A DNA stretch of 64,000 nt, from NCBI GenBank assembly GCA_024399065.1, contig JAKSIB010000002.1, forward strand, positions 124,001-188,000, given 5' to 3'. Each line of letters starts with the position of its first letter. The stretch's first letter is position 1. This DNA is from Fibrobacter sp. (GTDB lineage: Bacteria > Fibrobacterota > Fibrobacteria > Fibrobacterales > Fibrobacteraceae). A program made the position numbers and the translations under genes. Shown piece after piece: positions 1-64,000 of this stretch. Under the pieces are notes generated by a model that did not search any database, was not told where the DNA came from, and saw only the letters and a program-made list of their open reading frames with translations.

Positions 1-789
1 GATGAACTGGAAAAGATTGTAGACGCCTTTGGATTCGTCCGCGGGAAGGATACGCTGTACCAGACCGGCGACATCATCAACAAGGGTCCGGACATGCTGC
101 GAGCCATCAAGTTCGTGCAGCAGAACGGGATCTTGACTGTCCGCGGAAACCACGAGGAACACCTCATCCGCATGATGACCACGCCGCAATGCGACTGGAC
201 CGAAAAACAATGCGCACGCTTTGCCCGTCTCCCTCTGGAAGACTGGGAATACATTCTCGCCGAGGTTCAGAACTGGCCCCTCTGGCGCGACACACCCCAC
301 GCGCTTCTGGTCCATGCCGGGCTGGAACCGGGCAAGACGCGTCTGGAGGATATGGACCCGAAGGTCATCTTGTCCATCCGCTATTGGAACGATATTCCCT
401 GGTTTGATCAGGTGACGTGGAATAAGCCTGTGGTGTTTGGCCACTGGGCCAAGATGGGATTCGTGGACCGTCGCCCCCACTTCATCGGGCTGGATTCCGG
501 ATGCGTGTACGGCAAGAAGCTTACCGCCTGGTGTCCGGAAGAAGACAAATTCTACGTGGTGCCCGCCGCCCGCGAATACTCTCCCGTAAAGGACAAGGCA
601 AAGACCGCACTGGATGCGCCCTGCAAGGTGCCCGGCGACAAGCTCCCCGAAGAAGAACGTCCCAAAACCTTCGACGACATCAAGGCCCGTATTGCCAGTG
701 GCGACATCGCCCCCGCCGACAACAGCAAGGAAGCCGAAGCCATCCGCAAGGCTAGCCCCAGCATCACCGCCGAATGGAGCGGTTACTAA
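1..789 (+). CDS. Metallophosphoesterase, PPP/ApaH-like (5' partial)
   Basis: The frame is open from the first base, so the N-terminus with the first metal ligands (D-x-H) lies outside the window. Numbering from base 1, GDIINKGPD (residues 23-31) and GNHE (49-52) are the second and third metal-binding blocks of calcineurin-like phosphoesterases. VFGHW and a later GLDSGCVYGKKLTAW match the distal His and the end of the fold in diadenosine tetraphosphatase (ApaH) and PPP Ser/Thr phosphatases. About 100 further residues, charged and proline-rich, follow the domain and look disordered. The substrate could be a dinucleoside polyphosphate or a phosphoprotein; the sequence does not decide. A strong terminator follows. 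Confidence 0.85.
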   Translation, partial: DELEKIVDAFGFVRGKDTLYQTGDIINKGPDMLRAIKFVQQNGILTVRGNHEEHLIRMMTTPQCDWTEKQCARFARLPLEDWEYILAEVQNWPLWRDTPHALLVHAGLEPGKTRLEDMDPKVILSIRYWNDIPWFDQVTWNKPVVFGHWAKMGFVDRRPHFIGLDSGCVYGKKLTAWCPEEDKFYVVPAAREYSPVKDKAKTALDAPCKVPGDKLPEEERPKTFDDIKARIASGDIAPADNSKEAEAIRKASPSITAEWSGY

Positions 790-799
790 CCTGCACAAT

Positions 800-894
800 G
801 TCATCCCGGACTTGTTCCGGGATCTCCTTCCCCAAACTGTCACCCCGGACTTGTTCCGAATTCATATGTCACCCCGGCGAAGGCCGGGGTCTCC
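800..894. repeat. Three copies of a GTCATCCCGG-type interspersed repeat
   Basis: Three related units begin at 800, 839 and 868, each starting GTCAYCCCGG; the first and third end in a GGxTCTCC motif. Related copies in reverse orientation lie at about 1371-1415 and 846-874 of the 21.8-kb segment (21846-21874). The unit is a small palindrome and is probably a dispersed REP-like element. Confidence 0.7.
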
Positions 895-902
895 TTTTTT
901 TT
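871..902 (+). terminator. Rho-independent terminator made from the third repeat unit
   Basis: ACCCCGGC and GCCGGGGT form an 8-bp perfect stem with loop GAAG, followed after CTCC by eight T residues. It ends the phosphoesterase transcript before the GIY-YIG gene. Confidence 0.8.
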
Positions 903-968
903 ACAAAATAAACATGCCAAACATTAAATAAAAATCGTGTTATAAGGTAGAACCTCAAAAGGAGCCTT

Positions 969-1391
969 ATGAACTCGCAAAACTTCTACGTATACTTACT
1001 CACAAACAAATACAAGACTTGTTTCTATGTCGGTGTAACGAACGATCTTACCCGTAGGATGATTGAGCATAAATCCAAAAGAAACGAGGGATTTACGCAA
1101 AGATACAATATAGACACGCTTGTATACTACGAATGTTTTTTTCAAATAGAGCACGCCATTGCAAGGGAAAAGCAACTAAAGCGATGGCATAGACTGTGGA
1201 AGATAAATCTAGTCGAAAAGAACAATGCAGAATGGAATGATTTATCCTACAGCATAGGCGTTACAGATGAAACCGTAAAGAATGTTGCTAGAAAGGTCCT
1301 GCAAGAAAAGGAGATCCTCCCCCTACGGGGACCAGCCACACTAAGGAACAAGTTCCTAAGTGTGTTGCAGCCGGCTCGGAGGCCGGGATGA
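969..1391 (+). CDS. GIY-YIG nuclease-superfamily protein (UPF0213-like)
   Basis: The N-terminal 85 residues carry the GIY-YIG fold: YVYLLTNK (the GIY strand), FYVGVTNDLTRRMIEHK (YIG strand plus the catalytic-type Arg), and KQLKRWHRLWKINLVEK near the end of the domain. Such small single-domain proteins are common in Bacteroidota and Fibrobacterota, often near repeats, and their role is unknown. A ribosome site AGGAG lies 6 bases before the ATG. The last 28 or so codons (from about 1305) run through a repeat tract rather than conserved domain sequence, so the C-terminus looks like read-through of inserted repeat DNA. The domain call is firm; nuclease activity is not shown. Confidence 0.82.
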   Translation: MNSQNFYVYLLTNKYKTCFYVGVTNDLTRRMIEHKSKRNEGFTQRYNIDTLVYYECFFQIEHAIAREKQLKRWHRLWKINLVEKNNAEWNDLSYSIGVTDETVKNVARKVLQEKEILPLRGPATLRNKFLSVLQPARRPG

Positions 1392-1415
1392 CACGCAATG
1401 CGAAGCCGGGATGAC
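1311..1415. repeat. Repeat tract overlapping the 3' end of the GIY-YIG gene
   Basis: Contains GGAGATCC at 1310-1317, a small AGGAAC/GTTCCT hairpin, and two partial copies of the GCCGGGATGAC unit (about 1371-1392 and 1402-1415). It is the reverse orientation of the family at 800-894 and lies between two convergent genes. Confidence 0.6.
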
Positions 1416-1417
1416 AG

Positions 1418-2056
1418 TTAGAAATTACAACCTTCTACGCAGCGGTTGTTTTCGAACTTGGCCTCAAGAACCTTGAGGCCCTTTTTGTATCTGCGATAAG
1501 AGCCATGTCTCATCCCATGTTCAAAAGTCATTTCCTCCACCAAGGAACCAACTTCATCAAAGACTTTTCCCACACCGTGGATATGCCCCTTCACATAGGG
1601 AAGCTTACGGCGCAGATTGCCGTTCTCGTAATATTCCTCGGTCATTCCGTTCAGGATTCCGTCCCTATAAACTTCCTTGGATTTCTTCCCACCGCTTTCA
1701 AAGTAGGTGGTTGAAATTCCTTCCTCGATACCTTCCAGGTAACCGATGGTCTGCCACAATTTTCCGTTTTCATAATAGCTGCGGAACACCCCGTCCAACT
1801 TGCCGTTCTTGTAGGGAGCCTCCACAGCCTTTTTGCCGTTGGGATGGTAGGAAACAGCCACCCCTTCGCGAACATCCGTACCCGCCAGCACCGTATAAAC
1901 TCGGGCCAGGGAACCATCGGCAAAAGTGGTTTTTACCGTGTCATATTTGACCTGCGTCACATTTTGGGACCCGGCATCGGCACCGAAAGCCGAAACCGCC
2001 GCAAACAGCAGGATTATGGAGATATTCACAACGAAAAAAAAGCGTTTCATTGCCAT
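1418..2056 (-). CDS. Secreted MORN_2-repeat protein (YwqK-like)
   Basis: A signal peptide (residues 1-26, ending AVSAFGA) is followed by at least five tandem MORN-variant repeats of about 23 residues, each with a Y-x-x-NGK(L) core: YHPNGKKAVEAPYKNGKLDG, YYENGKLWQTIGYLEG, YFESGGKKSKEVYRDG and YYENGNLRRKLPYVKG, then FDEVGSL. Proteins with these repeats, sometimes labelled YwqK-family antitoxins, form beta-strand ladders of unknown role, usually in the envelope. Two in-frame ATGs (codons 1 and 3) are possible; GAGGGG lies upstream of both. No toxin partner is adjacent, so an antitoxin role is not supported here. Confidence 0.75.
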   Translation of the reverse strand: MAMKRFFFVVNISIILLFAAVSAFGADAGSQNVTQVKYDTVKTTFADGSLARVYTVLAGTDVREGVAVSYHPNGKKAVEAPYKNGKLDGVFRSYYENGKLWQTIGYLEGIEEGISTTYFESGGKKSKEVYRDGILNGMTEEYYENGNLRRKLPYVKGHIHGVGKVFDEVGSLVEEMTFEHGMRHGSYRRYKKGLKVLEAKFENNRCVEGCNF

Positions 2057-2101
2057 AAAATGTAACTAATTCCCCTCATTTTATGTATTTTGTGGGGCGA
2101 C

Positions 2102-3613
2102 ATGCGCATTACATTTTTAAATCCTCCGTTCCACCCGATGTTCAGCCGCGAATCCCGCAGCCCGTGTGTAACGAAGTCTAGTACACTTTATTGGCCAATG
2201 TTCTTGAGCTATGCTGCCGGCACTGTTGAAGCCGACGGTAACGAGATTCAGCTCATCGACAGCCCGGCCATGGAACTGGACCTGTCCCAGACCTTGGAAG
2301 GCATCAAGAAGTTTGATCCGGCCCTGGTCATCTGCAGCACCAGCACTCCCAGCATTTTGAACGACCTTAAGGTGGTCAAGGCTATCAAGGAAGCTTTGCC
2401 TAACGTGAAGATTGCCATCATGGGCACTCACGCTACCGCAGAGCCTCTGGAATCCATGGAAATGGAACCTGCCCTGGACTACGTGATTATCGGTGAAGCC
2501 GACTACACCAGCCGCAACCTGGTCCGCACCCTCCGTGGCGACGAAGGTGCCGCCCCTATCGGTCAGTTTGCAGGTCTCGCCTACCGTACCGCCGAAGGCA
2601 AGGTGGACTTCCAGCCCGAAGGCCCGAAGATCGAGAACCTGAACGAACTGCCCTGGGTTTCCAAGGTTTACCGCAAGCATCTTTACAGCTGCTACAAGAA
2701 GTACTTCTACGGCGCCAATCTGAACCCGCTGATCGTTATCCTCAGCGGCCGCGGCTGCCCCAACCATTGTAGCTACTGCGTCATTCCTCAGACCTTGAAT
2801 GGTCACAAGTTCCGCCGTCGCGATCCTAAGGACGTGGTGGACGAACTGCAGTACATCAAGGACAACTTCGAGGATCTTGGCGAAGTCTTCTTCGAAGACG
2901 ATACCTTTACCGCAAGCCACGAACACGTTCGTGCCATCTGCAACCTGATTCTGGAACGCGGCCTCAAGATTACCTGGAGCTGCAACGCCCGCGCAGACGT
3001 CCCCCTGGACCTTCTCAAGCTCATGAAGAAGGCTGGCGGTCGCGAAATGTGCGTCGGTTTCGAAAGCGCTTCCCCGGAAGTTCTGGAAAACATCCACAAG
3101 GGCGTCAAGAACACCGACAAGGCTATCGAATTCACCAAGAACGCCCGCAAGGCAGGCCTCTTGGTTCACGGCTGCTTCATGGTGGGTAACCCCGGCGACA
3201 CTCCCCAGACCCTCCGCATGACTCTGGACTACGCCAAGAAGTTGAACCCCAATACGGCTCAGTTCTACCCCATCATGGCTTACCCCGGTACCGAAGCCTA
3301 CAAGGAAGCTTTGGCCAGCGGCGCCCTGCAGACCAAGGACTACAACCAGTGGCTGGACAAGGACGGTTTCCACCGTACAACCATCCAGCGTGGCGAACTC
3401 ACTAGCCAGGCTCTGGTGGACTTCTGCGACAAGGCTCGCCGCGAGTTCTACCTCCGCCCCAGCTACATCTGGCGCCAGGGCATCATGGCATTGAAGAACC
3501 CCCGTGAACGCTACCGCGTGTTCCGCGGCTTCAACACCTTGGTGAAGCACTTGTTCCGCAAGCACGGCGAACTGGCTCCCGTAGCCCGCCAGGCTCCCAC
3601 GATCAAGCAGTAA
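2102..3613 (+). CDS. B12-binding radical SAM protein (BchE/P-methylase type)
   Basis: The N-terminal 150 residues form a Rossmann-like cobalamin-binding domain beginning MRITFLNPPFHP. The radical SAM core follows, with the [4Fe-4S] motif CPNHCSYC at about residues 219-226. Members of this class use methylcobalamin or B12 with a 5'-deoxyadenosyl radical to methylate or rearrange unreactive carbons. The substrate cannot be told from sequence. I chose the ATG at 2102 over a TTG four codons earlier because the family starts M-[RK]-I-x-F-x-N-P-P; GGGG lies just upstream. It is a single-gene unit with a terminator directly after it. Confidence 0.88.
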   Translation: MRITFLNPPFHPMFSRESRSPCVTKSSTLYWPMFLSYAAGTVEADGNEIQLIDSPAMELDLSQTLEGIKKFDPALVICSTSTPSILNDLKVVKAIKEALPNVKIAIMGTHATAEPLESMEMEPALDYVIIGEADYTSRNLVRTLRGDEGAAPIGQFAGLAYRTAEGKVDFQPEGPKIENLNELPWVSKVYRKHLYSCYKKYFYGANLNPLIVILSGRGCPNHCSYCVIPQTLNGHKFRRRDPKDVVDELQYIKDNFEDLGEVFFEDDTFTASHEHVRAICNLILERGLKITWSCNARADVPLDLLKLMKKAGGREMCVGFESASPEVLENIHKGVKNTDKAIEFTKNARKAGLLVHGCFMVGNPGDTPQTLRMTLDYAKKLNPNTAQFYPIMAYPGTEAYKEALASGALQTKDYNQWLDKDGFHRTTIQRGELTSQALVDFCDKARREFYLRPSYIWRQGIMALKNPRERYRVFRGFNTLVKHLFRKHGELAPVARQAPTIKQ

Positions 3614-3633
3614 GCTTCGACACGAATCTTAAG

Positions 3634-3663
3634 ACGCGCGACCTGAATGGCCGCGCGTTTTTC
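3634..3663 (+). terminator. Terminator of the radical SAM gene
   Basis: ACGCGCG (3634-3640) pairs with CGCGCGT (3652-3658) around an 11-base loop, followed by a T run. Confidence 0.75.
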
Positions 3664-3693
3664 ATTTGAAAGTCAAAGCTCAATTTACCGTAG

Positions 3694-3728
3694 ATAAAAA
3701 AAAGACCGTCATTACTGACGGCCTTTTT
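3694..3728 (-). terminator. Terminator of the downstream lipoprotein gene (minus strand)
   Basis: CCGTCA/TGACGG stem at 3706-3721 with a 4-base loop. On the minus strand it runs into eight or more T residues. It is also flanked by TTTTT on the plus strand, so it may act in both directions. Confidence 0.75.
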
Positions 3729-3746
3729 CAATAGTCTTTGTAAGAA

Positions 3747-5060
3747 CTAGTAGACGCTCAACTTACAAGTTGCAGCCTTGATGCTGTTACCAGTCAAGCC
3801 AACGCAAACCATCTTGCTGAGGGTAAGGTCTTCACCCTGCTTAAGTGCTTCATTCGGGATGAAGTCCTGCAGGTTGACATTGCTGGAAGACTTTGTACTA
3901 GACTTAGTCTGTGTACCATAGGTCAAGGTCAAGGAAACATCAGACGGGCACTGGTTATTCACCTGCACATCCACATCGCAAGAGGAACGACCAGCTTCGC
4001 AAGAAACTCTTACGCTGGGCTTGTCACCATCGTAGCTCGGTTCGAAGGTGTAATTGATCACCATGCAGCCACCATCAGGAATGCTGAGGGAGGTTTCCTT
4101 CACCTTGGTCTGACCGCCGGTACGGGTAATGTGGAAGGCATATTCCGGACCATCGCTGACGCGAACCGCCGGGCAAGTCACAGACTGAACGGTCTTGTCT
4201 GCATTGCCAACGACAAGCTTCGGGGCAAAGCCATCAGTTGCCTTGGTAAAGGTGTGGGTATAGGTTTCAGTACCAGCAGTACCTTCCCAAGTGTAGGAAT
4301 TGATTGCGGAATTACTCTTACAGCCCGAGACCTTCCAGGAAACGTTCGGAGTAGCCTGGAAGTCTACAGTACCGACAACATCAGTAGTGCAGGAACAACC
4401 GGTAATGGGGTCACCATTGACCTGGATCGGGGAGCATGCAATCGTTTCGGTAGCGCCATCAGGCATGGACACGATCACAGAAGCACCATAGGAACCAGAA
4501 TTGGCATAAGTCAAATGAGCACTGTTTGCGTTGACCTTATCGCCAGCGTTGACAGTGGGAGCACCTTCGAAACTCCATTCATAAGATGCAGTTGCAAACT
4601 TCATGCCGGTATAGCCACTGGTAGTGGTGTTCGGAGTAAACTTGAACTGGCCGGCATCGGCCACGCCCTTACTGATGGCTGCAGTAGCCGGGCTACAAGA
4701 ACCCAAACCAGTAACTTCGGGAACAGCGACGGTGTCAATCGGGTTCACAGGAATTTCACCGATATCATCGTCACCACCGCCAATTTCAATTGTGGTTGTA
4801 TCAACAAAGTCTGTGTTTTCGCCACCCTGGGTCGGATCATCGGTAGAACTGGTATCTTCAGGAACTTCTTCCTTTTTAAAAGCACCATCGCAGTTCGTCT
4901 TGGAAGCAAGACAAACAGCCAGACCACTGGGCATAGCAGAAGGATCTGCCAAAAAAGCACTTTCAGCACCAAGGGGTTCATAAATTTCCCCCTGACCGCA
5001 GGCCCAGAAGACTGCGGTGACTGCAGAAACTGCAACAACAGCTAAAATTTTCTTGTTCAT
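3747..5060 (-). CDS. Large lipoprotein with PKD-like domains, function unknown
   Basis: MNKKILAVVAVSAVTAVFWAC is a lipoprotein signal with the lipobox cysteine at residue 21. An acidic, Thr/Asp-rich linker follows (about 65-110, including a GGGDDD run). Two stretches resemble PKD/Ig-like domains (about 115-215 and 225-295): each has a Y-x-W-x-F/E-G-like core and a GSYGASV- or DGFAPKLV-type edge strand. The last 140 residues form a cysteine-containing beta-rich domain (CMVINYTFEP, SCEAGRSSC, NNQCPSDVSL). An AGAGG-type ribosome site precedes the ATG. It is probably a surface-exposed lipoprotein; I recognise no enzymatic motif. Confidence 0.7.
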   Translation of the reverse strand: MNKKILAVVAVSAVTAVFWACGQGEIYEPLGAESAFLADPSAMPSGLAVCLASKTNCDGAFKKEEVPEDTSSTDDPTQGGENTDFVDTTTIEIGGGDDDIGEIPVNPIDTVAVPEVTGLGSCSPATAAISKGVADAGQFKFTPNTTTSGYTGMKFATASYEWSFEGAPTVNAGDKVNANSAHLTYANSGSYGASVIVSMPDGATETIACSPIQVNGDPITGCSCTTDVVGTVDFQATPNVSWKVSGCKSNSAINSYTWEGTAGTETYTHTFTKATDGFAPKLVVGNADKTVQSVTCPAVRVSDGPEYAFHITRTGGQTKVKETSLSIPDGGCMVINYTFEPSYDGDKPSVRVSCEAGRSSCDVDVQVNNQCPSDVSLTLTYGTQTKSSTKSSSNVNLQDFIPNEALKQGEDLTLSKMVCVGLTGNSIKAATCKLSVY

Positions 5061-5127
5061 AACAAAAACCTCTTCATCCTAATTTAAATAAATCTTTTCA
5101 AAAGCGGAACTTTTTTAAAACTATTTT

Positions 5128-5922
5128 CTAGTCCTGGGGGCCGTCTTCCACGGAAATTTTGCGCTGTCCAGTGATAAATTGGTGCACATATGGGTTACTA
5201 GTGTTCTTAATTTCGTCCACTGTTCCCACTTCGATGATTCTTCCGTTATACAGCATGGCGATTCGGTCGGCCACCTTGAAGGCACTGACCATGTCGTGGG
5301 TCACCACCACGGAAGTCACCCCAAGTTTGCTCTGCATATCCAGGATCAAGTCATTGATCACGTCGCTGGTAATGGGGTCAAGACCGGTGGTCGGTTCATC
5401 GTAGAGCAGAATTTCGGGGTTCAGGGCGATGGCGCGGGCCAGAGCAACACGCTTACGCATACCGCCTGAAAGTTCGGAAGGCATCTTGGTGCGGAATTCC
5501 GGAACCAGGTTGATCATCTGGAGTTTTTCAGTCACCACGTCCTGAATCTGCTTTTCGGACAGTTCCGGATGATGTTCACGGAGAGCGAAGGCGATATTTT
5601 CACCGGTGTTCATGGAGTCGAACAGGGCGCCCATCTGGAACAGCATGCCCATCTTGCGGCGGATGGTATGGGTGTCAAAGAACTTCGGCGTACTGATGGT
5701 GACGCCGTCCACGGTCACTTCGCCGCCATCCGGCTGGAGAAGGCCGATCATGTGCTTAAGGATAACGGACTTGCCACCACCGGACTTACCGATAATGACC
5801 ATAGTCTCGCCACGGCGGATGTCCAGATTCACATCGCACAGAACGTCCTGGGGACCGAAGGATTTCTTCAGGCCCTTAAGGCGGATGGCGATATCATTTG
5901 GGTCGATCTTTACATTTGGCAT
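5128..5922 (-). CDS. mlaF: ABC transporter ATP-binding protein of the Mla (phospholipid) type
   Basis: ABC ATPase with Walker A GKSGGGKS (about residues 46-53), signature LSGGM, and Walker B ILLYDEPT followed by the H-loop VVTHDM. The LSGGMRKRVALARAIALNPE segment is typical of the MlaF/Ttg2A branch, which powers phospholipid or organic-solvent trafficking between the inner and outer membranes. It follows the permease gene by 16 bases, so the two are one operon. No MlaD-type MCE substrate-binding gene is next to them; it must be encoded elsewhere. Confidence 0.9.
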   Translation of the reverse strand: MPNVKIDPNDIAIRLKGLKKSFGPQDVLCDVNLDIRRGETMVIIGKSGGGKSVILKHMIGLLQPDGGEVTVDGVTISTPKFFDTHTIRRKMGMLFQMGALFDSMNTGENIAFALREHHPELSEKQIQDVVTEKLQMINLVPEFRTKMPSELSGGMRKRVALARAIALNPEILLYDEPTTGLDPITSDVINDLILDMQSKLGVTSVVVTHDMVSAFKVADRIAMLYNGRIIEVGTVDEIKNTSNPYVHQFITGQRKISVEDGPQD

Positions 5923-5938
5923 AAGTCACCTTCAAACA

Positions 5939-6721
5939 TCAGAAGAACAGCAGTGCGTCCACCACAAAGTCCAAAATAAGAATCATCAAGCAGCAGGAAA
6001 CCACCACGCTCATGGTAGCGATACCCACACCGCGGGCACCGGCCTTGGCATTAATGCCGTGGTAGTAGCCCAGCAAATAAATAATGGTACCAAAGACAAA
6101 GGACTTGATGACGCCAGACCAGAGGTCCATGGGGTCGAACAAGTACTGCATGCCGGTCACGTAGGTATAAGTCGTGATGTCCAGGCCCAGAACGCAGACA
6201 ATCCAACCACCGATAATAGCCAAGGCGTTGGAAATGATGGTGAGGCAAGGAATCATGGTAATGAAGGCCACGAAACGGGGCAAGGCCAAATAGCGGTAAG
6301 GATTCAGACCCAGCACCGTATAGGCCGCCAGTTCTTCCTTTTCCTTCATGGAACCAAGTTCTGCGGAGATTGCGCTACCCACACGACCTGCCAGCACGAT
6401 AGCCGTAAGCAGGGGTCCAAGTTCGATAAGCACCATCTTACAGGCGGCGGTTCCCACAAACTTGTCTGCAACCAGGTTGTGGAATTCGAATTCCGCACAA
6501 ACCGTGGCCACCATGCCAGTAAAGATGGAAGTCACGAAAAGAAGCGGCAGAGAAGACACACCAATGGAGATCATCTGCTTTACGATGAGGTCCGGGTTCT
6601 TGTGTATATAGCGGAGCTGCTTCAGCGTATTGAGCAGAATGCAGATGACCTCGCCCACGGCAGAGATACCAGTGACAATGACGTCACCGATCCAGACAAT
6701 GGGGCGTAGAATCAAAGGCAT
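5939..6721 (-). CDS. mlaE: MlaE-family ABC permease
   Basis: Five to six hydrophobic segments in 260 residues. The conserved MlaE/YrbE motif ELGPLLTAIVLAGRVGSAIS is followed by AELGSMKEKEELAAYTVLG, the stretch that contacts the ATPase. This is the membrane partner of the ATPase just downstream and part of a lipid-trafficking transporter. It starts 12 bases after dnaB in the same direction, so transcription from dnaB probably continues into it. The family is firm; direction of transport and substrate are not visible. Confidence 0.9.
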   Translation of the reverse strand: MPLILRPIVWIGDVIVTGISAVGEVICILLNTLKQLRYIHKNPDLIVKQMISIGVSSLPLLFVTSIFTGMVATVCAEFEFHNLVADKFVGTAACKMVLIELGPLLTAIVLAGRVGSAISAELGSMKEKEELAAYTVLGLNPYRYLALPRFVAFITMIPCLTIISNALAIIGGWIVCVLGLDITTYTYVTGMQYLFDPMDLWSGVIKSFVFGTIIYLLGYYHGINAKAGARGVGIATMSVVVSCCLMILILDFVVDALLFF

Positions 6722-6733
6722 CGATACAACTCC

Positions 6734-8155
6734 TTAGAAATCAGCAAAATCAGGTGCGGCACCGCCATCACCACCGTCATCATAAGCGTAGGCACCGCCT
6801 TCACCGCCATCCTGACCTTCAGGTGCGGCGTCGTAGAAGGTGGTGTATTCCGGAATAAAGGTCATGGGAATGTCCTTCACGGAACCGTTACGGTGCTTGG
6901 CGACGATCAAGGTAGCCTTGAAGCGGTCTTCGTCACGGTGGGTCTGCACGTAAGGACGTTCCACGAACCACACCATATCAGCATCCTGTTCGATAGAACC
7001 TGATTCACGAAGGTCGGAAAGCTGCGGACGTTCACGTCCCTTTTCTTCTACCTTACGGGAGAGCTGAGCCAGTGCGATCACAGGGATCTGCATTTCCTTG
7101 GCCAAGATCTTAAGGCCACGGGAAATGGCACCGATAGCCACGGCGCGGTTTTCTTCCTTGCCAGTCTTCATCAACTGGAGGTAGTCGATAATCAAAAGGT
7201 CCAGCTTGCCCTTGCGCTTGAGCTGACGAGCCTTACTCATCAATTCCATAATGCCCAGGTCGGCGTTGTCATCCACGAACAAGGGAGCCTGGTTAATCGG
7301 GCTAACGGCGGCGATTAGTTTCTTCTTCTCGTCGCTGCTCAGGTAACCGTTACGGAGCTTGCTCTGGTCAATTGCGGCCTGGGAGCAAAGAAGACGCTGG
7401 GCCAGCTGCATGCCATCCATTTCCAGGCTGAAGAAGGCCACGTTCTGGTTGTACCTGATGGCGGCGTTTGCAGCGATGGTCATGGCGAAGGAGGTCTTAC
7501 CCACACCAGGACGGGCTGCCAAGATAATAAGGTCGGAACGCTGGAGGCCGTTGGTCAATTCATCCAGTTCGGTGATGCCGGTACGGATACCGGTGATGCC
7601 GTCCTTACGTTCATTCAAACGCTGAAGAAGGGGGGACACAAACTGGTCGATGGGCTTGAGGGAGTCGCGGACCTGGTCATCGGCAATGGCCATGACGTCG
7701 CGTTCTGCCACAGAAAGGACTTCGTCCGGGGCGGCGGAGGGGTCCATGGCGCTCTTGATGACGGAATTGGACATCTTGATGAGCTTGCGGAGAACGGCCT
7801 TCTTACGGAGAAGTTCCATGTGCCATTCGACGTTGGCGGAAGACGCCACGGATTCCATCAGTTCGAAAAGGTACTCGCGGCCACCCACCAGCTGAAGCTT
7901 GCCCTTGGATTCCAATTCGGCAGCCAAGGTCACCAGGTCAATGGGGACCACATTACGGTTCAATTCCGTAAGGGCGCGCCAAACCAGCTGGTGCTTTTCC
8001 AAGTAGAAGAAGGTTTCGTCCTTGATTGTCATGATGGCGTTGCCCATCACTTCGGGATCACGGAGAATGCCGCCCAGGAGGCAGCGTTCCGCATCCAGGT
8101 CCATGGGGACCTGACGACCTTCAAAATTACCCTGTTGTTCTTCAAAATCTGACAT
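6734..8155 (-). CDS. dnaB: Replicative DNA helicase
   Basis: Full-length DnaB (473 residues; E. coli has 471). The N-terminal primase-interacting domain starts PMDLDAERCLLGGIL. The RecA-like motor has Walker A ARPGVGKTS, Walker B LLIIDYLQLM, and the conserved DLRESGSIEQDADMVWF block. It unwinds DNA at the replication fork as a hexamer. The C-terminal 25 residues are a Gly/Asp/Ala-rich tail, longer than usual. It is first in a probable dnaB-mlaE-mlaF unit. Confidence 0.97.
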   Translation of the reverse strand: MSDFEEQQGNFEGRQVPMDLDAERCLLGGILRDPEVMGNAIMTIKDETFFYLEKHQLVWRALTELNRNVVPIDLVTLAAELESKGKLQLVGGREYLFELMESVASSANVEWHMELLRKKAVLRKLIKMSNSVIKSAMDPSAAPDEVLSVAERDVMAIADDQVRDSLKPIDQFVSPLLQRLNERKDGITGIRTGITELDELTNGLQRSDLIILAARPGVGKTSFAMTIAANAAIRYNQNVAFFSLEMDGMQLAQRLLCSQAAIDQSKLRNGYLSSDEKKKLIAAVSPINQAPLFVDDNADLGIMELMSKARQLKRKGKLDLLIIDYLQLMKTGKEENRAVAIGAISRGLKILAKEMQIPVIALAQLSRKVEEKGRERPQLSDLRESGSIEQDADMVWFVERPYVQTHRDEDRFKATLIVAKHRNGSVKDIPMTFIPEYTTFYDAAPEGQDGGEGGAYAYDDGGDGGAAPDFADF

Positions 8156-8189
8156 ATACTAATCCACTGGAAATATACATAAAGAAAAC

Positions 8190-8210
8190 GGTGCGCCCAA
8201 AAGACGCACC
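8190..8210 (-). terminator. Terminator after the glycosylase-like gene
   Basis: GGTGCG/CGCACC stem with a 9-base loop; on the minus strand it is followed by GTTTTCTTT. It closes the 11643-8270 transcript just upstream of dnaB. Confidence 0.65.
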
Positions 8211-8269
8211 TCTGTTATTCCCTAATTCGGGTTATTTTTGCAAAAAATGATTTAGCCGAAAGCAACGAG

Positions 8270-9178
8270 CTATTGCTTGATCGTAAGCAAGGTACTGCGC
8301 GGAATATGGACCTTCCAGGTGAGCCACTTCATCTGCTTGTCGTTCACCATGGCGTAGGGGTCGATCAAGGAGCAGGTGGGAACGCCGGCGAAGTCCATGT
8401 CGGAACCAGCAAGTTCGTCGAAGTTCTTGGCCTTGCCGAAGAGCTGGTGGAACAGCGGTTGGCCGAAGGTCACCATAACTTCGGGAGCGATGAAGGAAAG
8501 TTCCTTGGCCAGCATTTTCTTGAGGGCCGTTTCCAGCAGCGGAGATAGGGGGCGTTCCGTAGACTTGAAGAAGTAGGCGACACCGATGGATTCCTGGGCA
8601 ACGTTCAGGCTTGCGAACAAACGAACAAGCATTTCGCCAACCGGGCTGACGAAAAAGTCAGTCGGGTTGGTACCAGCCTTTACCGCGGGAAGCAAGAACA
8701 ACACCTTGGGATGTTCCGGACCCATGTAGCGGGCCACATCAGGCTCCTTCGCGTAGAGCGCCTCGGCCTTAATGTTATTGTAGAAGTCCTGGAGAGAGGC
8801 CGCAGACTCGTATGCGGAAACAGTGCGTTTAACGACGCGAGGCGCAGGAGCAGAAAGTCCGCCAGCCGGTGCGCCAAACATATTCTGGGCGCCTGTGGCC
8901 GGATTCGTCGTCGGCTGCACCGGAGCGGAAGCAGCAAAAGGCTGACCCATTGTTGCGGAGCGCGGTGCAGGATTGGACATCGCGACTGCGGGGCGAATCG
9001 CAGAAGGTGCCGGCGGAATAGGCGGCGGGTTACGACCAGGAATAGCAGGACGTCCGGGCACGGCCGGCTTACGAGTCAAAGTCCAAGGTTCATCCAAGTA
9101 GAGTTCAAATTCACCCAAGTCCATCTGGCCCTGGAGATAATTTTGAAGTTCGCTAAAATCAAATTCTTCAGACATCAA
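8270..9178 (-). CDS. Degenerate uracil-DNA-glycosylase-superfamily protein
   Basis: Residues 1-130 are mostly proline/alanine-rich and low in complexity. The C-terminal 165 residues follow the layout of family 4 UDG: a strand KVLFLLPAVKAG in place of the catalytic GExPG loop, FFVSPVGEMLVRLFASLNV like PFVGRAGQLLDRLL, ETALKKMLAKELSFIAPEV then VTFGQPLFHQLFG like the central helix and strand, and a late PTCSLIDPYAM where active enzymes carry a T-x-HP motif. The Fe-S cysteines and catalytic residues are missing, so glycosylase activity is unlikely. It starts 5 bases after coaBC. The similarity is to a fold and is weak; treat as a hypothesis. Confidence 0.45.
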   Translation of the reverse strand: MMSEEFDFSELQNYLQGQMDLGEFELYLDEPWTLTRKPAVPGRPAIPGRNPPPIPPAPSAIRPAVAMSNPAPRSATMGQPFAASAPVQPTTNPATGAQNMFGAPAGGLSAPAPRVVKRTVSAYESAASLQDFYNNIKAEALYAKEPDVARYMGPEHPKVLFLLPAVKAGTNPTDFFVSPVGEMLVRLFASLNVAQESIGVAYFFKSTERPLSPLLETALKKMLAKELSFIAPEVMVTFGQPLFHQLFGKAKNFDELAGSDMDFAGVPTCSLIDPYAMVNDKQMKWLTWKVHIPRSTLLTIKQ

Positions 9179-9183
9179 AACCT

Positions 9184-10557
9184 CTACTTAGCGGACTGCA
9201 AGTTGGCATCCTGCGAAAACTGCGCAGAACAAAAATTCACGATGGATTCCGCAAGGGAAACCTTGCTACCCATATTCAATTCGGGAATAGGCTTGCCGTG
9301 TTCAATCAAGGCATAGCGAACATTGTCATGGCCGAAGCCACTGTCTGCAGCCACCGGGGCATTCAACAGCAAAGCATCGGCGCCGGACTTTTCAAACTTT
9401 TCAGCAGCGTGTTCCTTGAAGTGGTCCGTTTCAAGAGCGAAACCCACAATCACCTGCTTGCGGGTCACACGACCTTCGCGACGGGCTGCGGAACAATCAC
9501 GCAGAATATTGGGGTTGGGAACCAGTTCAATAGTCAGCTGACTACGGCTATCCTTGATCTTGGAATCAGCAGGATTTGCCGGACGGTAATCAGCAACGGC
9601 AGCGCAATGCACAAGAACATCCACGTCGGGCTGACGTTCCAAAACAGCATCATGCATCTGGCAAGCGCTACGAACACGAGTTACGCGCACGCCACCCGGG
9701 AACTGGGCTTCCATAGGGCCTGCCACCACTTCCACGTCGTAACCATTGGCAAGGAAAACCGCGGACAAAGCAACGGCAGTCTTTCCGCTACTGCAATTGG
9801 AAATATAACGGACCGGGTCAATAGCTTCTTCGGTACGGCCTGCGGTGATAAGCACCCTACGAGAACAGGTTCCAGGCTCCAGGTTCCAGGCTCCAGCCAA
9901 GTCTAGTTTGGCGGACTCTTCAAGGAACTTCTGAGCGTTAGAAACCTTAGAACAATTGTTCATTGTTAATTGTTCATTGTTAATTTCATCTCGAGCCTCG
10001 AGCCTCGAGCCTCGCACCTCGCACCTTTCAAGGCATTCCACAATCTGCGCAGGTTCCAAGAGTCTTCCCTGCCCCACTTCGCCACAAGCCAAGAAACCTG
10101 CGGGAGATTCCAGCACATGAGTCTTTTCAAAACCGCGGAGCATTTCAAGATTGCGCTTTACCGCAGGAGAATTGTACATGGCCACGTTCATCGCCGGAGC
10201 AATAAAGCGTTCGCAGTCGCAGCTCATGAAGCAAAGGCTTACTGGATCGTCGGCAATGCCGAAGGCAAACTTGCCAATCACATTGGCTGTAGCAGGAACC
10301 ACCAGGTACAAGTCCGCCCAGCGGGGAAAATCGATATGCTGGAAAGGACGCGCCTCGGCAGCGCCATTCTTCAAATACACCGGACACTTGCTAAGGCTTG
10401 CAAAAGTCAGAGGCGCCACAAACTGGGTCGCAGCTTCTGTCATGCAAACGCGCACCTCGGCACCCTTCTTTTGCAACAGTCGCAAAAGTTCGCAGGACTT
10501 GTAGGCGGCAATTCCGCCAGATACGCCAAGAAGAATGTGCTTGCCAGAAAGATTCAT
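9184..10557 (-). CDS. coaBC: Bifunctional phosphopantothenoylcysteine decarboxylase / phosphopantothenate-cysteine ligase
   Basis: Converts 4'-phosphopantothenate to 4'-phosphopantetheine in two CoA pathway steps. The CoaC half (residues 1-175) begins HILLGVSGGIAAYKSCELL, with the flavin-site PAMNVAMYNSPAV. The CoaB half starts VLITAGRTEEAIDPVRYISN followed by SSGK. Between them lies an unusually long linker of about 55 residues, encoded by three heptanucleotide repeat arrays kept in frame (9870-10025). At 457 residues the protein exceeds the usual 400, and the excess is this linker. It is 6 bases after the acyltransferase and 5 before the glycosylase-like gene. Confidence 0.93.
   Translation of the reverse strand: MNLSGKHILLGVSGGIAAYKSCELLRLLQKKGAEVRVCMTEAATQFVAPLTFASLSKCPVYLKNGAAEARPFQHIDFPRWADLYLVVPATANVIGKFAFGIADDPVSLCFMSCDCERFIAPAMNVAMYNSPAVKRNLEMLRGFEKTHVLESPAGFLACGEVGQGRLLEPAQIVECLERCEVRGSRLEARDEINNEQLTMNNCSKVSNAQKFLEESAKLDLAGAWNLEPGTCSRRVLITAGRTEEAIDPVRYISNCSSGKTAVALSAVFLANGYDVEVVAGPMEAQFPGGVRVTRVRSACQMHDAVLERQPDVDVLVHCAAVADYRPANPADSKIKDSRSQLTIELVPNPNILRDCSAARREGRVTRKQVIVGFALETDHFKEHAAEKFEKSGADALLLNAPVAADSGFGHDNVRYALIEHGKPIPELNMGSKVSLAESIVNFCSAQFSQDANLQSAK
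9870..10025. repeat. Three heptanucleotide arrays inside coaBC
   Basis: Array 1 (9870-9897): TTCCAGG/CTCCAGG, four units. Array 2 (9955-9982): ATTGTTC/ATTGTTA, four units. Array 3 (9991-10025): TCGAGCC three times, then TCGCACC twice. All have a period of 7 although the sequences are unrelated. They encode the linker between the two enzyme domains. Confidence 0.9.
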
Positions 10558-10563
10558 ACAGCC

Positions 10564-11643
10564 TTAAGATAGAAATTTGCTTTCTGCAAATTTTACAGCC
10601 TTGTCAGAAACCAACTTCAATAAGTAGGCCGCCACCAGGATTACAACCAAAGTTACCGCAAGAAAACCCAGACACACCGGAGAACTAAATTCCACAGCAG
10701 GGCGCCCCATTACCTTCACAAAAGCAATCTGGAGCCAGTTAATGCAAACATGTTGCAACAGGAAAACGCAATAGGTGTAAGGAGCCAGTTTTGCCACCGC
10801 CTTGCCCACCACAGACGCGGGGTTCAGCTTGCCACCAAAATTCAGCACAGCCAGGAACACGGCGACTCCCGCCACAGTTCCAGCCAAGTCATTCTTATAA
10901 AACCCACCGGGAGTATTCAGCAGGCACAGCGCAAGGAACACCACCAGGGAAGTCCAGCCCACCGCACGATTACGAAGTTTCGGCAAAAGGTCCATCAGCA
11001 AAAAGCCCAGCACAAACTTCAACATCAAGGTCGCAGGGAACGCACTGATAATCCAACGCCAACTGTCCGGCCACACAAACTGCAGAGCGTAACAGATTCC
11101 GAGAACAACCAACAAGACTACTCTGTTCTTTTGATACGCCCAAGCCAAAAAGGGAAACAGGAGATAGAGCAGCACAATTGCTCCCACAAACCATTCCCCG
11201 CAGAAGTAGTAACTTTCAAAACCAAATAAATTCAAGAATCCATCAAAGCCTGTTACCGTAAGTAGCAGTTTCAACGGATTTCCGGCAAAGAAGGGGTTGC
11301 CATCGCTGATCCAGTGACGAACCATGGCAAGCACCACATACAAGTTCAAAATCCAGAACGCAGGATAAATCGTCTTTGCTCGCTTTAAGTAAAAGGCGGG
11401 TAAACTGCCCACATTGCCATTTCCGTACTTTCGAAAAAGCAACGCACCGGAAAGCACCAGGAACATGGTCACTGCCACATTTCCAAAATCAAAGTTGGGC
11501 GTTACACAAAAGAAATTCACCAACGGAGCAAACGGGCCACAGGCATACTCGCATCCGAAATGATATGTCACCACCCAGAACATGGCGAGCACGCGGATAA
11601 TATCAAATTCAAATATGCGGGATGACTTTGCGGAATGAACCAT
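10564..11643 (-). CDS. Acyltransferase family 3 membrane protein
   Basis: A 359-residue protein with about ten hydrophobic segments. It begins with the family signature R-x-x-x-x-D-x-x-R-x-x-A (RIFEFDIIRVLAMFWVVTYH), including the catalytic-type His of the first membrane helix. Enzymes of this family O-acylate sugars of surface polysaccharides, peptidoglycan or small molecules in the inner membrane. It is first in the run with coaBC, which is probably a chance neighbour. The acceptor is unknown. Confidence 0.85.
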   Translation of the reverse strand: MVHSAKSSRIFEFDIIRVLAMFWVVTYHFGCEYACGPFAPLVNFFCVTPNFDFGNVAVTMFLVLSGALLFRKYGNGNVGSLPAFYLKRAKTIYPAFWILNLYVVLAMVRHWISDGNPFFAGNPLKLLLTVTGFDGFLNLFGFESYYFCGEWFVGAIVLLYLLFPFLAWAYQKNRVVLLVVLGICYALQFVWPDSWRWIISAFPATLMLKFVLGFLLMDLLPKLRNRAVGWTSLVVFLALCLLNTPGGFYKNDLAGTVAGVAVFLAVLNFGGKLNPASVVGKAVAKLAPYTYCVFLLQHVCINWLQIAFVKVMGRPAVEFSSPVCLGFLAVTLVVILVAAYLLKLVSDKAVKFAESKFLS

Positions 11644-11670
11644 AAAATCAAAGTTAGCAAAAGCGGAAAT

Positions 11671-11710
11671 AAAAAAGAAATCCCGCGGCGTTAACCACGG
11701 GATTCCTTTT
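11671..11710 (-). terminator. rpsA terminator
   Basis: AATCCCG (11679-11685) and CGGGATT (11698-11704) form a stem; on the minus strand it is followed by TCTTTTTTATTT. Confidence 0.75.
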
Positions 11711-11728
11711 AAGCTTGAAGTTCTTCGC

Positions 11729-11756
11729 TCGGACCTGGGGCCTCGAGCCTCGAACC
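11729..11756. repeat. Heptanucleotide array, TCGAGCC type
   Basis: Four 7-bp units: TCGGACC, TGGGGCC, TCGAGCC, TCGAACC. It lies between the rpsA stop codon and its terminator and shares its unit with the third array in coaBC. Confidence 0.85.
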
Positions 11757-11762
11757 TTTTAA

Positions 11763-13520
11763 TTAAGCTTCTTCTTCCTTCTTCTTGGAAGCCTTCTTAG
11801 CCTTCGGAGCTACGTCACCGATAGTGGTGCCGTTTTCGCCCGGCTTGTGAGAGTCCATCCAAGCCTTGAGCTCAGCGGATTCACGGTTCTTGAAGTAGTC
11901 AACCACGGAGAGGTAGATCTTACGGTTGTTCTGATCGATTTCGGTAACAACAGCCGGAACTTCGTCGCCAACCTTGAATGCATCGGCAGGAACCTTGATG
12001 TATTCAGCGGTGAGCTTGGAAACCGGGATGAAACCTTCGATGCCTTCGTTGAGTTCAACGACAACACCGCGATCGAGCATACGGACAATCTTGCCCTTCA
12101 CTTCAGCATCAACCGGGTAGGTGGAATCGATGGAATCCCACGGGTCTTCGGCGAGGTGCTTCATGGAGAGGGAAATGCGACGCTTTTCCTTATCGACAGC
12201 GAGAACGACGCATTCAACCTTGTCACCCTTCTTGACCATTTCGTTCGGATGGGTGATCTTCTTGGTCCAGGACATGTCGGAAACGTGGATGAGGCCATCA
12301 ACACCTTCCTTGATTTCGACGAATGCGCCGAAGGAAGCGATGTTGCGGATTTCACCAACAACGCGTGCGCCCGGGGGAAGTTCGGTGTCGATAGAATCCC
12401 ACGGATCGGATTCCAGCTGCTTCATGCCGAGAGAGATGCGTTCAGCTTCTTCTTCGACCTTGAGAACGACAGCTTCAACTTCCTGACCAACGGTGAGGAT
12501 CTTGGACGGGTGCTTGACGTGCTGGGTCCAGGACATTTCAGAAACGTGGATGAGGCCTTCAACACCACTGTCGAGTTCGATGAATGCACCGTAATCAGTG
12601 ATGGAAACAACCTTACCCTTAACGACAGCGCCTTCCGGATAACGTTCAGCGATGTCCTTCCACGGATGCGGCTTAAGCTGCTTCATGCCGAGAGAGATGC
12701 GTTCCTTCTTGTCGTTGAAGTCGAGAACCATAACTTCGACTTCCTGACCAAGCTGGACCATTTCGGTCGGGTGGTTGATGCGCTTGTAGCTCATGTCGGT
12801 GATGTGGAGGAGGCCATCTACGCCGCCGAGGTCAATGAATGCACCGAAGTCGGTGATGTTCTTGACGATACCCTTGCGAACCTGGTTCTTTTCGAGGGTT
12901 TCGAGAACGTCGCCACGCTGCTTGTTGCGTTCTTCTTCGAGAACAACACGGCGAGAAACGACGATGTTACGACGAGCCTTGTTAACCTTGATAACCTTGA
13001 GGTCATATTCCTGACCGATGAGGGCGTTGATATCCGGAATCTGACGGAGATCAATCTGGGAACCCGGCAAGAAGGCATCGATACCGAAGAGGTCGACAAC
13101 TACGCCGCCCTTGATGCGCTTGGTGAGGGTACCACGAACGACTTCGTTGTTTTCGAATGCAGCATGGATGCGATCCCATACGCGAACGAAGTCAGCCTTC
13201 TGCTTGGAGAGGATGAGACGACCGTCTTCATCTTCAAGCTTTTCAACAAAAACTTCGATTTCGGAACCGAGTTCGAGGGAGTCAGTGTCCTTGAATTCAG
13301 CGCGATCGATCACGCCTTCGGACTTGTAGTTGACGTCGATGAGGACTTCCTGGTCGTTGACCTGGGAGATCTTACCGGTGACGAGATTGCCCTGAGCGAG
13401 GCAGTCCATGCCAGCATAAACGTCAGCGTTAGCCTTGCGGAAGTCTGCGCCGCATTCTGCTTCTGCAGCGAGGATTTCGTCGAGGTCTGCCTGGTTACCG
13501 AACTTAAGTGTATTTGCCAT
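11763..13520 (-). CDS. rpsA: 30S ribosomal protein S1
   Basis: 585 residues with six S1 RNA-binding repeats. The first two are divergent and hold the protein on the ribosome; repeats 3-6 show the G-x-V-x-x-I-x-D/x-x-GAFV/I-x-L block (for example VRKGIVKNITDFGAFIDLGG). S1 recruits mRNAs to the small subunit. It lies 37 bases downstream of cmk, the cmk-rpsA order seen in many bacteria. The C-terminus is a lysine/glutamate tail (KKASKKKEEEA), slightly longer than in E. coli. Confidence 0.97.
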   Translation of the reverse strand: MANTLKFGNQADLDEILAAEAECGADFRKANADVYAGMDCLAQGNLVTGKISQVNDQEVLIDVNYKSEGVIDRAEFKDTDSLELGSEIEVFVEKLEDEDGRLILSKQKADFVRVWDRIHAAFENNEVVRGTLTKRIKGGVVVDLFGIDAFLPGSQIDLRQIPDINALIGQEYDLKVIKVNKARRNIVVSRRVVLEEERNKQRGDVLETLEKNQVRKGIVKNITDFGAFIDLGGVDGLLHITDMSYKRINHPTEMVQLGQEVEVMVLDFNDKKERISLGMKQLKPHPWKDIAERYPEGAVVKGKVVSITDYGAFIELDSGVEGLIHVSEMSWTQHVKHPSKILTVGQEVEAVVLKVEEEAERISLGMKQLESDPWDSIDTELPPGARVVGEIRNIASFGAFVEIKEGVDGLIHVSDMSWTKKITHPNEMVKKGDKVECVVLAVDKEKRRISLSMKHLAEDPWDSIDSTYPVDAEVKGKIVRMLDRGVVVELNEGIEGFIPVSKLTAEYIKVPADAFKVGDEVPAVVTEIDQNNRKIYLSVVDYFKNRESAELKAWMDSHKPGENGTTIGDVAPKAKKASKKKEEEA

Positions 13521-13557
13521 ATTAGTTTGTTTTTGGTTGCGGTTTAAAAAATTCAGG

Positions 13558-14226
13558 CTACGCCACTACACCTACGTAGTCGAGAATTTTTTGAACCTGT
13601 TGTTCAATTGAGGTTTGTGTAGTGTCAATTTCAATAGCATCATCGGCCTTCTTGAGGGGGGCCGTAGCTCTCGAAGAATCCAGACGGTCACGTTCGGTCA
13701 GGTTTTCGAGAACTTGTTCATAGGTCACCTTTTCGCCCTTTTCAAGGAGTTCCTTGAGGCGACGTTCGGCGCGAACCTTCACGTCGGTGACGAGGAAAAA
13801 CTTGTACTTAGCATTGGGGAAAACCACGGTACCGATGTCACGGCCATCCAGAATGCAGCTGGAAACAGCACCGATCTCGCGCTGCTTGTCGGTCATGGCC
13901 TTGCGGACGGACGGCAGGGCGCAGTAGATGCTCACGTTGGAAGAAACGCGCATACCGCGGATGTGGTCTTCGTAGGAAACTCCGTCGATGAGGACGTGGT
14001 TTTCAGAATCGAAGCTAAGCTTGAGGTTCTTGAGCAATTCGTCCATGGCAGGGCCTTCCTCTGCGGGAATACCCTTTTCCAGGGCTGCAAAGGTCACTGC
14101 ACGGTACATGGAGCCTGTGTCCAAGTAGGTAATGCCCAACTTCTTGGCAATAATCTTTGCCGTGGTGCTCTTACCAGTGCCGCTACCGCCATCCAGGGCG
14201 ATCACAAAGTTTTCAGAATTACTCAT
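13558..14226 (-). CDS. cmk: Cytidylate kinase
   Basis: 222 residues with P-loop GGSGTGKSTTAK, the early LDTGSMYRAVT substrate loop, and LDGRDIGTVVFP, which binds the CMP phosphate. Phosphorylates CMP and dCMP to the diphosphates. Immediately upstream of rpsA and co-directional. Confidence 0.96.
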   Translation of the reverse strand: MSNSENFVIALDGGSGTGKSTTAKIIAKKLGITYLDTGSMYRAVTFAALEKGIPAEEGPAMDELLKNLKLSFDSENHVLIDGVSYEDHIRGMRVSSNVSIYCALPSVRKAMTDKQREIGAVSSCILDGRDIGTVVFPNAKYKFFLVTDVKVRAERRLKELLEKGEKVTYEQVLENLTERDRLDSSRATAPLKKADDAIEIDTTQTSIEQQVQKILDYVGVVA

Positions 14227-14247
14227 AAGTGGGGCGAAAAATAGAAA

Positions 14248-14676
14248 TTATTCGTAATAATAAAAGGTCACCCGGTTGTTCCAGGAGTCCCAAACGGACA
14301 TTTCCGACCCGTCCTTATAGATTTTTACGTCCAAATCGCCCTTTTCGAACATAAAATAGGACCCGTCGTCAAAGCCTTCATCGTAACTGGACTCCGTATA
14401 GTAGTAAGACTCCCCGTCCAGGTTCAAGGAGGCGAACCCGTCGGAATCAATCCGTAGCGTTACTTTGTACGAGGGACTCAAGACCTTTTCCAGGGAGCAG
14501 TCGTAGGGACCGATAGCATCATAACGGCATTCTTCGGCATAGTAGTAGCGGAAGGTGCGGCTAAAGTAGTTGCCGTCTGCGGCCGGATCCACTGTACAGC
14601 CCGAAAGCCACAACGCAAAAAACGGCGCTAGGAAAAGCGCCGTCTTCAAAACGAAATTTTTAGCAGAAGCCTTCAT
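14248..14676 (-). CDS. Small lipoprotein, function unknown
   Basis: Signal peptide ending LSGC (cysteine at about residue 27), followed by about 115 residues rich in Tyr, Asp and Ser with a beta-strand-like pattern (YFSRTFRYYYAEECRY, YYYTESSYDEGFDDG, NNRVTFYYYE). Its ATG overlaps the stop of the preceding lipoprotein (TAATG), so the two are translationally coupled. No recognised family. It ends 22 bases before cmk, so it could be co-transcribed with cmk and rpsA. Confidence 0.65.
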   Translation of the reverse strand: MKASAKNFVLKTALFLAPFFALWLSGCTVDPAADGNYFSRTFRYYYAEECRYDAIGPYDCSLEKVLSPSYKVTLRIDSDGFASLNLDGESYYYTESSYDEGFDDGSYFMFEKGDLDVKIYKDGSEMSVWDSWNNRVTFYYYE

Positions 14677-15287
14677 TACGGATTTTCGTAATCGCCACCG
14701 TAGAATTCGTCGTCAGCCTGTTCAGTATTTTCATCCTGATAGGTTTCTGCGGCGCGGAGTTCACCGGTGCTACCGTACTTACGCTTTTCTTCTTCGGTCA
14801 GCTTGTTGGAGAAGACGATTTCTTCCTGCTCCTGGTTAGCAGCTTCTTCTTCTTCCTTCATGATCTTCTGACCTTCTTCGAGGCGGCGCTTGATACGTTC
14901 GTCTTCCATCTGCTTCAGGTTGGTACCGACCTTAGCCTGGTCTGCAGACATCTTGGTACGTTCGTTGGCATCGTCCATGGCGTCCTTGATACCGATCAAG
15001 CGACCCTTGCGGTCCACTTCGAGACCGGCCCTACGGAGGGTGGAAAGGGGCAGACGGCGAACAGCCAGTTTATATTCTTCCTTGAATTCACGGCCATCGG
15101 AAGTAGCGATTTCGTCAGCTTCATCCGGGGTAACATATTCAAGAGCTTCCTGCCAACGAGCACTCTGGACGCAGGAAGTAAAGCCAGTAAGAGCATTATC
15201 CAATGCTTCCGGATCATCGCCCTTTGTACCGCCACAAGCGGAAAGAACCAAAGCCACAAAGGACAAGCACACCATCAGTTTTTTCAT
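14676..15287 (-). CDS. Lipoprotein with charged coiled-coil-like region, function unknown
   Basis: I start at 15287 (MKKLMVCLSFVALVLSACGG), not at the longer in-frame start, because GGAGG lies 8 bases upstream and the lipobox LSAC is then correctly placed at residue 18. Residues 20-110 are alpha-helical with a possible small globular domain (TSCVQSARWQEALEYVTPDE). The rest is highly charged (KQMEDERIKRRLEEGQKIMK) and ends in an acidic tail. It is coupled to the next lipoprotein by a TAATG overlap. No family recognised. Confidence 0.65.
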   Translation of the reverse strand: MKKLMVCLSFVALVLSACGGTKGDDPEALDNALTGFTSCVQSARWQEALEYVTPDEADEIATSDGREFKEEYKLAVRRLPLSTLRRAGLEVDRKGRLIGIKDAMDDANERTKMSADQAKVGTNLKQMEDERIKRRLEEGQKIMKEEEEAANQEQEEIVFSNKLTEEEKRKYGSTGELRAAETYQDENTEQADDEFYGGDYENP

Positions 15288-15474
15288 AGGATCAGACCTC
15301 CGAAAAAAATTTAAATCCCGCCTAAATATAAACAATTTTCGTAAAAATCAACAATTTTAAACAAAATTTTTACGTAACACGCTGTCAAAAGCCAACTTAC
15401 AAACACTATTTAAACATGCTTTTCCCCAAAAATTTTTCATCTGGAAGCACTTCTTTTACTAAATTGGCGAAGCT

Positions 15475-16644
15475 ATGACAGAAAATGCAGACATCTACCG
15501 CATCAAGAACGACGACCGAGAAATCATCCTTATCGGTACCGCCCATATTTCACAGGCATCCAAGGACCTGGTGCGCGAAACTATCGAGGCCGAGTCCCCG
15601 GACACCGTCTGCGTTGAACTGGACGAAGGCCGCCTGGGCTCCATCAAGGACCCGGACCGCTGGAAAAAGACCGATTTAAGACAGGTCATCAAGAACAAGC
15701 AGCTGGGCACCCTGATCGCAAATCTTGTGCTGGGCTCCTACCAGAAGCGCATGGGCGCACAGACCGGCGTAAAGCCCGGTTCCGAACTGAAGGAAGCCGT
15801 GGACGTAGCCGAAGCCGCCGGGCACGAACTGGTTCTTGCCGACCGCGACATCAAAATCACACTGAAGCGCACCTGGGCATGCACCCCCTGGTACCGCAAG
15901 TTCAGCCTTCTGGGCGGGCTTTTCGCAAGCATTTTCGACAAGACCGAAGTCAGCGAAGAGGAACTGGCCAAGATCAAGGAACAGGACGCCCTCAACGGCA
16001 TGATGCAGGAATTCGGCAAGACCTACCCCGAAGTCAAGCAGGTTCTGATTGACGAACGCGACCAGTTCCTGGCCAGCAAGATCAAGAACGCCCCGGGCAA
16101 GAAGATTATCGCTGTCGTCGGCGCCGGCCACATGCGAGGCATCGCAGGCATCATCGAAGAAAACAAGGAACTGCCGTCCGAGGAGTCCATCAGCGTCATC
16201 CCCAAGAGCGCTCCCATCTGGAAGATCATCGGCTGGGCAATCCCCATCGCTATTATTGCAAGCATTATCGCAGTCGGCGTCCATGCCGGCGCCGAAAAGG
16301 CCGGCCAGCTTTCCCTGCAGTGGGCAATGCTTACTGGCGGCGGAGCCATGCTGGGCACCGTTATCGCCGGCGGCCACCCGCTGACAATTCTTGTGGCGCT
16401 GGTTACCGCCCCCTTCACAGGTCTTACCCCGCTGATCGGCGTCGGGTTCTTTACCGCCCTGACGCAGGTTTACATGCGTCCGCCCCGCGTTTCCGAAATG
16501 GAAACTCTCCCCGACGACATCTGGCAGGTAAAGCGCTGGTGGAAGAACCGCGTGACCCGCGTGATCCTCTGCTTCCTTTGCCCCGGCATTCCGGCAATTA
16601 TCGGCAAGATCCTCGCCATCTTCAATATTTACCAGGCCTTATAG
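15475..16644 (+). CDS. TraB-family membrane protein
   Basis: The N-terminal domain (1-240) has the TraB/PrgY signature LIGTAHISQASKDLV with the early conserved His, CVELDEGRLGS, and GAGHMRGI. The C-terminal 140 residues hold three to four membrane segments (IPIAIIASIIAVGVHAG, GGGAMLGTVIAGGHPLTILV and two more). Related proteins inhibit pheromone signalling in Enterococcus and act in mitochondria of eukaryotes; the fold belongs to the EreA/ChaN-like group. The bacterial role is unresolved. Single-gene unit with its own terminator. Confidence 0.85.
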   Translation: MTENADIYRIKNDDREIILIGTAHISQASKDLVRETIEAESPDTVCVELDEGRLGSIKDPDRWKKTDLRQVIKNKQLGTLIANLVLGSYQKRMGAQTGVKPGSELKEAVDVAEAAGHELVLADRDIKITLKRTWACTPWYRKFSLLGGLFASIFDKTEVSEEELAKIKEQDALNGMMQEFGKTYPEVKQVLIDERDQFLASKIKNAPGKKIIAVVGAGHMRGIAGIIEENKELPSEESISVIPKSAPIWKIIGWAIPIAIIASIIAVGVHAGAEKAGQLSLQWAMLTGGGAMLGTVIAGGHPLTILVALVTAPFTGLTPLIGVGFFTALTQVYMRPPRVSEMETLPDDIWQVKRWWKNRVTRVILCFLCPGIPAIIGKILAIFNIYQAL

Positions 16645-16676
16645 GAATAGGGAAACATCCCGGAACTTTCAGCAAG

Positions 16677-16706
16677 CCTCCGCCAATAGCGGAGGTTTTC
16701 TTTTTT
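16677..16706 (+). terminator. Terminator after the TraB gene
   Basis: CCTCCGC (16677-16683) pairs with GCGGAGG (16689-16695), then TTTTCTTTTTT. Confidence 0.85.
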
Positions 16707-16721
16707 CCGGAATTTCAACCC

Positions 16722-16875
16722 AATTTGAGAACATTTAATCAAATTTTGAGAACAAACCCATTCACAACTAGACACCAAAAACATCTTTTTATACAATATT
16801 TTCATAAAAATTTACATTTAACCTATTGACCTACCCAAATTCCCGATTTAAATTATGAGAAGAATTTTGAGAACA
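16722..16875 (+). promoter_or_regulatory. Direct repeats TTTGAGAACA upstream of the pectate lyase gene
   Basis: TTTGAGAACA occurs at 16724-16733, 16745-16754 and 16866-16875 in an AT-rich 290-base intergenic region. The first two are spaced 21 bp apart, about two helical turns. The pattern is seen; a role as a regulator-binding site is inferred. Confidence 0.45.
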
Positions 16876-16937
16876 TTAAAATTCAAAGGCATTTCAAAAT
16901 TCGAGTGTATAAAGGTTTTAACCAAAGGGATGTGGGT

Positions 16938-18692
16938 ATGAACTTCAAACTTATCGCAGCCGTCGCATTCGGCATCGCAACTTCCGCCATGGCCTACGGC
17001 CCCGCTCTTCCGTTGAGCGGTTGGGCAACCCAAAACGGAGGCACCACCGGCGGCGCAAACTACGGCACCGTCACCGTAGACAACGTGAATGACTTAAAAT
17101 CCTACGCAAAGGCCGGCAACAAGACCATCTATATCAAGCCGGGTACTTACGCAGGCACCGTGGAAGTGGGTAGCAACGTAACACTCTACGGCTATCCGGG
17201 CGTAGTCATTACCCAGCCTTCCAAGGGCAGCGGCATCAAGATTTCCGGTTCCAAGAACGTTATCATCCGCAACATTTCCGTGAAGGGCGTGGGGGCTGTG
17301 GACGAAGACGACGAAGACTGCCTCCAAATCAACCATGAATCCAAGAACGTGTGGATTGACCATGTCCATGTCTACGACGGCCACGACGGTAATATGGATA
17401 TCGTGAACCAGTCCGATTACATCACCGTTTCCTGGAGCAAGTTCACCTACACCTCCAAATCCACCAACCATCAGTTCTCCAACCTCTTCGGCAATAGCGA
17501 TTCCAAGACAGCAGACGCAAACGCCCTGAAGATTACCGCCCATCATAACTGGTGGGGCGACGGTGTGAAGGAACGCATGCCCCGCGTCCGTTTCGGCCAG
17601 GTCCATGTGGTAAACAACCTCTACACCAGCAGCACCGCCAGCTACTGCGTCCGCGCAGGCATGAAGGCAAACATCCGCGTAGAAAACAACGTGTTCATCG
17701 GCGTCAAGAATCCCCTGGATTACAACAACAAGTCCAAGGAAGACGCCAAGGTTTCCATGATCGGAAACTACTACGAAAAGACTTCCGGCAATACCACAGG
17801 CCAGGGCACCGCATTTACTCCGGCATACAAGATGAGCATTACCGACGTCAGCACCCAGGCAAAGGCTTACGCCCTTCGCGATTCCATTCAGGCCTACGCA
17901 GGCCCCACGCTTCCCGCCCCCGGTTCCAGCGAAGTGACCCCTGTAAGTTCCAGTTCCGTGAAGAGTTCAAGTTCTGCAAAGTCCAGCAGCTCCGTCGCAC
18001 CGACATCCAGCTCCAGCGTTAAGTCGTCCAGCTCCGCTGCAGTCGTTGCTGGCACCGCCACCCTCACCAAGCACGGCACAGGCAAATCAACCCAATCTGT
18101 TGCCGCAGGCTCTGCTATTGAAGAATTCTACTACACCATCGAAGGTGCAACCGGCGCAACCGTTACCGGACTCCCCGAAGGTGTCTCCGGCGCATTGAAG
18201 GGTTCTGACTTCTACATTTCCGGAACAGTTCCTGCAAACGCAGCATCTGGCGATTACAAGTACACCGTTACCACCACAGGCGCCACCACCAACGCAAGCA
18301 AGAGCGGCACCATCACCGTTACAGGCGGCAGCGCCCCCGTAGCTTCTAGCAGTTCCACAACACAGACAGCTTCAAGCAGTTCCGTGGCCCCGGCCTCCTC
18401 CAGTTCCACAAATGAAATCGCAACCATTGAATCCAGCGACTCTGGTGAACAAAACGGCAACGAAACTCAAGCCATCCAGCAAACCGCCGCACCCAAATTC
18501 AGCGTCGCCTCCGCAGGCCGCTCCCTCACCGTCTACGGCGCCGCAGGCAAAACCCTCACCATCATGGACATGCAGGGTCGTCTGATGTTCGGTCGCTTCA
18601 TCCAGACCAATAACTTTGACGTCACACTCCCCCATAGCGGCAATTACATCGTCCGTGTGGGCAAGCAGACTCAGCGCGTAAACATCAAGTAG
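16938..18692 (+). CDS. Secreted pectate lyase, polysaccharide lyase family 1
   Basis: Start at ATG 16938 (MNFKLIAAVAFGIATSAMA), which gives a clean signal peptide after an AAAGGGA ribosome site. The catalytic beta-helix (about 25-315) has WIDHVHVYDGHDGNMDI with Ca-binding Asp residues, YITVSWSKF, and HHNWWGD...ERMPRVRFG, which contains the catalytic Arg. It cleaves polygalacturonate by beta-elimination. Serine-rich linkers (about 335-365 and 465-500) flank an Ig-like module. The last 60 residues (SLTVYGAAGKTLTIMDMQGR to the end) resemble a type IX secretion C-terminal sorting domain. Pectin lysis by such a cell would expose cellulose. Confidence 0.9.
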   Translation: MNFKLIAAVAFGIATSAMAYGPALPLSGWATQNGGTTGGANYGTVTVDNVNDLKSYAKAGNKTIYIKPGTYAGTVEVGSNVTLYGYPGVVITQPSKGSGIKISGSKNVIIRNISVKGVGAVDEDDEDCLQINHESKNVWIDHVHVYDGHDGNMDIVNQSDYITVSWSKFTYTSKSTNHQFSNLFGNSDSKTADANALKITAHHNWWGDGVKERMPRVRFGQVHVVNNLYTSSTASYCVRAGMKANIRVENNVFIGVKNPLDYNNKSKEDAKVSMIGNYYEKTSGNTTGQGTAFTPAYKMSITDVSTQAKAYALRDSIQAYAGPTLPAPGSSEVTPVSSSSVKSSSSAKSSSSVAPTSSSSVKSSSSAAVVAGTATLTKHGTGKSTQSVAAGSAIEEFYYTIEGATGATVTGLPEGVSGALKGSDFYISGTVPANAASGDYKYTVTTTGATTNASKSGTITVTGGSAPVASSSSTTQTASSSSVAPASSSSTNEIATIESSDSGEQNGNETQAIQQTAAPKFSVASAGRSLTVYGAAGKTLTIMDMQGRLMFGRFIQTNNFDVTLPHSGNYIVRVGKQTQRVNIK

Positions 18693-18750
18693 TTCTCCTC
18701 CAACCAACAAACGCAATCCTCCTTGCGTTATACAAACCTCCTCGCTTCAC

Positions 18751-18772
18751 TCCCGTGGGGCGGGGATTTTTT
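18751..18772 (+). terminator. Probable terminator after the pectate lyase gene
   Basis: CCCG/CGGG short stem with a 5-base loop, then ATTTTTT. A second hairpin, AACGCAA/TTGCGTT at 18710-18729, precedes it but has no T run. Confidence 0.5.
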
Positions 18773-18806
18773 GTAGATTTCCAATAACAGAAGGAAAGGA
18801 GTTTAT

Positions 18807-19433
18807 ATGATCAAGAATTTCATCTTTGATTTTGGCGGCGTCATTCTGGACATCGACATGCCTAAAGTTTTTAGAGGTTTCGCAGCCCTGGGCGTTGGTG
18901 CAGAAGCCATGGGCATTGGCACAGGAACCCTCGCCGCCAACTCCCCCGTCCTTCAACTGTTTTCCCAATACCAGTGCGGCTTTATCAGCACCGATGAATT
19001 CTGCTCGATTATCGCCTCCAAGTGCAAACCGGGAACCACCAAGGAACAGGTGGCCGAAACCTGGCTCACCGTTTGCGTAGATTTGCCGCAACACAGGCTT
19101 GACGCCATTCAGGAACTTCGCAAGAATCACAAGGTTTATCTCCTTAGCAACATCAACGACTTGCACTGGGATTACTGCTGCGAAAAGTGGTTCAACCGCG
19201 GCGGTCACAATTGCGAAGAATACTTCGACAAACTTTTCCTGAGCCAGCGTATGGGCATGGAAAAACCGAACCCGGAAATTTTCAAGAAGGTCATTGCCGA
19301 CACCGGCATCGTCCCCGAAGAAACCATGTTCCTGGACGACACTTTGGAAAATTTGGAATCCGCAGCAAAGCTTGGCTTCCAGACATTCCACGCAGCCCCG
19401 GGCGTTGACTGGATCAAGGAATTCGTCGGCTAA
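18807..19433 (+). CDS. HAD-superfamily hydrolase, subfamily IA (YihX-like)
   Basis: Starts MIKNFIFDFGGVILDID: motif I with the nucleophile in the form DFGGV, typical of the YihX alpha-D-glucose-1-phosphatase branch. Motif II is LLSNIND, and motifs III/IV are GMEKPNPEIF and MFLDDTLENLE. The family removes phosphate from small metabolites; substrate not determined. GGAAAGGAG lies before the ATG. The next gene starts 2 bases after the stop. Confidence 0.87.
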   Translation: MIKNFIFDFGGVILDIDMPKVFRGFAALGVGAEAMGIGTGTLAANSPVLQLFSQYQCGFISTDEFCSIIASKCKPGTTKEQVAETWLTVCVDLPQHRLDAIQELRKNHKVYLLSNINDLHWDYCCEKWFNRGGHNCEEYFDKLFLSQRMGMEKPNPEIFKKVIADTGIVPEETMFLDDTLENLESAAKLGFQTFHAAPGVDWIKEFVG

Positions 19434-19435
19434 AA

Positions 19436-19987
19436 ATGTCCACCGTTATTTTGTTCAACAAGCCCTTTGGCGTTCTAAGCCAGTTCACTCCGGAAGCGGG
19501 GCACCCCGCTCTGGATACTTTCGGTTTTCCGCCGGACATTTACGCTGCGGGCCGTTTGGACCACGACAGCGAAGGCGCCTTGCTGCTTACGGACAACGGC
19601 AAGCTCATCAAGAAACTGCTGGACCCAAAGTTCGAGCACCCGCGAACATACCTGGCACAGGTTGACGGACAAATTACCGAAGAAGCTGTTCGAAAGCTTT
19701 GCAAAGGCGTGGACATCAAGGGATATCACACAAAACCCTGCAAGGCCCGCATCGTCCCGGCTCCAGACTGGATCTGGGACCGCAATCCGCCTGTCCGTTT
19801 CCGCGCAAACATTCCCACCAGTTGGGTAGAGCTGACCCTTATCGAAGGCAAGAACCGTCAAGTTCGCCACATGACAGCCGCGGTAGGATTTCCAACACTA
19901 CGCCTCGTCCGCGTGAAAATCGGAAACATTCCGCTTGGCGATTTGCAGCCCGGCGAATGGCGGGTAGTTACAGACAAAGTGATTTAA
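19436..19987 (+). CDS. rluE: Ribosomal large subunit pseudouridine synthase E
   Basis: 183 residues with the RsuA/RluE catalytic motif AAGRLDHDSEGALLLT, whose Asp forms the covalent adduct, and KNRQVRHMTAAVGFPTLRLVR. It lacks an S4 domain, as RluE does; E. coli RluE modifies U2457 of 23S rRNA. It shares an operon with the HAD gene. Confidence 0.88.
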   Translation: MSTVILFNKPFGVLSQFTPEAGHPALDTFGFPPDIYAAGRLDHDSEGALLLTDNGKLIKKLLDPKFEHPRTYLAQVDGQITEEAVRKLCKGVDIKGYHTKPCKARIVPAPDWIWDRNPPVRFRANIPTSWVELTLIEGKNRQVRHMTAAVGFPTLRLVRVKIGNIPLGDLQPGEWRVVTDKVI

Positions 19988-20164
19988 TTCGCGGCGAATA
20001 ACCTAGTTTAAAAAGTTTCATTCTCAATCAATAACGAAGCTAAGTCTCGCCACGTTGACGTCCGTTTCGTTTTTTTATATTCAAAGACAACCTATTCGCA
20101 ACAACCCATAGCTGCGATGTGTTTGCAAGGTCATCCATTTTTTAGGAGTATTTAGGAGGAACAA

Positions 20165-20815
20165 ATGAAAAAACTTTTCACACTTTGCGCAATCTGCGTG
20201 GCGTCGCTCGCACTTTCCGGTTGCGCCATTTTGCTAGGCGTAAACCCAATGACAAACATCCACTTTGGTGGACTACACGTTTTCACAAGAGTCTCGACAG
20301 CCTACTATTACCTGGTCACAGACAATCCAGAAGAAGTCGAAGTGGACTTGCCGTTTCACAGCACAAATAGAAACAACAGATATCAAAATGTTTTCTACAA
20401 CAAGAATAAAGATTTATCAAGCATCACATTCTACAACGATGAAATCAGGATGATTTTTCAGTTCACTACCTATGAAAAAATCTACGAAAGAGATCCTAAC
20501 GGCATTCCGCAAGGGTTAAGCGAGAAACAAAAAATTGACCGCATTATTTCCAATTTTTTCAACATTGACAGCACAGACAAATCTGTCCGCCTTGTTTATG
20601 ATGCAGAAAAGAAAATGGGATACAAATGTTTCTCCCGCTCCCCAATGTACGACACAAGCAAGGACATTGAAGATGTCTGCGGTGCAGTCCGTTTTTCAAG
20701 GATGGGCAACGTAGCGTTTTTCTACCTAGTAAGCTCAGAAATCGGAGCAGAACAACTCAAAGAAACAATGCTCAAAACAGCTAACAGCGTTCAATTCAAG
20801 GCAGAACAACAATAA
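20165..20815 (+). CDS. Lipoprotein, function unknown
   Basis: MKKLFTLCAICVASLALSGC is a lipoprotein signal with the cysteine at residue 20. The mature 196 residues have an N-terminal tract MTNIHFGGLHVFTRVSTAYYYL and a C-terminal domain with two cysteines (YKCFSRSPMYD, IEDVCGAVRFS) that may form a disulfide. Ribosome site AGGAGGA precedes the ATG. The gene is less GC-rich than its neighbours. No known family seen. Confidence 0.7.
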   Translation: MKKLFTLCAICVASLALSGCAILLGVNPMTNIHFGGLHVFTRVSTAYYYLVTDNPEEVEVDLPFHSTNRNNRYQNVFYNKNKDLSSITFYNDEIRMIFQFTTYEKIYERDPNGIPQGLSEKQKIDRIISNFFNIDSTDKSVRLVYDAEKKMGYKCFSRSPMYDTSKDIEDVCGAVRFSRMGNVAFFYLVSSEIGAEQLKETMLKTANSVQFKAEQQ

Positions 20816-20844
20816 TAATCCTCAAAATTTTGGTAATAAAAAAC

Positions 20845-20876
20845 ACCCCGCCGGTGCAGATGCGAACCGACGGGGT
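20845..20876 (-). terminator. Hairpin terminator reading on the minus strand
   Basis: ACCCCG/CGGGGT outer stem with an inner CGGT/ACCG stem. On the minus strand it is followed by GTTTTTTATT. The plus side (TAATTTGT) is weak, so it probably ends a minus-strand transcript from the 20.9-21.1 kb segment; it may also slow plus-strand readthrough from the lipoprotein. Confidence 0.6.
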
Positions 20877-20884
20877 TAATTTGT

Positions 20885-21130
20885 ATATTTATCATGCATT
20901 AAGACAATCCCGGCGACGGAGGTTGCAGGTTACACGGCTGGGAACATTCACCTTTTTTGCCAAACGACTGGATAGCTGTCAGGAACACGACCTGATCGAG
21001 TGATGTAAACCGCGCCATGCGCAAGCATCCAAGTAACGCCGAGGTAGGCCCTCGCCAGTAGTTTTACAGAATCATCCCCATCTACAGCATTTCGGTTCGC
21101 AGACGACGGTCTGCTGAATTTCCATCAACA
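20885..21130 (-). ncRNA. Candidate structured RNA of unknown class
   Basis: A 358-base gap with no convincing gene holds several nested hairpins: GCAGAC/GTCTGC near 21107, CGAGG/CCTCG near 21040, ATGC-TTGC-GCAT near 21022, TCAGG/CCTGA near 20980. An outer pairing GCTGT/ACAGC and GTAAA/TTTAC closes around them. On the minus strand it ends at the hairpin plus T run at 20845-20876. The minus strand is also open for 58 codons (stop at 20948-20950) but without a start codon, so a decayed coding segment is the alternative. It lacks the hallmark sequences of tmRNA, RNase P, SRP RNA and common riboswitches. Strand is inferred from the terminator. Confidence 0.35.
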
Positions 21131-21153
21131 ATGCCAATGGTATTGTTATCCTA

Positions 21154-21182
21154 TTGACTTTAATTTCAGGAATATGTATATT
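21154..21182 (+). promoter_or_regulatory. Promoter of the toxin-antitoxin operon
   Basis: TTGACT (21154-21159) and TATATT (21177-21182) with a 17-base spacer. The -10 box overlaps or abuts the possible toxin start codons, and an imperfect palindrome ATATG...CATAT surrounds it, as expected for an autoregulatory operator. Confidence 0.6.
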
Positions 21183-21473
21183 ATGCATATAGAGCCAAAA
21201 ATTGAATGGAATTCTGAAAAAGCGGAAAAACTTTTAACAGATAGAAATATTGATATGAATGATATTGCAAAGATTATCAAATCAAACAACATCATTACTA
21301 TCGATGATGTCCCAAACCAAAGCGATCACCCGGGTCAAAGAATGTACATACTCAACTATAAAGATTACACGTTCTGCGTTCCCTTCACCTATACAAAAGA
21401 TGGAACATTGTTTTTGAAAACAGTTTTTCCATCTAGAACTTATCACAAAAAATTTGGAGGAAACAATGGCTAA
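21183..21473 (+). CDS. BrnT-like toxin of a type II toxin-antitoxin pair
   Basis: About 96 residues beginning MHIEPKIEWNSEKAEKLL, then a short fold ending with the strand/turn pattern of BrnT ribonuclease toxins (YILNYKDYTFCVPFTYTKDG, then FLKTVFPSRTYHKKF). ATG 21183 is preferred, with ATG 21174 three codons earlier as the alternative. Both are so close to the -10 box that the mRNA may be almost leaderless. It overlaps the antitoxin gene by 8 bases. The divergent core makes the exact toxin family uncertain. Confidence 0.65.
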   Translation: MHIEPKIEWNSEKAEKLLTDRNIDMNDIAKIIKSNNIITIDDVPNQSDHPGQRMYILNYKDYTFCVPFTYTKDGTLFLKTVFPSRTYHKKFGGNNG

Positions 21474-21774
21474 ATACAAAATCGATCCAAAAGCATTCGA
21501 GCCGTTGGACGAAGAAGAAAAGTGGCTTATGGAGGCCATTGAAAAAGGACAAACAAGATCTCTTTCAAAAAAAGAAATGAAGGAAGAACTAAGAAAAATT
21601 CCTAAGGTTATTGGCGGTCCCGTTGCACGTAACGTCACTATCCACATGCAGCAGGAAGATATCGACGGAATGAAGAAAAAGGCAGCCGAGGCAGGTATCC
21701 CCTACCAAACACTGATAAACTCCATCATCCATCGCTATTTGAACGGCGGAATCATTCTAAAAAACGCCATTTAG
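21466..21774 (+). CDS. BrnA/CopG-type ribbon-helix-helix antitoxin
   Basis: Start at ATG 21466, with GGAGGA 5-6 bases before it. The C-terminal 50 residues contain the ribbon-helix-helix: NVTIHMQQEDIDGMKKKAAE followed by AGIPYQTLINSIIHRYLNGG, the pattern of CopG-family antitoxins that bind DNA as dimers. The N-terminal half is the charged, toxin-neutralising part. It probably represses its own promoter together with the toxin. Confidence 0.78.
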   Translation: MAKYKIDPKAFEPLDEEEKWLMEAIEKGQTRSLSKKEMKEELRKIPKVIGGPVARNVTIHMQQEDIDGMKKKAAEAGIPYQTLINSIIHRYLNGGIILKNAI

Positions 21775-21807
21775 CAGAATGTCGAGCTTTCGGCTCGCAA
21801 AACAAAA

Positions 21808-21840
21808 ACACCCCGCTGGTGCAAACCAACGGGGTGTGTT
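21808..21840 (+). terminator. Bidirectional terminator between the antitoxin and fumarase genes
   Basis: ACACCCCG/CGGGGTGT 8-bp stem with inner GGT/ACC pairing, then GTTTT on the plus strand and TTTTTGTTTT on the minus strand. It closely resembles the hairpin at 20845-20876. Confidence 0.8.
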
Positions 21841-21845
21841 TTAAA

Positions 21846-21874
21846 GGAGATCCCGGCTCGGAGGCCGGGATGAC
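21846..21874. repeat. Copy of the GTCATCCCGG-type repeat
   Basis: ATCCCGGC/GCCGGGAT 8-bp stem around TCGGAG, flanked by GGAG and GAC. Reverse orientation of the units at 800-894; placed just after the fumarase gene. Confidence 0.75.
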
Positions 21875-21883
21875 AGCTAAGGA

Positions 21884-23518
21884 TTACAGCAGACCCTTGA
21901 AGAAGTCGTTGCCCTTGTCATCAACGAGGATGAAGGCGGGGAAGTCCTTAATGGTGATCTTGCGGATTGCTTCCATGCCCAGTTCCGGGAAGGCCACGAT
22001 GTCGTTGGACAGGATGTTCTGTTCAGCAAGGATTGCAGCCGGACCACCGATGGAGCCCAGGTAGAAGCCACCGAACTTCTGGCAAGCGTCGGTAACATCC
22101 TGAGAACGGTTGCCCTTAGCCACCATGATCATGGAGTGGCCCTTGCTCTGGAAGCGCATGACGTACGGGTCCATACGGCCTGCAGTAGTAGGACCGAAGG
22201 AACCAGTGGGCATGCCTTCCGGAGTCTTAGCCGGACCGGCGTAGTAAATCGGGTGGTTGGAAACAACTTCCAGAACCTTCTTTTCGATGTCGGAAAGTTC
22301 CTGACCAGCTTCCTGCTTGTCGAGGATTTCAGCGATCTTGGCGTGAGCCATGTCGCGAGCCACAATCATGGTACCCTTCAGGTTCAAGCGGGTTGCAACC
22401 GGGTACTTGGTGAGTTCTGCGCAAACGTCCTTCATGGGGCGGTCGAGATCGATTTCCACAGCTGCTGCGATGGGAGCTTCACCCTTCGGCAGGTACTGTT
22501 CCGGATTGTGTTCCATCTTTTCGAGCCACAGACCGTTTTCGTCGATCTTTGCCTTGATGTTACGGTCTGCAGAGCAGCTAACGCCGATGGAAACCGGGCA
22601 GCTAGCAGCATGGCGCGGGCAACGGATCACGCGGACGTCGTGAACCAGATACTTACCGCCGAACTGAGCACCGATGCCAGTCTTCTGGCAGATGTGGAGA
22701 ACCTTTTCTTCCATTTCCACATCGCGGAACATACGGCCGCCTTCGGAACCGGTAGTCGGAAGGTCATCGTAGTAACCGCAGCTAGCGAGCTTAACGGTGT
22801 GGGTATTCATTTCAGCAGAAGTACCGCCGATAACGATAGCCAGATGGTACGGAGGGCAAGCAGCAGTACCGAGGGTCTTCACCTTTTCGGAAATGAACTT
22901 TTCCAAGTTCTTCGGGGTGAGGAGAGCCTTGGTCATGGGCCAATAGTAAGTCTTGTTAGCAGAACCACCGCCCTTGGCGACGAAGAGGAACTTCATGTCT
23001 GCACCTTCTTCGGCGTGGATGTCGATCTGGGCAGGCAGGTTGCAAGCGGTATTCTTTTCTTCGTACATGGTCAGAGGAGCGATCTGGCTGTAGCGGAGAT
23101 TCTTGGTGGTATAGGCATTGTAGATACCTTCGGAGATGGCTTCGAAGTCATCGCAGCCAGTCCAGACCTGCTGGCCCTTGTGGGCGACGCAGATGGCGGT
23201 ACCGGTGTCCTGGCAGAACGGGAGCACGCCCTTGGCGGCAACGCATGCGTTCTTCAGGAGGGTGAGAGCAACGAACTTATCGTTGTCGGAAGCTTCCGGA
23301 TCCTGGAGGATCTTAGCCACCTTGGCGGTGTGAGCCGGGCGAAGGCGGAAACTGACTTCTTCGAAAGCAGCCTGAGCGATCTTGGTGAGGGCTTCCTTGG
23401 AAACCTTCAGGATCTTCTTGCCTTCGAATTCAGCGACGGAAACGCCTTCCTTGCCGAGATTGACGTATTCGGTAGTGTCACCGGTGTGCTGCACGGTAGC
23501 TTCGTACTTAAATGCCAT
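21884..23518 (-). CDS. fumA: Class I fumarate hydratase (iron-sulfur)
   Basis: 544 residues (E. coli FumA 548). The N-terminal domain carries [10 protein letters not shown], whose cysteine ligates the [4Fe-4S] cluster, and later [20 protein letters not shown] with the other cluster ligands. The C-terminal FumA/TtdB domain has [20 protein letters not shown] and RMDPY. It interconverts fumarate and malate. In succinate-producing anaerobes this runs towards fumarate in the reductive branch. Ribosome site AGAGG precedes the ATG. The whole protein is present; oxygen sensitivity is inferred from the family. Confidence 0.93.
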
Positions 23519-23537
23519 AAATATGCCTCTGGGTTAG

Positions 23538-23702
23538 ACGAGAGACGAGAGACGAGAGACGAGAGATTCTCGGACAGGTCCTTCATTTCTCATGATTTCG
23601 GCAATTACAAATTACGAATTACGAATTACAAGATTTAACCAGGCAGCGCAGCTGCGATTATTCCTCTCATAATTCATACTTTATAATTCATAACTCGTAA
23701 TT
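23538..23702. repeat. Three heptanucleotide arrays upstream of the fumarase gene
   Basis: ACGAGAG four times (23538-23565), ATTACAA/ATTACGA four units (23604-23631), and CATAATT-type five units (23668-23702). All have a 7-bp period but unrelated sequences. They fill much of the 407-base gap between the divergent fumarase and Ala/Pro-protein genes. The rest of this gap is AT-rich, and I see no other defined element. Confidence 0.9.
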
Positions 23703-23925
23703 ACCCGTAGGGTTAAAAGTTACATGGGCAAAATTACATAAAAAAAGGGGCAACAGCCTTTTTTTTAGGAAAAATGTATTCCGCCACCCCTCCAAAAGCG
23801 ACAAAAAACGCATAAATACCCCCAATTAGGAAGATTTTGTAACTTTTTTTTGATAAAGTCGTTCTAATTTTCAAAAGATGAGTTATTTTTTGACGGTAAA
23901 AATTTTAAAATCAAAGAGGGATACT

Positions 23926-24522
23926 ATGAAGATGAAGAACTTGGTCCTGGCAACCATGATTGCCTCCGCAATGGCATTTGCCGCAGAAGCAACCGCACCT
24001 GCAGCAGCTCCTGCTGCCGCACCTGCACCGGCTGCTGAAGTCGCCGCTCCTACTGCTGAAGCTGCACCGGCCGCTGAAGCCGCTGCTCCTGCTGCTGAAG
24101 CTGCACCGGCTGCCGAAGCCGCTGCTCCTGCTGCTGAAGCTGCACCGGCTGCCGAAGCCGCTGCTCCTGCTGCTGAAGCTGCACCGGCCGCCGAAGCCGC
24201 TGCTCCTGCTGCTGAAGAAACAGCACCGGCCGCCGAAGCCGCCGCTCCTGCTGCTGACGCTCAGACTGAAGTTCTCGAAGCAAAGGCTGAAGAAGCACCG
24301 GTAGACACCGCCGCTCTCGCTAAGGCTGAAGAAGAAAAGAAGGCTGCCGAAGCTGAAGCAAAGGCCAAGGCTGAAGCAGATGTAAATGTAACGGTGAACG
24401 TCGAAAACGAATCCCAGGGCGCAGCAAAGAGCTCCATCATGGACAATCCGTGGGAATTCCTGGCCGTTTCCGCAGCATTCATCGCTTCCGTGCTCGTGAT
24501 CATCTTCACCGGCAAGGACTAA
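23926..24522 (+). CDS. Ala/Pro/Glu repeat membrane protein
   Basis: Start at ATG 23926, which gives a signal peptide (MKMKNLVLATMIASAMAFAAE) after AAAGAGGGA. Residues about 20-115 are an Ala-Pro-Glu region built from a 13-residue repeat (AAPAAEAAAPAAE, 39 bp) in four or so copies. A charged Lys/Glu/Ala helix follows (EEEKKAAEAEAKAKAEAD). A C-terminal membrane helix, EFLAVSAAFIASVLVIIFTG, ends in a short lysine/aspartate tail. It could be a rigid periplasm-spanning rod anchored in the inner membrane. Function unknown. Confidence 0.7.
   Translation: MKMKNLVLATMIASAMAFAAEATAPAAAPAAAPAPAAEVAAPTAEAAPAAEAAAPAAEAAPAAEAAAPAAEAAPAAEAAAPAAEAAPAAEAAAPAAEETAPAAEAAAPAADAQTEVLEAKAEEAPVDTAALAKAEEEKKAAEAEAKAKAEADVNVTVNVENESQGAAKSSIMDNPWEFLAVSAAFIASVLVIIFTGKD
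24054..24262 (+). repeat. 39-bp tandem repeat coding for the Ala/Pro rod
   Basis: In-frame repetition of GCTGCACCGGC...GAAGCCGCTGCTCCTGCTGCTGAA-type units (39 bp), about four near-identical copies. Copy number is likely to vary between strains. Confidence 0.75.
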
Positions 24523-24530
24523 TTGAGACG

Positions 24531-24599
24531 CAAGGGGCAACGCCCCTTGGAACCCCTGCAAAAAGGCCCGCTTTGCGGGCTTTTTGCAGGGGTTCCAAG
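24531..24599 (+). terminator. Two overlapping hairpins after the Ala/Pro gene
   Basis: CAAGGGG/CCCCTTG (24531-24549) shares bases with a much longer imperfect hairpin of about 25 bp (24546-24599), whose arms hold CTTGGAACCCC and GGGGTTCCAAG. The two cannot form together. The long arm ends in CTTTTTGCAGG, so it is not a classic terminator, but the pair probably stops or processes the transcript. Confidence 0.5.
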
Positions 24600-24649
24600 A
24601 CCGCTCAGCTACAATGCGGGTATTGAACCTGCGTTCAGCTTCGCTCTCA

Positions 24650-24795
24650 AAACAAAAGCCCCGCCACAAGCGGGGTTTTGTTTTTCACAGTGAGACACAG
24701 AGCGCTCGTTTCCCCAAAAAAAAGCTCCGTTTTCAACGGGGCCTTTCTCATTCACTGTGAGACAAAGCTAAAAAACGCCCACAAGGCGTTTTTTT
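24650..24795. terminator. Three successive hairpin terminators with no gene between
   Basis: GCCCCGC/GCGGGG with flanking A/T arms (24650-24685, ending GTTTTTC); CCGTT/AACGG (24726-24740, T run on the minus strand); ACGCC/GGCGT (24774-24789, followed by TTTTTTT and preceded by AAAAAA, so bidirectional). The first two are separated by repeated CAC(A/T)GTGAGACA words at about 24687 and 24753. Confidence 0.6.
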
Positions 24796-24960
24796 CTTTT
24801 TGGGGACAATCCGTTTTTTGCTCGAAATGCGGGATTTTGTATCTCAAATCACACCTTTTTGCAGGGTAAACTTTTCGTAACATTTACGTTTTAAAATTTT
24901 ATCTTTTACGATTAAAAGTCCACACTTTTGGGAGCAGTAAAGGAACACTTTCTCGCCTAT

Positions 24961-24978
24961 TTGTGAGCCATTTCACAA
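24961..24978 (+). promoter_or_regulatory. CRP-type palindrome upstream of the cellulase genes
   Basis: TTGTGA-GCCATT-TCACAA: a perfect TGTGA-N6-TCACA site extended by one more paired base on each side. It is about 92 bases before the GH9 start codon, in the promoter region. The match is exact; CRP/FNR-family binding is inferred. Confidence 0.6.
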
Positions 24979-25069
24979 TTTTAAATCTATTTTAAAAGTA
25001 TCGTGTTTGGTATGTTGGGTCGGGCATTTTGTGTCCGCTGTTTTTGGATGTAATTGAAAGGAGGCGTTT

Positions 25070-28000
25070 ATGCCGCTGAAAAAACTTGTTGTCGCTGCCT
25101 TGGCCGCAACCACCTCTTTGATGGCTGCAGTTGATAAGAATCAGTCTACTCCTTACGACCTGATTAGGCCCGTCTGGCCCTTGACCTGGGACACAACTGC
25201 CTTCGACAATTTCGATACAAACGTCACCGTCAAGCACAACATGGTGCCCAAGAACAGAAAGCCTGCTGCTTTCGCTCCCAACGAATATATTCCTGATACA
25301 TTGAATCAGGCCTACTGGGACAATATCAATACCCATATTTCGCCCATCCGTATCAACCAGGCAGGCTACCTGGAAAGGGATCCGGAAAAGCAGTTCTACT
25401 ATGTGGGCAAGGCGACAACCTTCGAAGTTGTCGACGTTAACGGAAACTCCCTTTCTCCCAAGGTTACTGGAACATTCTCCAGCTCCAAGGGTGAAACCGA
25501 ATCTTCCTGGGTAATCGTTGGCGGTACAAACGCAGCAACAAACGACAAGCAGCGCTACCGCGTTGAATTCAACGGTCAGGAAGGTTCCGTTCTTGTCGGT
25601 AATATTCCGTCTGCAGGATTGACTCCCGAAACACGCTACCGTATCAAGGTGGGCAACGACATTTCCAGCACCTTTATTATTAGCGACAGAGTTTACTCCA
25701 TGGTGCGCAATGCATCCATTAAATTCTTCGGTATCAACCGCAGTGGCGATAGCGAATCCTGGTTCCACCCGGCAAGCCACACCTTGGATGGTGGCGCACC
25801 CTCCGATTCTGGAAAATACGGATTTGACGAATCCCTGGCAGGTTCTCTTGCCGGTGGTTACTACGACTGCGGTGACCATCTGAAGGAATCCCAGACCCAG
25901 ATGTACGCATTCATGGTAGCAGCAGTAATGGCCGCCACCAACCCCGACGCCGATGAAGACGTTTACGCATACAACCATAACGAAGCCTTGAATACCGATG
26001 GTATTCCCGACATGCTCCGCGAAGCAAAGCACGGTGGTGACTTCGTACTGCGTTCCTATCGTCGTGCAAAGGGCGTCATTGATGACATGGCTCTTTCCGT
26101 AGGCGACTTCGGCTCTGACCACGGTTGGTGGGGCCGTCCTGAAAGCCAGGACAAGCTCCCTCTGGACCCGTCCAAGGGCGACCCGGCACTGCGTCGTGGT
26201 GGTCCTCTTTCCAGAACCGTCCGTCTTGGTGAAATTGGTTCCAATATCGGCGGCGAAACCGTAGCCGGCCTTGCAATCCTCTCTAAGGACTACCAAGTAT
26301 TCGATCCGGCCTTTGCAGACTCCTGCTTGATGGTCGCCGAAAAGATGTACGACTTTGCAAAGAACCTGGCTCAAGGCAAGTCCAGCTATGATGGTGGCAA
26401 GCCTTTCGTTCACAATAAGAAGGCTGCAGGTTGGAACACTCCCGCTTACAACGGAAACAATGAATTCGTAGACGACATGGCACTTGCTTCTGTAGCCCTT
26501 CTTTACGCTACAGGCAAAAAAGAATACGCGGATGATGCTCTCCGTAATAAAAATATGTATCCAGGCCAGCAGTTCCACGACACTCCCGCCGACCAGGCTC
26601 CTGGATTCTTCAGAGGCGGCTGGTTCGTCACCAACGACAAGGGCTTCTTCAAGAACGGTAAGAACACCAGCTGGGCAAACGCATACGCTTTTGCAACCTA
26701 CGCTCTTTATAAGTTGATTCTTCAGGATAAGAACAAGGCTATCACGGAATACGGCCTTGACGAAACCGAATGGCTCAACGCAGTCGAAGACTGTATCTCC
26801 AGCATGATCAGTAACCTCGGTGAAAGCAGCAACGAAACCTTCACCGGAGCAATTGAACTGCCCAAGAGCGGCAACTGGAAGGACAAATATGGCGGCATCA
26901 AGTACGATCCCATGTGGTACGCCATGAAGACGGACCAGGAATGGATTTACAACCGCTACCAAGCAGGTAACATTTTCGAAGTCCTCGCCTACGCAGACGT
27001 CGCAAACGACATCAAGACCAAGGGACTTGTCCTACCCAATATGGGAAGCCCGGACTGGAAGGCCGACGAAATGTACCAGTTGGGCATCAACCAGCTCAAC
27101 TACCTGTTGGGTGTCAACCCCTGGGACATATCTTTCATCTTGGGTATCGGTGATAAAAACGATGCCCACCCCCACCATCGTGCAGCCAACCCCGAAGGTA
27201 AAAACATGCCAGGCGCCAACTACAAGTACAATCCTCCTGTGGGCGCCCTCTATGGTAGTGTTGTTCCCGGCAAAATGGTCAATGGACGAATGAACGGCCT
27301 CGGCAAGTTCGGCATGTCTACCATGATCAATGGTACAAAGAACATGATCATCGCCGAAAAGATGAGCTGGGAAGACTACGAAATTTCCGAAACCTGTATC
27401 GACGCTGCAGCATCCCTTGTAAGTACCGGTATGCTCGCTGCCCAGAAAATTGACAGAAAAGAACGTCCCAAGGTCAGCGTGGAAATTCGCCACGTCAGCA
27501 TGGACTCCGCAATCGTCATGGTGAAGTTGTCCAAGCGCGGTTTTGCCCAGCTTAGCTACGGTACCGACGAAAAGTCCATGACCACCGCCGCCGCCCCCGA
27601 TAGCAACATCGCCGGCATGCAGCACGAAATCATTCTCCGTGGTTTGGAAAAGGGTACAACCTACTACTTCTACGCCACCGGCACCAACGCCTATGCAGCC
27701 GACAGCATCACAACCAAGTACATGGTAGACAGCACCCAGACTCCGTTCTCCTTCACCACTTTGAACGCAGTTGAAAGCGCACAAATTGCAAATATCACCG
27801 TATGTAACATGTTTGGCGATACTGCAGAAGTGATGTGGTACACCCCCAATGGCGAATACGAATCCAAGATTTACTGGGATACCGTCCCCCACGCAAAGGC
27901 TAGCGAATTCGCATTCAATTCCGGCAACGGCAATGCAGACATTTCCGGCATTCCCACCAAGTTCCATTATGTGAAGATTGGCGGTCTTAAGGAACAGACC

Positions 28001-31000
28001 ACTTACTACTACATGGTTGAAAGTAACGGTGTCCAGCAAAATGTGGACGACAACGGCAAGATTCTGAAATTCACCACCCCTGTTGGCTGGTACGACTTCT
28101 CTGTAAGAACTTACCAGTATGAATTCAGTGGTCTGGACTTCCTGAACATCAACATCTACAATAACGAATCTAGAGCATTTGATAGCCTCGAACTCCGCAT
28201 GTACTTCACCGCAGTCCCGGAAGACGTGGAAAAGTGTGCTTTGCTCATTGATATTGATATTCCTCAGGCTTACGATGAAGCAGGCTTTAACCACCCGCTT
28301 CTGGACAAGTACGGCAACGACGTTCAGACCGAAACTCGCGCCCTTATGCGTAACGCACGTCCCGTTCGTCTTGACGACACCTACAACGCAGCAACTGGCG
28401 AATACGACTATTACTTCCCCGTACCTCTCGGTGGAACAGAAATGAAGTCTTCTTCCAGAATCCGTCTGGACTTCGCATTCTCCTACGGTATTTCCAACGA
28501 CGGATACCAGACCTGCGAAACCTTGAGACAGCGTCCCAGGAAGCGTATGAGCGCAACCTCCGGAGACTGGTCTTGGCGTCCCCATAAGTTCCAGGTGGAT
28601 GGTGCAGACTACGACGGCATGCCTGCCGAAGAAAAGGAATACGGCGACTTTGACGTAGACATTCCTATCAACCCCTACATCACCGTCTATCGTAAGAACG
28701 AATTCATTTGGGGCTACAGTCCTTCTTCTCAGGAAATGAGCACCAAGAAGGCTCACTACGAAATGGAAGTGACCTACGACGCTCCGTTCAATGTCTCCGA
28801 CGGTTCCTACGTACAGATCGACCAGACCAGCAGTGTCGTTCACGTTACCGGACACGCCTACGTTTCCGAAGGTGGCTACATCACCAAGGTTTGGACTAAC
28901 GGTCAGTTGCTCGACGCCGAACTTCGTGAAATCGAAGGCGAACGTTATCTCGTATCTCCCACCTACGGAATGGTCGCCCACTACAACTCCAAGGGCGAAG
29001 AAAACGACCAGGACTCCCTTGGCCTCTGGACCTTGGATATTCCTGTGAAGATGGGTATCGGTAGTAACAAGATTGACATCACCCTGTTTGCAGGCGCCGA
29101 CCCCAACAATCCGGAATGTGCAGAAAACGGCGGCTGCGCCTTCGTGAACAGAACATACTACGTACAGTTCACCCGCGGAAACGCAACCGCATCTGCCTTG
29201 ACCATCAAGGGTGAAGCAGGAAACAGCGTTGACTCCCCTGCAGATCCCAAGGGAACAAGTTTCTACATCTACCTTACCGACAAGGACAAGGCCAACTACA
29301 AGGGCACCCTGAACGTCAAGGTACTTAACAGAAAGAAGCAGGATTCCTTGATGGTAAAGATGGTTGAAGACGCTGCCAACCCAGGTTCCTTCAAGAGCGC
29401 TAACTTGATTACCGCATTGAACGTCTCCAAGAATTCCAGAGACAAGGACAAGCAGATTTCCTTCTTTGCCGGCGACACCATCCAGGTCATCTACTTGGAT
29501 CCGGACGATCCGGAAGACGAATCCAGGCAGTCCTTCTTCGCAGAGGCTACAACACCGCTGCCGGAAAAGATTCTCGCCCAGGATTCCGACTGCGATAACA
29601 CAGCAGACAAGTTGTCCATCCAATTCTCTAATGCTCTTAACGCAGCAATTTGCAGCTTTGACAGCATCCGTATCTTCATCGAAGGTATGAGAGATTCTGT
29701 CACCCTTGCTGTGGACCAGGCTTCCGCCAAGGACAAGGATGTGGTCGTAATCGACCTGCCGGCAAGTCTCGGTATTCCGGAAAATGCAAGTCCCACAGGC
29801 AAGGCAACTCTGTTCATGACTGCAGAAGGCGAAGTAAGCTATACCGAATTCAATATTTCCGATGGTATCCCGCCCCGTCTCCAGAGCGTTACCATCCTTG
29901 AAAATCCGGATAGAAAGGAAGACTCCTACGATATAGTAATGATTTCCTTCACCGAACCGGTACAGCAGATCAAGGCATGGCCTCTCAGCGTAACCGGTCT
30001 CGACGGAGCCGCAGTTCCTCAGACCTCCATCCAGGTTATTGAAACTCCGTCCACTGATAACGACGGCAAGAGCTACATGTTCACCATTGCAGGCAACAGC
30101 AAGGGCGAAATCCTTCCTGTTGGAGGCGAAGCCGCCATCAGTTCTACTGTACAGATTGCAGACTTCGGCTTCAACCAGTTGGTACCCAAGAACAACTGTA
30201 AGCAGGTGTTCATTGCGGAAACTCCGAAGCCCGTTCCTGTAAATCTTGCAGAAATGCGCGACCTGGAAGGCGACGGCTATCCTGACGAAATCTATATCCG
30301 ATTCGAAAAGAAGCTCCGTCCCAAGGATGTTCTCGACAGCTTCGTTGTCGAATGGGGTTTCAACTCCGAAACCAGAAGCTTCATTACCAAGGCAGACACT
30401 TCTACTCACCAGATTGTGCCCGTAGACAACTCCTGGAGCATCCAAGACAGTATTGGCGAACCCTACGAAATCATGATTGATTCTGTAACGTCAATCGTAA
30501 GGGACACCTTCAGTATTGTGACCATCAATATTCCCACCACAAACTCCTTCACACAGGGAGCAACAACTGGTGCATACGATGGCTACGGCAGAATCACTCC
30601 GCGCCTGGGTCCGGAAGGCGGCTTCTTCGACACCCGCTATCCGGTCAGCGACAAGTGCCCGCCGGTTGTCGTAAGCGCAACCTGGAAATCTGCCGAAATC
30701 AAGGGCAAGCAGACAGACATTCTTGAAGTGATCGTGTCCGAGCCCCTGGATACTGTCGCCCATAATACTGATTACTTTGAACGTTTACGCGATGGCAGTG
30801 CAGGAACCTACTATAGTCCGCGAACCAACGCCGCTCACTCCATCTATAAGTCTTCTACCAGAGGCTACACCTTGACCTATTCTCACGACGCCTCGGGTGC
30901 ATTCTGGCTCACAGACTCTATCCGACTGGTTCCTGTCGCAGAACGTTCCTACCTGAAGGATAAGGTTGGTTTAATTGCTGGCGCAGGCACCCCCTGGGTA

Positions 31001-31627
31001 CCTATCGTTGGCCGAATCACTAAGGCCAAGTTCAAGGTTGACGTGCTTGAACCGATTACTGCCGTGAACAAGGAAAACATTTACGGCGGTCTGCCTTTGC
31101 TCCCCAACGAGCACTTTAGACTTTCCGTCAAGAACAAGGAAGGTGCAACCATCGTTGTGGCTTCTGGATCAAATAAGCTCCAGAATGTTGCTAGCGCACC
31201 CATCCCCAACTACGAGCATGCTGGTCCGGTCTTCAAGATCGAAGTCACCATGCCCGAAGTTCTTGCAACAACGCAGCTCGGAGAAGCTAAGCGTGCCTAC
31301 GAAGTCGCCATTGCTGTTGACTTCTACAGCAACATCGGCTCCTTCGTAAACAGCACCACCTACAAGTTCAACCCGGCCGACTTTACGGATTACATCTCTG
31401 CAGCAAACAGTTCTATCACCTTCTATCTTGAATGGTGCGCACCTAAGGACTATCCGCTGAGTGCTGAAGGACGAAAGATTGCTACAGGTCCGTACATCGC
31501 CAAGTTTAACGCAAAGGCTAAGGGCAAGTACGTTGCAACCGTCCCTGATGAAGGGGACAACCAGAAGAGTTTCAACGCCAACGAAACCCTTACGAAGACA
31601 TTCGGATTTAGGAGAAGCAAGAAATAA
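25070..31627 (+). CDS. Giant family 9 glycoside hydrolase (cellulase), first paralogue
   Basis: 2,185 residues starting with a signal peptide (MPLKKLVVAALAATTSLMAA) after AAAGGAGG. Domain order: CelD-type Ig-like module (about 90-205), GH9 catalytic domain (about 210-790) with the Asp pair in YYDCGDH (about 264-270), the HPHHR block (about 700-704) and the acid Glu in ISETCIDAA (about 774). Two FN3-like modules follow (about 800-1010). The remaining 1,170 residues are beta-rich modules of unknown role, ending TKTFGFRRSKK. GH9 enzymes cleave beta-1,4-glucan, usually as endoglucanases. The second paralogue shares this layout and C-terminus. Activity is inferred from conserved residues. Confidence 0.92.
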   Translation: MPLKKLVVAALAATTSLMAAVDKNQSTPYDLIRPVWPLTWDTTAFDNFDTNVTVKHNMVPKNRKPAAFAPNEYIPDTLNQAYWDNINTHISPIRINQAGYLERDPEKQFYYVGKATTFEVVDVNGNSLSPKVTGTFSSSKGETESSWVIVGGTNAATNDKQRYRVEFNGQEGSVLVGNIPSAGLTPETRYRIKVGNDISSTFIISDRVYSMVRNASIKFFGINRSGDSESWFHPASHTLDGGAPSDSGKYGFDESLAGSLAGGYYDCGDHLKESQTQMYAFMVAAVMAATNPDADEDVYAYNHNEALNTDGIPDMLREAKHGGDFVLRSYRRAKGVIDDMALSVGDFGSDHGWWGRPESQDKLPLDPSKGDPALRRGGPLSRTVRLGEIGSNIGGETVAGLAILSKDYQVFDPAFADSCLMVAEKMYDFAKNLAQGKSSYDGGKPFVHNKKAAGWNTPAYNGNNEFVDDMALASVALLYATGKKEYADDALRNKNMYPGQQFHDTPADQAPGFFRGGWFVTNDKGFFKNGKNTSWANAYAFATYALYKLILQDKNKAITEYGLDETEWLNAVEDCISSMISNLGESSNETFTGAIELPKSGNWKDKYGGIKYDPMWYAMKTDQEWIYNRYQAGNIFEVLAYADVANDIKTKGLVLPNMGSPDWKADEMYQLGINQLNYLLGVNPWDISFILGIGDKNDAHPHHRAANPEGKNMPGANYKYNPPVGALYGSVVPGKMVNGRMNGLGKFGMSTMINGTKNMIIAEKMSWEDYEISETCIDAAASLVSTGMLAAQKIDRKERPKVSVEIRHVSMDSAIVMVKLSKRGFAQLSYGTDEKSMTTAAAPDSNIAGMQHEIILRGLEKGTTYYFYATGTNAYAADSITTKYMVDSTQTPFSFTTLNAVESAQIANITVCNMFGDTAEVMWYTPNGEYESKIYWDTVPHAKASEFAFNSGNGNADISGIPTKFHYVKIGGLKEQTTYYYMVESNGVQQNVDDNGKILKFTTPVGWYDFSVRTYQYEFSGLDFLNINIYNNESRAFDSLELRMYFTAVPEDVEKCALLIDIDIPQAYDEAGFNHPLLDKYGNDVQTETRALMRNARPVRLDDTYNAATGEYDYYFPVPLGGTEMKSSSRIRLDFAFSYGISNDGYQTCETLRQRPRKRMSATSGDWSWRPHKFQVDGADYDGMPAEEKEYGDFDVDIPINPYITVYRKNEFIWGYSPSSQEMSTKKAHYEMEVTYDAPFNVSDGSYVQIDQTSSVVHVTGHAYVSEGGYITKVWTNGQLLDAELREIEGERYLVSPTYGMVAHYNSKGEENDQDSLGLWTLDIPVKMGIGSNKIDITLFAGADPNNPECAENGGCAFVNRTYYVQFTRGNATASALTIKGEAGNSVDSPADPKGTSFYIYLTDKDKANYKGTLNVKVLNRKKQDSLMVKMVEDAANPGSFKSANLITALNVSKNSRDKDKQISFFAGDTIQVIYLDPDDPEDESRQSFFAEATTPLPEKILAQDSDCDNTADKLSIQFSNALNAAICSFDSIRIFIEGMRDSVTLAVDQASAKDKDVVVIDLPASLGIPENASPTGKATLFMTAEGEVSYTEFNISDGIPPRLQSVTILENPDRKEDSYDIVMISFTEPVQQIKAWPLSVTGLDGAAVPQTSIQVIETPSTDNDGKSYMFTIAGNSKGEILPVGGEAAISSTVQIADFGFNQLVPKNNCKQVFIAETPKPVPVNLAEMRDLEGDGYPDEIYIRFEKKLRPKDVLDSFVVEWGFNSETRSFITKADTSTHQIVPVDNSWSIQDSIGEPYEIMIDSVTSIVRDTFSIVTINIPTTNSFTQGATTGAYDGYGRITPRLGPEGGFFDTRYPVSDKCPPVVVSATWKSAEIKGKQTDILEVIVSEPLDTVAHNTDYFERLRDGSAGTYYSPRTNAAHSIYKSSTRGYTLTYSHDASGAFWLTDSIRLVPVAERSYLKDKVGLIAGAGTPWVPIVGRITKAKFKVDVLEPITAVNKENIYGGLPLLPNEHFRLSVKNKEGATIVVASGSNKLQNVASAPIPNYEHAGPVFKIEVTMPEVLATTQLGEAKRAYEVAIAVDFYSNIGSFVNSTTYKFNPADFTDYISAANSSITFYLEWCAPKDYPLSAEGRKIATGPYIAKFNAKAKGKYVATVPDEGDNQKSFNANETLTKTFGFRRSKK

Positions 31628-31657
31628 GATGATTTCTTGACCTGACATTCGCAACGA

Positions 31658-31690
31658 AAGAATGTGACCTTATGGGCTCACATTCTTTTA
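31658..31690 (+). terminator. Hairpin between the two GH9 genes
   Basis: AAGAATGTGA/TCACATTCTT 10-bp stem with a 10-base loop, then TTTA. It is a terminator or a partial attenuator between the paralogues. Its arms contain TGTGA/TCACA but at a 10-base, not 6-base, spacing. Confidence 0.6.
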
Positions 31691-31718
31691 CGTATTTAGA
31701 ATTGGGAAAAATAGAGGA

Positions 31719-34700
31719 ATGATGATGAAAAAAATGCTTGGTTTATTCGTTTTGCTTACGTCGCTTTTCGCTGGAGAAGCGTTCGCTGACATGGGCCTGC
31801 CCAATTTGGACAGAACCGACAAGACCCATGAACGCCGTTATCTGGACTCCATCAACGTTTACAATCGTCGTCCGATTCGTTTGAACCAGAGTGGTTTCAG
31901 ACCCCAGGACTACAAGTACGCCTACGTGGCCGATGCTACAGAAAAGAAGTTCTACGTCATCGACGCCAACAGCGGTGCCGAAGCCTGGAGCGGAACTCTG
32001 ACGGAAATCTCCTACAACGAGCCGATTAAAGATGCTGATGGCAAAGTTACTGGTCACCGTCCGGCAGCCATCAAGAAACCCAACATGTACGTCAATGGAC
32101 AATTCATGCAGGGCGACGACAACAAGTTGTACGAGTTCGGCGTACGAAGTGACGAGACCTCTGCAACAGAAAGGCTTTACCGCGCAGACTTCACAGGTCT
32201 CTCCCCTTCTACTCCTGGTGAATATTTCGTGGTTGTGGGCAAGGACACTTCCGCCACCTTCCATATCCATCCTTCCATTTTCAATTCCATTCTTGAAAAC
32301 TCCCTGAAGTTCTTCGGAATCCAGCGTTGCGGAAATACCAAGTCTCATTTCCACGGTGCTTGCCACTTGAAGGACGGTTCCGCTGTAGGTCACGATCTTA
32401 CCGGTGGTTGGCATGACTGCGGTGACCACTTCAAAGTATCTGAAACCCTGGGCTATACAGCCTACGTTCTTTCCATGGTGTACCTCACCTACCAGGATAA
32501 GGCAGAAGACCGTTACGGTAATTCCTATGCAGACACCGTGTTTACCGATGGTATCCCCGATATTTTGTACGAAGCAAAGATTGGTACCGACTACCTGCTG
32601 AAACTTTACAATGCCTCCAAGGCAGACGGTCTCATTGAAAAGGGCGACATGTATCATTCCGTGGGTGTATCCCAGGCCGACCATGAATACTGGGACTTGC
32701 CGGAACGTCAAGATGGCCAAACCCCTGCAAAGGGTGGTCCCGACCGCGTTGTTCTCACTGACATCGGTTCCAATACTGCAGGTATGTTCATTGCAGCCAT
32801 GGCAAACGTAGCCGTGGGTTACCGCGTTTACGACGCAGAATACTCTGACTCTTTGATTGCAGCTGCCAAGGACATTTACAAGAACGTTCTTATGCCCAGC
32901 TTCGAGAATTACATTTTCGGAGGTAATCCTGGCAAGACGACAGCCTTCCCCGGATTCTACACCGGCGGCGGTCCGCTCTATGATGACGGTGCCGCAGCTG
33001 CATTGGCTCTTTGGTATGCTACCAAGGATACGACCTACCGGTACGACCTCTATAAGAACAAGAACATTTTTGATAACGAATCCAACTACCATTTCAACCT
33101 GGATTACTTTAGGGCAGGTTTCCTTGGCAACCCCAGTGGTTTCACTCAGGGTGGTTGGGCAACAGACTACCAGAACATCCATTCCTATGTTCTCTTCGCC
33201 TTCCAGAAGTTGATCTTGAGCAATGAAGCAACCGCAACAGAATACGGTCTCTCCCCTGCAGAAAGAGACACCCTTTCTATGCGTACCATTGCAACGTTCC
33301 GCAAGGTTCTAGACAACAGCACTAACGACGGTGACTCCCTAGTTCTTGAAAATCCGGCAACACAGGGCGAACCCCACGAAGGTTCCAGCAAGTTGCATGT
33401 CATTACGCCCTACAACCTGGTTTGGACAAGTTTCGACTGGGGTGTCATGCGCTACAACATGGGCACCGCAAACGCAATCTTCTTGATGTATGAATTGACC
33501 GGTGACGAACGTTACCTCCGTGTCGCCTTGGATAACATGTACTTCATCTTGGGCGCAAACCCCTGGGATGTTTCCCTCCTCATTGGCGCAGGCGACAAGA
33601 ACCTCAACCATCCCCACAATCGTTCAGCAAACCCCGACGGATACAACGCAGGCGGTATGCCTTACGAATATAGAGCTCCTCTCGGTGCCTTGATGGGTGG
33701 ACGCGACCCTAACAAGACCTTGAGTGAAGACGGTATGGAATGGACCTGTACCGAAACCTGTATCGACTTTACTGCACAGTTCCTGTTCCCCGCACAGAGT
33801 CTCGCTCAGTCCCTGCCGCTGGATGTAGATGGTCCGTTGTTCAGCAACATTGCCGGCACACCCATTACCAAGACTTCCGCAATCATCAGCTGGGATGCAA
33901 ACGAAGTGGCCCTGGTGACCGTATTCTACGGTACAAGTCCCGATGCGTCTACAGCAAAGTCTGTTGAACAGAAGAAAGCAAGCAAGGGCGGCTCTGTCAC
34001 CATCGAAGGTCTCGTTCCTGGCGAAACCTACTACTTCTTCCTGGAAGGCATGGACACCAAGCGTAACATGACCACCGATGATAACCATGGTCAATGGTAC
34101 AAGTTCACCATGACCACCACCGACACGGAAATCAGCGGAGTTACCATCTGCCAGGTGGATCATCGCAGTGCAAAGATTTACTGGTGGAGCAGCGACCGTA
34201 TGAACGGTGTTGTGAACTACGGCACCTCTCTCAGCAATTTGACAGAAACACAGACTGCAAACGGCGGCGCAGTGCTCTTCCACGAAGCAGAACTCACCGA
34301 CTTGAAGCCGGGTACAACTTACTACTTCAATGTTTCTTCCGGCACAAAGACCGACAACAATGGTGGAAAGGGCTACAGTTTCACCACAGACGCCTATTCA
34401 TCCTACGCAGATCTTGATATCACCATCAAGCCCAGTTCCTACCAGGACGCTTGTACCGACTGGAAGGACTGCAAAAAGTTCTACTTCAACATTTCCAATA
34501 ACGACACGATTCCCTTCGAAGATTTCGAAGTCCGTCTGTACCTTAGCAGCAATAATCTTTCCGCCATTTGCAATATCGCTCAGCCCTATGGTGGTAACGG
34601 CATTGTAAATGGCAACGTCCAGATTACATTCGGCACTGCACAAAGCGATGGCCTCGGTGCATACTACCTGCCAATCTTTGTGAAGGGTCTCCTGGAAGTT

Positions 34701-37631
34701 TCCGGTAGAATCCAGTTCGAAGTCATATTCAAGAACTACGATCCCAATGTAAAGACCGCAACCTTTGGCGACTTGGTAGACTCCTGGTCACTCCGCCCCC
34801 ATACCGCAGCAGACGATCCGGAACAATTCAAAGGCGTCGATCTTACAAAGGGTCCCTACTACACTGGATCTGAATCGAAATACGTCGAAACGGTCAATGG
34901 CGTCCGAGAAGTTGCTTTCGTAAGAGACCCCTACATCGCAGTATTCTACCACGATCGTCACATCTACGGTTACACTCCGGACTACACTCCGGAAAACGGA
35001 CCGCAGGTACACCGCACCGTCGACTTGCAGTTCACTTCTCCCTTCAAGAGCCCGGAATACTCTGTTGAAAAGCTTGAGTACAAGACTCTCTACGAAGGCT
35101 TCAGCAGTGTCTCACCTAGCGGCTTCCTTGACGATCTGGAAATGAACGGTGTGTCCCAGAAGTTTAGCTACGACAAGGGCAACCGTACGGACTCCTTCGT
35201 ATTCTCCAAGGACACTACCCTCGCCTACGGCAACAACTACACAGAATGGGTAAGCTGGCATAACCACGGTGCAAACAAGAATACCGAAAACAAGTACGAT
35301 TGCGCCTGCGCAATCTACCGCACCAACGTGGAAATCGACACAATCACCACTCCGCTGGAATCCCGCTACCTGGTATTTGACAAGAAGGAATACTCTGCCT
35401 ACACAGGCAAGAGAGCCGAAATCACCGTCCAGCTTTTGGACAGCACCTTGGCACTCATTGACACCGTTGACCTGACACTAAACATCATTACAGACAAGGG
35501 AAATGTCATCTTCTGGAATTCTGCAACAGCAACAATTCCTGTTACCAGCATTACCCTCGTTAAGGGTGTCGCCACCTTCTATATCAGCTCCGAAGCAGAA
35601 CTTGAAGCAACCATGGTTGCAAAGACCACTTCTTCTCAATACAACTACCAGTCTGGTACCGCCAAGCTCGTTGTTGAAAAACTTCCGGACTGGCCGATTA
35701 TTGATGTGGCCAAGATGGTTGATCTGGACTGCGACAACATTCCTGACGCAATCAATATTTCCTTGACCAATGAATATCTGCCGAACCAGTCGTTCCAATC
35801 CGTCACCTTCGATTACATGGGCGTGTCCTACGAAACAACAAAGGTCATTAGCCTTAGCGGCAAGGAACTGGTGGTTGGCATCGATGTTCCTAAAAAGATC
35901 AACACCGCTCCCTCCGGAAAAATTTGGTTGAATTCCAAGGTCGGTTCTGCAATCAAGAGCCCTGAGGACTTCTACCAGGATGGAATTTCCCCGTCTGTTT
36001 TGTCCGTTTCCGTATTGGAAAGACTTCCCGACGCAAAGAGCGACAAGGTTTATATTGAATTCAGCGAGACAATCTCCGCTCCTGGCGAAGACTGGCCCCT
36101 GCAACTGTTCGACACGGACAAATCCTCAAAGGTTGCCGCACCGACAGTAAAGTTCTCCAAGATTTACAACGACTCCTTGAATATCTGGGAATTCGAAATT
36201 GAATCCGATGCAAGCGGCAATGCGGTTGTAACCGAAGGCATGTATGCCCAGTTGATGAGCAACAGCGCCATCAAGGACAAGAACGGAAACGGAGTCTCCG
36301 CCCTTTGCGGCCAGCCCATTCTTCCCATCCAGTTGAAGTTGATTCCTATTCCCATGTCCTTCGCCTCCATTTCCGATGAAGACAACGATGGTCTCGCAGA
36401 ACACGTGGACATCACCTTCGAAAGAGAAATGGACAGCAGACACATGCCGGATAGCATTTCCATCATCTTCGGCACGACAGAACCTGAAACTTTGTGGGTT
36501 GCAGGAAACAAACTTAACGTCGGTTCTACAGCAACCGAAGTTTCCATCAATCTTGCAACGCCGTTCAGCTACGGAATTACCAGCGGAACCTACAGCGGTT
36601 CTTCCAAGGGCTTAGCCGTTGAAAATGCAGGTCTTGTAACTCAGCACCTCGGCTCCGGCGCAACTTACGAAGAAAACTCCGTACTTGGAGAAGACAGGGT
36701 TGGTCCCGTAATCGCCTCCGCAACAGTCAAGACGACAAAGAGCGTTGACTTAGTCCTCCTGAACCTTTCGCTTAGCGAAGCTGTGGCCCAGACGGACAAG
36801 GCTCTTCCGCTCTATGATCAAAAGCAGGGTGACAAGGTCACATCTATCACAACCAAGGATGTTGCAACAACGACCATGGTTGGAAACAAGCAGATGACCA
36901 TTGGTTACAACAGTTCCAGCGATCTCGCCCCCAACGACGGAGACTTCGTTCGTTTGCTCCCGAAGAATCTAGGTACATTTATTGATATGCAGGGCAACAT
37001 GCCTGCAACCAACGCTCCGTGGGTTCCGATTTCCAACAGCGGTAAACCGAAGATTCAGTTCAAGGTCAATCTCGTAGACAAGGTTACCACTTCCGACAAG
37101 AATGTCGTCTCCGCAGTTCCGAGCAACAAGAACATCAGACTTTTCATTCTGAACCCGAAGACAAAGAACCTCGAACTCATCCAGAACGAAAACGTGGTAC
37201 CCATGGCCCAGGCCATCGATTCCACATCCTTGCAGGGTGCCGTTTGGAAAATCGAGCTCACAGTTCCTCGTGGGGCCTCCGGTATCGAAGCTCCCGCTTG
37301 GGATTCTCTGAGAGTCCGTTACAACATGCCTATCTACACGAATATCGGCAGCTACGTAAATCGTCTGGTAGGAAAGTTCAATGTAAGTTCAAGCCAGTAT
37401 CTGTCCTCTGCAGGCAAGGTCATCTTCTTCGCAGAATGGGCTAGCATGCCTGGCACAGGCCTCCAATCTGAAGATGGACAATCTGCAGGTACCGGCGCTT
37501 ACATTTACAAGGCTCAGCTGAGTACAACCTTTGTCCCGAACAAGGATAAGGATCCTGAAATCGTCAAGAAGTTCTCCGGCAAGAACTCCTATGACAAGAC
37601 AGAAACCTTCGGTATCAAGCGAGTAAAGTAA
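31719..37631 (+). CDS. Giant family 9 glycoside hydrolase, second paralogue
   Basis: 1,970 residues. Signal peptide MMMKKMLGLFVLLTSLFAGEAFA; three start codons in a row follow AGAGGA. An Ig-like module (about 45-185) precedes the GH9 domain (about 190-690), with GGWHDCGDHFK (about 228-238), HPHNR (about 630) and TETCIDFTAQF (acid Glu about 679). Two FN3 modules and about 1,080 residues of beta-rich repeats follow, ending KTETFGIKRVK. The catalytic block HPHHR is HPHNR here, a conservative change. It shares domain order with the first gene and is followed 1 base later by the kinase start. Confidence 0.92.
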   Translation: MMMKKMLGLFVLLTSLFAGEAFADMGLPNLDRTDKTHERRYLDSINVYNRRPIRLNQSGFRPQDYKYAYVADATEKKFYVIDANSGAEAWSGTLTEISYNEPIKDADGKVTGHRPAAIKKPNMYVNGQFMQGDDNKLYEFGVRSDETSATERLYRADFTGLSPSTPGEYFVVVGKDTSATFHIHPSIFNSILENSLKFFGIQRCGNTKSHFHGACHLKDGSAVGHDLTGGWHDCGDHFKVSETLGYTAYVLSMVYLTYQDKAEDRYGNSYADTVFTDGIPDILYEAKIGTDYLLKLYNASKADGLIEKGDMYHSVGVSQADHEYWDLPERQDGQTPAKGGPDRVVLTDIGSNTAGMFIAAMANVAVGYRVYDAEYSDSLIAAAKDIYKNVLMPSFENYIFGGNPGKTTAFPGFYTGGGPLYDDGAAAALALWYATKDTTYRYDLYKNKNIFDNESNYHFNLDYFRAGFLGNPSGFTQGGWATDYQNIHSYVLFAFQKLILSNEATATEYGLSPAERDTLSMRTIATFRKVLDNSTNDGDSLVLENPATQGEPHEGSSKLHVITPYNLVWTSFDWGVMRYNMGTANAIFLMYELTGDERYLRVALDNMYFILGANPWDVSLLIGAGDKNLNHPHNRSANPDGYNAGGMPYEYRAPLGALMGGRDPNKTLSEDGMEWTCTETCIDFTAQFLFPAQSLAQSLPLDVDGPLFSNIAGTPITKTSAIISWDANEVALVTVFYGTSPDASTAKSVEQKKASKGGSVTIEGLVPGETYYFFLEGMDTKRNMTTDDNHGQWYKFTMTTTDTEISGVTICQVDHRSAKIYWWSSDRMNGVVNYGTSLSNLTETQTANGGAVLFHEAELTDLKPGTTYYFNVSSGTKTDNNGGKGYSFTTDAYSSYADLDITIKPSSYQDACTDWKDCKKFYFNISNNDTIPFEDFEVRLYLSSNNLSAICNIAQPYGGNGIVNGNVQITFGTAQSDGLGAYYLPIFVKGLLEVSGRIQFEVIFKNYDPNVKTATFGDLVDSWSLRPHTAADDPEQFKGVDLTKGPYYTGSESKYVETVNGVREVAFVRDPYIAVFYHDRHIYGYTPDYTPENGPQVHRTVDLQFTSPFKSPEYSVEKLEYKTLYEGFSSVSPSGFLDDLEMNGVSQKFSYDKGNRTDSFVFSKDTTLAYGNNYTEWVSWHNHGANKNTENKYDCACAIYRTNVEIDTITTPLESRYLVFDKKEYSAYTGKRAEITVQLLDSTLALIDTVDLTLNIITDKGNVIFWNSATATIPVTSITLVKGVATFYISSEAELEATMVAKTTSSQYNYQSGTAKLVVEKLPDWPIIDVAKMVDLDCDNIPDAINISLTNEYLPNQSFQSVTFDYMGVSYETTKVISLSGKELVVGIDVPKKINTAPSGKIWLNSKVGSAIKSPEDFYQDGISPSVLSVSVLERLPDAKSDKVYIEFSETISAPGEDWPLQLFDTDKSSKVAAPTVKFSKIYNDSLNIWEFEIESDASGNAVVTEGMYAQLMSNSAIKDKNGNGVSALCGQPILPIQLKLIPIPMSFASISDEDNDGLAEHVDITFEREMDSRHMPDSISIIFGTTEPETLWVAGNKLNVGSTATEVSINLATPFSYGITSGTYSGSSKGLAVENAGLVTQHLGSGATYEENSVLGEDRVGPVIASATVKTTKSVDLVLLNLSLSEAVAQTDKALPLYDQKQGDKVTSITTKDVATTTMVGNKQMTIGYNSSSDLAPNDGDFVRLLPKNLGTFIDMQGNMPATNAPWVPISNSGKPKIQFKVNLVDKVTTSDKNVVSAVPSNKNIRLFILNPKTKNLELIQNENVVPMAQAIDSTSLQGAVWKIELTVPRGASGIEAPAWDSLRVRYNMPIYTNIGSYVNRLVGKFNVSSSQYLSSAGKVIFFAEWASMPGTGLQSEDGQSAGTGAYIYKAQLSTTFVPNKDKDPEIVKKFSGKNSYDKTETFGIKRVK

Positions 37632-37632
37632 C

Positions 37633-39972
37633 ATGGCCGAAAGCCTGTATTCAGATTCTCCCTACCTGCTGATTCTGTCATTTACAGCGTTAGCATTGTC
37701 ATTTTATTTTCCCGTCTTGATGGGAAGTAAGATGACCGTGCAAACGGTTCCAAATTCGTTGAAGAAACTCGTCATCATCAACATTATCTGGAACTTGTGC
37801 AGCATCATCGGCATCATCTTCTTTAGCGGAGAAATTGAATCAGGCTCCACGGCATATAATCTTCGTCAAGTCCTTGTCGGGTTCCAAGCTTTGGCATGGG
37901 TTCGATTGGGCATGGTTTCTTATGAAATCGGCGAAATGATCATGTTCAGCAAAATAACGACGTTGCGATATGTATCCAACATTTTCGCAACCGTTCTTAT
38001 TATCGCTATCACCGTTCTATTTATACTCGACCCTACCATTCTTTCGAACCTGGATTTCCTTGAATTCAAGATACTCAAGACCAATCCGATTTTTGCCTGC
38101 TATTGCGGAATCTACTTGCTATTCATGCTGCCGGTATTCATCGGATCCATTTACCAGCTTCTTCACGGATCCATACAGGCCATGGACCAGGCATTGGCAA
38201 ATACGGGTGCCTACATGGCAGGCACTTACGCCTTCTTCGCAACCATCGCATGCGCCTTCGACATTATCATCCCCTTCACAGTCAATCTGCAGACATGGTC
38301 CGGACCGTTCCATTTCATGGTCTGGCATCAGTTCCTGACACTGTTCCTCACCTTCCTTTGCGGCCAGTACTACACGTCCATTTCCTTCAAGAATAAAAGT
38401 TCTCTCTGGTTCCTTAGGAAGATCATCAGCAAGATGGACGATGGCATCATCTACTTCAACGATGATGGAAAAATTGAATACGCAAACTACGGTGCCGTAA
38501 AGCTTCTTGACACTTCGGCCGAAAGCCTCCAGGGGAAATCCATTCGAAGCGTGTTCCCCCCGAATCTGAACTTTTTCAATGAGTTTGTCTATAACGACAT
38601 TCAAATGGACATCAAGGGAGAACGTCACTCCTTCAAGATTCATTTCTTCAAGGTCCGTCAGACCATGACAACCTTGATGAATGTCGCCTACTTCATTGAC
38701 CAATCCAAGACTCTGCTTCTTCAAAAAGACTTGAAGACCTTGAACGAACAGTACGTGGAATACACCCACGACTTGGTGCGTTATCAGGACAGATTAAATA
38801 GAGAAGCTAGAATCAAGGCCGAAAAGGAAAACGTCCTGAACACCTTGATTAACGCATTGCCTTTTAGAGTCTGGTACAAAAACGAACAGGGCGTTTACCA
38901 GAAGCAGAACCAGCTTGACTTGGACAATCAGGGTTCTCTGGAAGGAGTCAATGATTCCTTTGACAATATTTCTCCTTACGAACGTAACGCACGTGAAAAT
39001 GGTGAAGCAGGGGTTTATACCTCCTACGTAAACAAGGATGGTGTAGAAGTTACCCAGGACGAGGCAAACCGACTGACCAAAAACGGAGAACTGGTACAGA
39101 CCTTCGACAACATGTACATCCCTATCCTTCAGGGACAAGCCCCATTCAAGACGCTTTGCATCAAGGTGGACATGACGAAGCAGCGTCGCCTGGAACAGGA
39201 ACGAAACATGCTCCGCGAACAAAAGTTCATCCATAGTCGTCTCGAAGAACTGGGTACCATGTGCGGCGCCTTCGCCCACGACTACAACAACATTCTCGGA
39301 TCCCAGATTGGTTTCTGCCAGCTGGCCCAGGAAATGCTTCCCAAGGAACATCAGGCCTACATGTTTATCAGCGAAGCTTTGAAGGCCGCAGAACGTGGCA
39401 AGACCTCCTTGGAAGAATTGCTGAATGCAATCCGCGGAAATGCAAAGTCAGCAACCCCTGCAATCGTCATTTCGCCCTACATGATCATCGAAGACGTGGT
39501 GAAGAAGCTGACATTGACTTTGCCGCCGAACATCACCCTCAACAGCGAGAACATGGATCACAGCATCAAGATCCGCGGCATCGTTGCTTCGTTGGACCGA
39601 ATCATCAGCAACATGGCAAACAACGCTATTTTCGCCATGAAGGAAACCGGTGGTACGCTCACCTTCCAGCTGATTCGCGACGAACTGGCAGAACAGTTGG
39701 TTACCCCCTTTGCGCCGCCCATTCCTGCAGGCAAGTACGCAAAGATTATCATCTCGGATACTGGTTCCGGCATGGACTCCAGCACCTTGGAACGCATTTT
39801 CGCACCGTTCTTTACCACAAAAGCACCTGGCGAAGGCCTTGGTTTAGGTCTTTCTTCCGCCCTTCGACTGCTAAAAGAGGGAAACGCGTACTTTACTGTG
39901 CAAACAACCCTCGGCAAAGGAACTACATTTAATCTATATTGGCCTTTAGAAACTGAAATCAAGGAGAGCTAA
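37633..39972 (+). CDS. Seven-TM histidine kinase with PAS domains
   Basis: 779 residues. About seven hydrophobic helices occupy residues 10-255, resembling 7TM sensor domains. A PAS-like segment follows (about 262-380: DDGIIYFNDDGKIEYANYGA), then a second one. The dimerisation helix has the His box GAFAHDYNNILGS with His about 549, and the HATPase has DTGSGMD and GLGLGLSSALRL. It phosphorylates a response regulator on sensing a membrane or extracellular signal. It starts 1 base after the GH9 stop and overlaps the next receiver gene (TAATG), so translation is coupled. Confidence 0.88.
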   Translation: MAESLYSDSPYLLILSFTALALSFYFPVLMGSKMTVQTVPNSLKKLVIINIIWNLCSIIGIIFFSGEIESGSTAYNLRQVLVGFQALAWVRLGMVSYEIGEMIMFSKITTLRYVSNIFATVLIIAITVLFILDPTILSNLDFLEFKILKTNPIFACYCGIYLLFMLPVFIGSIYQLLHGSIQAMDQALANTGAYMAGTYAFFATIACAFDIIIPFTVNLQTWSGPFHFMVWHQFLTLFLTFLCGQYYTSISFKNKSSLWFLRKIISKMDDGIIYFNDDGKIEYANYGAVKLLDTSAESLQGKSIRSVFPPNLNFFNEFVYNDIQMDIKGERHSFKIHFFKVRQTMTTLMNVAYFIDQSKTLLLQKDLKTLNEQYVEYTHDLVRYQDRLNREARIKAEKENVLNTLINALPFRVWYKNEQGVYQKQNQLDLDNQGSLEGVNDSFDNISPYERNARENGEAGVYTSYVNKDGVEVTQDEANRLTKNGELVQTFDNMYIPILQGQAPFKTLCIKVDMTKQRRLEQERNMLREQKFIHSRLEELGTMCGAFAHDYNNILGSQIGFCQLAQEMLPKEHQAYMFISEALKAAERGKTSLEELLNAIRGNAKSATPAIVISPYMIIEDVVKKLTLTLPPNITLNSENMDHSIKIRGIVASLDRIISNMANNAIFAMKETGGTLTFQLIRDELAEQLVTPFAPPIPAGKYAKIIISDTGSGMDSSTLERIFAPFFTTKAPGEGLGLGLSSALRLLKEGNAYFTVQTTLGKGTTFNLYWPLETEIKES

Positions 39973-40346
39973 TGTCTACCATCTTGGTAATTGACGATGA
40001 TGAACAGTTCAATCTGATGTTGAAATCCGCTCTTGAAATCAAGGGCTACACTGTAGAGACCGCAAGCAATGGCCGTGACGCCAAATCTCTCTATCAGAAC
40101 AACAAGTATGATGTAATCATCACTGACATCATCATGCCGGACGTGGATGGCTACGAAGTCATTTTGGACCTGCGCCGTTTGAACATGAGCGACCGCACTA
40201 TCGCTGTTAGCGGTGGCGGACGTACTGCTGCAGAAGACTACCTGGTCACTGCACAGCACTTCGACGTTGCAGCAACCTTCAACAAGCCCGTGGACCTCCA
40301 GGCTCTGCGCGCCAAGGTTGAAGAAATCATCAAGAGCCATTCCTAA
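39972..40346 (+). CDS. Single-domain response regulator (receiver only)
   Basis: 124 residues forming one CheY-like receiver. Acidic Asp residues follow ILVI at 8-10. The phospho-acceptor is Asp52 in YDVIITDIIMPDVDGYE, and the conserved Lys is in FNKPVD. With no output domain it either relays phosphate to another protein or acts by protein contact. Its start overlaps the kinase stop, making it the likely direct partner. Confidence 0.9.
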   Translation: MSTILVIDDDEQFNLMLKSALEIKGYTVETASNGRDAKSLYQNNKYDVIITDIIMPDVDGYEVILDLRRLNMSDRTIAVSGGGRTAAEDYLVTAQHFDVAATFNKPVDLQALRAKVEEIIKSHS

Positions 40347-40365
40347 TAGGATTCTCTTCTAGAAA

Positions 40366-41823
40366 ATGAACATCCTAATTGCGGATTCCGACCAGAAATT
40401 CGTAAACGACATCCAGCGTTCTTGGTCTGTGCCGAACACAAATCTTTTGACGTGTTCCGACGAGAGCGTTTTGATGCCTATGGTTAAGAAGGATTCGATA
40501 GACTTGGCGTTTATCGAAGTTCCCTTCTTGATGATGGACAACATGGATATGGTGAGCTACCTGAAGGAGCGTCACCCAGGGATTGAAATCTTCATTTTGT
40601 GCGACGACCGCAACTGGCAGGGCGCCGCAAGCGCCATTACACGAGGCGCAAACAGTTTCCTCAAGAAGCCCATTACGTTGTCGCTTCTGGAAGCAACTGC
40701 CCAGAAGATCCAGGCACAACTGCAGAACAAGTCCAACAGCCAGCTCATGGAATCCCAGGTGCTGGACAGCCTTTTGGGCAACACTGCAGAAATGCGCAAG
40801 ATCCTCAAGACCGTATACAAGATTGCGCCCACAAACAGCACCGTCTTGATAACCGGTGAATCTGGTTCCGGTAAGGAATTTCTGGCTAACGTAATCCATC
40901 GTTACAGCAAGCGCGCTACGGAGCCCTTCGTAGCTGTGAACTGCGGTGCTATTCCCGAGAACCTGGTGGAAAGCGAATTGTTCGGTAGCAGAAAGGGCGC
41001 CTACACTGGTTCCACCACCGACAAGAAGGGTTTGTTCGAATCCGCCAACGGTGGCACCTTGTTCCTTGACGAAGTGGGCGAACTCTCCCCCGCAACACAG
41101 GTCAAGCTTCTGCGTTTCTTGCAGAGTCACGAAATCCGTCGCGTGGGCGAAACTGAAGCCCGCTACCTTGACGTCCGCATCATCGCAGCAACCAACAGGA
41201 ACCTTCAGGACCAGATGCGTAACGGCAACTTCCGTGAAGACCTGTACTATCGTTTGAATACGTTCCACTTGCAGTTGCCGCCTCTTCGCGACCGCAAGCC
41301 GGCGCTCCCCAACCTGATCAAGTATTTCATCTTGAAGAACAAGGAATCTCAGGGCAAGGAAATCATTGACCTGGAACAGGCTGCACTTTACGCACTGACC
41401 AAGTACCAGTACCCGGGCAACATCCGTGAACTGGAAAATATTTTGGAACACGCCATCGTTCTTTCCGAGAACGGCATCATCCGCTTGGAAGACCTTCCTG
41501 AAAACGTCCAGGAATGCGCCAAGGAAAAGACCATGGCCATCCCCCACATCAAGGGCTCAGAGGCCATCACCGAAAGTGCTGTCGTAGAAGATCAGCCCCG
41601 CCAAATCGGTTGCGGAGAAAGTGTTCCTGCACAGGCGGCAGCCTCTGTTCAAAGCGGTGAAATTCTCACTTTGGAAGAAATGGAACGTCGCCACATTCTG
41701 AACGCACTCAGTGTCTGCAACGGCAACCGCACCGAAGTCTGCAAGAAGCTCGGCATCAGCCGCGCTACACTTTGGCGTAAGCTTAAAGAACTTAAGATTG
41801 AAATGGAAGGCGGCGAAGACTAG
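40366..41823 (+). CDS. NtrC-like AAA+ regulator with an atypical receiver
   Basis: 485 residues. The receiver (1-120) begins ILIADSD, but the phospho-acceptor position holds Glu51 in IDLAFIEVPFL; the LKKP lysine remains. The AAA+ domain has Walker A GESGSGKE (about 160-167) and Walker B LFLDEVGEL. The loop that touches sigma-54 reads GAYTGS in place of GAFTGA. A Fis-type helix-turn-helix ends the protein (NGNRTEVCKKLGISRATLWR). A Glu at that site often mimics phosphorylation, so the protein may be constitutively active or regulated by partner binding. It follows the receiver gene by 19 bases. Confidence 0.88.
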   Translation: MNILIADSDQKFVNDIQRSWSVPNTNLLTCSDESVLMPMVKKDSIDLAFIEVPFLMMDNMDMVSYLKERHPGIEIFILCDDRNWQGAASAITRGANSFLKKPITLSLLEATAQKIQAQLQNKSNSQLMESQVLDSLLGNTAEMRKILKTVYKIAPTNSTVLITGESGSGKEFLANVIHRYSKRATEPFVAVNCGAIPENLVESELFGSRKGAYTGSTTDKKGLFESANGGTLFLDEVGELSPATQVKLLRFLQSHEIRRVGETEARYLDVRIIAATNRNLQDQMRNGNFREDLYYRLNTFHLQLPPLRDRKPALPNLIKYFILKNKESQGKEIIDLEQAALYALTKYQYPGNIRELENILEHAIVLSENGIIRLEDLPENVQECAKEKTMAIPHIKGSEAITESAVVEDQPRQIGCGESVPAQAAASVQSGEILTLEEMERRHILNALSVCNGNRTEVCKKLGISRATLWRKLKELKIEMEGGED

Positions 41824-41840
41824 CGCGAATTGCGTCGGCC

Positions 41841-42812
41841 TTAAACTTCCACAAGGGTAGCTACAAGGCAAGAATCCTTGGTACTGCCACTCCCCACAAA
41901 ATCAATATCCTGAGAACGTTTCCAGACGGTCTGTGCATTAGCATGAACTGTTCCTACGGCATCGCGTACACTACGAGCGAAGGCATTCAAATTGAACTCG
42001 CTGTAGTTGGAACTAACCATGAAGAATCCCTTAGGATTCAAGAGCGTGGCACAGTCCGCCACCAAAGGCATCAGGTGTTCGCGCACATTGAAATTCGCAC
42101 CCTTGAAGCGAGCGAAGCTAGGCGGATCCAGAACGATTCCGTCAAACTTCAAGCCCTTCTTCTGGGCCCAGTGAACATACTCCACCGCATTACCGCGGAA
42201 GAATTCTCCCGGTCGTAAATCAAGACCGTTCAACGCATAGTTTTCACGGCCCTTGTCCAAAATCTTTCCACTGATGTCGGCATTGGTCGCAATAGTGGCT
42301 CCACCCAGTCGGGCATGCACAGAGAATGTGCAAGTGTAACTGAAGAGGTTCAGAAAACGACGACCTTCACACATTGCGCCCACATCAAGACGCACGTGAC
42401 GCATATCCAAGAACAGGCCCGGATTCACCGTGTCCAAAAGGTCCACATTCAATGTGGCCTTGCCTTCGCGCACTGTACCCAAGGAATCCGCAGCAGTGCC
42501 AATCAGCACATCCATAGGCGGGTTTTCCAGGGACTTTCCCGAACGGGAAAGGCGTTCCTTAGTCACAAGGCAAATAGGACTAAAAGCCTCGCCCACAGCT
42601 TCTGCAATCACGTTTTTCTGGGACAGCATCTCGGGACCGAAAAACTGAATCTGGAACCTGTTTCCAAAACGGTCCAAGGTCATTCCAGGAAAACCATCTG
42701 CAGCTCCATTCACCACGCGATAGGCGTCGGTAACGTCAAAAAGAGGACTGCGCTTTTCGTTGGCAGTCTGCAGAAGATCCTTTAATTCGGTCAATTTCTG
42801 GGGCATGGACAA
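41841..42812 (-). CDS. Class I SAM-dependent methyltransferase, RlmI/K type
   Basis: 323 residues. An N-terminal part (about 25-110) resembles the PUA/insert region of 23S rRNA m5C methyltransferases (YRVVNGAADGFPGMTLDRFG). The SAM-binding core has FLNLFSYTCTFSVHA and the catalytic-loop motif LDPPSFAR. Such enzymes methylate 23S rRNA cytosine or guanine; the exact site is not certain. It is convergent with the regulator gene, 17 bases apart. Confidence 0.82.
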   Translation of the reverse strand: MSMPQKLTELKDLLQTANEKRSPLFDVTDAYRVVNGAADGFPGMTLDRFGNRFQIQFFGPEMLSQKNVIAEAVGEAFSPICLVTKERLSRSGKSLENPPMDVLIGTAADSLGTVREGKATLNVDLLDTVNPGLFLDMRHVRLDVGAMCEGRRFLNLFSYTCTFSVHARLGGATIATNADISGKILDKGRENYALNGLDLRPGEFFRGNAVEYVHWAQKKGLKFDGIVLDPPSFARFKGANFNVREHLMPLVADCATLLNPKGFFMVSSNYSEFNLNAFARSVRDAVGTVHANAQTVWKRSQDIDFVGSGSTKDSCLVATLVEV

Positions 42813-42905
42813 AAGCTAAAAAAAAAGTGGCGAAGCTTCAACATTGTCCGTATTTAAAGAGAGAAGAGAATCATCAAAGCCTTTAATTTCAAGAGGAGAA
42901 CCAAC

Positions 42906-43709
42906 ATGGCAGAGACGACAAAGACCCAGTACAATACCGTGAAATGGATCAAGGAAAAATTCAAGTCGGAACACCCCTTGTCCAAGGACGAAGAAGATTT
43001 GCTTTTCAATCTAGCGAAGAAAGGCAACAAAACTGCAAAGACAAAACTTTTGAAAGCCAACATGAAGTTCGTAATCCAAGTGGCGTCTAGTTACCATAAC
43101 GAGAGCCTGACCCAGGAAGAACTGATTAACGAAGGAGCCATCGGGCTTTGGAAGGCCATGGACTATTACGACCCGTCCCGAGGCGTACGCTTTATCACCT
43201 ATGCGGTGTGGTGGATCAAGGCGTCCATCACTCGCGCCATCAGCGAGAAAGGAAGCATGGTGCGGCTCCCCCTCAATCAGCAGACTCTGCTGCATAAGGC
43301 AAGGGCGAAAAGCGGCGGCCAGCAGCTCCCCGCCGAAATCAAGACATTGGAAGCCATTAGCGGCAAAACGATCTCCCTAAGCGCCACCTTTGACAACGAA
43401 AGCGGTATAAAGTTGGAAGACATTATTGCCGATAAGAACGCAGACAATCCAGAAGAGTCTACAGAGAAATACTTTATCCGAAAATTTGCGAACAAGCTGC
43501 TCAACAAATTGCCTGCAAGGGAACGGCAGATTGTGAAGGATTTGAATGGCGTGGACCGCGACTGCACCAGAAGCATCCGTGAGGAAAGCCTATTCCTCGG
43601 ACTTTCCCGCGAGCGCATCCGTCAGCTAAGAGACCAGGCAAGGCTTCGCCTTCGCCGCACCAATAGCGACGGTCATTTGAACCCCTCGTTAATGGAAATC
43701 ATGTCATAA
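42906..43709 (+). CDS. Sigma-70 family RNA polymerase sigma factor
   Basis: 267 residues. Regions 2.1-2.4 are clear (KLLKANMKFVIQVASSYHN, then YDPSRGVRFITYAVWWIKASI), and region 4.2 is RERIRQLRDQARLRLR. Region 1.1 is absent and region 3 is shortened relative to RpoD, giving a small group 2/3-type factor. GAGGAG lies before the ATG. It is likely an alternative sigma for a stress or growth-phase gene set; its regulon is not visible. Single-gene unit with a strong terminator. Confidence 0.88.
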   Translation: MAETTKTQYNTVKWIKEKFKSEHPLSKDEEDLLFNLAKKGNKTAKTKLLKANMKFVIQVASSYHNESLTQEELINEGAIGLWKAMDYYDPSRGVRFITYAVWWIKASITRAISEKGSMVRLPLNQQTLLHKARAKSGGQQLPAEIKTLEAISGKTISLSATFDNESGIKLEDIIADKNADNPEESTEKYFIRKFANKLLNKLPARERQIVKDLNGVDRDCTRSIREESLFLGLSRERIRQLRDQARLRLRRTNSDGHLNPSLMEIMS

Positions 43710-43710
43710 A

Positions 43711-43734
43711 AAAGGAGCCTTTCAGGCTCCTTTT
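43711..43734 (+). terminator. Terminator of the sigma factor gene
   Basis: AAGGAGCC/GGCTCCTT stem with a short TTTCA loop, then TTCAAA. Confidence 0.8.
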
Positions 43735-43780
43735 CAAATACTGCGACGCATGTTTTCGCGAGGCAACTTGCGTTGAAAAA

Positions 43781-44224
43781 TTACTTGTCCAGAGTCTTGA
43801 TTTGGTCAACGAATTCGCCCACTTCCTTAAATTCGCGGTAGATGGAAGCGAAACGAACATAGGCCACCGGGTCCAACTTCTTCAGTTCCTGCATCACCAG
43901 ATTACCAATCTGTTCGTAGGACACTTCAAAGTTTTCTGTAACAGTCAATGCATTTTCAACGTTGATTGCCACCTGTTCCATTTCCATAGTGGAAATGGGG
44001 CGTTTCTTGCAGGAGTTCATGATACCCTTCAGCAGCTTTTCGCGCTGGAAGGCTTCATGTTCACCACTACGCTTGATCACGGTAAGAGGCTGAAGTTCCA
44101 CGTATTCGCGGGTAGAGAAACGACGACCGCATTCGACGCATTCACGGCGACGACGGATGTAGGAGCCGATAGCGCGGCTATCGACTACCTTGTCGTTATC
44201 TTTCTTGCAAAACGGACAGATCAT
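43781..44224 (-). CDS. nrdR: Transcriptional repressor NrdR
   Basis: 147 residues with a zinc ribbon (CPFCKKDNDKVVDS, RECVECGRRFSTRE) and an ATP-cone domain (LTVIKRSGEHEAFQREKLLK). It represses ribonucleotide reductase genes in response to the dATP/ATP ratio. A heptanucleotide array lies directly before the ATG (44227-44258), so no conventional ribosome site is present. Confidence 0.95.
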   Translation of the reverse strand: MICPFCKKDNDKVVDSRAIGSYIRRRRECVECGRRFSTREYVELQPLTVIKRSGEHEAFQREKLLKGIMNSCKKRPISTMEMEQVAINVENALTVTENFEVSYEQIGNLVMQELKKLDPVAYVRFASIYREFKEVGEFVDQIKTLDK

Positions 44225-44226
44225 GA

Positions 44227-44333
44227 TTAGTGGTTGGTGGTTAGTGGTTGGTGGTTAGAAACTTTAGAAAACGTTCATCTCTCGCATTTCCTGTTTACGG
44301 AATCAAAGATTCCTAACCACTGTTTACTAATCA
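44227..44333. repeat. Inverted heptanucleotide arrays, TTAGTGG type
   Basis: TTAGTGG/TTGGTGG, four and a half units at 44227-44258, and the complementary CTAACCA-type, three units at 44313-44333. A 54-base core separates them; together they could form a fold-back. The left array is the nrdR leader and the right one ends just after the transketolase stop. Confidence 0.9.
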
Positions 44334-44336
44334 CTT

Positions 44337-46403
44337 TTAGTTATTCTTCTTGAATTCCTCGACGTTAGCCTTGTATTCAGCCAGGTATTCCTTAGCGGCA
44401 GCCACAACTGCTTCCGGAGTGTAACCGAATTCCTTTTCCAGGACGCCAGCTGGAGCGGAAGCACCGAAGCGTTCCAGACCGGAAACCTTACCGAAGCCAC
44501 CCACGACCTGAGCGAACAGGAGCGGGAGACCGCTGGACTTGGCGAACACCGGAGTCCACGGGGTAATGATGGAATCGCGGTATTCCTTGCTCTGGCTCAT
44601 GAAGAGAGCCGGGCTGATCATGGAGACCACGCGAACCTTGAGACCTTCGGCGCGGAGAACATCTGCAGCGTCGTGAGTCAAGAGAACGTCGGAACCGTTG
44701 GAAACGAAGGTGAGGTCCGGACGGGCTGCACCGCAGTTGTCACTAACAACGTAAGCACCCTTACGGCACTTGGCAGCGTCAACCTTGCGATCACCCGGGA
44801 GAGTCTTCACGTTCTGGCGGGTAAGAATGATAGTGGTGGGGCTATCGTTGTTTTCGAAAGCCATTTCCCAAGCGGCAACAGTTTCGAATGCGTCTGCCGG
44901 ACGAAGGACCAGCATTTCGGACTTACCGTTAGCCTTCTTGAGGCCTTCCAGCAAACGAATCTGAGTTTCGTGTTCGATAGGCTGATGAGTAGGACCATCT
45001 TCGCCAACGCGGAAGCTGTCATGAGTGTACATGAACTTCACCGGCAGGCCCATGAGAGCAGCCATACGGAGAACCGGCTTCATGAAGTCGCTGAACACGA
45101 AGAAGGTTGCGCAAATCGGATAGAGACCGCCGTGGAGGGCGATACCGCAGCAGATAGCACCCATGGTAAGTTCGGCAACACCGACCTGGACGAAGCCGCC
45201 CTTGAAGTCGTTTGCGCGGAAGATACCGGTCTTGTTGAGGAAGGCCTGGGTATTATCGGAGTTAGAAAGATCAGCAGAAGAGCAGATGCAGTTCTTCACG
45301 TTTTCAGCCAGGTGACCGAGGATGGTACCAGAGGTAACGCGGGTTGCAACGCCTTCCTTGAGTTCGAGACCGGTGAGGTCAATCTTCGGAGCCTTGCCAG
45401 AGAGCCATTCCTTGAGGGTTGCTGCCTTTTCAGGATTTGCAGCGTCCCAAGCAGCCTTTTCCTTCTTCCAGGCTTCGACTTCCTTGCGAAGTTCGGCCTT
45501 GCGAGCTTCGAATGCTTCAGCAACGTCCGGGAAAATCTGGAACGGTTCTGCCGGATCGCCACCGAGGTTCTTCACGGTTGCGTCGGTAGAAGCACCAGCG
45601 GCATTCAGCGGCTGGCCGTGGGTAGAGACAGCACCTTCGAAGGACTTGCCGTCTTCGGCAATGGCGCCCTTAGCCATGGTGGTGTGACCGATCACGATGA
45701 CCGGTTTTTCAGTTTCTGCCCAAGCAGCCTTGAAAGCCTTGCGGAGAGAGGCAATGTCGGAACCATCGGAGTCAATGACGCGGAAACCCCATGCTTCGTA
45801 CTGCTTCACGAAGTCGTGGCTCATCACGTCTTCGCAGCGGCAGGAAAGCTGGACCTGGTTGGCGTCATAGAAGAAAATCAAGTTGGAGAGCTTGAGGTGA
45901 CCAGCGACGCGGCCCACGCCGTAAGCGATTTCTTCTTCGAGACCGCCATCGGAAACCAGGCAAACCACCTTGTGGTTCAGGATGTCGCCGAAACGTTCCA
46001 CCATGAAGCGTTCTGCGATAGCGTTACCGAGGGCAAGACCATGACCGATACCGAGGGGGCCACTGGAGTTTTCGATGCCGAGGGCAACTTCAACTTCCGG
46101 ATGACCAGGGGTACGGGAACCCAACTGGCGGAAGTTCTTCAAGTCTTCCATGGAGAGCTTACCCTGGAGGGCAAGTTCGGAATAAAGAAGTGCAGACATA
46201 TGGCCCGGGTCCATGAAGAAACGGTCACGGGCTTCCCAGTTGGGGTTTTCAGGGTCAAAACGGAGGAATTCTGCGAAAAGGAGGGTGGTAGCGTCAGCTG
46301 CACCCATGGCTCCACCCGGATGACCGGACTTTGCCTTCTGCACCATGGCAGCGGAAAGAATTCGAACGTTGTCGGCCGCTTTTGTAACTAATGCGTCTTG
46401 CAC
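44337..46403 (-). CDS. tkt: Transketolase
   Basis: 688 residues. The thiamine diphosphate site has GHPGGAMGAAD and VSDGGLEEEIAYG. The pyrimidine-binding domain and the transketolase C-terminal domain are complete (THDSFRVGEDGPTHQPIEH). It moves two-carbon ketol units between pentose phosphate pathway sugars and glycolysis. AGAGAGG precedes the ATG. Confidence 0.96.
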   Translation of the reverse strand: MQDALVTKAADNVRILSAAMVQKAKSGHPGGAMGAADATTLLFAEFLRFDPENPNWEARDRFFMDPGHMSALLYSELALQGKLSMEDLKNFRQLGSRTPGHPEVEVALGIENSSGPLGIGHGLALGNAIAERFMVERFGDILNHKVVCLVSDGGLEEEIAYGVGRVAGHLKLSNLIFFYDANQVQLSCRCEDVMSHDFVKQYEAWGFRVIDSDGSDIASLRKAFKAAWAETEKPVIVIGHTTMAKGAIAEDGKSFEGAVSTHGQPLNAAGASTDATVKNLGGDPAEPFQIFPDVAEAFEARKAELRKEVEAWKKEKAAWDAANPEKAATLKEWLSGKAPKIDLTGLELKEGVATRVTSGTILGHLAENVKNCICSSADLSNSDNTQAFLNKTGIFRANDFKGGFVQVGVAELTMGAICCGIALHGGLYPICATFFVFSDFMKPVLRMAALMGLPVKFMYTHDSFRVGEDGPTHQPIEHETQIRLLEGLKKANGKSEMLVLRPADAFETVAAWEMAFENNDSPTTIILTRQNVKTLPGDRKVDAAKCRKGAYVVSDNCGAARPDLTFVSNGSDVLLTHDAADVLRAEGLKVRVVSMISPALFMSQSKEYRDSIITPWTPVFAKSSGLPLLFAQVVGGFGKVSGLERFGASAPAGVLEKEFGYTPEAVVAAAKEYLAEYKANVEEFKKNN

Positions 46404-46586
46404 TTTATATATCCTCTCTCTAGTTTTAGAACGATGAGCCGTTCCAAATTTTGAGCCAAATTTAGTTTTTTAACACCACTCTTCAAGGTGAACAAACCTA
46501 TTTGTACATTAAAATGTAAAGAAAGGTACTTTCCCCGCCATTAAGCTACACATTTGAACAGGAAATTCGGTAAAAAACGTCAAAAA

Positions 46587-47246
46587 TCAGCGAAAAAGTC
46601 GTTGGTTGAACTCTATTTCGAAGCCTGCATAGGAAGAGGAAATCTTTCGAAGGGCGGTGCACAAACCATCAGTTTTCCCCTGGTACGGGTAATTTCGACA
46701 GACTTTCAATTCAGGTGCGCGGGACCGGATTTCATCGATGATTACGTCTGCAATTTCTTTCTCCAAGGGGCGACTAGGATCATAAAGGACTCCCACATCG
46801 GCATTTCTTTCTTTTCCGTCCAGCACAGGCGTAAAACTGTGTATCGCCAAATGGAAAATGGGCTTTTCCGACGATCCAACAAAATTTTCCAGGGAATCTC
46901 GATAATCCAGGTAGTAAGCGAAAGCCTTTTTTCGCAAGGCATAATATTTAGCTACAGTGCGGTCATCAGCCAACGGAGCTGGAGCGCAATGTTCCCAAAA
47001 CTCGCTGAAAACACTTTTATTCCAAAGGCTACGATTCAGGTCTATAAACAGCCTGCTGTATCTTCCTGCAGAATAGAAATCCGGTTTCAATTTCCTCACC
47101 AAGGCGTCATAAAGTTCCACCGCCCCAATATCGTATCCACGATGGGTATTCAGAATTTCCCGGGGAATTTCCAAATTACGGGCAAAGGAAGGAATGTCGT
47201 TGCGAGCATGTTCGCAAGTAACGATCAACTTAAAATCATCAAACAT
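46587..47246 (-). CDS. N-formylglutamate amidohydrolase-family protein
   Basis: I start at the Met of MFDDFKLIVTCEHARNDIP (47246), since the longer frame would overlap the upstream gene and adds unrelated residues. Residues show the family blocks TCEHARNDIP, THRGYDIGAVELYDALV, and SRLFIDLNRS, with a later HSFTPVLDG. In histidine degradation this family removes a formyl group; in amidoligase clusters its substrate is thought to be different. It is the last gene of a four-gene set with C39 peptidase, ATP-grasp and GCS2 genes. Metal ligands appear intact. Confidence 0.82.
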   Translation of the reverse strand: MFDDFKLIVTCEHARNDIPSFARNLEIPREILNTHRGYDIGAVELYDALVRKLKPDFYSAGRYSRLFIDLNRSLWNKSVFSEFWEHCAPAPLADDRTVAKYYALRKKAFAYYLDYRDSLENFVGSSEKPIFHLAIHSFTPVLDGKERNADVGVLYDPSRPLEKEIADVIIDEIRSRAPELKVCRNYPYQGKTDGLCTALRKISSSYAGFEIEFNQRLFR

Positions 47247-47263
47247 ATGTGTCCCGGAGAACC

Positions 47264-48511
47264 TTACTCCACGTCGTACAAAGTATTTTCTGCAAGGCAA
47301 CGGGCCAAGCGACCGTATTCGCAAACAAAATCGTCACGTCCCGGATTTGCCCCAACGTTTTTCACCAGGGCGCTGGCGAGAGTCCCGCGGTTGAACATTT
47401 TCTGGAGAAGAGTCAGAGAGTGGGCGGAAATCTTGGACTGAACTTTTGCGGTGATTTTCTTGATGAGTTCGCCTGCCGTGATTTCGGAAGCTTCGATACC
47501 GAAGGCTAGCAGGAAGTTCTTGTCGCGAATGATCGTCTTTTCGGCGAAGCGGGTGGTGTCCAGCAAGATTTTTGCGAGGGCTTCCGTCTCCAGCTTTTTC
47601 ACACGGTTCAATGCGAAGGAAGAATCCAGCCCGGTGAAAGCTCCTTCGGTAAGACCCTTCAGCACCGCCACTTCCCATTCAGCGATGGCGATGTCGGCGT
47701 CGGGGCATTCCTGAATGTCCACCAGACGGATTTCCACGGCACCCCGGTCAAAGCGGGCGATGGCGCCACGACTATTGAGGAAAAAATGATTCAGCAAATG
47801 CTCCGGATCGTGGGGAGCGATATCCGCCTTCACCTTCTCGAAAATCTGCTTGTTGTAATCGTCGTAGGTGAATACGGCTTCCGGAATCACCATGCCTGCG
47901 ATGCTGGGGATGCGATCCTGATTGTGGCGGTAAGTTTCGATACGGCCATCCAGGTAACCGCAGTATTTTCCATCCAGGAAGGGGCTGGAAGCGGCGATGG
48001 CAGGAATCAGGGGCAAGAGGGCGCGAATGGCTGCATGCAACTTCCCGAATTCTTCATCCCCATTGAAACTCAGGTTGATGTGGGTGCTCTGGAGGTTTGC
48101 CCAACCGTGGCCCTTGCAGTTGAAAATGCGATCGTAGGTCTCGTAGATTTCATTGCAGTCGTATGCCCACAACTGCATTTCCGCAGGATCCATAAAGGGG
48201 TGGGCTGCACTAGGCAGGAGCATGGCGTTAATGGACTTCAGCTTCTCATTGGCCAGCAGGATTTCCTTATGGAAAGCGGCACCAAGATTTTTCAGGTGGT
48301 CCACGGGGTTTGCGCACTTGAATTCCAAAACATGACTCACCAGCTCGTTGGAAAGCCCAATGCTACCGTGTTCCACATCGGAAAGCTGTTCGCCGTTCTT
48401 ATCACGACCCAGGGGCACGTCTGCACGAGGGAGGACATTTAAATTGTCACGGTCAACGATCATGTATTCCATCTCGATGCCGTATTTTTGCCAAAGTTTG
48501 TAGGAGTTCAT
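47264..48511 (-). CDS. GCS2-family carboxylate-amine ligase
   Basis: 415 residues, from the GCS2 branch of the glutamine-synthetase-like COOH-NH2 ligases. KYGIEMEYMIVDRDN holds the N-terminal Glu-rich ATP/metal site, STHINLSFNG and GAVEIRLVDIQECP the further active-site strands. These enzymes join an amine to a carboxylate using ATP, as in gamma-glutamylcysteine formation. It starts inside the stop of the ATP-grasp gene (ATGA overlap), so the two are coupled. Not in a glutathione operon, which favours a peptide-type product. Confidence 0.83.
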   Translation of the reverse strand: MNSYKLWQKYGIEMEYMIVDRDNLNVLPRADVPLGRDKNGEQLSDVEHGSIGLSNELVSHVLEFKCANPVDHLKNLGAAFHKEILLANEKLKSINAMLLPSAAHPFMDPAEMQLWAYDCNEIYETYDRIFNCKGHGWANLQSTHINLSFNGDEEFGKLHAAIRALLPLIPAIAASSPFLDGKYCGYLDGRIETYRHNQDRIPSIAGMVIPEAVFTYDDYNKQIFEKVKADIAPHDPEHLLNHFFLNSRGAIARFDRGAVEIRLVDIQECPDADIAIAEWEVAVLKGLTEGAFTGLDSSFALNRVKKLETEALAKILLDTTRFAEKTIIRDKNFLLAFGIEASEITAGELIKKITAKVQSKISAHSLTLLQKMFNRGTLASALVKNVGANPGRDDFVCEYGRLARCLAENTLYDVE

Positions 48512-50010
48512 AGATAGAATGCTCTCTCGTGTTGAAGTAGTTTTTGTTGGGCTGCGTTCAGGCGGTCTTCGATGCGGTGGCGCAAGGAACGCATGATGGC
48601 AGCGTAGATTTTTCTTTTACCGACCTGATCTTCAATCCCCGCGTCGATACTGGGGTTATCGTTGACTTCTACTACAATGGGGAGTCCGTTCCATTCCTTA
48701 AGATCCACGCCATACAAGCCGTTGCCAATCATGCTGCAGATTTTAAGCGCAGTCTTTACAACGCCATGAGGCACATTTTCAATCGGCAGACAGTCGAACA
48801 TGCCGCAAATTTCATCCTTGTCCTCGCTGGCCCAGTTATAGATTTGCCAGTGGTCCTTTGCCATGTAGTATTTGCAGGCATAAAGAGGCTTTCCGTCCAG
48901 CACGCCAATGCGCCAGTCAAAATCCGTGGGGGTAAATTCCTGGGCAATCAAAAGGTCGCTGGTCGCGAACATCTTGTTCAGCGTATCTTCCAGTTCCTCG
49001 TTGTTGGTCACCTTCTTCACGCCCATGGAAAAACTGGAATCCGGAGACTTCAGCACCATAGGAAACCCGATTTCCTTGGCCAAGGTGTGTCGATTTTCGG
49101 AATGGGCGATAATGGTCTTTGGCGTATGGATTTTTGCAGCCTGCATCAGTTCCTGAAGGTACACCTTGTTGGAACAGCGGAGGATGCTATCCGGATCATC
49201 GATGACAGCGATACCCAAGGATTGTGCGCGGCGGGCAAAACTGTAAGTGTAATGATTGACGTTGGTGGTTTCGCGAATGAACAGAGCGTCAAATTCACCG
49301 ACGCGGTGGTAATCCTTACGGGTAATCAGTTCCACACGGAAACCCGTTTCTTCGGCGGCCTTGATGAAGTTCTGGATAGCCTGGGCGTTACTGGGCGGCT
49401 CCTTTTCTTCAGGATTCGTAAGAATGGCCAAGTCATACAAGTAGTCTTCTTCCTTGCTGGTGGCGTAACGATTCTTTTCGAAGTATTCTTGGGCGAACTT
49501 GTTCACCAGTTCCATGTGGGTTTCCGGAATTTCATCCACGCAAATGGGGCGAATGCTCTGAATGAACCATTTCTGCTTAAAGATGAATTTGGCACGAAGA
49601 AGGGGCGCCTGGAACAGACGGTAAAGTTCCTGGGAAAGTTCCAAGTACTGGGGGCTCACATTCTGGCCGAAATAAATACTCAGGACGAACTCGGTTCCTG
49701 TCAACTTATGTAGACTCTTCTGAATCAAGTTGTCGATTTCGTCGGAAATATGCTTGATCACCGCAGTGGTCTTGAAATCACGCATATTCTTGACACCAGG
49801 AATCACCTTGTGGCCACGGGCTTCCGCCAAGAGGGACACATAGTAGCCCTTGCTCTGGTAACTATAATCCCTGCAGAGGTTGAAAACACGGGTATTACGG
49901 TCACTGTTGTACTTTTGGGAAATAAGGTAGTCCTGGGCAGAAACAACTTCTACGCCGGGTACATTAAGCTTCCAATTCTTCGGGTTATAAACAACAATTA
50001 ATTTTTTCAT
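48508..50010 (-). CDS. RimK-like ATP-grasp ligase with RLAN-type N-terminal domain
   Basis: 500 residues. The first 210 residues form an N-terminal domain of the RLAN type (KKLIVVYNPKNWKLNVPGVE; FNLCRDYSYQSKGYYVSLLA). The ATP-grasp core starts near 215 with FRVELITRKDYHRVGEFDAL and has LKSPDSSFSMGVKK, QEFTPTDFDWRIGVLDGK and VVEVNDNPSI (ATP/Mg site) near 445. It ligates an amino acid or peptide to an acceptor carboxylate. The overlap with the GCS2 gene and its neighbour C39 peptidase match a known uncharacterised amidoligase cluster type. Confidence 0.85.
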   Translation of the reverse strand: MKKLIVVYNPKNWKLNVPGVEVVSAQDYLISQKYNSDRNTRVFNLCRDYSYQSKGYYVSLLAEARGHKVIPGVKNMRDFKTTAVIKHISDEIDNLIQKSLHKLTGTEFVLSIYFGQNVSPQYLELSQELYRLFQAPLLRAKFIFKQKWFIQSIRPICVDEIPETHMELVNKFAQEYFEKNRYATSKEEDYLYDLAILTNPEEKEPPSNAQAIQNFIKAAEETGFRVELITRKDYHRVGEFDALFIRETTNVNHYTYSFARRAQSLGIAVIDDPDSILRCSNKVYLQELMQAAKIHTPKTIIAHSENRHTLAKEIGFPMVLKSPDSSFSMGVKKVTNNEELEDTLNKMFATSDLLIAQEFTPTDFDWRIGVLDGKPLYACKYYMAKDHWQIYNWASEDKDEICGMFDCLPIENVPHGVVKTALKICSMIGNGLYGVDLKEWNGLPIVVEVNDNPSIDAGIEDQVGKRKIYAAIMRSLRHRIEDRLNAAQQKLLQHERAFYL

Positions 50011-50028
50011 AGGAAATTTTGGGTATGC

Positions 50029-50099
50029 AGTGGTTAGTGGCTAGTAAACAGGATTGCAGAAAAATGTCCGCAACCACCAATCACTAGTCACTAATCACT
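50029..50099. repeat. Inverted heptanucleotide arrays, AGTGGTT type
   Basis: AGTGGTT, AGTGGCT, AGTAAAC at 50029-50049 and the complementary AACCACC/AATCACT units, four, at 50072-50099, around a 22-base core. The right array contains the stop codon of the C39 peptidase gene. It shares sequence with the arrays at 44227-44333. Confidence 0.9.
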
Positions 50100-50787
50100 T
50101 TTCTACTACAAGAACATTGCCGTCGTAGGTCATGACGCCAAGGAGAATACTGTGGACCAGTCGGAACTTATCCACCTTGTAGTAAGGGCCGCCGCAAAGA
50201 GGATTTGCGCAGTCCGGATCCGCCACCAGGAACTGTTTCTTTTCATCAAGGCCGTACAGCACTACGAAATGGCCGCAAGGATCCCCGATGATATCATCAA
50301 ACACAGAGCGGTTGTTTTCGTTGGTGTATTCCCGCTTGCAACCGTAGAGGTACGTGGCCGAAAGTCCGCAAAGAACAGGAACGTTCTTCTTGAAATACTT
50401 CTCGAACATGGTCGCCCGCAAGTCAGCGGTTGCCACGGTGCCACCCAGGTCAATAAAGCGAATATAGGCTTCGATAGCCTTCTTCAGTTTTGGAGCATGC
50501 TTCGCCTTGTGGAGCTGCACGAGCTTTGCGCGCAACTCCGGCATCTTGAGGCCGCTCCAGCTGGGGTCGAAAATCTTGAGATTGTAAGAATAGATGGTAA
50601 CCTTAAAGCCCCGCTTCAGGGCGTCGATACCCAGGAACACCCCAAGGGTACCACCTTCTTCAAGGAATTCGATTTCAGAGATGAGTTGTTGAAGGGAAAG
50701 GTTTAAGCCAAGATGCGCATAGACCGCGTGGAGGCTCGTGGGGCCGCAGGTCACGTCATCTGGCTGCGGCAGAATCTTGATGTCCAT
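50095..50787 (-). CDS. C39-like papain-fold peptidase
   Basis: 230 residues. The catalytic Cys is in DDVTCGPTSLHAVYAHLG (Cys 13), and the His/Asp pair in CGHFVVLYGL with the later VADPD. C39-family peptidases cleave double-Gly leader peptides; here there is no ABC transporter, and the gene lies with ATP-grasp and ligase genes. A role in processing a peptide or amide metabolite is inferred. It has no signal peptide, so it should act in the cytoplasm. First gene of the four-gene set. Confidence 0.82.
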   Translation of the reverse strand: MDIKILPQPDDVTCGPTSLHAVYAHLGLNLSLQQLISEIEFLEEGGTLGVFLGIDALKRGFKVTIYSYNLKIFDPSWSGLKMPELRAKLVQLHKAKHAPKLKKAIEAYIRFIDLGGTVATADLRATMFEKYFKKNVPVLCGLSATYLYGCKREYTNENNRSVFDDIIGDPCGHFVVLYGLDEKKQFLVADPDCANPLCGGPYYKVDKFRLVHSILLGVMTYDGNVLVVEK

Positions 50788-50972
50788 CGTTTGCCTCTGT
50801 CGAACGCCCTGGCCAACATGACCTAGGCCCTGAACTTGGCGGTGTCGGTATTACTATCTAGCCGTCGATTGGACAAGCATAAAACTACCAATATCAAAGT
50901 GCAAAAGCAAGGGGGATGGAAGAATATTTTTTTTCGTATTATCTATATTATGGAGACACCCAAAGGAGAACA

Positions 50973-53573
50973 ATGAAAAACTTCGTCACAGGTCTTTTAA
51001 AGAACTTGGCTCACCCCGGAACCATCTTCGGGCTGATTGTCGCCATTGCGGTTCCGTTCCTCATTTATCTGGCTCCGAACATCGGCCATAAGGCTACCAT
51101 CCAGAATCTGGATCTGAACCTTCCCCTGCCCCTGTTCTTCATCCAGCTTATCGCAGGGATTGTTCTTCTGGTTCTTTTGCGCAAGGATCTGAGAGACTGG
51201 TGCAAGGATGTTCTCCCGGCAAAGTCCTACTCCATTCTCGCCGTTGTTTTCGCAGTCGCCATCGCCATTTTCGCCGGCACACAGATCGAAGCCCGCCACC
51301 GCGTTCAGAGTGACGAAAGCGTTTTCCTTTCTGTGGCCCAGAACATGTATTATAACCAGCAGACTGGAACTTGCAACCAGGGTTATTTTGAAAACGGCAA
51401 CCTGAACTGCGTCGCCACCTCCAACAGTTTCAAGACCAAGGGTCTCTCCTTCCTGTACCTGTTGGGCATGCCCTTCCTGGGAACCGACCTTCATTGGGTG
51501 TTCTCCGCAGAACTGCTGATGCTCCCGCTGGCAGTACTTTTAATGTTCCTCGCGGTGGTCGCCTGGACAAAGCAGCCTCTTTTGGCCTTCTTCGCAGCCC
51601 TCCTGACCGGCCTACAGCCCACCGTACTTTTCCAGTTCCGTTCCATGTCCGTGGAACCCCTCTATATTTTCCTCTCCGCCCTCGCATTATTCACCTTCAA
51701 GTGGGCTTACGACCGTAACACCGTCAAGCATTGGGCATTGAGCGCTCTGATCCTCGCATTCTTCGCCCAGACCCGTCAAGAAACTGTTTTCTGCTTTGCA
51801 CCCTTCATTTTGATGGCCCTCCCCAAGCTGCTGGACGAGAAAGGCGCAAAGACTCCCGTTTTCTTCGTCATTCTTTCCGTTTTCACCGCTCCGGTCCTCC
51901 TGACCATCAGCTACTTCCAGGGATTCGGTTTCCAAGGTGGAGAATTCGAAGCCCACGGCCACTTCCTTGAAGACGTAAAACGTAACTGGGAAGTCATGAC
52001 CCAGCCTCTCAAGGAAAACGGCGAACTGGCCAACCCCTTCCTTTCCTACTTTAACTACCTGTTTGCAGCCGGCGGCATTTACCTGATTGTTCGAGCCATC
52101 TACGATGCCACCAAGAAGAACTACTTCTATTTGAAGGTTCTCGCCTTCGTCATTCTTTACCACATTCAGACCTATGTGATTCTGGAAAACGTCTCCGGCG
52201 ATTTCGGCATCGAAATCAACCAACGCTATAGCTTGGTGATGCTTCCCACCATGGCTTTCCTGGGAGCCCTTCCCGTCGCCCACCTGATTGAAGCCACCAT
52301 GAAATACTCCGTTCCCGAAAAAACCTTGTTCAAGGGAACATTTATTGCAGGCGTTATTGTTGCCTTGTGCTTTGCCGGATGGACTGCCCACTACAAGGAA
52401 TCTTTCAATAACAACATTATGTACAACCGCAACCATTTGACCATCGAGGAACACGAAATTCTCAGTTGGTTGAAGGAACAGCCCAAGGCAGAGCGTTTGT
52501 TCATTTACGGAAGACCCTGGCACTTCGTCGGTTACGGCATTTCTTCTATCCACTACGACAGAGCCCGTAAATTAAACGATGACGGCCTTAAGGAACTCAT
52601 TAACAAGTACAATGGCGAAGTCTACTACATCCGCGGCCTGGATTGTTGGGACAGCAAGACCTACCATAAGAAGGCTGTAGAACATCGTATTCCAACAACT
52701 TGCGATATTTTCGAACGAGAAATGGACATGGATGGCGTGAAAAACATCCTTGTCACCAACAATTACTGGGTTCAAATCGCCAAGTTCAATGGCCGCAAGA
52801 ATTTCAATCCCAAGAACATCATTGTAATTGATGAACCAACCCTCAGCAAAGCCGTTCCCGAAGAAAAGCTGAACTTGAATGAAATGGAAGAAAACACCGA
52901 CGTCAACAAGATTGTCGTTGATTCCGTCAAGTTCAACTACAATCTCAAGGAAAACGGTGAAGCCGCAGGCGATTGGGATTTGCGCATTGTTCTGAACAAC
53001 AAAAGCATGCAGTTCGGCAAGTACGAATTCGGCGAAGCCACTTTCGCCCTTCCCATTGACACCCTGCCACCCGGATACAGCAACATCCGTTTCATCATTA
53101 CCAACAGAAATTCCGGAAAGATCATTGCCAACGTCAATAAGACTTACTTCAACGCTGCAGACGGAGTTGTCAATCTTGCAGACTTGAAGTACGAAAGTCA
53201 TAAGCAGGACTGGGGATCGATGGGTTTCAATCAGACCATTGAAGGCCACAAGTTCACAGTCAACAGCAACACTTACGACAACGGCCTTGGCACACACGCA
53301 TCTTCCGAAACTGTTTACAATATCGAAGGCAAATATTCCAGCTTCCGTACAAGCTACGCCTTGGACGACGAATCCATCTGTAGCGACGGCGTGTTCATTG
53401 AAATTTGGGGTGACGGAAATCTCCTCGCCCAGTCCCAGCCTTTCCAGAACGGAATCATCCAGACGATTACCGCCCGCGTAAAGGACGTTCAAAAACTGAC
53501 TCTTAAATCTCGTCCTGTGGACGGCATCAACTGCAGCCACGTCGACTTTATTCAACCTGTACTTATCCCGTAG
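50973..53573 (+). CDS. Membrane glycosyltransferase with C-terminal NPCBM-like domain
   Basis: Start at ATG 50973 (AAAGGAGAA before it). The first 490 or so residues form a multi-pass membrane glycosyltransferase of the ArnT/PMT-like (GT39/83) kind: about eleven helices, and an early acidic ARHRVQSDESVFLSVA loop where catalytic Asp residues lie. A 350-residue soluble part ends in an NPCBM/NEW2-like domain (about 745-866: NGLGTHASSETVYNIEGKYS). It moves sugars from polyprenyl phosphate to envelope molecules. The following GT2 gene would make its donor. Confidence 0.78.
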   Translation: MKNFVTGLLKNLAHPGTIFGLIVAIAVPFLIYLAPNIGHKATIQNLDLNLPLPLFFIQLIAGIVLLVLLRKDLRDWCKDVLPAKSYSILAVVFAVAIAIFAGTQIEARHRVQSDESVFLSVAQNMYYNQQTGTCNQGYFENGNLNCVATSNSFKTKGLSFLYLLGMPFLGTDLHWVFSAELLMLPLAVLLMFLAVVAWTKQPLLAFFAALLTGLQPTVLFQFRSMSVEPLYIFLSALALFTFKWAYDRNTVKHWALSALILAFFAQTRQETVFCFAPFILMALPKLLDEKGAKTPVFFVILSVFTAPVLLTISYFQGFGFQGGEFEAHGHFLEDVKRNWEVMTQPLKENGELANPFLSYFNYLFAAGGIYLIVRAIYDATKKNYFYLKVLAFVILYHIQTYVILENVSGDFGIEINQRYSLVMLPTMAFLGALPVAHLIEATMKYSVPEKTLFKGTFIAGVIVALCFAGWTAHYKESFNNNIMYNRNHLTIEEHEILSWLKEQPKAERLFIYGRPWHFVGYGISSIHYDRARKLNDDGLKELINKYNGEVYYIRGLDCWDSKTYHKKAVEHRIPTTCDIFEREMDMDGVKNILVTNNYWVQIAKFNGRKNFNPKNIIVIDEPTLSKAVPEEKLNLNEMEENTDVNKIVVDSVKFNYNLKENGEAAGDWDLRIVLNNKSMQFGKYEFGEATFALPIDTLPPGYSNIRFIITNRNSGKIIANVNKTYFNAADGVVNLADLKYESHKQDWGSMGFNQTIEGHKFTVNSNTYDNGLGTHASSETVYNIEGKYSSFRTSYALDDESICSDGVFIEIWGDGNLLAQSQPFQNGIIQTITARVKDVQKLTLKSRPVDGINCSHVDFIQPVLIP

Positions 53574-53579
53574 GCAATT

Positions 53580-54497
53580 ATGTTACTTTCTGTAATCGTA
53601 CCTCTTTATAACGAAGAAGAAATCGTCGCCACTACCTTCAAGGTCCTGGAAGAAGAATTGAAGGATGTGGAACACGAACTGATTTTCGTGAACGACGGAT
53701 CCAAGGATAAGACTCGTGAAATTCTCGAAGGTCTCCTCCCCACCACTCCGCACAACAAGCTTGTGAACTTCAGCCGTAACTTCGGCCACCAGGCCGCATT
53801 CAGCGCAGGTCTGGACAAGGCTACCGGCGACGCCGTGGTGATTATCGACGGCGACCTGCAGGACCCGCCTAGCCTCATCCACGAAATGCTGGAAAAGTGG
53901 CGCGAAGGATACCAGGTTGTTTACGCCCAGCGTAACAAGCGTGCCGGCGAAACCATCTTCAAGCGCTTTACCGCATTCGCATTCTACCGCATTATCGGCA
54001 AACTCACCAGCATTGATATCCCCCCTGATACTGGTGACTACCGCCTTATGGACCGCTGTGTCGTAGACCAGTTGAAGAACTTGCCGGAACGTAGCCGTTT
54101 CCTCCGCGGCTTGGTTTGCTGGGTTGGTTTCAAGAAGATTGGCGTCAAGTACGATCGTGCAGAACGCACCGCAGGTACATCCAAGTACCCGCTGAAGAAA
54201 ATGGTCCGTCTCGCCTTGGACGGCATTACCGGCTTTAGCTCCGCCCCGCTGAAGATTAGTTTCTACATGGGCATTTTCGCCACCTTGGTTGGCTTCGGCA
54301 TTTTCGTATGGTCCATCCTCGAGAAGTTCCTTTCCCCCGCAACAACCGTTCCGGGCTGGGCCTCCCTCATGACTGCCATCGTCTTCTTCTCTGGCGTTCA
54401 GCTGATGACCATCGGCATTCTCGGTGAATATATCGGCCGCATTTACGACGAAGTAAAGCAGCGTCCTCTGTACATTGAAGACAAGAAACAGGATTAA
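53580..54497 (+). CDS. Glycosyltransferase family 2, polyprenyl-phosphate sugar synthase type
   Basis: 305 residues. GT-A domain with VIVPLYNEEEIVA, VNDGSKDKT and DGDLQDPPSLI (the last is the DxD-region of the DPM1/ArnC/GtrB family). RSRFLRGLVCWVGF is a family block. Two C-terminal membrane helices. It loads a sugar onto polyprenyl phosphate, to be used by the preceding transferase. It begins 6 bases after that gene. Confidence 0.9.
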   Translation: MLLSVIVPLYNEEEIVATTFKVLEEELKDVEHELIFVNDGSKDKTREILEGLLPTTPHNKLVNFSRNFGHQAAFSAGLDKATGDAVVIIDGDLQDPPSLIHEMLEKWREGYQVVYAQRNKRAGETIFKRFTAFAFYRIIGKLTSIDIPPDTGDYRLMDRCVVDQLKNLPERSRFLRGLVCWVGFKKIGVKYDRAERTAGTSKYPLKKMVRLALDGITGFSSAPLKISFYMGIFATLVGFGIFVWSILEKFLSPATTVPGWASLMTAIVFFSGVQLMTIGILGEYIGRIYDEVKQRPLYIEDKKQD

Positions 54498-54499
54498 TC

Positions 54500-55057
54500 A
54501 TGAAAAACAAACTATTTGTAATGAGTTCCGCTAGCGGCGCAGGTAAATCTACTTTACAGAAGGAAGTGCTTCCCGATTTTCCGGACATCAAGTATTCCAT
54601 TTCCGCAACCACCCGCAAGCCCCGAGTCGGCGAAGTAGACGGAGTCCATTATTTTTTCAAGACTCGCGAAGAATTTGAAGAACTGATCAAGAACGACGGT
54701 TTGATTGAATGGAACGAAGTCCACGGTAACTATTATGGCACTCCCAAGAGTTTCGTGGAACAGACTCTCGCCGAGGGCAATCGCGTGTTGTTCGACCTGG
54801 ACGTTTTCGGCAAGGTGAACTTCGACAAGGTTTATCCCGACGCAACCGGCATCTTGATTTTGCCGCCCAGCGACGAAGAACTGGAACGCCGTCTCCGCGG
54901 TCGTGGTACCGATTCCGAAGAAGTCATCCAGCTCCGTCTTACAAACGCCAAGAAGGAAGTGGAATTTGCCAAGACCAAGGGCAAGTACGAATACGTCATC
55001 GTCAACGATGACCTTCAGAAAGCTGCAGACGAACTCCGCGCTATTTTGAAGAAATAA
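54500..55057 (+). CDS. gmk: Guanylate kinase
   Basis: 185 residues with P-loop SSASGAGKST, the GMP-binding SISATTRKPR and GEVDGVHYFF, and DLDVFGKVNF. It converts GMP to GDP. It starts 2 bases after the glycosyltransferase stop. Confidence 0.95.
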   Translation: MKNKLFVMSSASGAGKSTLQKEVLPDFPDIKYSISATTRKPRVGEVDGVHYFFKTREEFEELIKNDGLIEWNEVHGNYYGTPKSFVEQTLAEGNRVLFDLDVFGKVNFDKVYPDATGILILPPSDEELERRLRGRGTDSEEVIQLRLTNAKKEVEFAKTKGKYEYVIVNDDLQKAADELRAILKK

Positions 55058-55059
55058 AA

Positions 55060-55082
55060 AACAAGGGGTCAAGCCCCTTGTA
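55060..55082 (-). terminator. Terminator of priA
   Basis: CAAGGGG/CCCCTTG stem with a 5-base loop; the minus strand continues as TTTTTTATTTC. It also separates the convergent gmk gene. Confidence 0.75.
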
Positions 55083-55086
55083 TCAT

Positions 55087-57198
55087 TTAATCAATTTCGA
55101 CCTTTATGTCGACGCCAGGAACCCAAGGTTTCGCACAGTTGACAACGGGATTTAGCACTCTGCGGACTGGATTCAGGTCCGCAGTTTTTATATACAGTTT
55201 CACCCAATGAACATTCTGGACCATGGAAATAAATGCATCCACAGGTCCAAGGACCATCAGGGACTTTTCTGCACGGAGCATTTGTTCCAAGCGGTTTACC
55301 GTATTGCGTAAAAGCTGTTCGTCGCGGCTTCCGCAACTGATTTCGACAAGCTTGCAGAACGGCGGGTAGAATGCGTCGCGCCGATCTCCAATTTCCTTCT
55401 GGGCGAATCCTTCAAAGTCGTGGGAAATGGCGAACTGCATAACAGGTTCCGAGGGCTTTAGCGTTTGTATGTACACCTGACCCGTGGAGTCTTCTGCACG
55501 ACCCGCGCGACCTGCAGTCTGACTCAGCAACTGGAACATACGTTCCGTCGCTCTAAAGTCGGGAATTCCAAGCCCAGTGTCTGCGCCAACGACCCCAACC
55601 AGGTGCACACCTGGGAAATCATGGCCCTTGGCCACCATTTGCGTCCCGAGGAGTATGTTGTATTCACGGTTGCGGAAGGAGTCAAGAATCTTTTCGGTGG
55701 CGCCCACGTTCTGAGTTGTGTCACGGTCCATGCGGATGACTTTGGCACCAGGCACCCATTCCTGGATTTCTTCTTCCAGCATTTCAATAGCGCCACCGAT
55801 AAACTCATAAGTCTCCGCACCGCAAGCGCTACAGGGAGAGTTCACCGGGTAAAGCGTGGCGCAGTAATGGCACATAAGGGAACCATACTGCTTGTGATAC
55901 ACCAGAGGAATATGGCAGTTCTTGCAGTAAAGCGTTTCACCGCATTCCGTACAAACTCGAATTTTCGAGTAGCCACGTCGATTCATCAAAACTATGGCCT
56001 GGTCGCCAGCGGCAACACACTCTGACAACGCCTCGCGAAGTTTCGGCGACAGCAAGATGCCTTTCTGCTGACGCACCTTTCCCATGTCCACAACGCTTAC
56101 ATCAGGCAATGGAGCCTGGGTCGCACGCTCTTTCAAGCGTAAAACCTTCAGGTGGCCCGCAGCCACGTTATTGTAGGTTTCAAGACTAGGAGTCGCACTT
56201 CCAAGAACCACAAGGGCGCCATGCTTATGTGCTAAATGGAACGCCAGTTCGCGGGTATGGTACCGCGGGGCGGGATCCTGTTGCTTAAAGGACGAATCAT
56301 GTTCTTCATCCAGAATCACCAAGTCAAAATCAAAAGGTGCAAGAATAGCGCTTCGGGTACCCAGCACCACGCGGGCAGAGCCGTTCATAATAGCCACATA
56401 GCCATTACGCTTCTTGGGGGCGGAAAGCGCCGAATGCAGCACAACCACAGGCACCTGTAAGAAGGATTCAAAACGTTCCGCCGTCTGGGGAGTAAGCCCA
56501 ATTTCAGGAACAAGAATCAAAACCTTCTTGCCCTGTTTCAAGGCCTCGTAGGCCAGTTCCTGATAAACTCTGGTTTTTCCAGAACCCGTGACACCATGAA
56601 GCAAAGTTCCGCGAAAACCTGTTCCATCCAAATCTGCAACCAAGGATTGCAGAGCGTTACTTTGTTCCAAAGTCAAGGGAGGCAGGTCCGGTTTCGGCAA
56701 CATTTTCAGAGCGGAATTTTCCGAGCCGTTTTTCTCGGCAGCATCACCAGAGCCTTCTTCCGTCGAACTCTTTTCAAATGCCAGCGCTTCCAGGAACTTC
56801 TCAAAATCCGCAGGCCAGAAAACAAACAGGGCCTTCATGGGCGTGGAGATATAGTACCTCGCCACCCATTCCAGATTTTCCATATAACGTTCGCTGAACT
56901 TGAATCCCGACTGATGGGGGCAAGCCAGGCGAACATCAAAATTCGGGCGATCCTGGTGAACCTTGGAAACAACAGCCAAGGCAGGCTTCTTTCGGGTGGC
57001 AAACTGAACCCACACCAAATCTCCCCTCTGCAACGAAACACCCTGTGGAACCCCGTAGGTATAAACCGCAGGAGCCAAGGGAATGTACACCTCGCAAAAA
57101 CAGGTCAACTGAGATGATTTGACCTTGAGATGAACTTCCTCGGGAGGGATAATTTTGGGGATTCGCTTTGCCACGGAGTCAAAGATAGTTAAACCCAT
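55087..57198 (-). CDS. priA: Primosomal protein N' (replication restart helicase)
   Basis: About 703 residues. I choose the ATG at 57198 (MGLTIFDSVAKR), as GAGGGG lies 7 bases before it, rather than the longer start. The N-terminal DNA-binding domain precedes Walker A HGVTGSGKT, DEEH box LVILDEEHDSSF, and the zinc-binding cysteine cluster (CTECGETLYCKNCHIP ... CHYC ... CSAC). It recognises stalled forks and reloads the helicase. The whole protein is present. Confidence 0.95.
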   Translation of the reverse strand: MGLTIFDSVAKRIPKIIPPEEVHLKVKSSQLTCFCEVYIPLAPAVYTYGVPQGVSLQRGDLVWVQFATRKKPALAVVSKVHQDRPNFDVRLACPHQSGFKFSERYMENLEWVARYYISTPMKALFVFWPADFEKFLEALAFEKSSTEEGSGDAAEKNGSENSALKMLPKPDLPPLTLEQSNALQSLVADLDGTGFRGTLLHGVTGSGKTRVYQELAYEALKQGKKVLILVPEIGLTPQTAERFESFLQVPVVVLHSALSAPKKRNGYVAIMNGSARVVLGTRSAILAPFDFDLVILDEEHDSSFKQQDPAPRYHTRELAFHLAHKHGALVVLGSATPSLETYNNVAAGHLKVLRLKERATQAPLPDVSVVDMGKVRQQKGILLSPKLREALSECVAAGDQAIVLMNRRGYSKIRVCTECGETLYCKNCHIPLVYHKQYGSLMCHYCATLYPVNSPCSACGAETYEFIGGAIEMLEEEIQEWVPGAKVIRMDRDTTQNVGATEKILDSFRNREYNILLGTQMVAKGHDFPGVHLVGVVGADTGLGIPDFRATERMFQLLSQTAGRAGRAEDSTGQVYIQTLKPSEPVMQFAISHDFEGFAQKEIGDRRDAFYPPFCKLVEISCGSRDEQLLRNTVNRLEQMLRAEKSLMVLGPVDAFISMVQNVHWVKLYIKTADLNPVRRVLNPVVNCAKPWVPGVDIKVEID

Positions 57199-57302
57199 CA
57201 AAAACCCCTCTTTTTTAGGGAAATTTTTTTTCAAAAAACTTTTTTTATTTAGATTATAACTATAAATCCGGTATACGGATTTACCTACCTATTGGAGATA
57301 TT

Positions 57303-60215
57303 ATGAGCTTATTTGATTTTATGAAGGCAAACTGGAAAAAATCCGACCCCGCTGTACGTGCAGCTGCCGTAGAAACGGAAGTCGAAGATCAGGACATTAT
57401 TGAAAGCCTGGCCAGTTCCGACCCTGATGTTAAGGTACGTACCGCTGCAGTCAAGAAGTTGACCGTCGTCGAAACACTTCAGAAGATTTCCAAGTCTGAC
57501 AGTGACGACAACATCCGTCGCCTCGCTGCAAACCGTTACCTGGACGAAGTGGTTAAGATCCTTAAGAATGCAACCAATCCTTCCGAAAAGGAATTGGCAT
57601 TGGCTGTCGAGCTCAAAGATTCCCATTATGCAGAAGATCTTTTGAAGTCCTCCATCACCAGCGAAATCGTTCGCGCCGAGTTGGTGAAGCTTTGCAACAA
57701 GTCCAGCATCCTCGCCGCTGTCGCATCCAACGATGCCAGCGAAAAGATCGCTTTGGCCGCAGCTGAAAAGGTGACCTCCGAATCCCTCATGCAGGATTTG
57801 ACCAAGAAGTCCAAGCACAACTCTGTCCGCAAGTTGATCGCCGACAAGATCCGCGCCAAGAAGGAAGCAGAAGACGGTGGCAAGAAGGCCGCAGCACTTC
57901 TCCAGAGCAAGCGCGAAGCTTTGATCGGTCAGGCACATAGCCTCGCCGCAAGCAAGGACCCGCTGAGCGTCAAGGCTCAGTTCGACGACTTGATGAAGGA
58001 CGCCGCCGCAATCGGCATGGGCGAATTCCAGCCCACCCTCAACGAAGTTTACGCCAGCTTCAACAAGTTCTGCGACGAACTCAATGCAGAAAAGTTGGCC
58101 GCAGCCAAGGCCGAAGCTGAAAAGCAGGCAAAGATTCAGAGCCTCGCTTCTGAACTCGAAGAATTGGAACAGATCATTGCGGAAGGCAAGCTTGCCGACA
58201 GCGCTGACCGCGTCTCCGCCATCATGAGCGACTGGACCGAAGGCAAGTCCATCATGGAAGCAAGCCTCATCAAGCGTTTCAACAACGCCTACTTCAAGGT
58301 CCAGGAATCCAAGAAGGTTGTTGAAGTTGCAGAAACGTCCGCAGAAACTGCTGCAGACGAATCCGCCCGTCCGGAATTGCTGGAACGTCTCCAGGCTCTT
58401 TCCGAAACCGACGTGAACGAATCTACCGGCAAACACTTGCACGCCATCGTCCGCGAATGGGAAAAGCTTCCGCTTCTCGAAGGCGAAGACCCCACCCTCC
58501 AGTCTTACAACGCACTTCGCAACAAGCTATCCGAAAAGATTTCCGCTTTCAATGAAAGCGCACAGAAGATTGTTGAAGAAAATTCCGCAAAGCTCAAGGC
58601 CATCATCGAAAAGGTTAAGGCCTTGGACGAAAACGAAAACTTCACCGAAATCAACAAGAAGGTTCGTGACTTCTACAACCAGTGGAAGGAAATCGTCGGC
58701 GAGCAGAAGTTCAAGTACCACGACCTGTGGCAGGAATACAAGGCAGCAACCGCCCGCTTCCAGGAAATGCAGCAGTGGGAAAACTGGCACAACGAAAAGG
58801 ACCGCGACGACCTTCTCACCGAAATGGACGCTCTCACCAACGAAGCTCCCAGCCAGGCTGTTCTCTCCAAGCTCCGTGAACTTTCCAACCGCTGGAAGGA
58901 AATCGGCCGCGTGTCTGCCGACAAGTACCAGGCTATGCAGGAACGTTTCCAGGCTAACTACGAAAAGATCAAGACCAATTGCGCATCCTTCATTGAAGAA
59001 ATGAATGCAGAACGTCTCAAGAACTTGGCCGACAAGGAAGCCCTCTGCCAGAAGATTGAAGAACTTGTTGCCAACGCAGAAATTTTCTGGAAGGACAAGT
59101 TCAAGACCATGCAGGAACTCCAGGAATCCTGGAAGAACATCGGAATGGTGCCGAAGGAAAATGTTGCAGCCCTCACCGAACGTTTCAAGGCCGCAGTCAA
59201 TTCCTTCTACGCACAGCATAAGGAAAATGTCAAGCAGGAAGACGAGTCCCGCGAAGCCAACTACGAAAAGAAGGTGGCTCTCTGCGAAGAAGCCGAAGCA
59301 CTTATCGAATCCACCGACTGGAATGCTACTTCCAACAAGCTGAAGCAGCTTCAGGATGCATGGAAGGCCTCCGGCCCGGTACCTAAGAGCAAGTCCGACG
59401 AAATTTGGACCCGCTTCCGCACCGCTTGCGATAGCTTCTTTGAAAAGAAGCGCACCCACTTCGAAGAAATGGATGCAAGCAAGCAGAAGAATCTCGACGC
59501 CAAGAACGCCATCTGTGAAAAGATGGAAGCAGGCGAAGCAACTCTTACTTTGGACGAATTGAAGGCTGCAGAAGCAGAATTCAAGGCACAGGGCATGGTT
59601 CCCAAGGAAGCTATCGAAAAGATCAGCGACCGCTTCAATGCAATCCACAACAAGATCCTCACCCGCCTCGCCCAGGCAGACGCAACCCTCTCCGCAGCCC
59701 TCGACGAAGTCAAAGCCAAGAAGCAGGAAATGATCGAAAAGGTCCGTCAGTTCTGTGAAAGCGCTGGTTCCAACCAGTTGGCCGACGCCGTTCGCGAAAC
59801 CCAGAAGGAATGGCGCGAAATCGGTTCCTGCGGTGCTGAAGATCAGAGCCTCTACAAGACCTTCCGCGAAGTCTGTGACGATTTCTTCACTCGTCGTCGC
59901 GACCAGCTGGACATTCAGGAACAGGCTCGTCAGAACAACCTTCAGAAGAAGTTGTTGCTCTGCGAACAGGCAGAAGACTTGCTCACCGACTTGAGCGAAG
60001 CTACTGTTGGCGCATCTATGAACAAGGTCAAGCACCTCCGCCGCCTCTGGAAGGAAGTGGGAGCAGTTCCTCGCGAACATTCCGAAAAGACCTGGAACCG
60101 ATTCAACACCGCCTGCGACAAGGTTTTCGCATTCGGCCGCAAGGACGAACCGAAGGCTGACGAATCCGCTCCCGCAGCAGATGCAAGCGCAGAAGCTCCC
60201 GCTGAAAACGCTTAA
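57303..60215 (+). CDS. Large DUF349-repeat protein
   Basis: 970 residues. The N-terminal 175 residues carry short helical HEAT-like units (SDPDVKVRTAAVKKL; SDDNIRRLAANRYLDE). The rest is helical coiled-coil with DUF349 repeats, each with a W-K-x-(I/V)-G core and a F-x-x-x(C/F) tail: WKEIGRVSADKYQAMQERFQ, WKNIGMVPKENVAAL, WKASGPVPKSKSDEIW, WREIGSCG, WKEVGAVPREHSEKTW. An Ala/Glu tail ends it. DUF349 proteins are mostly bacterial and unassigned. The gene starts after an AT-rich leader and its own GGAG site. Confidence 0.8.
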   Translation: MSLFDFMKANWKKSDPAVRAAAVETEVEDQDIIESLASSDPDVKVRTAAVKKLTVVETLQKISKSDSDDNIRRLAANRYLDEVVKILKNATNPSEKELALAVELKDSHYAEDLLKSSITSEIVRAELVKLCNKSSILAAVASNDASEKIALAAAEKVTSESLMQDLTKKSKHNSVRKLIADKIRAKKEAEDGGKKAAALLQSKREALIGQAHSLAASKDPLSVKAQFDDLMKDAAAIGMGEFQPTLNEVYASFNKFCDELNAEKLAAAKAEAEKQAKIQSLASELEELEQIIAEGKLADSADRVSAIMSDWTEGKSIMEASLIKRFNNAYFKVQESKKVVEVAETSAETAADESARPELLERLQALSETDVNESTGKHLHAIVREWEKLPLLEGEDPTLQSYNALRNKLSEKISAFNESAQKIVEENSAKLKAIIEKVKALDENENFTEINKKVRDFYNQWKEIVGEQKFKYHDLWQEYKAATARFQEMQQWENWHNEKDRDDLLTEMDALTNEAPSQAVLSKLRELSNRWKEIGRVSADKYQAMQERFQANYEKIKTNCASFIEEMNAERLKNLADKEALCQKIEELVANAEIFWKDKFKTMQELQESWKNIGMVPKENVAALTERFKAAVNSFYAQHKENVKQEDESREANYEKKVALCEEAEALIESTDWNATSNKLKQLQDAWKASGPVPKSKSDEIWTRFRTACDSFFEKKRTHFEEMDASKQKNLDAKNAICEKMEAGEATLTLDELKAAEAEFKAQGMVPKEAIEKISDRFNAIHNKILTRLAQADATLSAALDEVKAKKQEMIEKVRQFCESAGSNQLADAVRETQKEWREIGSCGAEDQSLYKTFREVCDDFFTRRRDQLDIQEQARQNNLQKKLLLCEQAEDLLTDLSEATVGASMNKVKHLRRLWKEVGAVPREHSEKTWNRFNTACDKVFAFGRKDEPKADESAPAADASAEAPAENA

Positions 60216-60236
60216 TCGCTAAACGCGAAACAATTT

Positions 60237-60266
60237 AAGGATGGTCCATCGGGCCATCCTTTTTTG
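60237..60266 (+). terminator. Terminator of the DUF349 gene
   Basis: AAGGATGG/CCATCCTT stem with a 9-base loop and a T run. Confidence 0.85.
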
Positions 60267-60304
60267 TTCTTGCTTTTTCAAAGCAAATTTCTAAATTGCA
60301 GTCC

Positions 60305-61279
60305 ATGAAATTTCCTCCTTGGACATCTGTTGACGAAGCAGCCAAATTGCTGGCTGAAGGCCAAGTTGTCGGCATTCCTACCGAAACTGTTTACGGTCTC
60401 GCAGGCAACGCCTATGAGCCCAAGGCTTTGGCACAGATCTTCGCCATCAAGGAACGTCCCACCTTCGACCCGCTAATCGTCCATATCTGCGACGTGGCAC
60501 AGTTGAAGGACGTGGCCAAGGACATTCCCGAAGCAGCCTACAAGTTGGCAGAAGCCTACTGGCCCGGCCCTATGACGCTGATCCTTCCCAAGAAGGATTG
60601 CATTCCGGACCTTTGCACCAGCGCATTGCCTTCTGTTGCCGTACGTTTCCCGTCTCACCCTGTGGCACAGGAAATCATCCGTAAGGCAGGCGTGCCTCTG
60701 GCTGCCCCTAGCGCAAACCTATTCAAGCACGTAAGCCCCACAACGGCTCAGCACGTGGCAGACCAGCTGGCCGACCGCGGTATCGCAGGCATTGTGGACG
60801 GCGGCCCCTGCGAAGTGGGTGTGGAAAGTTCAATCATTTCTCTCGTCGGCGAAACACCTACGGTGCTACGCCCGGGTGCCATCACCCCGGAGATGGTAGA
60901 GAAAGTTCTCGGCAAGGTGGCCATCAAGGAATCTACGTCCAAGCCGGGCCAGCCCATGGCAGCCCCGGGTCAGTGCGACACCCATTACCGCCCGCAAGTT
61001 CCGCTGTTCTACGGCGAAGTGCCTGCAGGTACAAAACTGCCAGAACACACCGTGCGCATCGCTTTCGGCAAGCAGGCAGGCGTTATTCCTGCCACCCTGA
61101 ATCTGTCCGAATCTGGCGACATGCTGGAAGCAACCGCGAAGCTGTACGCCTTCATGCACGACCTGGATTTGCCCGAATACGATTTGATCCTCGTGGACCC
61201 CATTCCCAATGTGGGCGTAGGCATGGCACTGAACGACCGCCTCAAACGCGCTAGCATCAAGGTCCTTCCCGGCGCATAA
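60305..61279 (+). CDS. sua5: L-threonylcarbamoyladenylate synthase, Sua5 type
   Basis: 324 residues. The YrdC domain (about 10-200) has GQVVGIPTETVYGLAGNA, KERP, and SxAPSANLF, which bind threonine, bicarbonate and ATP. A linker (PGQCDTHYRPQ) leads to a C-terminal Sua5 domain. It makes the threonylcarbamoyl-AMP used for the t6A modification at tRNA position 37. I use the ATG at 60305; a TTG three codons earlier is possible. No strong ribosome site is visible. Confidence 0.92.
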   Translation: MKFPPWTSVDEAAKLLAEGQVVGIPTETVYGLAGNAYEPKALAQIFAIKERPTFDPLIVHICDVAQLKDVAKDIPEAAYKLAEAYWPGPMTLILPKKDCIPDLCTSALPSVAVRFPSHPVAQEIIRKAGVPLAAPSANLFKHVSPTTAQHVADQLADRGIAGIVDGGPCEVGVESSIISLVGETPTVLRPGAITPEMVEKVLGKVAIKESTSKPGQPMAAPGQCDTHYRPQVPLFYGEVPAGTKLPEHTVRIAFGKQAGVIPATLNLSESGDMLEATAKLYAFMHDLDLPEYDLILVDPIPNVGVGMALNDRLKRASIKVLPGA

Positions 61280-61375
61280 AATCCCGAGGCATAAACTTTT
61301 TAACGCGTAAACTTTTATGCGCATAAACTTTTTTGCGCATAAAATTTTAGCCGTCCTCTTCAGGGCGGCTTTTTC
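61274..61375 (+). repeat. 16-bp spaced repeat and terminator after sua5
   Basis: GC(A/G)TAAA words at 61274, 61289, 61305, 61321 and 61337, i.e. a roughly 16-bp period, run from the stop codon onwards. The AGCCGTCC/GGGCGGCT hairpin at 61349-61370 plus TTTTT then terminates transcription. Confidence 0.7.
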
Positions 61376-61382
61376 ATTGAAA

Positions 61383-62135
61383 TTATATTCCGAACTTTTC
61401 AAAGTTCTCGTAGGTATATTCACGGGTGTACGCATTGAAATGCCACCACTCGCTATTCAGCGGTACCCAACCCGCCTTCTTCATAATAGCACGAAGCTTG
61501 TTACGGTTATCAATCTGTTCCTGCGTAAGGCGGCCACTCTTCAAAGCATCAGCCTCCCCCACCAAGCCCGCGCAACGCTCAAAGGAGTCAAAGTCCGTTC
61601 CCATGTCCAGCAGGTTTCCTTCAGCATCTGTAATGCTCAAGTCAAGAGCCAAGCCAAAGTTATGCAAGCCACCTTTCACCGGCGAAGAAACGTAATGGGA
61701 ATAGGGCGTTCCCGCCACCATCCTCTTTAACGCAGCCTGGGCATAGATGGGTCGAGCAGCGTCAAAGATCACCAACTTGGAGCCAGGCATATCCTTCTCC
61801 ATAATGGCGATGGTCCTTTTTAGCTTTACATAGGCATCCTTACGGACGAAGGCACGTTGTACACCGCAATACAAATCATGACCGGTAACGTTATTGAAGG
61901 TACCGTAACGCAGGTCCATCTGCAGGCCCTTCAAACGTGTAATCTCCACAAGGCTGGTGTCCGCCTCGGCGTAGGCAATCCATTGTTTTACCGATGAACA
62001 ATAACGTAACGGCTTTTCAGGTTTCGCCGGTTCGAACTTCACGTCGGTGGCATAGGTCGGGTCCGCAAAGGACATTACACTCAAGATTCCAAGAGCGACA
62101 ACAGTCCTAGCCATCATTTCGAAAAGCATTTTCAT
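61383..62135 (-). CDS. VanX/DdpX-like D-Ala-D-Ala dipeptidase (M15 family), secreted
   Basis: About 250 residues from ATG 62135. Signal peptide (MMARTVVALGILSVMSFADP). The M15 zinc motif is GGLHNFGLALDLS with the His and Asp ligands, and the distal EWWHF. It cleaves D-alanyl-D-alanine dipeptide. In non-resistant bacteria related enzymes recycle cell-wall D-Ala-D-Ala; no van genes are next to it. Co-directional with the upstream outer-membrane protein gene, 33 bases away. Confidence 0.87.
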   Translation of the reverse strand: MKMLFEMMARTVVALGILSVMSFADPTYATDVKFEPAKPEKPLRYCSSVKQWIAYAEADTSLVEITRLKGLQMDLRYGTFNNVTGHDLYCGVQRAFVRKDAYVKLKRTIAIMEKDMPGSKLVIFDAARPIYAQAALKRMVAGTPYSHYVSSPVKGGLHNFGLALDLSITDAEGNLLDMGTDFDSFERCAGLVGEADALKSGRLTQEQIDNRNKLRAIMKKAGWVPLNSEWWHFNAYTREYTYENFEKFGI

Positions 62136-62168
62136 ATCCGGAGCCGAGCCCCACAAACCTTAGGAGGA

Positions 62169-64000
62169 TTACGTTCCCAAATCTACTTCTACACCGAACT
62201 GGAAGAACAAGCCCATGCCCTTAGCCATGAAAGGAACCAGTTCGTATCCATTCGAAAACTTGTTGTCCCTATCGCGAGTAACCCAGGAACGTTCGCGGGC
62301 ATTTTCTCCACCCAGGAAGCGCAAGGCGCCCACATCGAGATTTGCAAAGAGGTTATCCACTTCAAGATAGAAACGTGCGCTGTTAAACCAGAACTTCTTC
62401 TTTGCAATATCCAAATTGACACGCAAATCCGTGCGGAACATATCAGTGAACTTATTCAAGTCCTTCAGCTCACGGGTACCAACATTACCATCCTTGGACG
62501 GAGTAATTGCATAGTAGTACAGCGGACGATGCAGGGCTGCATGGTGAGTCAAGATCACAGAGATGATAGAGTCCTTGCGCGGATAGTAACGGAAATGGGA
62601 AACGATGTCCAAACGGGAGTTAGCTTCCCAAGGCAGGGAACCATCACCTTCCAATTCATATTCGCCATAGACTGAGCTAATGTTCGTCGCCATGGAGAAA
62701 TGGTGAGAGGTCTTATATTCCACAGAGCCGCTAGCGCCAAGAACCCAGGCATAGTCAATGGGTGTTACGTCGTTGTATTGAGCATAGGCCTTCGGCAAGG
62801 GCAGCAAGGGATTGTGGTAGTAGCGGCCAAAAGCGGAAGCCTGAGCAACAAGATACTTGGAATTATAGCCACCGCCAATCTTTGCAGAAGTACCAGATTC
62901 CAAACGGCCAACCAGGTCACCATTGTCGTAATAAGGTTTCCAGTCACCGCGGAAAGCTGCGTTGGCAAACATGCGCCAGTAAGCAGTATCGGTCTTTGAA
63001 AGATTCTGCTGGAAATCAAAGGAAGCAGTAGGCAAAGCGTCGTGACCAGTCCAGTCCGCCACAGCACCCACAGACAAAATCTTCTGGGAGAAATCATCCT
63101 TCCAATTCAAGCGGGCTACGCCGGAAATAACGCCCGTCATGTAATCATCGGACTGGATGGTTCCAAAATCAGGATAGCTTCGATCCAAAATCTGATGTTC
63201 ATAAAGCAAAGCACCACTGAGGTCAGAGCCAAGGAACGTACCAAAACCCTTGTCGGCACCCACAGTAATTGTGCTATGAGTGTATTCATAACTATCAATA
63301 AATGTTCTGGTAATGTCTTCAAGCTTAGAAGGGTCAGAAGCCGGGCGGAAACCAATGGTATCGCGCAAGGTATCGCCAAGATGTTCCTGGACAAAACCGG
63401 CATGGAAGCTTGTACCAAAACGGGATTCATATTCCGCACCAATAACCAAGTAGGACTGGACGCCTTCAATAATGTCAATAGCCTTAGGATCGACCGCAAA
63501 GGAGTGAGTCGTATCCTGATGGATGCTGTAGTCATCCGAGCTGTACAGGGCTCTCAACGCCCAAGTGTTACCATTGCTATCGGAGCCGTTCAACTGAGTG
63601 TAGAAATCCATCGCATTAAGATCGAAGGGATCGGAATTCTTTACCTTGCAATCCTTGCACTCGTCAGTACGCTTGCGGAATTCAGAGAAAAACTTTTCGC
63701 CAAGATTCTGCAACATGTCGCCATCCAGCATACGGAAGGCAAAACGGAAGCTGTCCCAGAAAAGCCACGGAGCATCGACAACAACTTCACGCATGGTAAT
63801 ACCAGCAGAGAGCTTAGCGCCCCAGTCGCCCTTGGTCTGTTCAGGAATGTACTGCACAGAAGTTGCCAAGCCCTGGCCAATGGGGCCCTCGCCATAGTTA
63901 TCATGAACTTCAATACCACTCAAGGTATGAGGATTCACCACAGACAAGTTGCCCGGGAAGCCAACATCCAAATGACGCATGTTGGGAATACGCAAACGGC
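62169..64000 (-). CDS. TonB-dependent-receptor-like outer-membrane barrel (5' partial)
   Basis: The frame runs off the window end without an ATG, so the signal peptide and probably the plug are missing. About 610 residues are visible. They are rich in alternating strands and aromatic girdles (YYAITPSKDG, FYLEVDNLFANLDVG), with the family's end GLFFQFGVEVDLGT, whose last residue is not the usual aromatic. Early HTLSGIEVHDNYGEGP may be the end of a plug. It is likely an outer-membrane transporter or related barrel; the substrate is unknown. Confidence 0.7.
   Translation of the reverse strand, partial: RLRIPNMRHLDVGFPGNLSVVNPHTLSGIEVHDNYGEGPIGQGLATSVQYIPEQTKGDWGAKLSAGITMREVVVDAPWLFWDSFRFAFRMLDGDMLQNLGEKFFSEFRKRTDECKDCKVKNSDPFDLNAMDFYTQLNGSDSNGNTWALRALYSSDDYSIHQDTTHSFAVDPKAIDIIEGVQSYLVIGAEYESRFGTSFHAGFVQEHLGDTLRDTIGFRPASDPSKLEDITRTFIDSYEYTHSTITVGADKGFGTFLGSDLSGALLYEHQILDRSYPDFGTIQSDDYMTGVISGVARLNWKDDFSQKILSVGAVADWTGHDALPTASFDFQQNLSKTDTAYWRMFANAAFRGDWKPYYDNGDLVGRLESGTSAKIGGGYNSKYLVAQASAFGRYYHNPLLPLPKAYAQYNDVTPIDYAWVLGASGSVEYKTSHHFSMATNISSVYGEYELEGDGSLPWEANSRLDIVSHFRYYPRKDSIISVILTHHAALHRPLYYYAITPSKDGNVGTRELKDLNKFTDMFRTDLRVNLDIAKKKFWFNSARFYLEVDNLFANLDVGALRFLGGENARERSWVTRDRDNKFSNGYELVPFMAKGMGLFFQFGVEVDLGT

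Follow-up and report, generated by a model that had tools for sequence, protein, structure and literature searches.

Two putative ligases and two putative hydrolases encoded side by side raise the question of what such an operon makes and what it then takes apart. We address this question for four adjacent genes within a 64,000-nucleotide stretch of DNA from Fibrobacter sp. (the window). Gut Fibrobacter commonly carry these genes, which extend over several phyla, and literature searches on combinations of the gene names returned no paper on the four-gene cluster and no reported product. Here, we show that the cluster is real and conserved; judging from its sequence, it is probably functional as well. 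We propose, with somewhat less than even confidence, that the operon makes a small N-capped peptide through RLAN and GCS2, which C39 and FGase turn over. Two features that bear on this proposal, the separation of the ligase genes from the hydrolase genes in some relatives and an apparent exchange between GCS2 and GNAT, are absent from an earlier, preliminary description of the locus and derive from the present comparison of sequences.

Gene content and layout of the operon

The operon consists of four minus-strand genes in the order C39, RLAN-ATP-grasp, GCS2, FGase:

50095..50787, minus strand: stand-alone C39-type cysteine peptidase, 230 aa, at the head of the operon (Pfam C39/C39_2)
50011..50094, minus strand: spacer between the C39 and RLAN genes, with TAGTGRYTRGTG repeat (0.01 matches to its pattern expected in the window, 4 observed)
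48508..50010, minus strand: RLAN domain plus RimK-like ATP-grasp amide ligase, 500 aa (Pfam RLAN, RimK)
47264..48511, minus strand: GCS2-fold carboxylate-amine ligase, 415 aa (Pfam GCS2)
46587..47246, minus strand: FGase (N-formylglutamate amidohydrolase)-family hydrolase, 219 aa counted from ATG (Pfam FGase)

This is the gene set named in the preliminary description, and it holds up well: each protein scores above its Pfam gathering threshold, the order is conserved, and the ATGA overlap reported there lies at the RLAN/GCS2 junction (48508-48511). The FGase reading frame opens at TTG 47324, the limit of the open reading frame. ATG 47246 is the more likely start, since it comes directly past the GCS2 stop, behind AAGG, and relatives align from there. 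In a genome-wide search, RLAN, GCS2, FGase and operon-type C39 each occur once.

A transketolase gene (46403..44337) flanks the operon on one side and a divergently transcribed gene for an 885-aa protein (50916..53573) on the other. The 885-aa protein is rich in hydrophobic stretches and carries an NPCBM domain at its C-terminus, with no further family over the cut-off. The TAGTGRYTRGTG units belong to an intergenic repeat with inverted ends, present at 44228-44336 and 50012-50097; one copy lies within the operon, in the C39/RLAN gap, and the other separates nrdR from the transketolase gene. All four matches to the pattern in the window are exact.

Conservation of the four genes as a unit

Scanning 84,980 species, each represented by one genome, yielded 80 loci. 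The exact order C39-RLAN-GCS2-FGase is seen in 48 of the 111 first-round loci (species scan plus Fibrobacterota search), many of the other 63 being limited by contig ends or locus length. It occurs in Fibrobacterota, Bacteroidota, Ignavibacteriota, Leptospiraceae and Desulfobulbaceae, and this recurrence of the order across several phyla indicates that the four-gene run is not due to chance. A Legionella plasmid record carries RLAN-GCS2-FGase; Flavobacteriaceae have both ligases and FGase, with C39 not adjoining. Outside Fibrobacterota, 4-nt overlaps are found at 24 of 61 RLAN-GCS2 junctions and 20 of 44 GCS2-FGase junctions. Because the flanking genes vary by group, we take the conserved unit to be the four genes themselves.

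Within Fibrobacterota, RLAN is present in 69 of 121 genomes. GCS2 accompanies it in 67 of these 69, against one fragment among the 52 genomes that lack RLAN; the corresponding figures are 61 versus none for C39, and 54 versus two fragments for FGase. Fisher p values for co-occurrence with RLAN (GCS2, 1.6e-30; C39, 4e-26; FGase, 7e-18) are descriptive only, as they are uncorrected for shared descent. RLAN stands alone in two Fibrobacteraceae genomes (G009 and G093). Homologues lying apart from one another would have counted against the preliminary description. Instead, the neighbourhoods compared show an order that recurs across phyla and near-perfect co-occurrence in the 121 Fibrobacterota, and its view of the cluster as one conserved functional unit is borne out.

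Two outlying records deserve mention. A P. aeruginosa plasmid record (L112 7908-9497) carries a solo RLAN ligase without adjoining GCS2, FGase or C39; genes for glutamate transport and a gamma-glutamyltransferase lie a few kb away. One Fibrobacter genome (G097), in which the searches found neither RLAN nor GCS2 nor C39, has a 75-aa FGase remnant (L187 6391-6618), perhaps left over from a system since lost.

The co-inheritance bears on whether the operon merely salvages N-acylated or gamma-glutamyl amino acids, its ligases acting on housekeeping metabolites. Known FGase members work in histidine degradation, and the single FGase and single GCS2 of this genome would suit such a role. However, the hydrolases show tight co-inheritance with ligases that consume ATP, and no other conserved gene appears in the neighbourhoods read. 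We consider salvage the least probable of the readings weighed here.

A substrate peptide gene near homologues, which the preliminary description had proposed to look for, did not emerge: among 2583 small ORFs within 1.5 kb at 77 loci, none is conserved beyond a genus. The best-conserved small ORFs were rejected as precursor or tag candidates; they are confined to Rufibacter and its near kin and overlie flanking genes. No ABC exporter is fused to C39 or adjoins it in the neighbourhoods read, in agreement with the preliminary description, which had reported no exporter beside the operon. These results weigh against a RiPP-like pathway, in which C39 would cleave the leader off a ribosomal precursor peptide modified by GCS2 and RLAN. 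That idea draws on the double-glycine leaders classically cleaved by C39 peptidases, and on the graspetides (PMC8939145), ribosomal peptides modified by certain ATP-grasp enzymes. Since Flavobacteriaceae, in addition, retain the ligases and FGase without adjacent C39, we regard it as very unlikely.

Separation of the ligases from the hydrolases

In F. succinogenes-like genomes, RLAN and GCS2 remain together while C39 and FGase form a separate adjacent pair. In G019, for example, C39-FGase (L182 6375-7807) lies about 120 kb from RLAN-GCS2. By coordinates, the split arrangement is present in about eleven genomes of the Fibrobacterota draw. It looks derived, because relatives outside the F. succinogenes-like clade (L056, G040) hold all four genes together. 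The split implies that the ligases and the hydrolases behave as two pairs. Another genome (G106) has the operon elsewhere; at the site where F. succinogenes-like genomes have C39-FGase, it carries a second such pair (L186 3459-4414), whose C39 is cut to 94 aa (CGQTSLH, internal loss).

Active sites and structural relatives

Residue conservation was judged in relatives down to about 36–55% identity, and we assign roles to single residues in the four enzymes from family knowledge. In the RLAN protein, the RLAN domain (PF14401; residues 25-170; 161.6 bits vs a gathering score of 25) precedes a RimK-like ATP-grasp region (38.2 bits vs 21), and K282, K321, R367, D436, E448 and N450 are invariant. 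The nearest folds to the ATP-grasp half of its AF2 model are LysX, ArgX and RimK (Z 25.7-27.9, rmsd 2.1-3.1 Å over 262-274 residues), with D-Ala ligases lower (Z about 23); the whole-model search covered residues 188-484 only. The strand and helix order of RLAN had prompted the idea that it is a degenerate copy of the pre-ATP-grasp/ATP-grasp lobe, which was rejected when profile-profile comparison gave a probability below 1%. The protein falls under the cut-offs for RimK (TIGR00768, 73.1 vs 143.4; PRK10446, 26.9 vs 331) and LysX (TIGR02144, 68.6 vs 275.6).

The GCS2 protein (PF04107, 67.3 bits vs 21) has invariant G11-x-E13-x-E15, the GhExE Mg/ATP signature, together with invariant H135, R253 and E260. 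Its profile has no match at E 0.01 among PDB sequences, and its relatives came from fold comparison. The AF2 model (pLDDT 92.5) is nearest to YbdK (Z 37.8, rmsd 2.9 Å, 347 residues), then to plant glutamate-cysteine ligase (Z 32.6, rmsd 3.3 Å, 363 residues), and PafA/Dop score about 20.

Turning to the hydrolases, the C39 protein exceeds the gathering scores of both C39_2 (30.2 vs 24) and C39 (28.3 vs 22), aligns with the ComA peptidase domain, and keeps Q8, C14, H173 and D190 invariant, which we take to be the Q-C-H-D catalytic set. It is not of the bacteriocin-exporter type: it is stand-alone, with neither an exporter nor a conserved small ORF adjoining. FGase (PF05013, 64.4 bits vs 28.9) aligns with 2ODF (E 7.5e-13), and E12, H13, R65, N71-R72, H132 and H136 are invariant (219-aa numbering).

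One could envisage a low-molecular-weight thiol, or glutathione-like, pathway in which GCS2 forms gamma-Glu-Cys, RLAN adds a third residue, and C39 acts as a phytochelatin-synthase-like transpeptidase. The closeness of the GCS2 fold to plant glutamate-cysteine ligase, the pairing of GCS2 with an ATP-grasp enzyme as in the gene logic of glutathione synthesis, and the papain fold common to C39 and phytochelatin synthase all speak for this idea. However, GCS2 stays below the glutamate-cysteine ligase equivalog cut-offs (TIGR02048, 26.1 vs 249.05; PRK13517.1-1, 34.7 vs 332), and no glutathione synthetase reaches its cut-off anywhere in the genome (TIGR01380, best 16.5 vs 299.05 bits, bifunctional GshF lying outside the search). 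For glutathione synthetase, the preliminary description's statement that no glutathione gene is present holds at this cut-off across the genome, and the result that it had named as refuting, a GCS2 supplying only glutathione, was not found. Where GNAT may replace GCS2 (see below), the gamma-Glu-Cys step would be lost as well. A thiol product therefore seems improbable.

The main rival to the small N-capped peptide, ranked below it, is a reversible protein-modification system. C39 would expose or trim a terminus, GCS2 (or GNAT) would cap an amine, RLAN would add carboxyl-terminal residues as RimK does on S6, and FGase would remove them in the manner of RimB. Two ligases and two hydrolases suit a reversible tag, a RimK-RimB ligase/protease pair is known (PMC12239564), the ATP-grasp half is nearest in fold to LysX/ArgX and RimK, and GCS2 shares the PafA/Dop fold. 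Nonetheless, YbdK and glutamate-cysteine ligase are far closer to GCS2 than PafA/Dop, RLAN lies under the RimK and LysX cut-offs, and no small gene conserved beyond a genus adjoins the operon to supply the tag that pupylation-type tagging would lead one to expect. We regard protein modification as rather unlikely, though deserving of more weight than a thiol pathway.

GNAT in place of GCS2

RLAN is present in 23 of 198 Bacteroidota genomes drawn, beside GCS2 in 16 and linked to GNAT in seven. Six of these seven carry a RimI-like GNAT at the N-terminus of RLAN itself, and in one RLAN adjoins a GNAT-C39 protein. Similarly, in Azospirillum (L114) a GNAT-C39 (DUF3335) protein lies beside RLAN. The seven Bacteroidota genomes contribute eight proteins of this kind; four were scanned for families, and the other four were identified from their length and their place in the tree. 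An operon-type GCS2 is absent from all seven: G270, G286, G314 and G188 give only 20–30-bit matches, and the proteins matched, of about 650 aa, are also found in RLAN-less genomes, and G216, G212 and G282 give no GCS2 match in the profile search. Three RLAN-less Bacteroidota (G203, G321, G255) encode a GCS2 of about 432–457 aa (105–125 bits), a type whose score is distinct from both the YbdK-like and the operon types.

Six genomes have the GNAT-RLAN fusion only, without C39 by the operon-type profile; this absence refers to that profile alone, which also missed the DUF3335-type C39 of G282, and divergent C39 may lie elsewhere in the GNAT-fusion genomes. On the maximum-likelihood tree, the GNAT label changes three times. 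The safe count is that the linkage arose at least twice, because one change depends on the long, partial L163 row. Among families, the GNAT partners match RimI best, a point in favor of protein modification, and TIGR03103, the NAGGN synthetase family, is not among the families of fusions L151 and L162. The window operon has no GNAT; GNAT and ATP-grasp are joined in one protein only in the Bacteroidota relatives.

The simplest reading of GNAT where GCS2 is missing is that the two look interchangeable and carry out an equivalent step, although alternation need not mean that the step is identical. Both are able to acylate an amine, which suggests that RLAN may act on the capped amine and extend the carboxyl end. 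This is the weakest link of the argument.

A proposed cycle of synthesis and recycling

From the gene content, the conserved active sites, the co-inheritance, the separation of ligases and hydrolases and the presence of GNAT where GCS2 is missing, we infer a reaction order, substrates, a small product size and hydrolase targets as follows. In the cytoplasm, GCS2 would acylate an amino acid on its amine, the gamma-carboxyl of glutamate being the likeliest donor. RLAN, as an ATP-grasp enzyme, would then activate the free carboxylate of the capped product and add a further amino acid, in a step resembling those of glutathione synthetase or LysX/RimK, to give a small N-capped peptide. C39 and FGase, as a separate hydrolytic pair, would trim or degrade this product; FGase would probably free the carboxyl-terminal residue and C39 would cleave the other amide bond.

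Several observations run counter to the small-peptide reading. Solo RLAN genes imply that RLAN may act without a capping partner, and C39 peptidases usually cleave peptides, a hint of a larger substrate. The nearest named relatives of GNAT and RLAN are RimI and RimK, which modify ribosomal proteins. A more general formulation is a cycle of two modules, serving metabolism or tagging: either of two unrelated enzymes, GCS2 or GNAT, caps the amine, RLAN ligates the next residue, and a dedicated pair of C39 and FGase reverses the product. We hold this to be possible, while doubting it somewhat more than we credit it. If true, its capped peptide or reversible tag would belong to a class whose chemistry has yet to be described. 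Should RLAN extend a capped amino acid and C39/FGase undo this, the product would be new, whether as a compatible solute, a signalling peptide or a tag on proteins. Between them, the separation of ligases from hydrolases and the exchange of GNAT and GCS2 constrain the chemistry sufficiently to permit a direct test.

Comparison with known systems

By its title and citing papers, Iyer et al. 2009 (doi 10.1039/b917682a) reportedly deals with ligases of the ATP-grasp and glutamine-synthetase folds and the gene contexts in which they occur, and a gene cluster of this general kind was probably already predicted there. Two later papers cite that study for amidoligases (PMC4431377, PMC12239564). It is thus plausible that the cluster matches amidoligase clusters predicted in the literature, as the preliminary description claimed.

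Glutathione synthesis uses a GCS-type gamma-glutamylcysteine ligase followed by an ATP-grasp glutathione synthetase, and the window operon likewise combines a GCS2-fold ligase with an ATP-grasp ligase. Unlike that pathway, the operon misses the equivalog cut-offs, includes a hydrolase pair, and has relatives in which GNAT can replace GCS2. RimK/RimB and LysX/ArgX share with it a RimK-type ATP-grasp, being its nearest solved folds, and RimK too has a protease partner; the window differs in its extra RLAN domain, its GCS2 partner and its scores below the family cut-offs. The Azospirillum locus also links a C39 fold to an RLAN ligase, but with GNAT rather than GCS2, a DUF3335-type C39 and no adjoining FGase.

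A further parallel is the system for the osmolyte NAGGN. Its enzyme Ngg, composed of GNAT and ATP-grasp, N-acetylates glutamine and ligates a second glutamine; Ngg and AsnO together yield NAGGN, and the operon includes a peptidase gene (PMC8070244). The window differs in having GCS2 rather than GNAT, an ATP-grasp of the RLAN/RimK type, no adjoining AsnO-like gene, and C39 and FGase instead of a glutamyl aminopeptidase. Nevertheless, both operons pair an amine-capping enzyme with an ATP-grasp ligase and carry a peptidase gene, and the GNAT-RLAN fusions, like Ngg, hold both activities in one chain.
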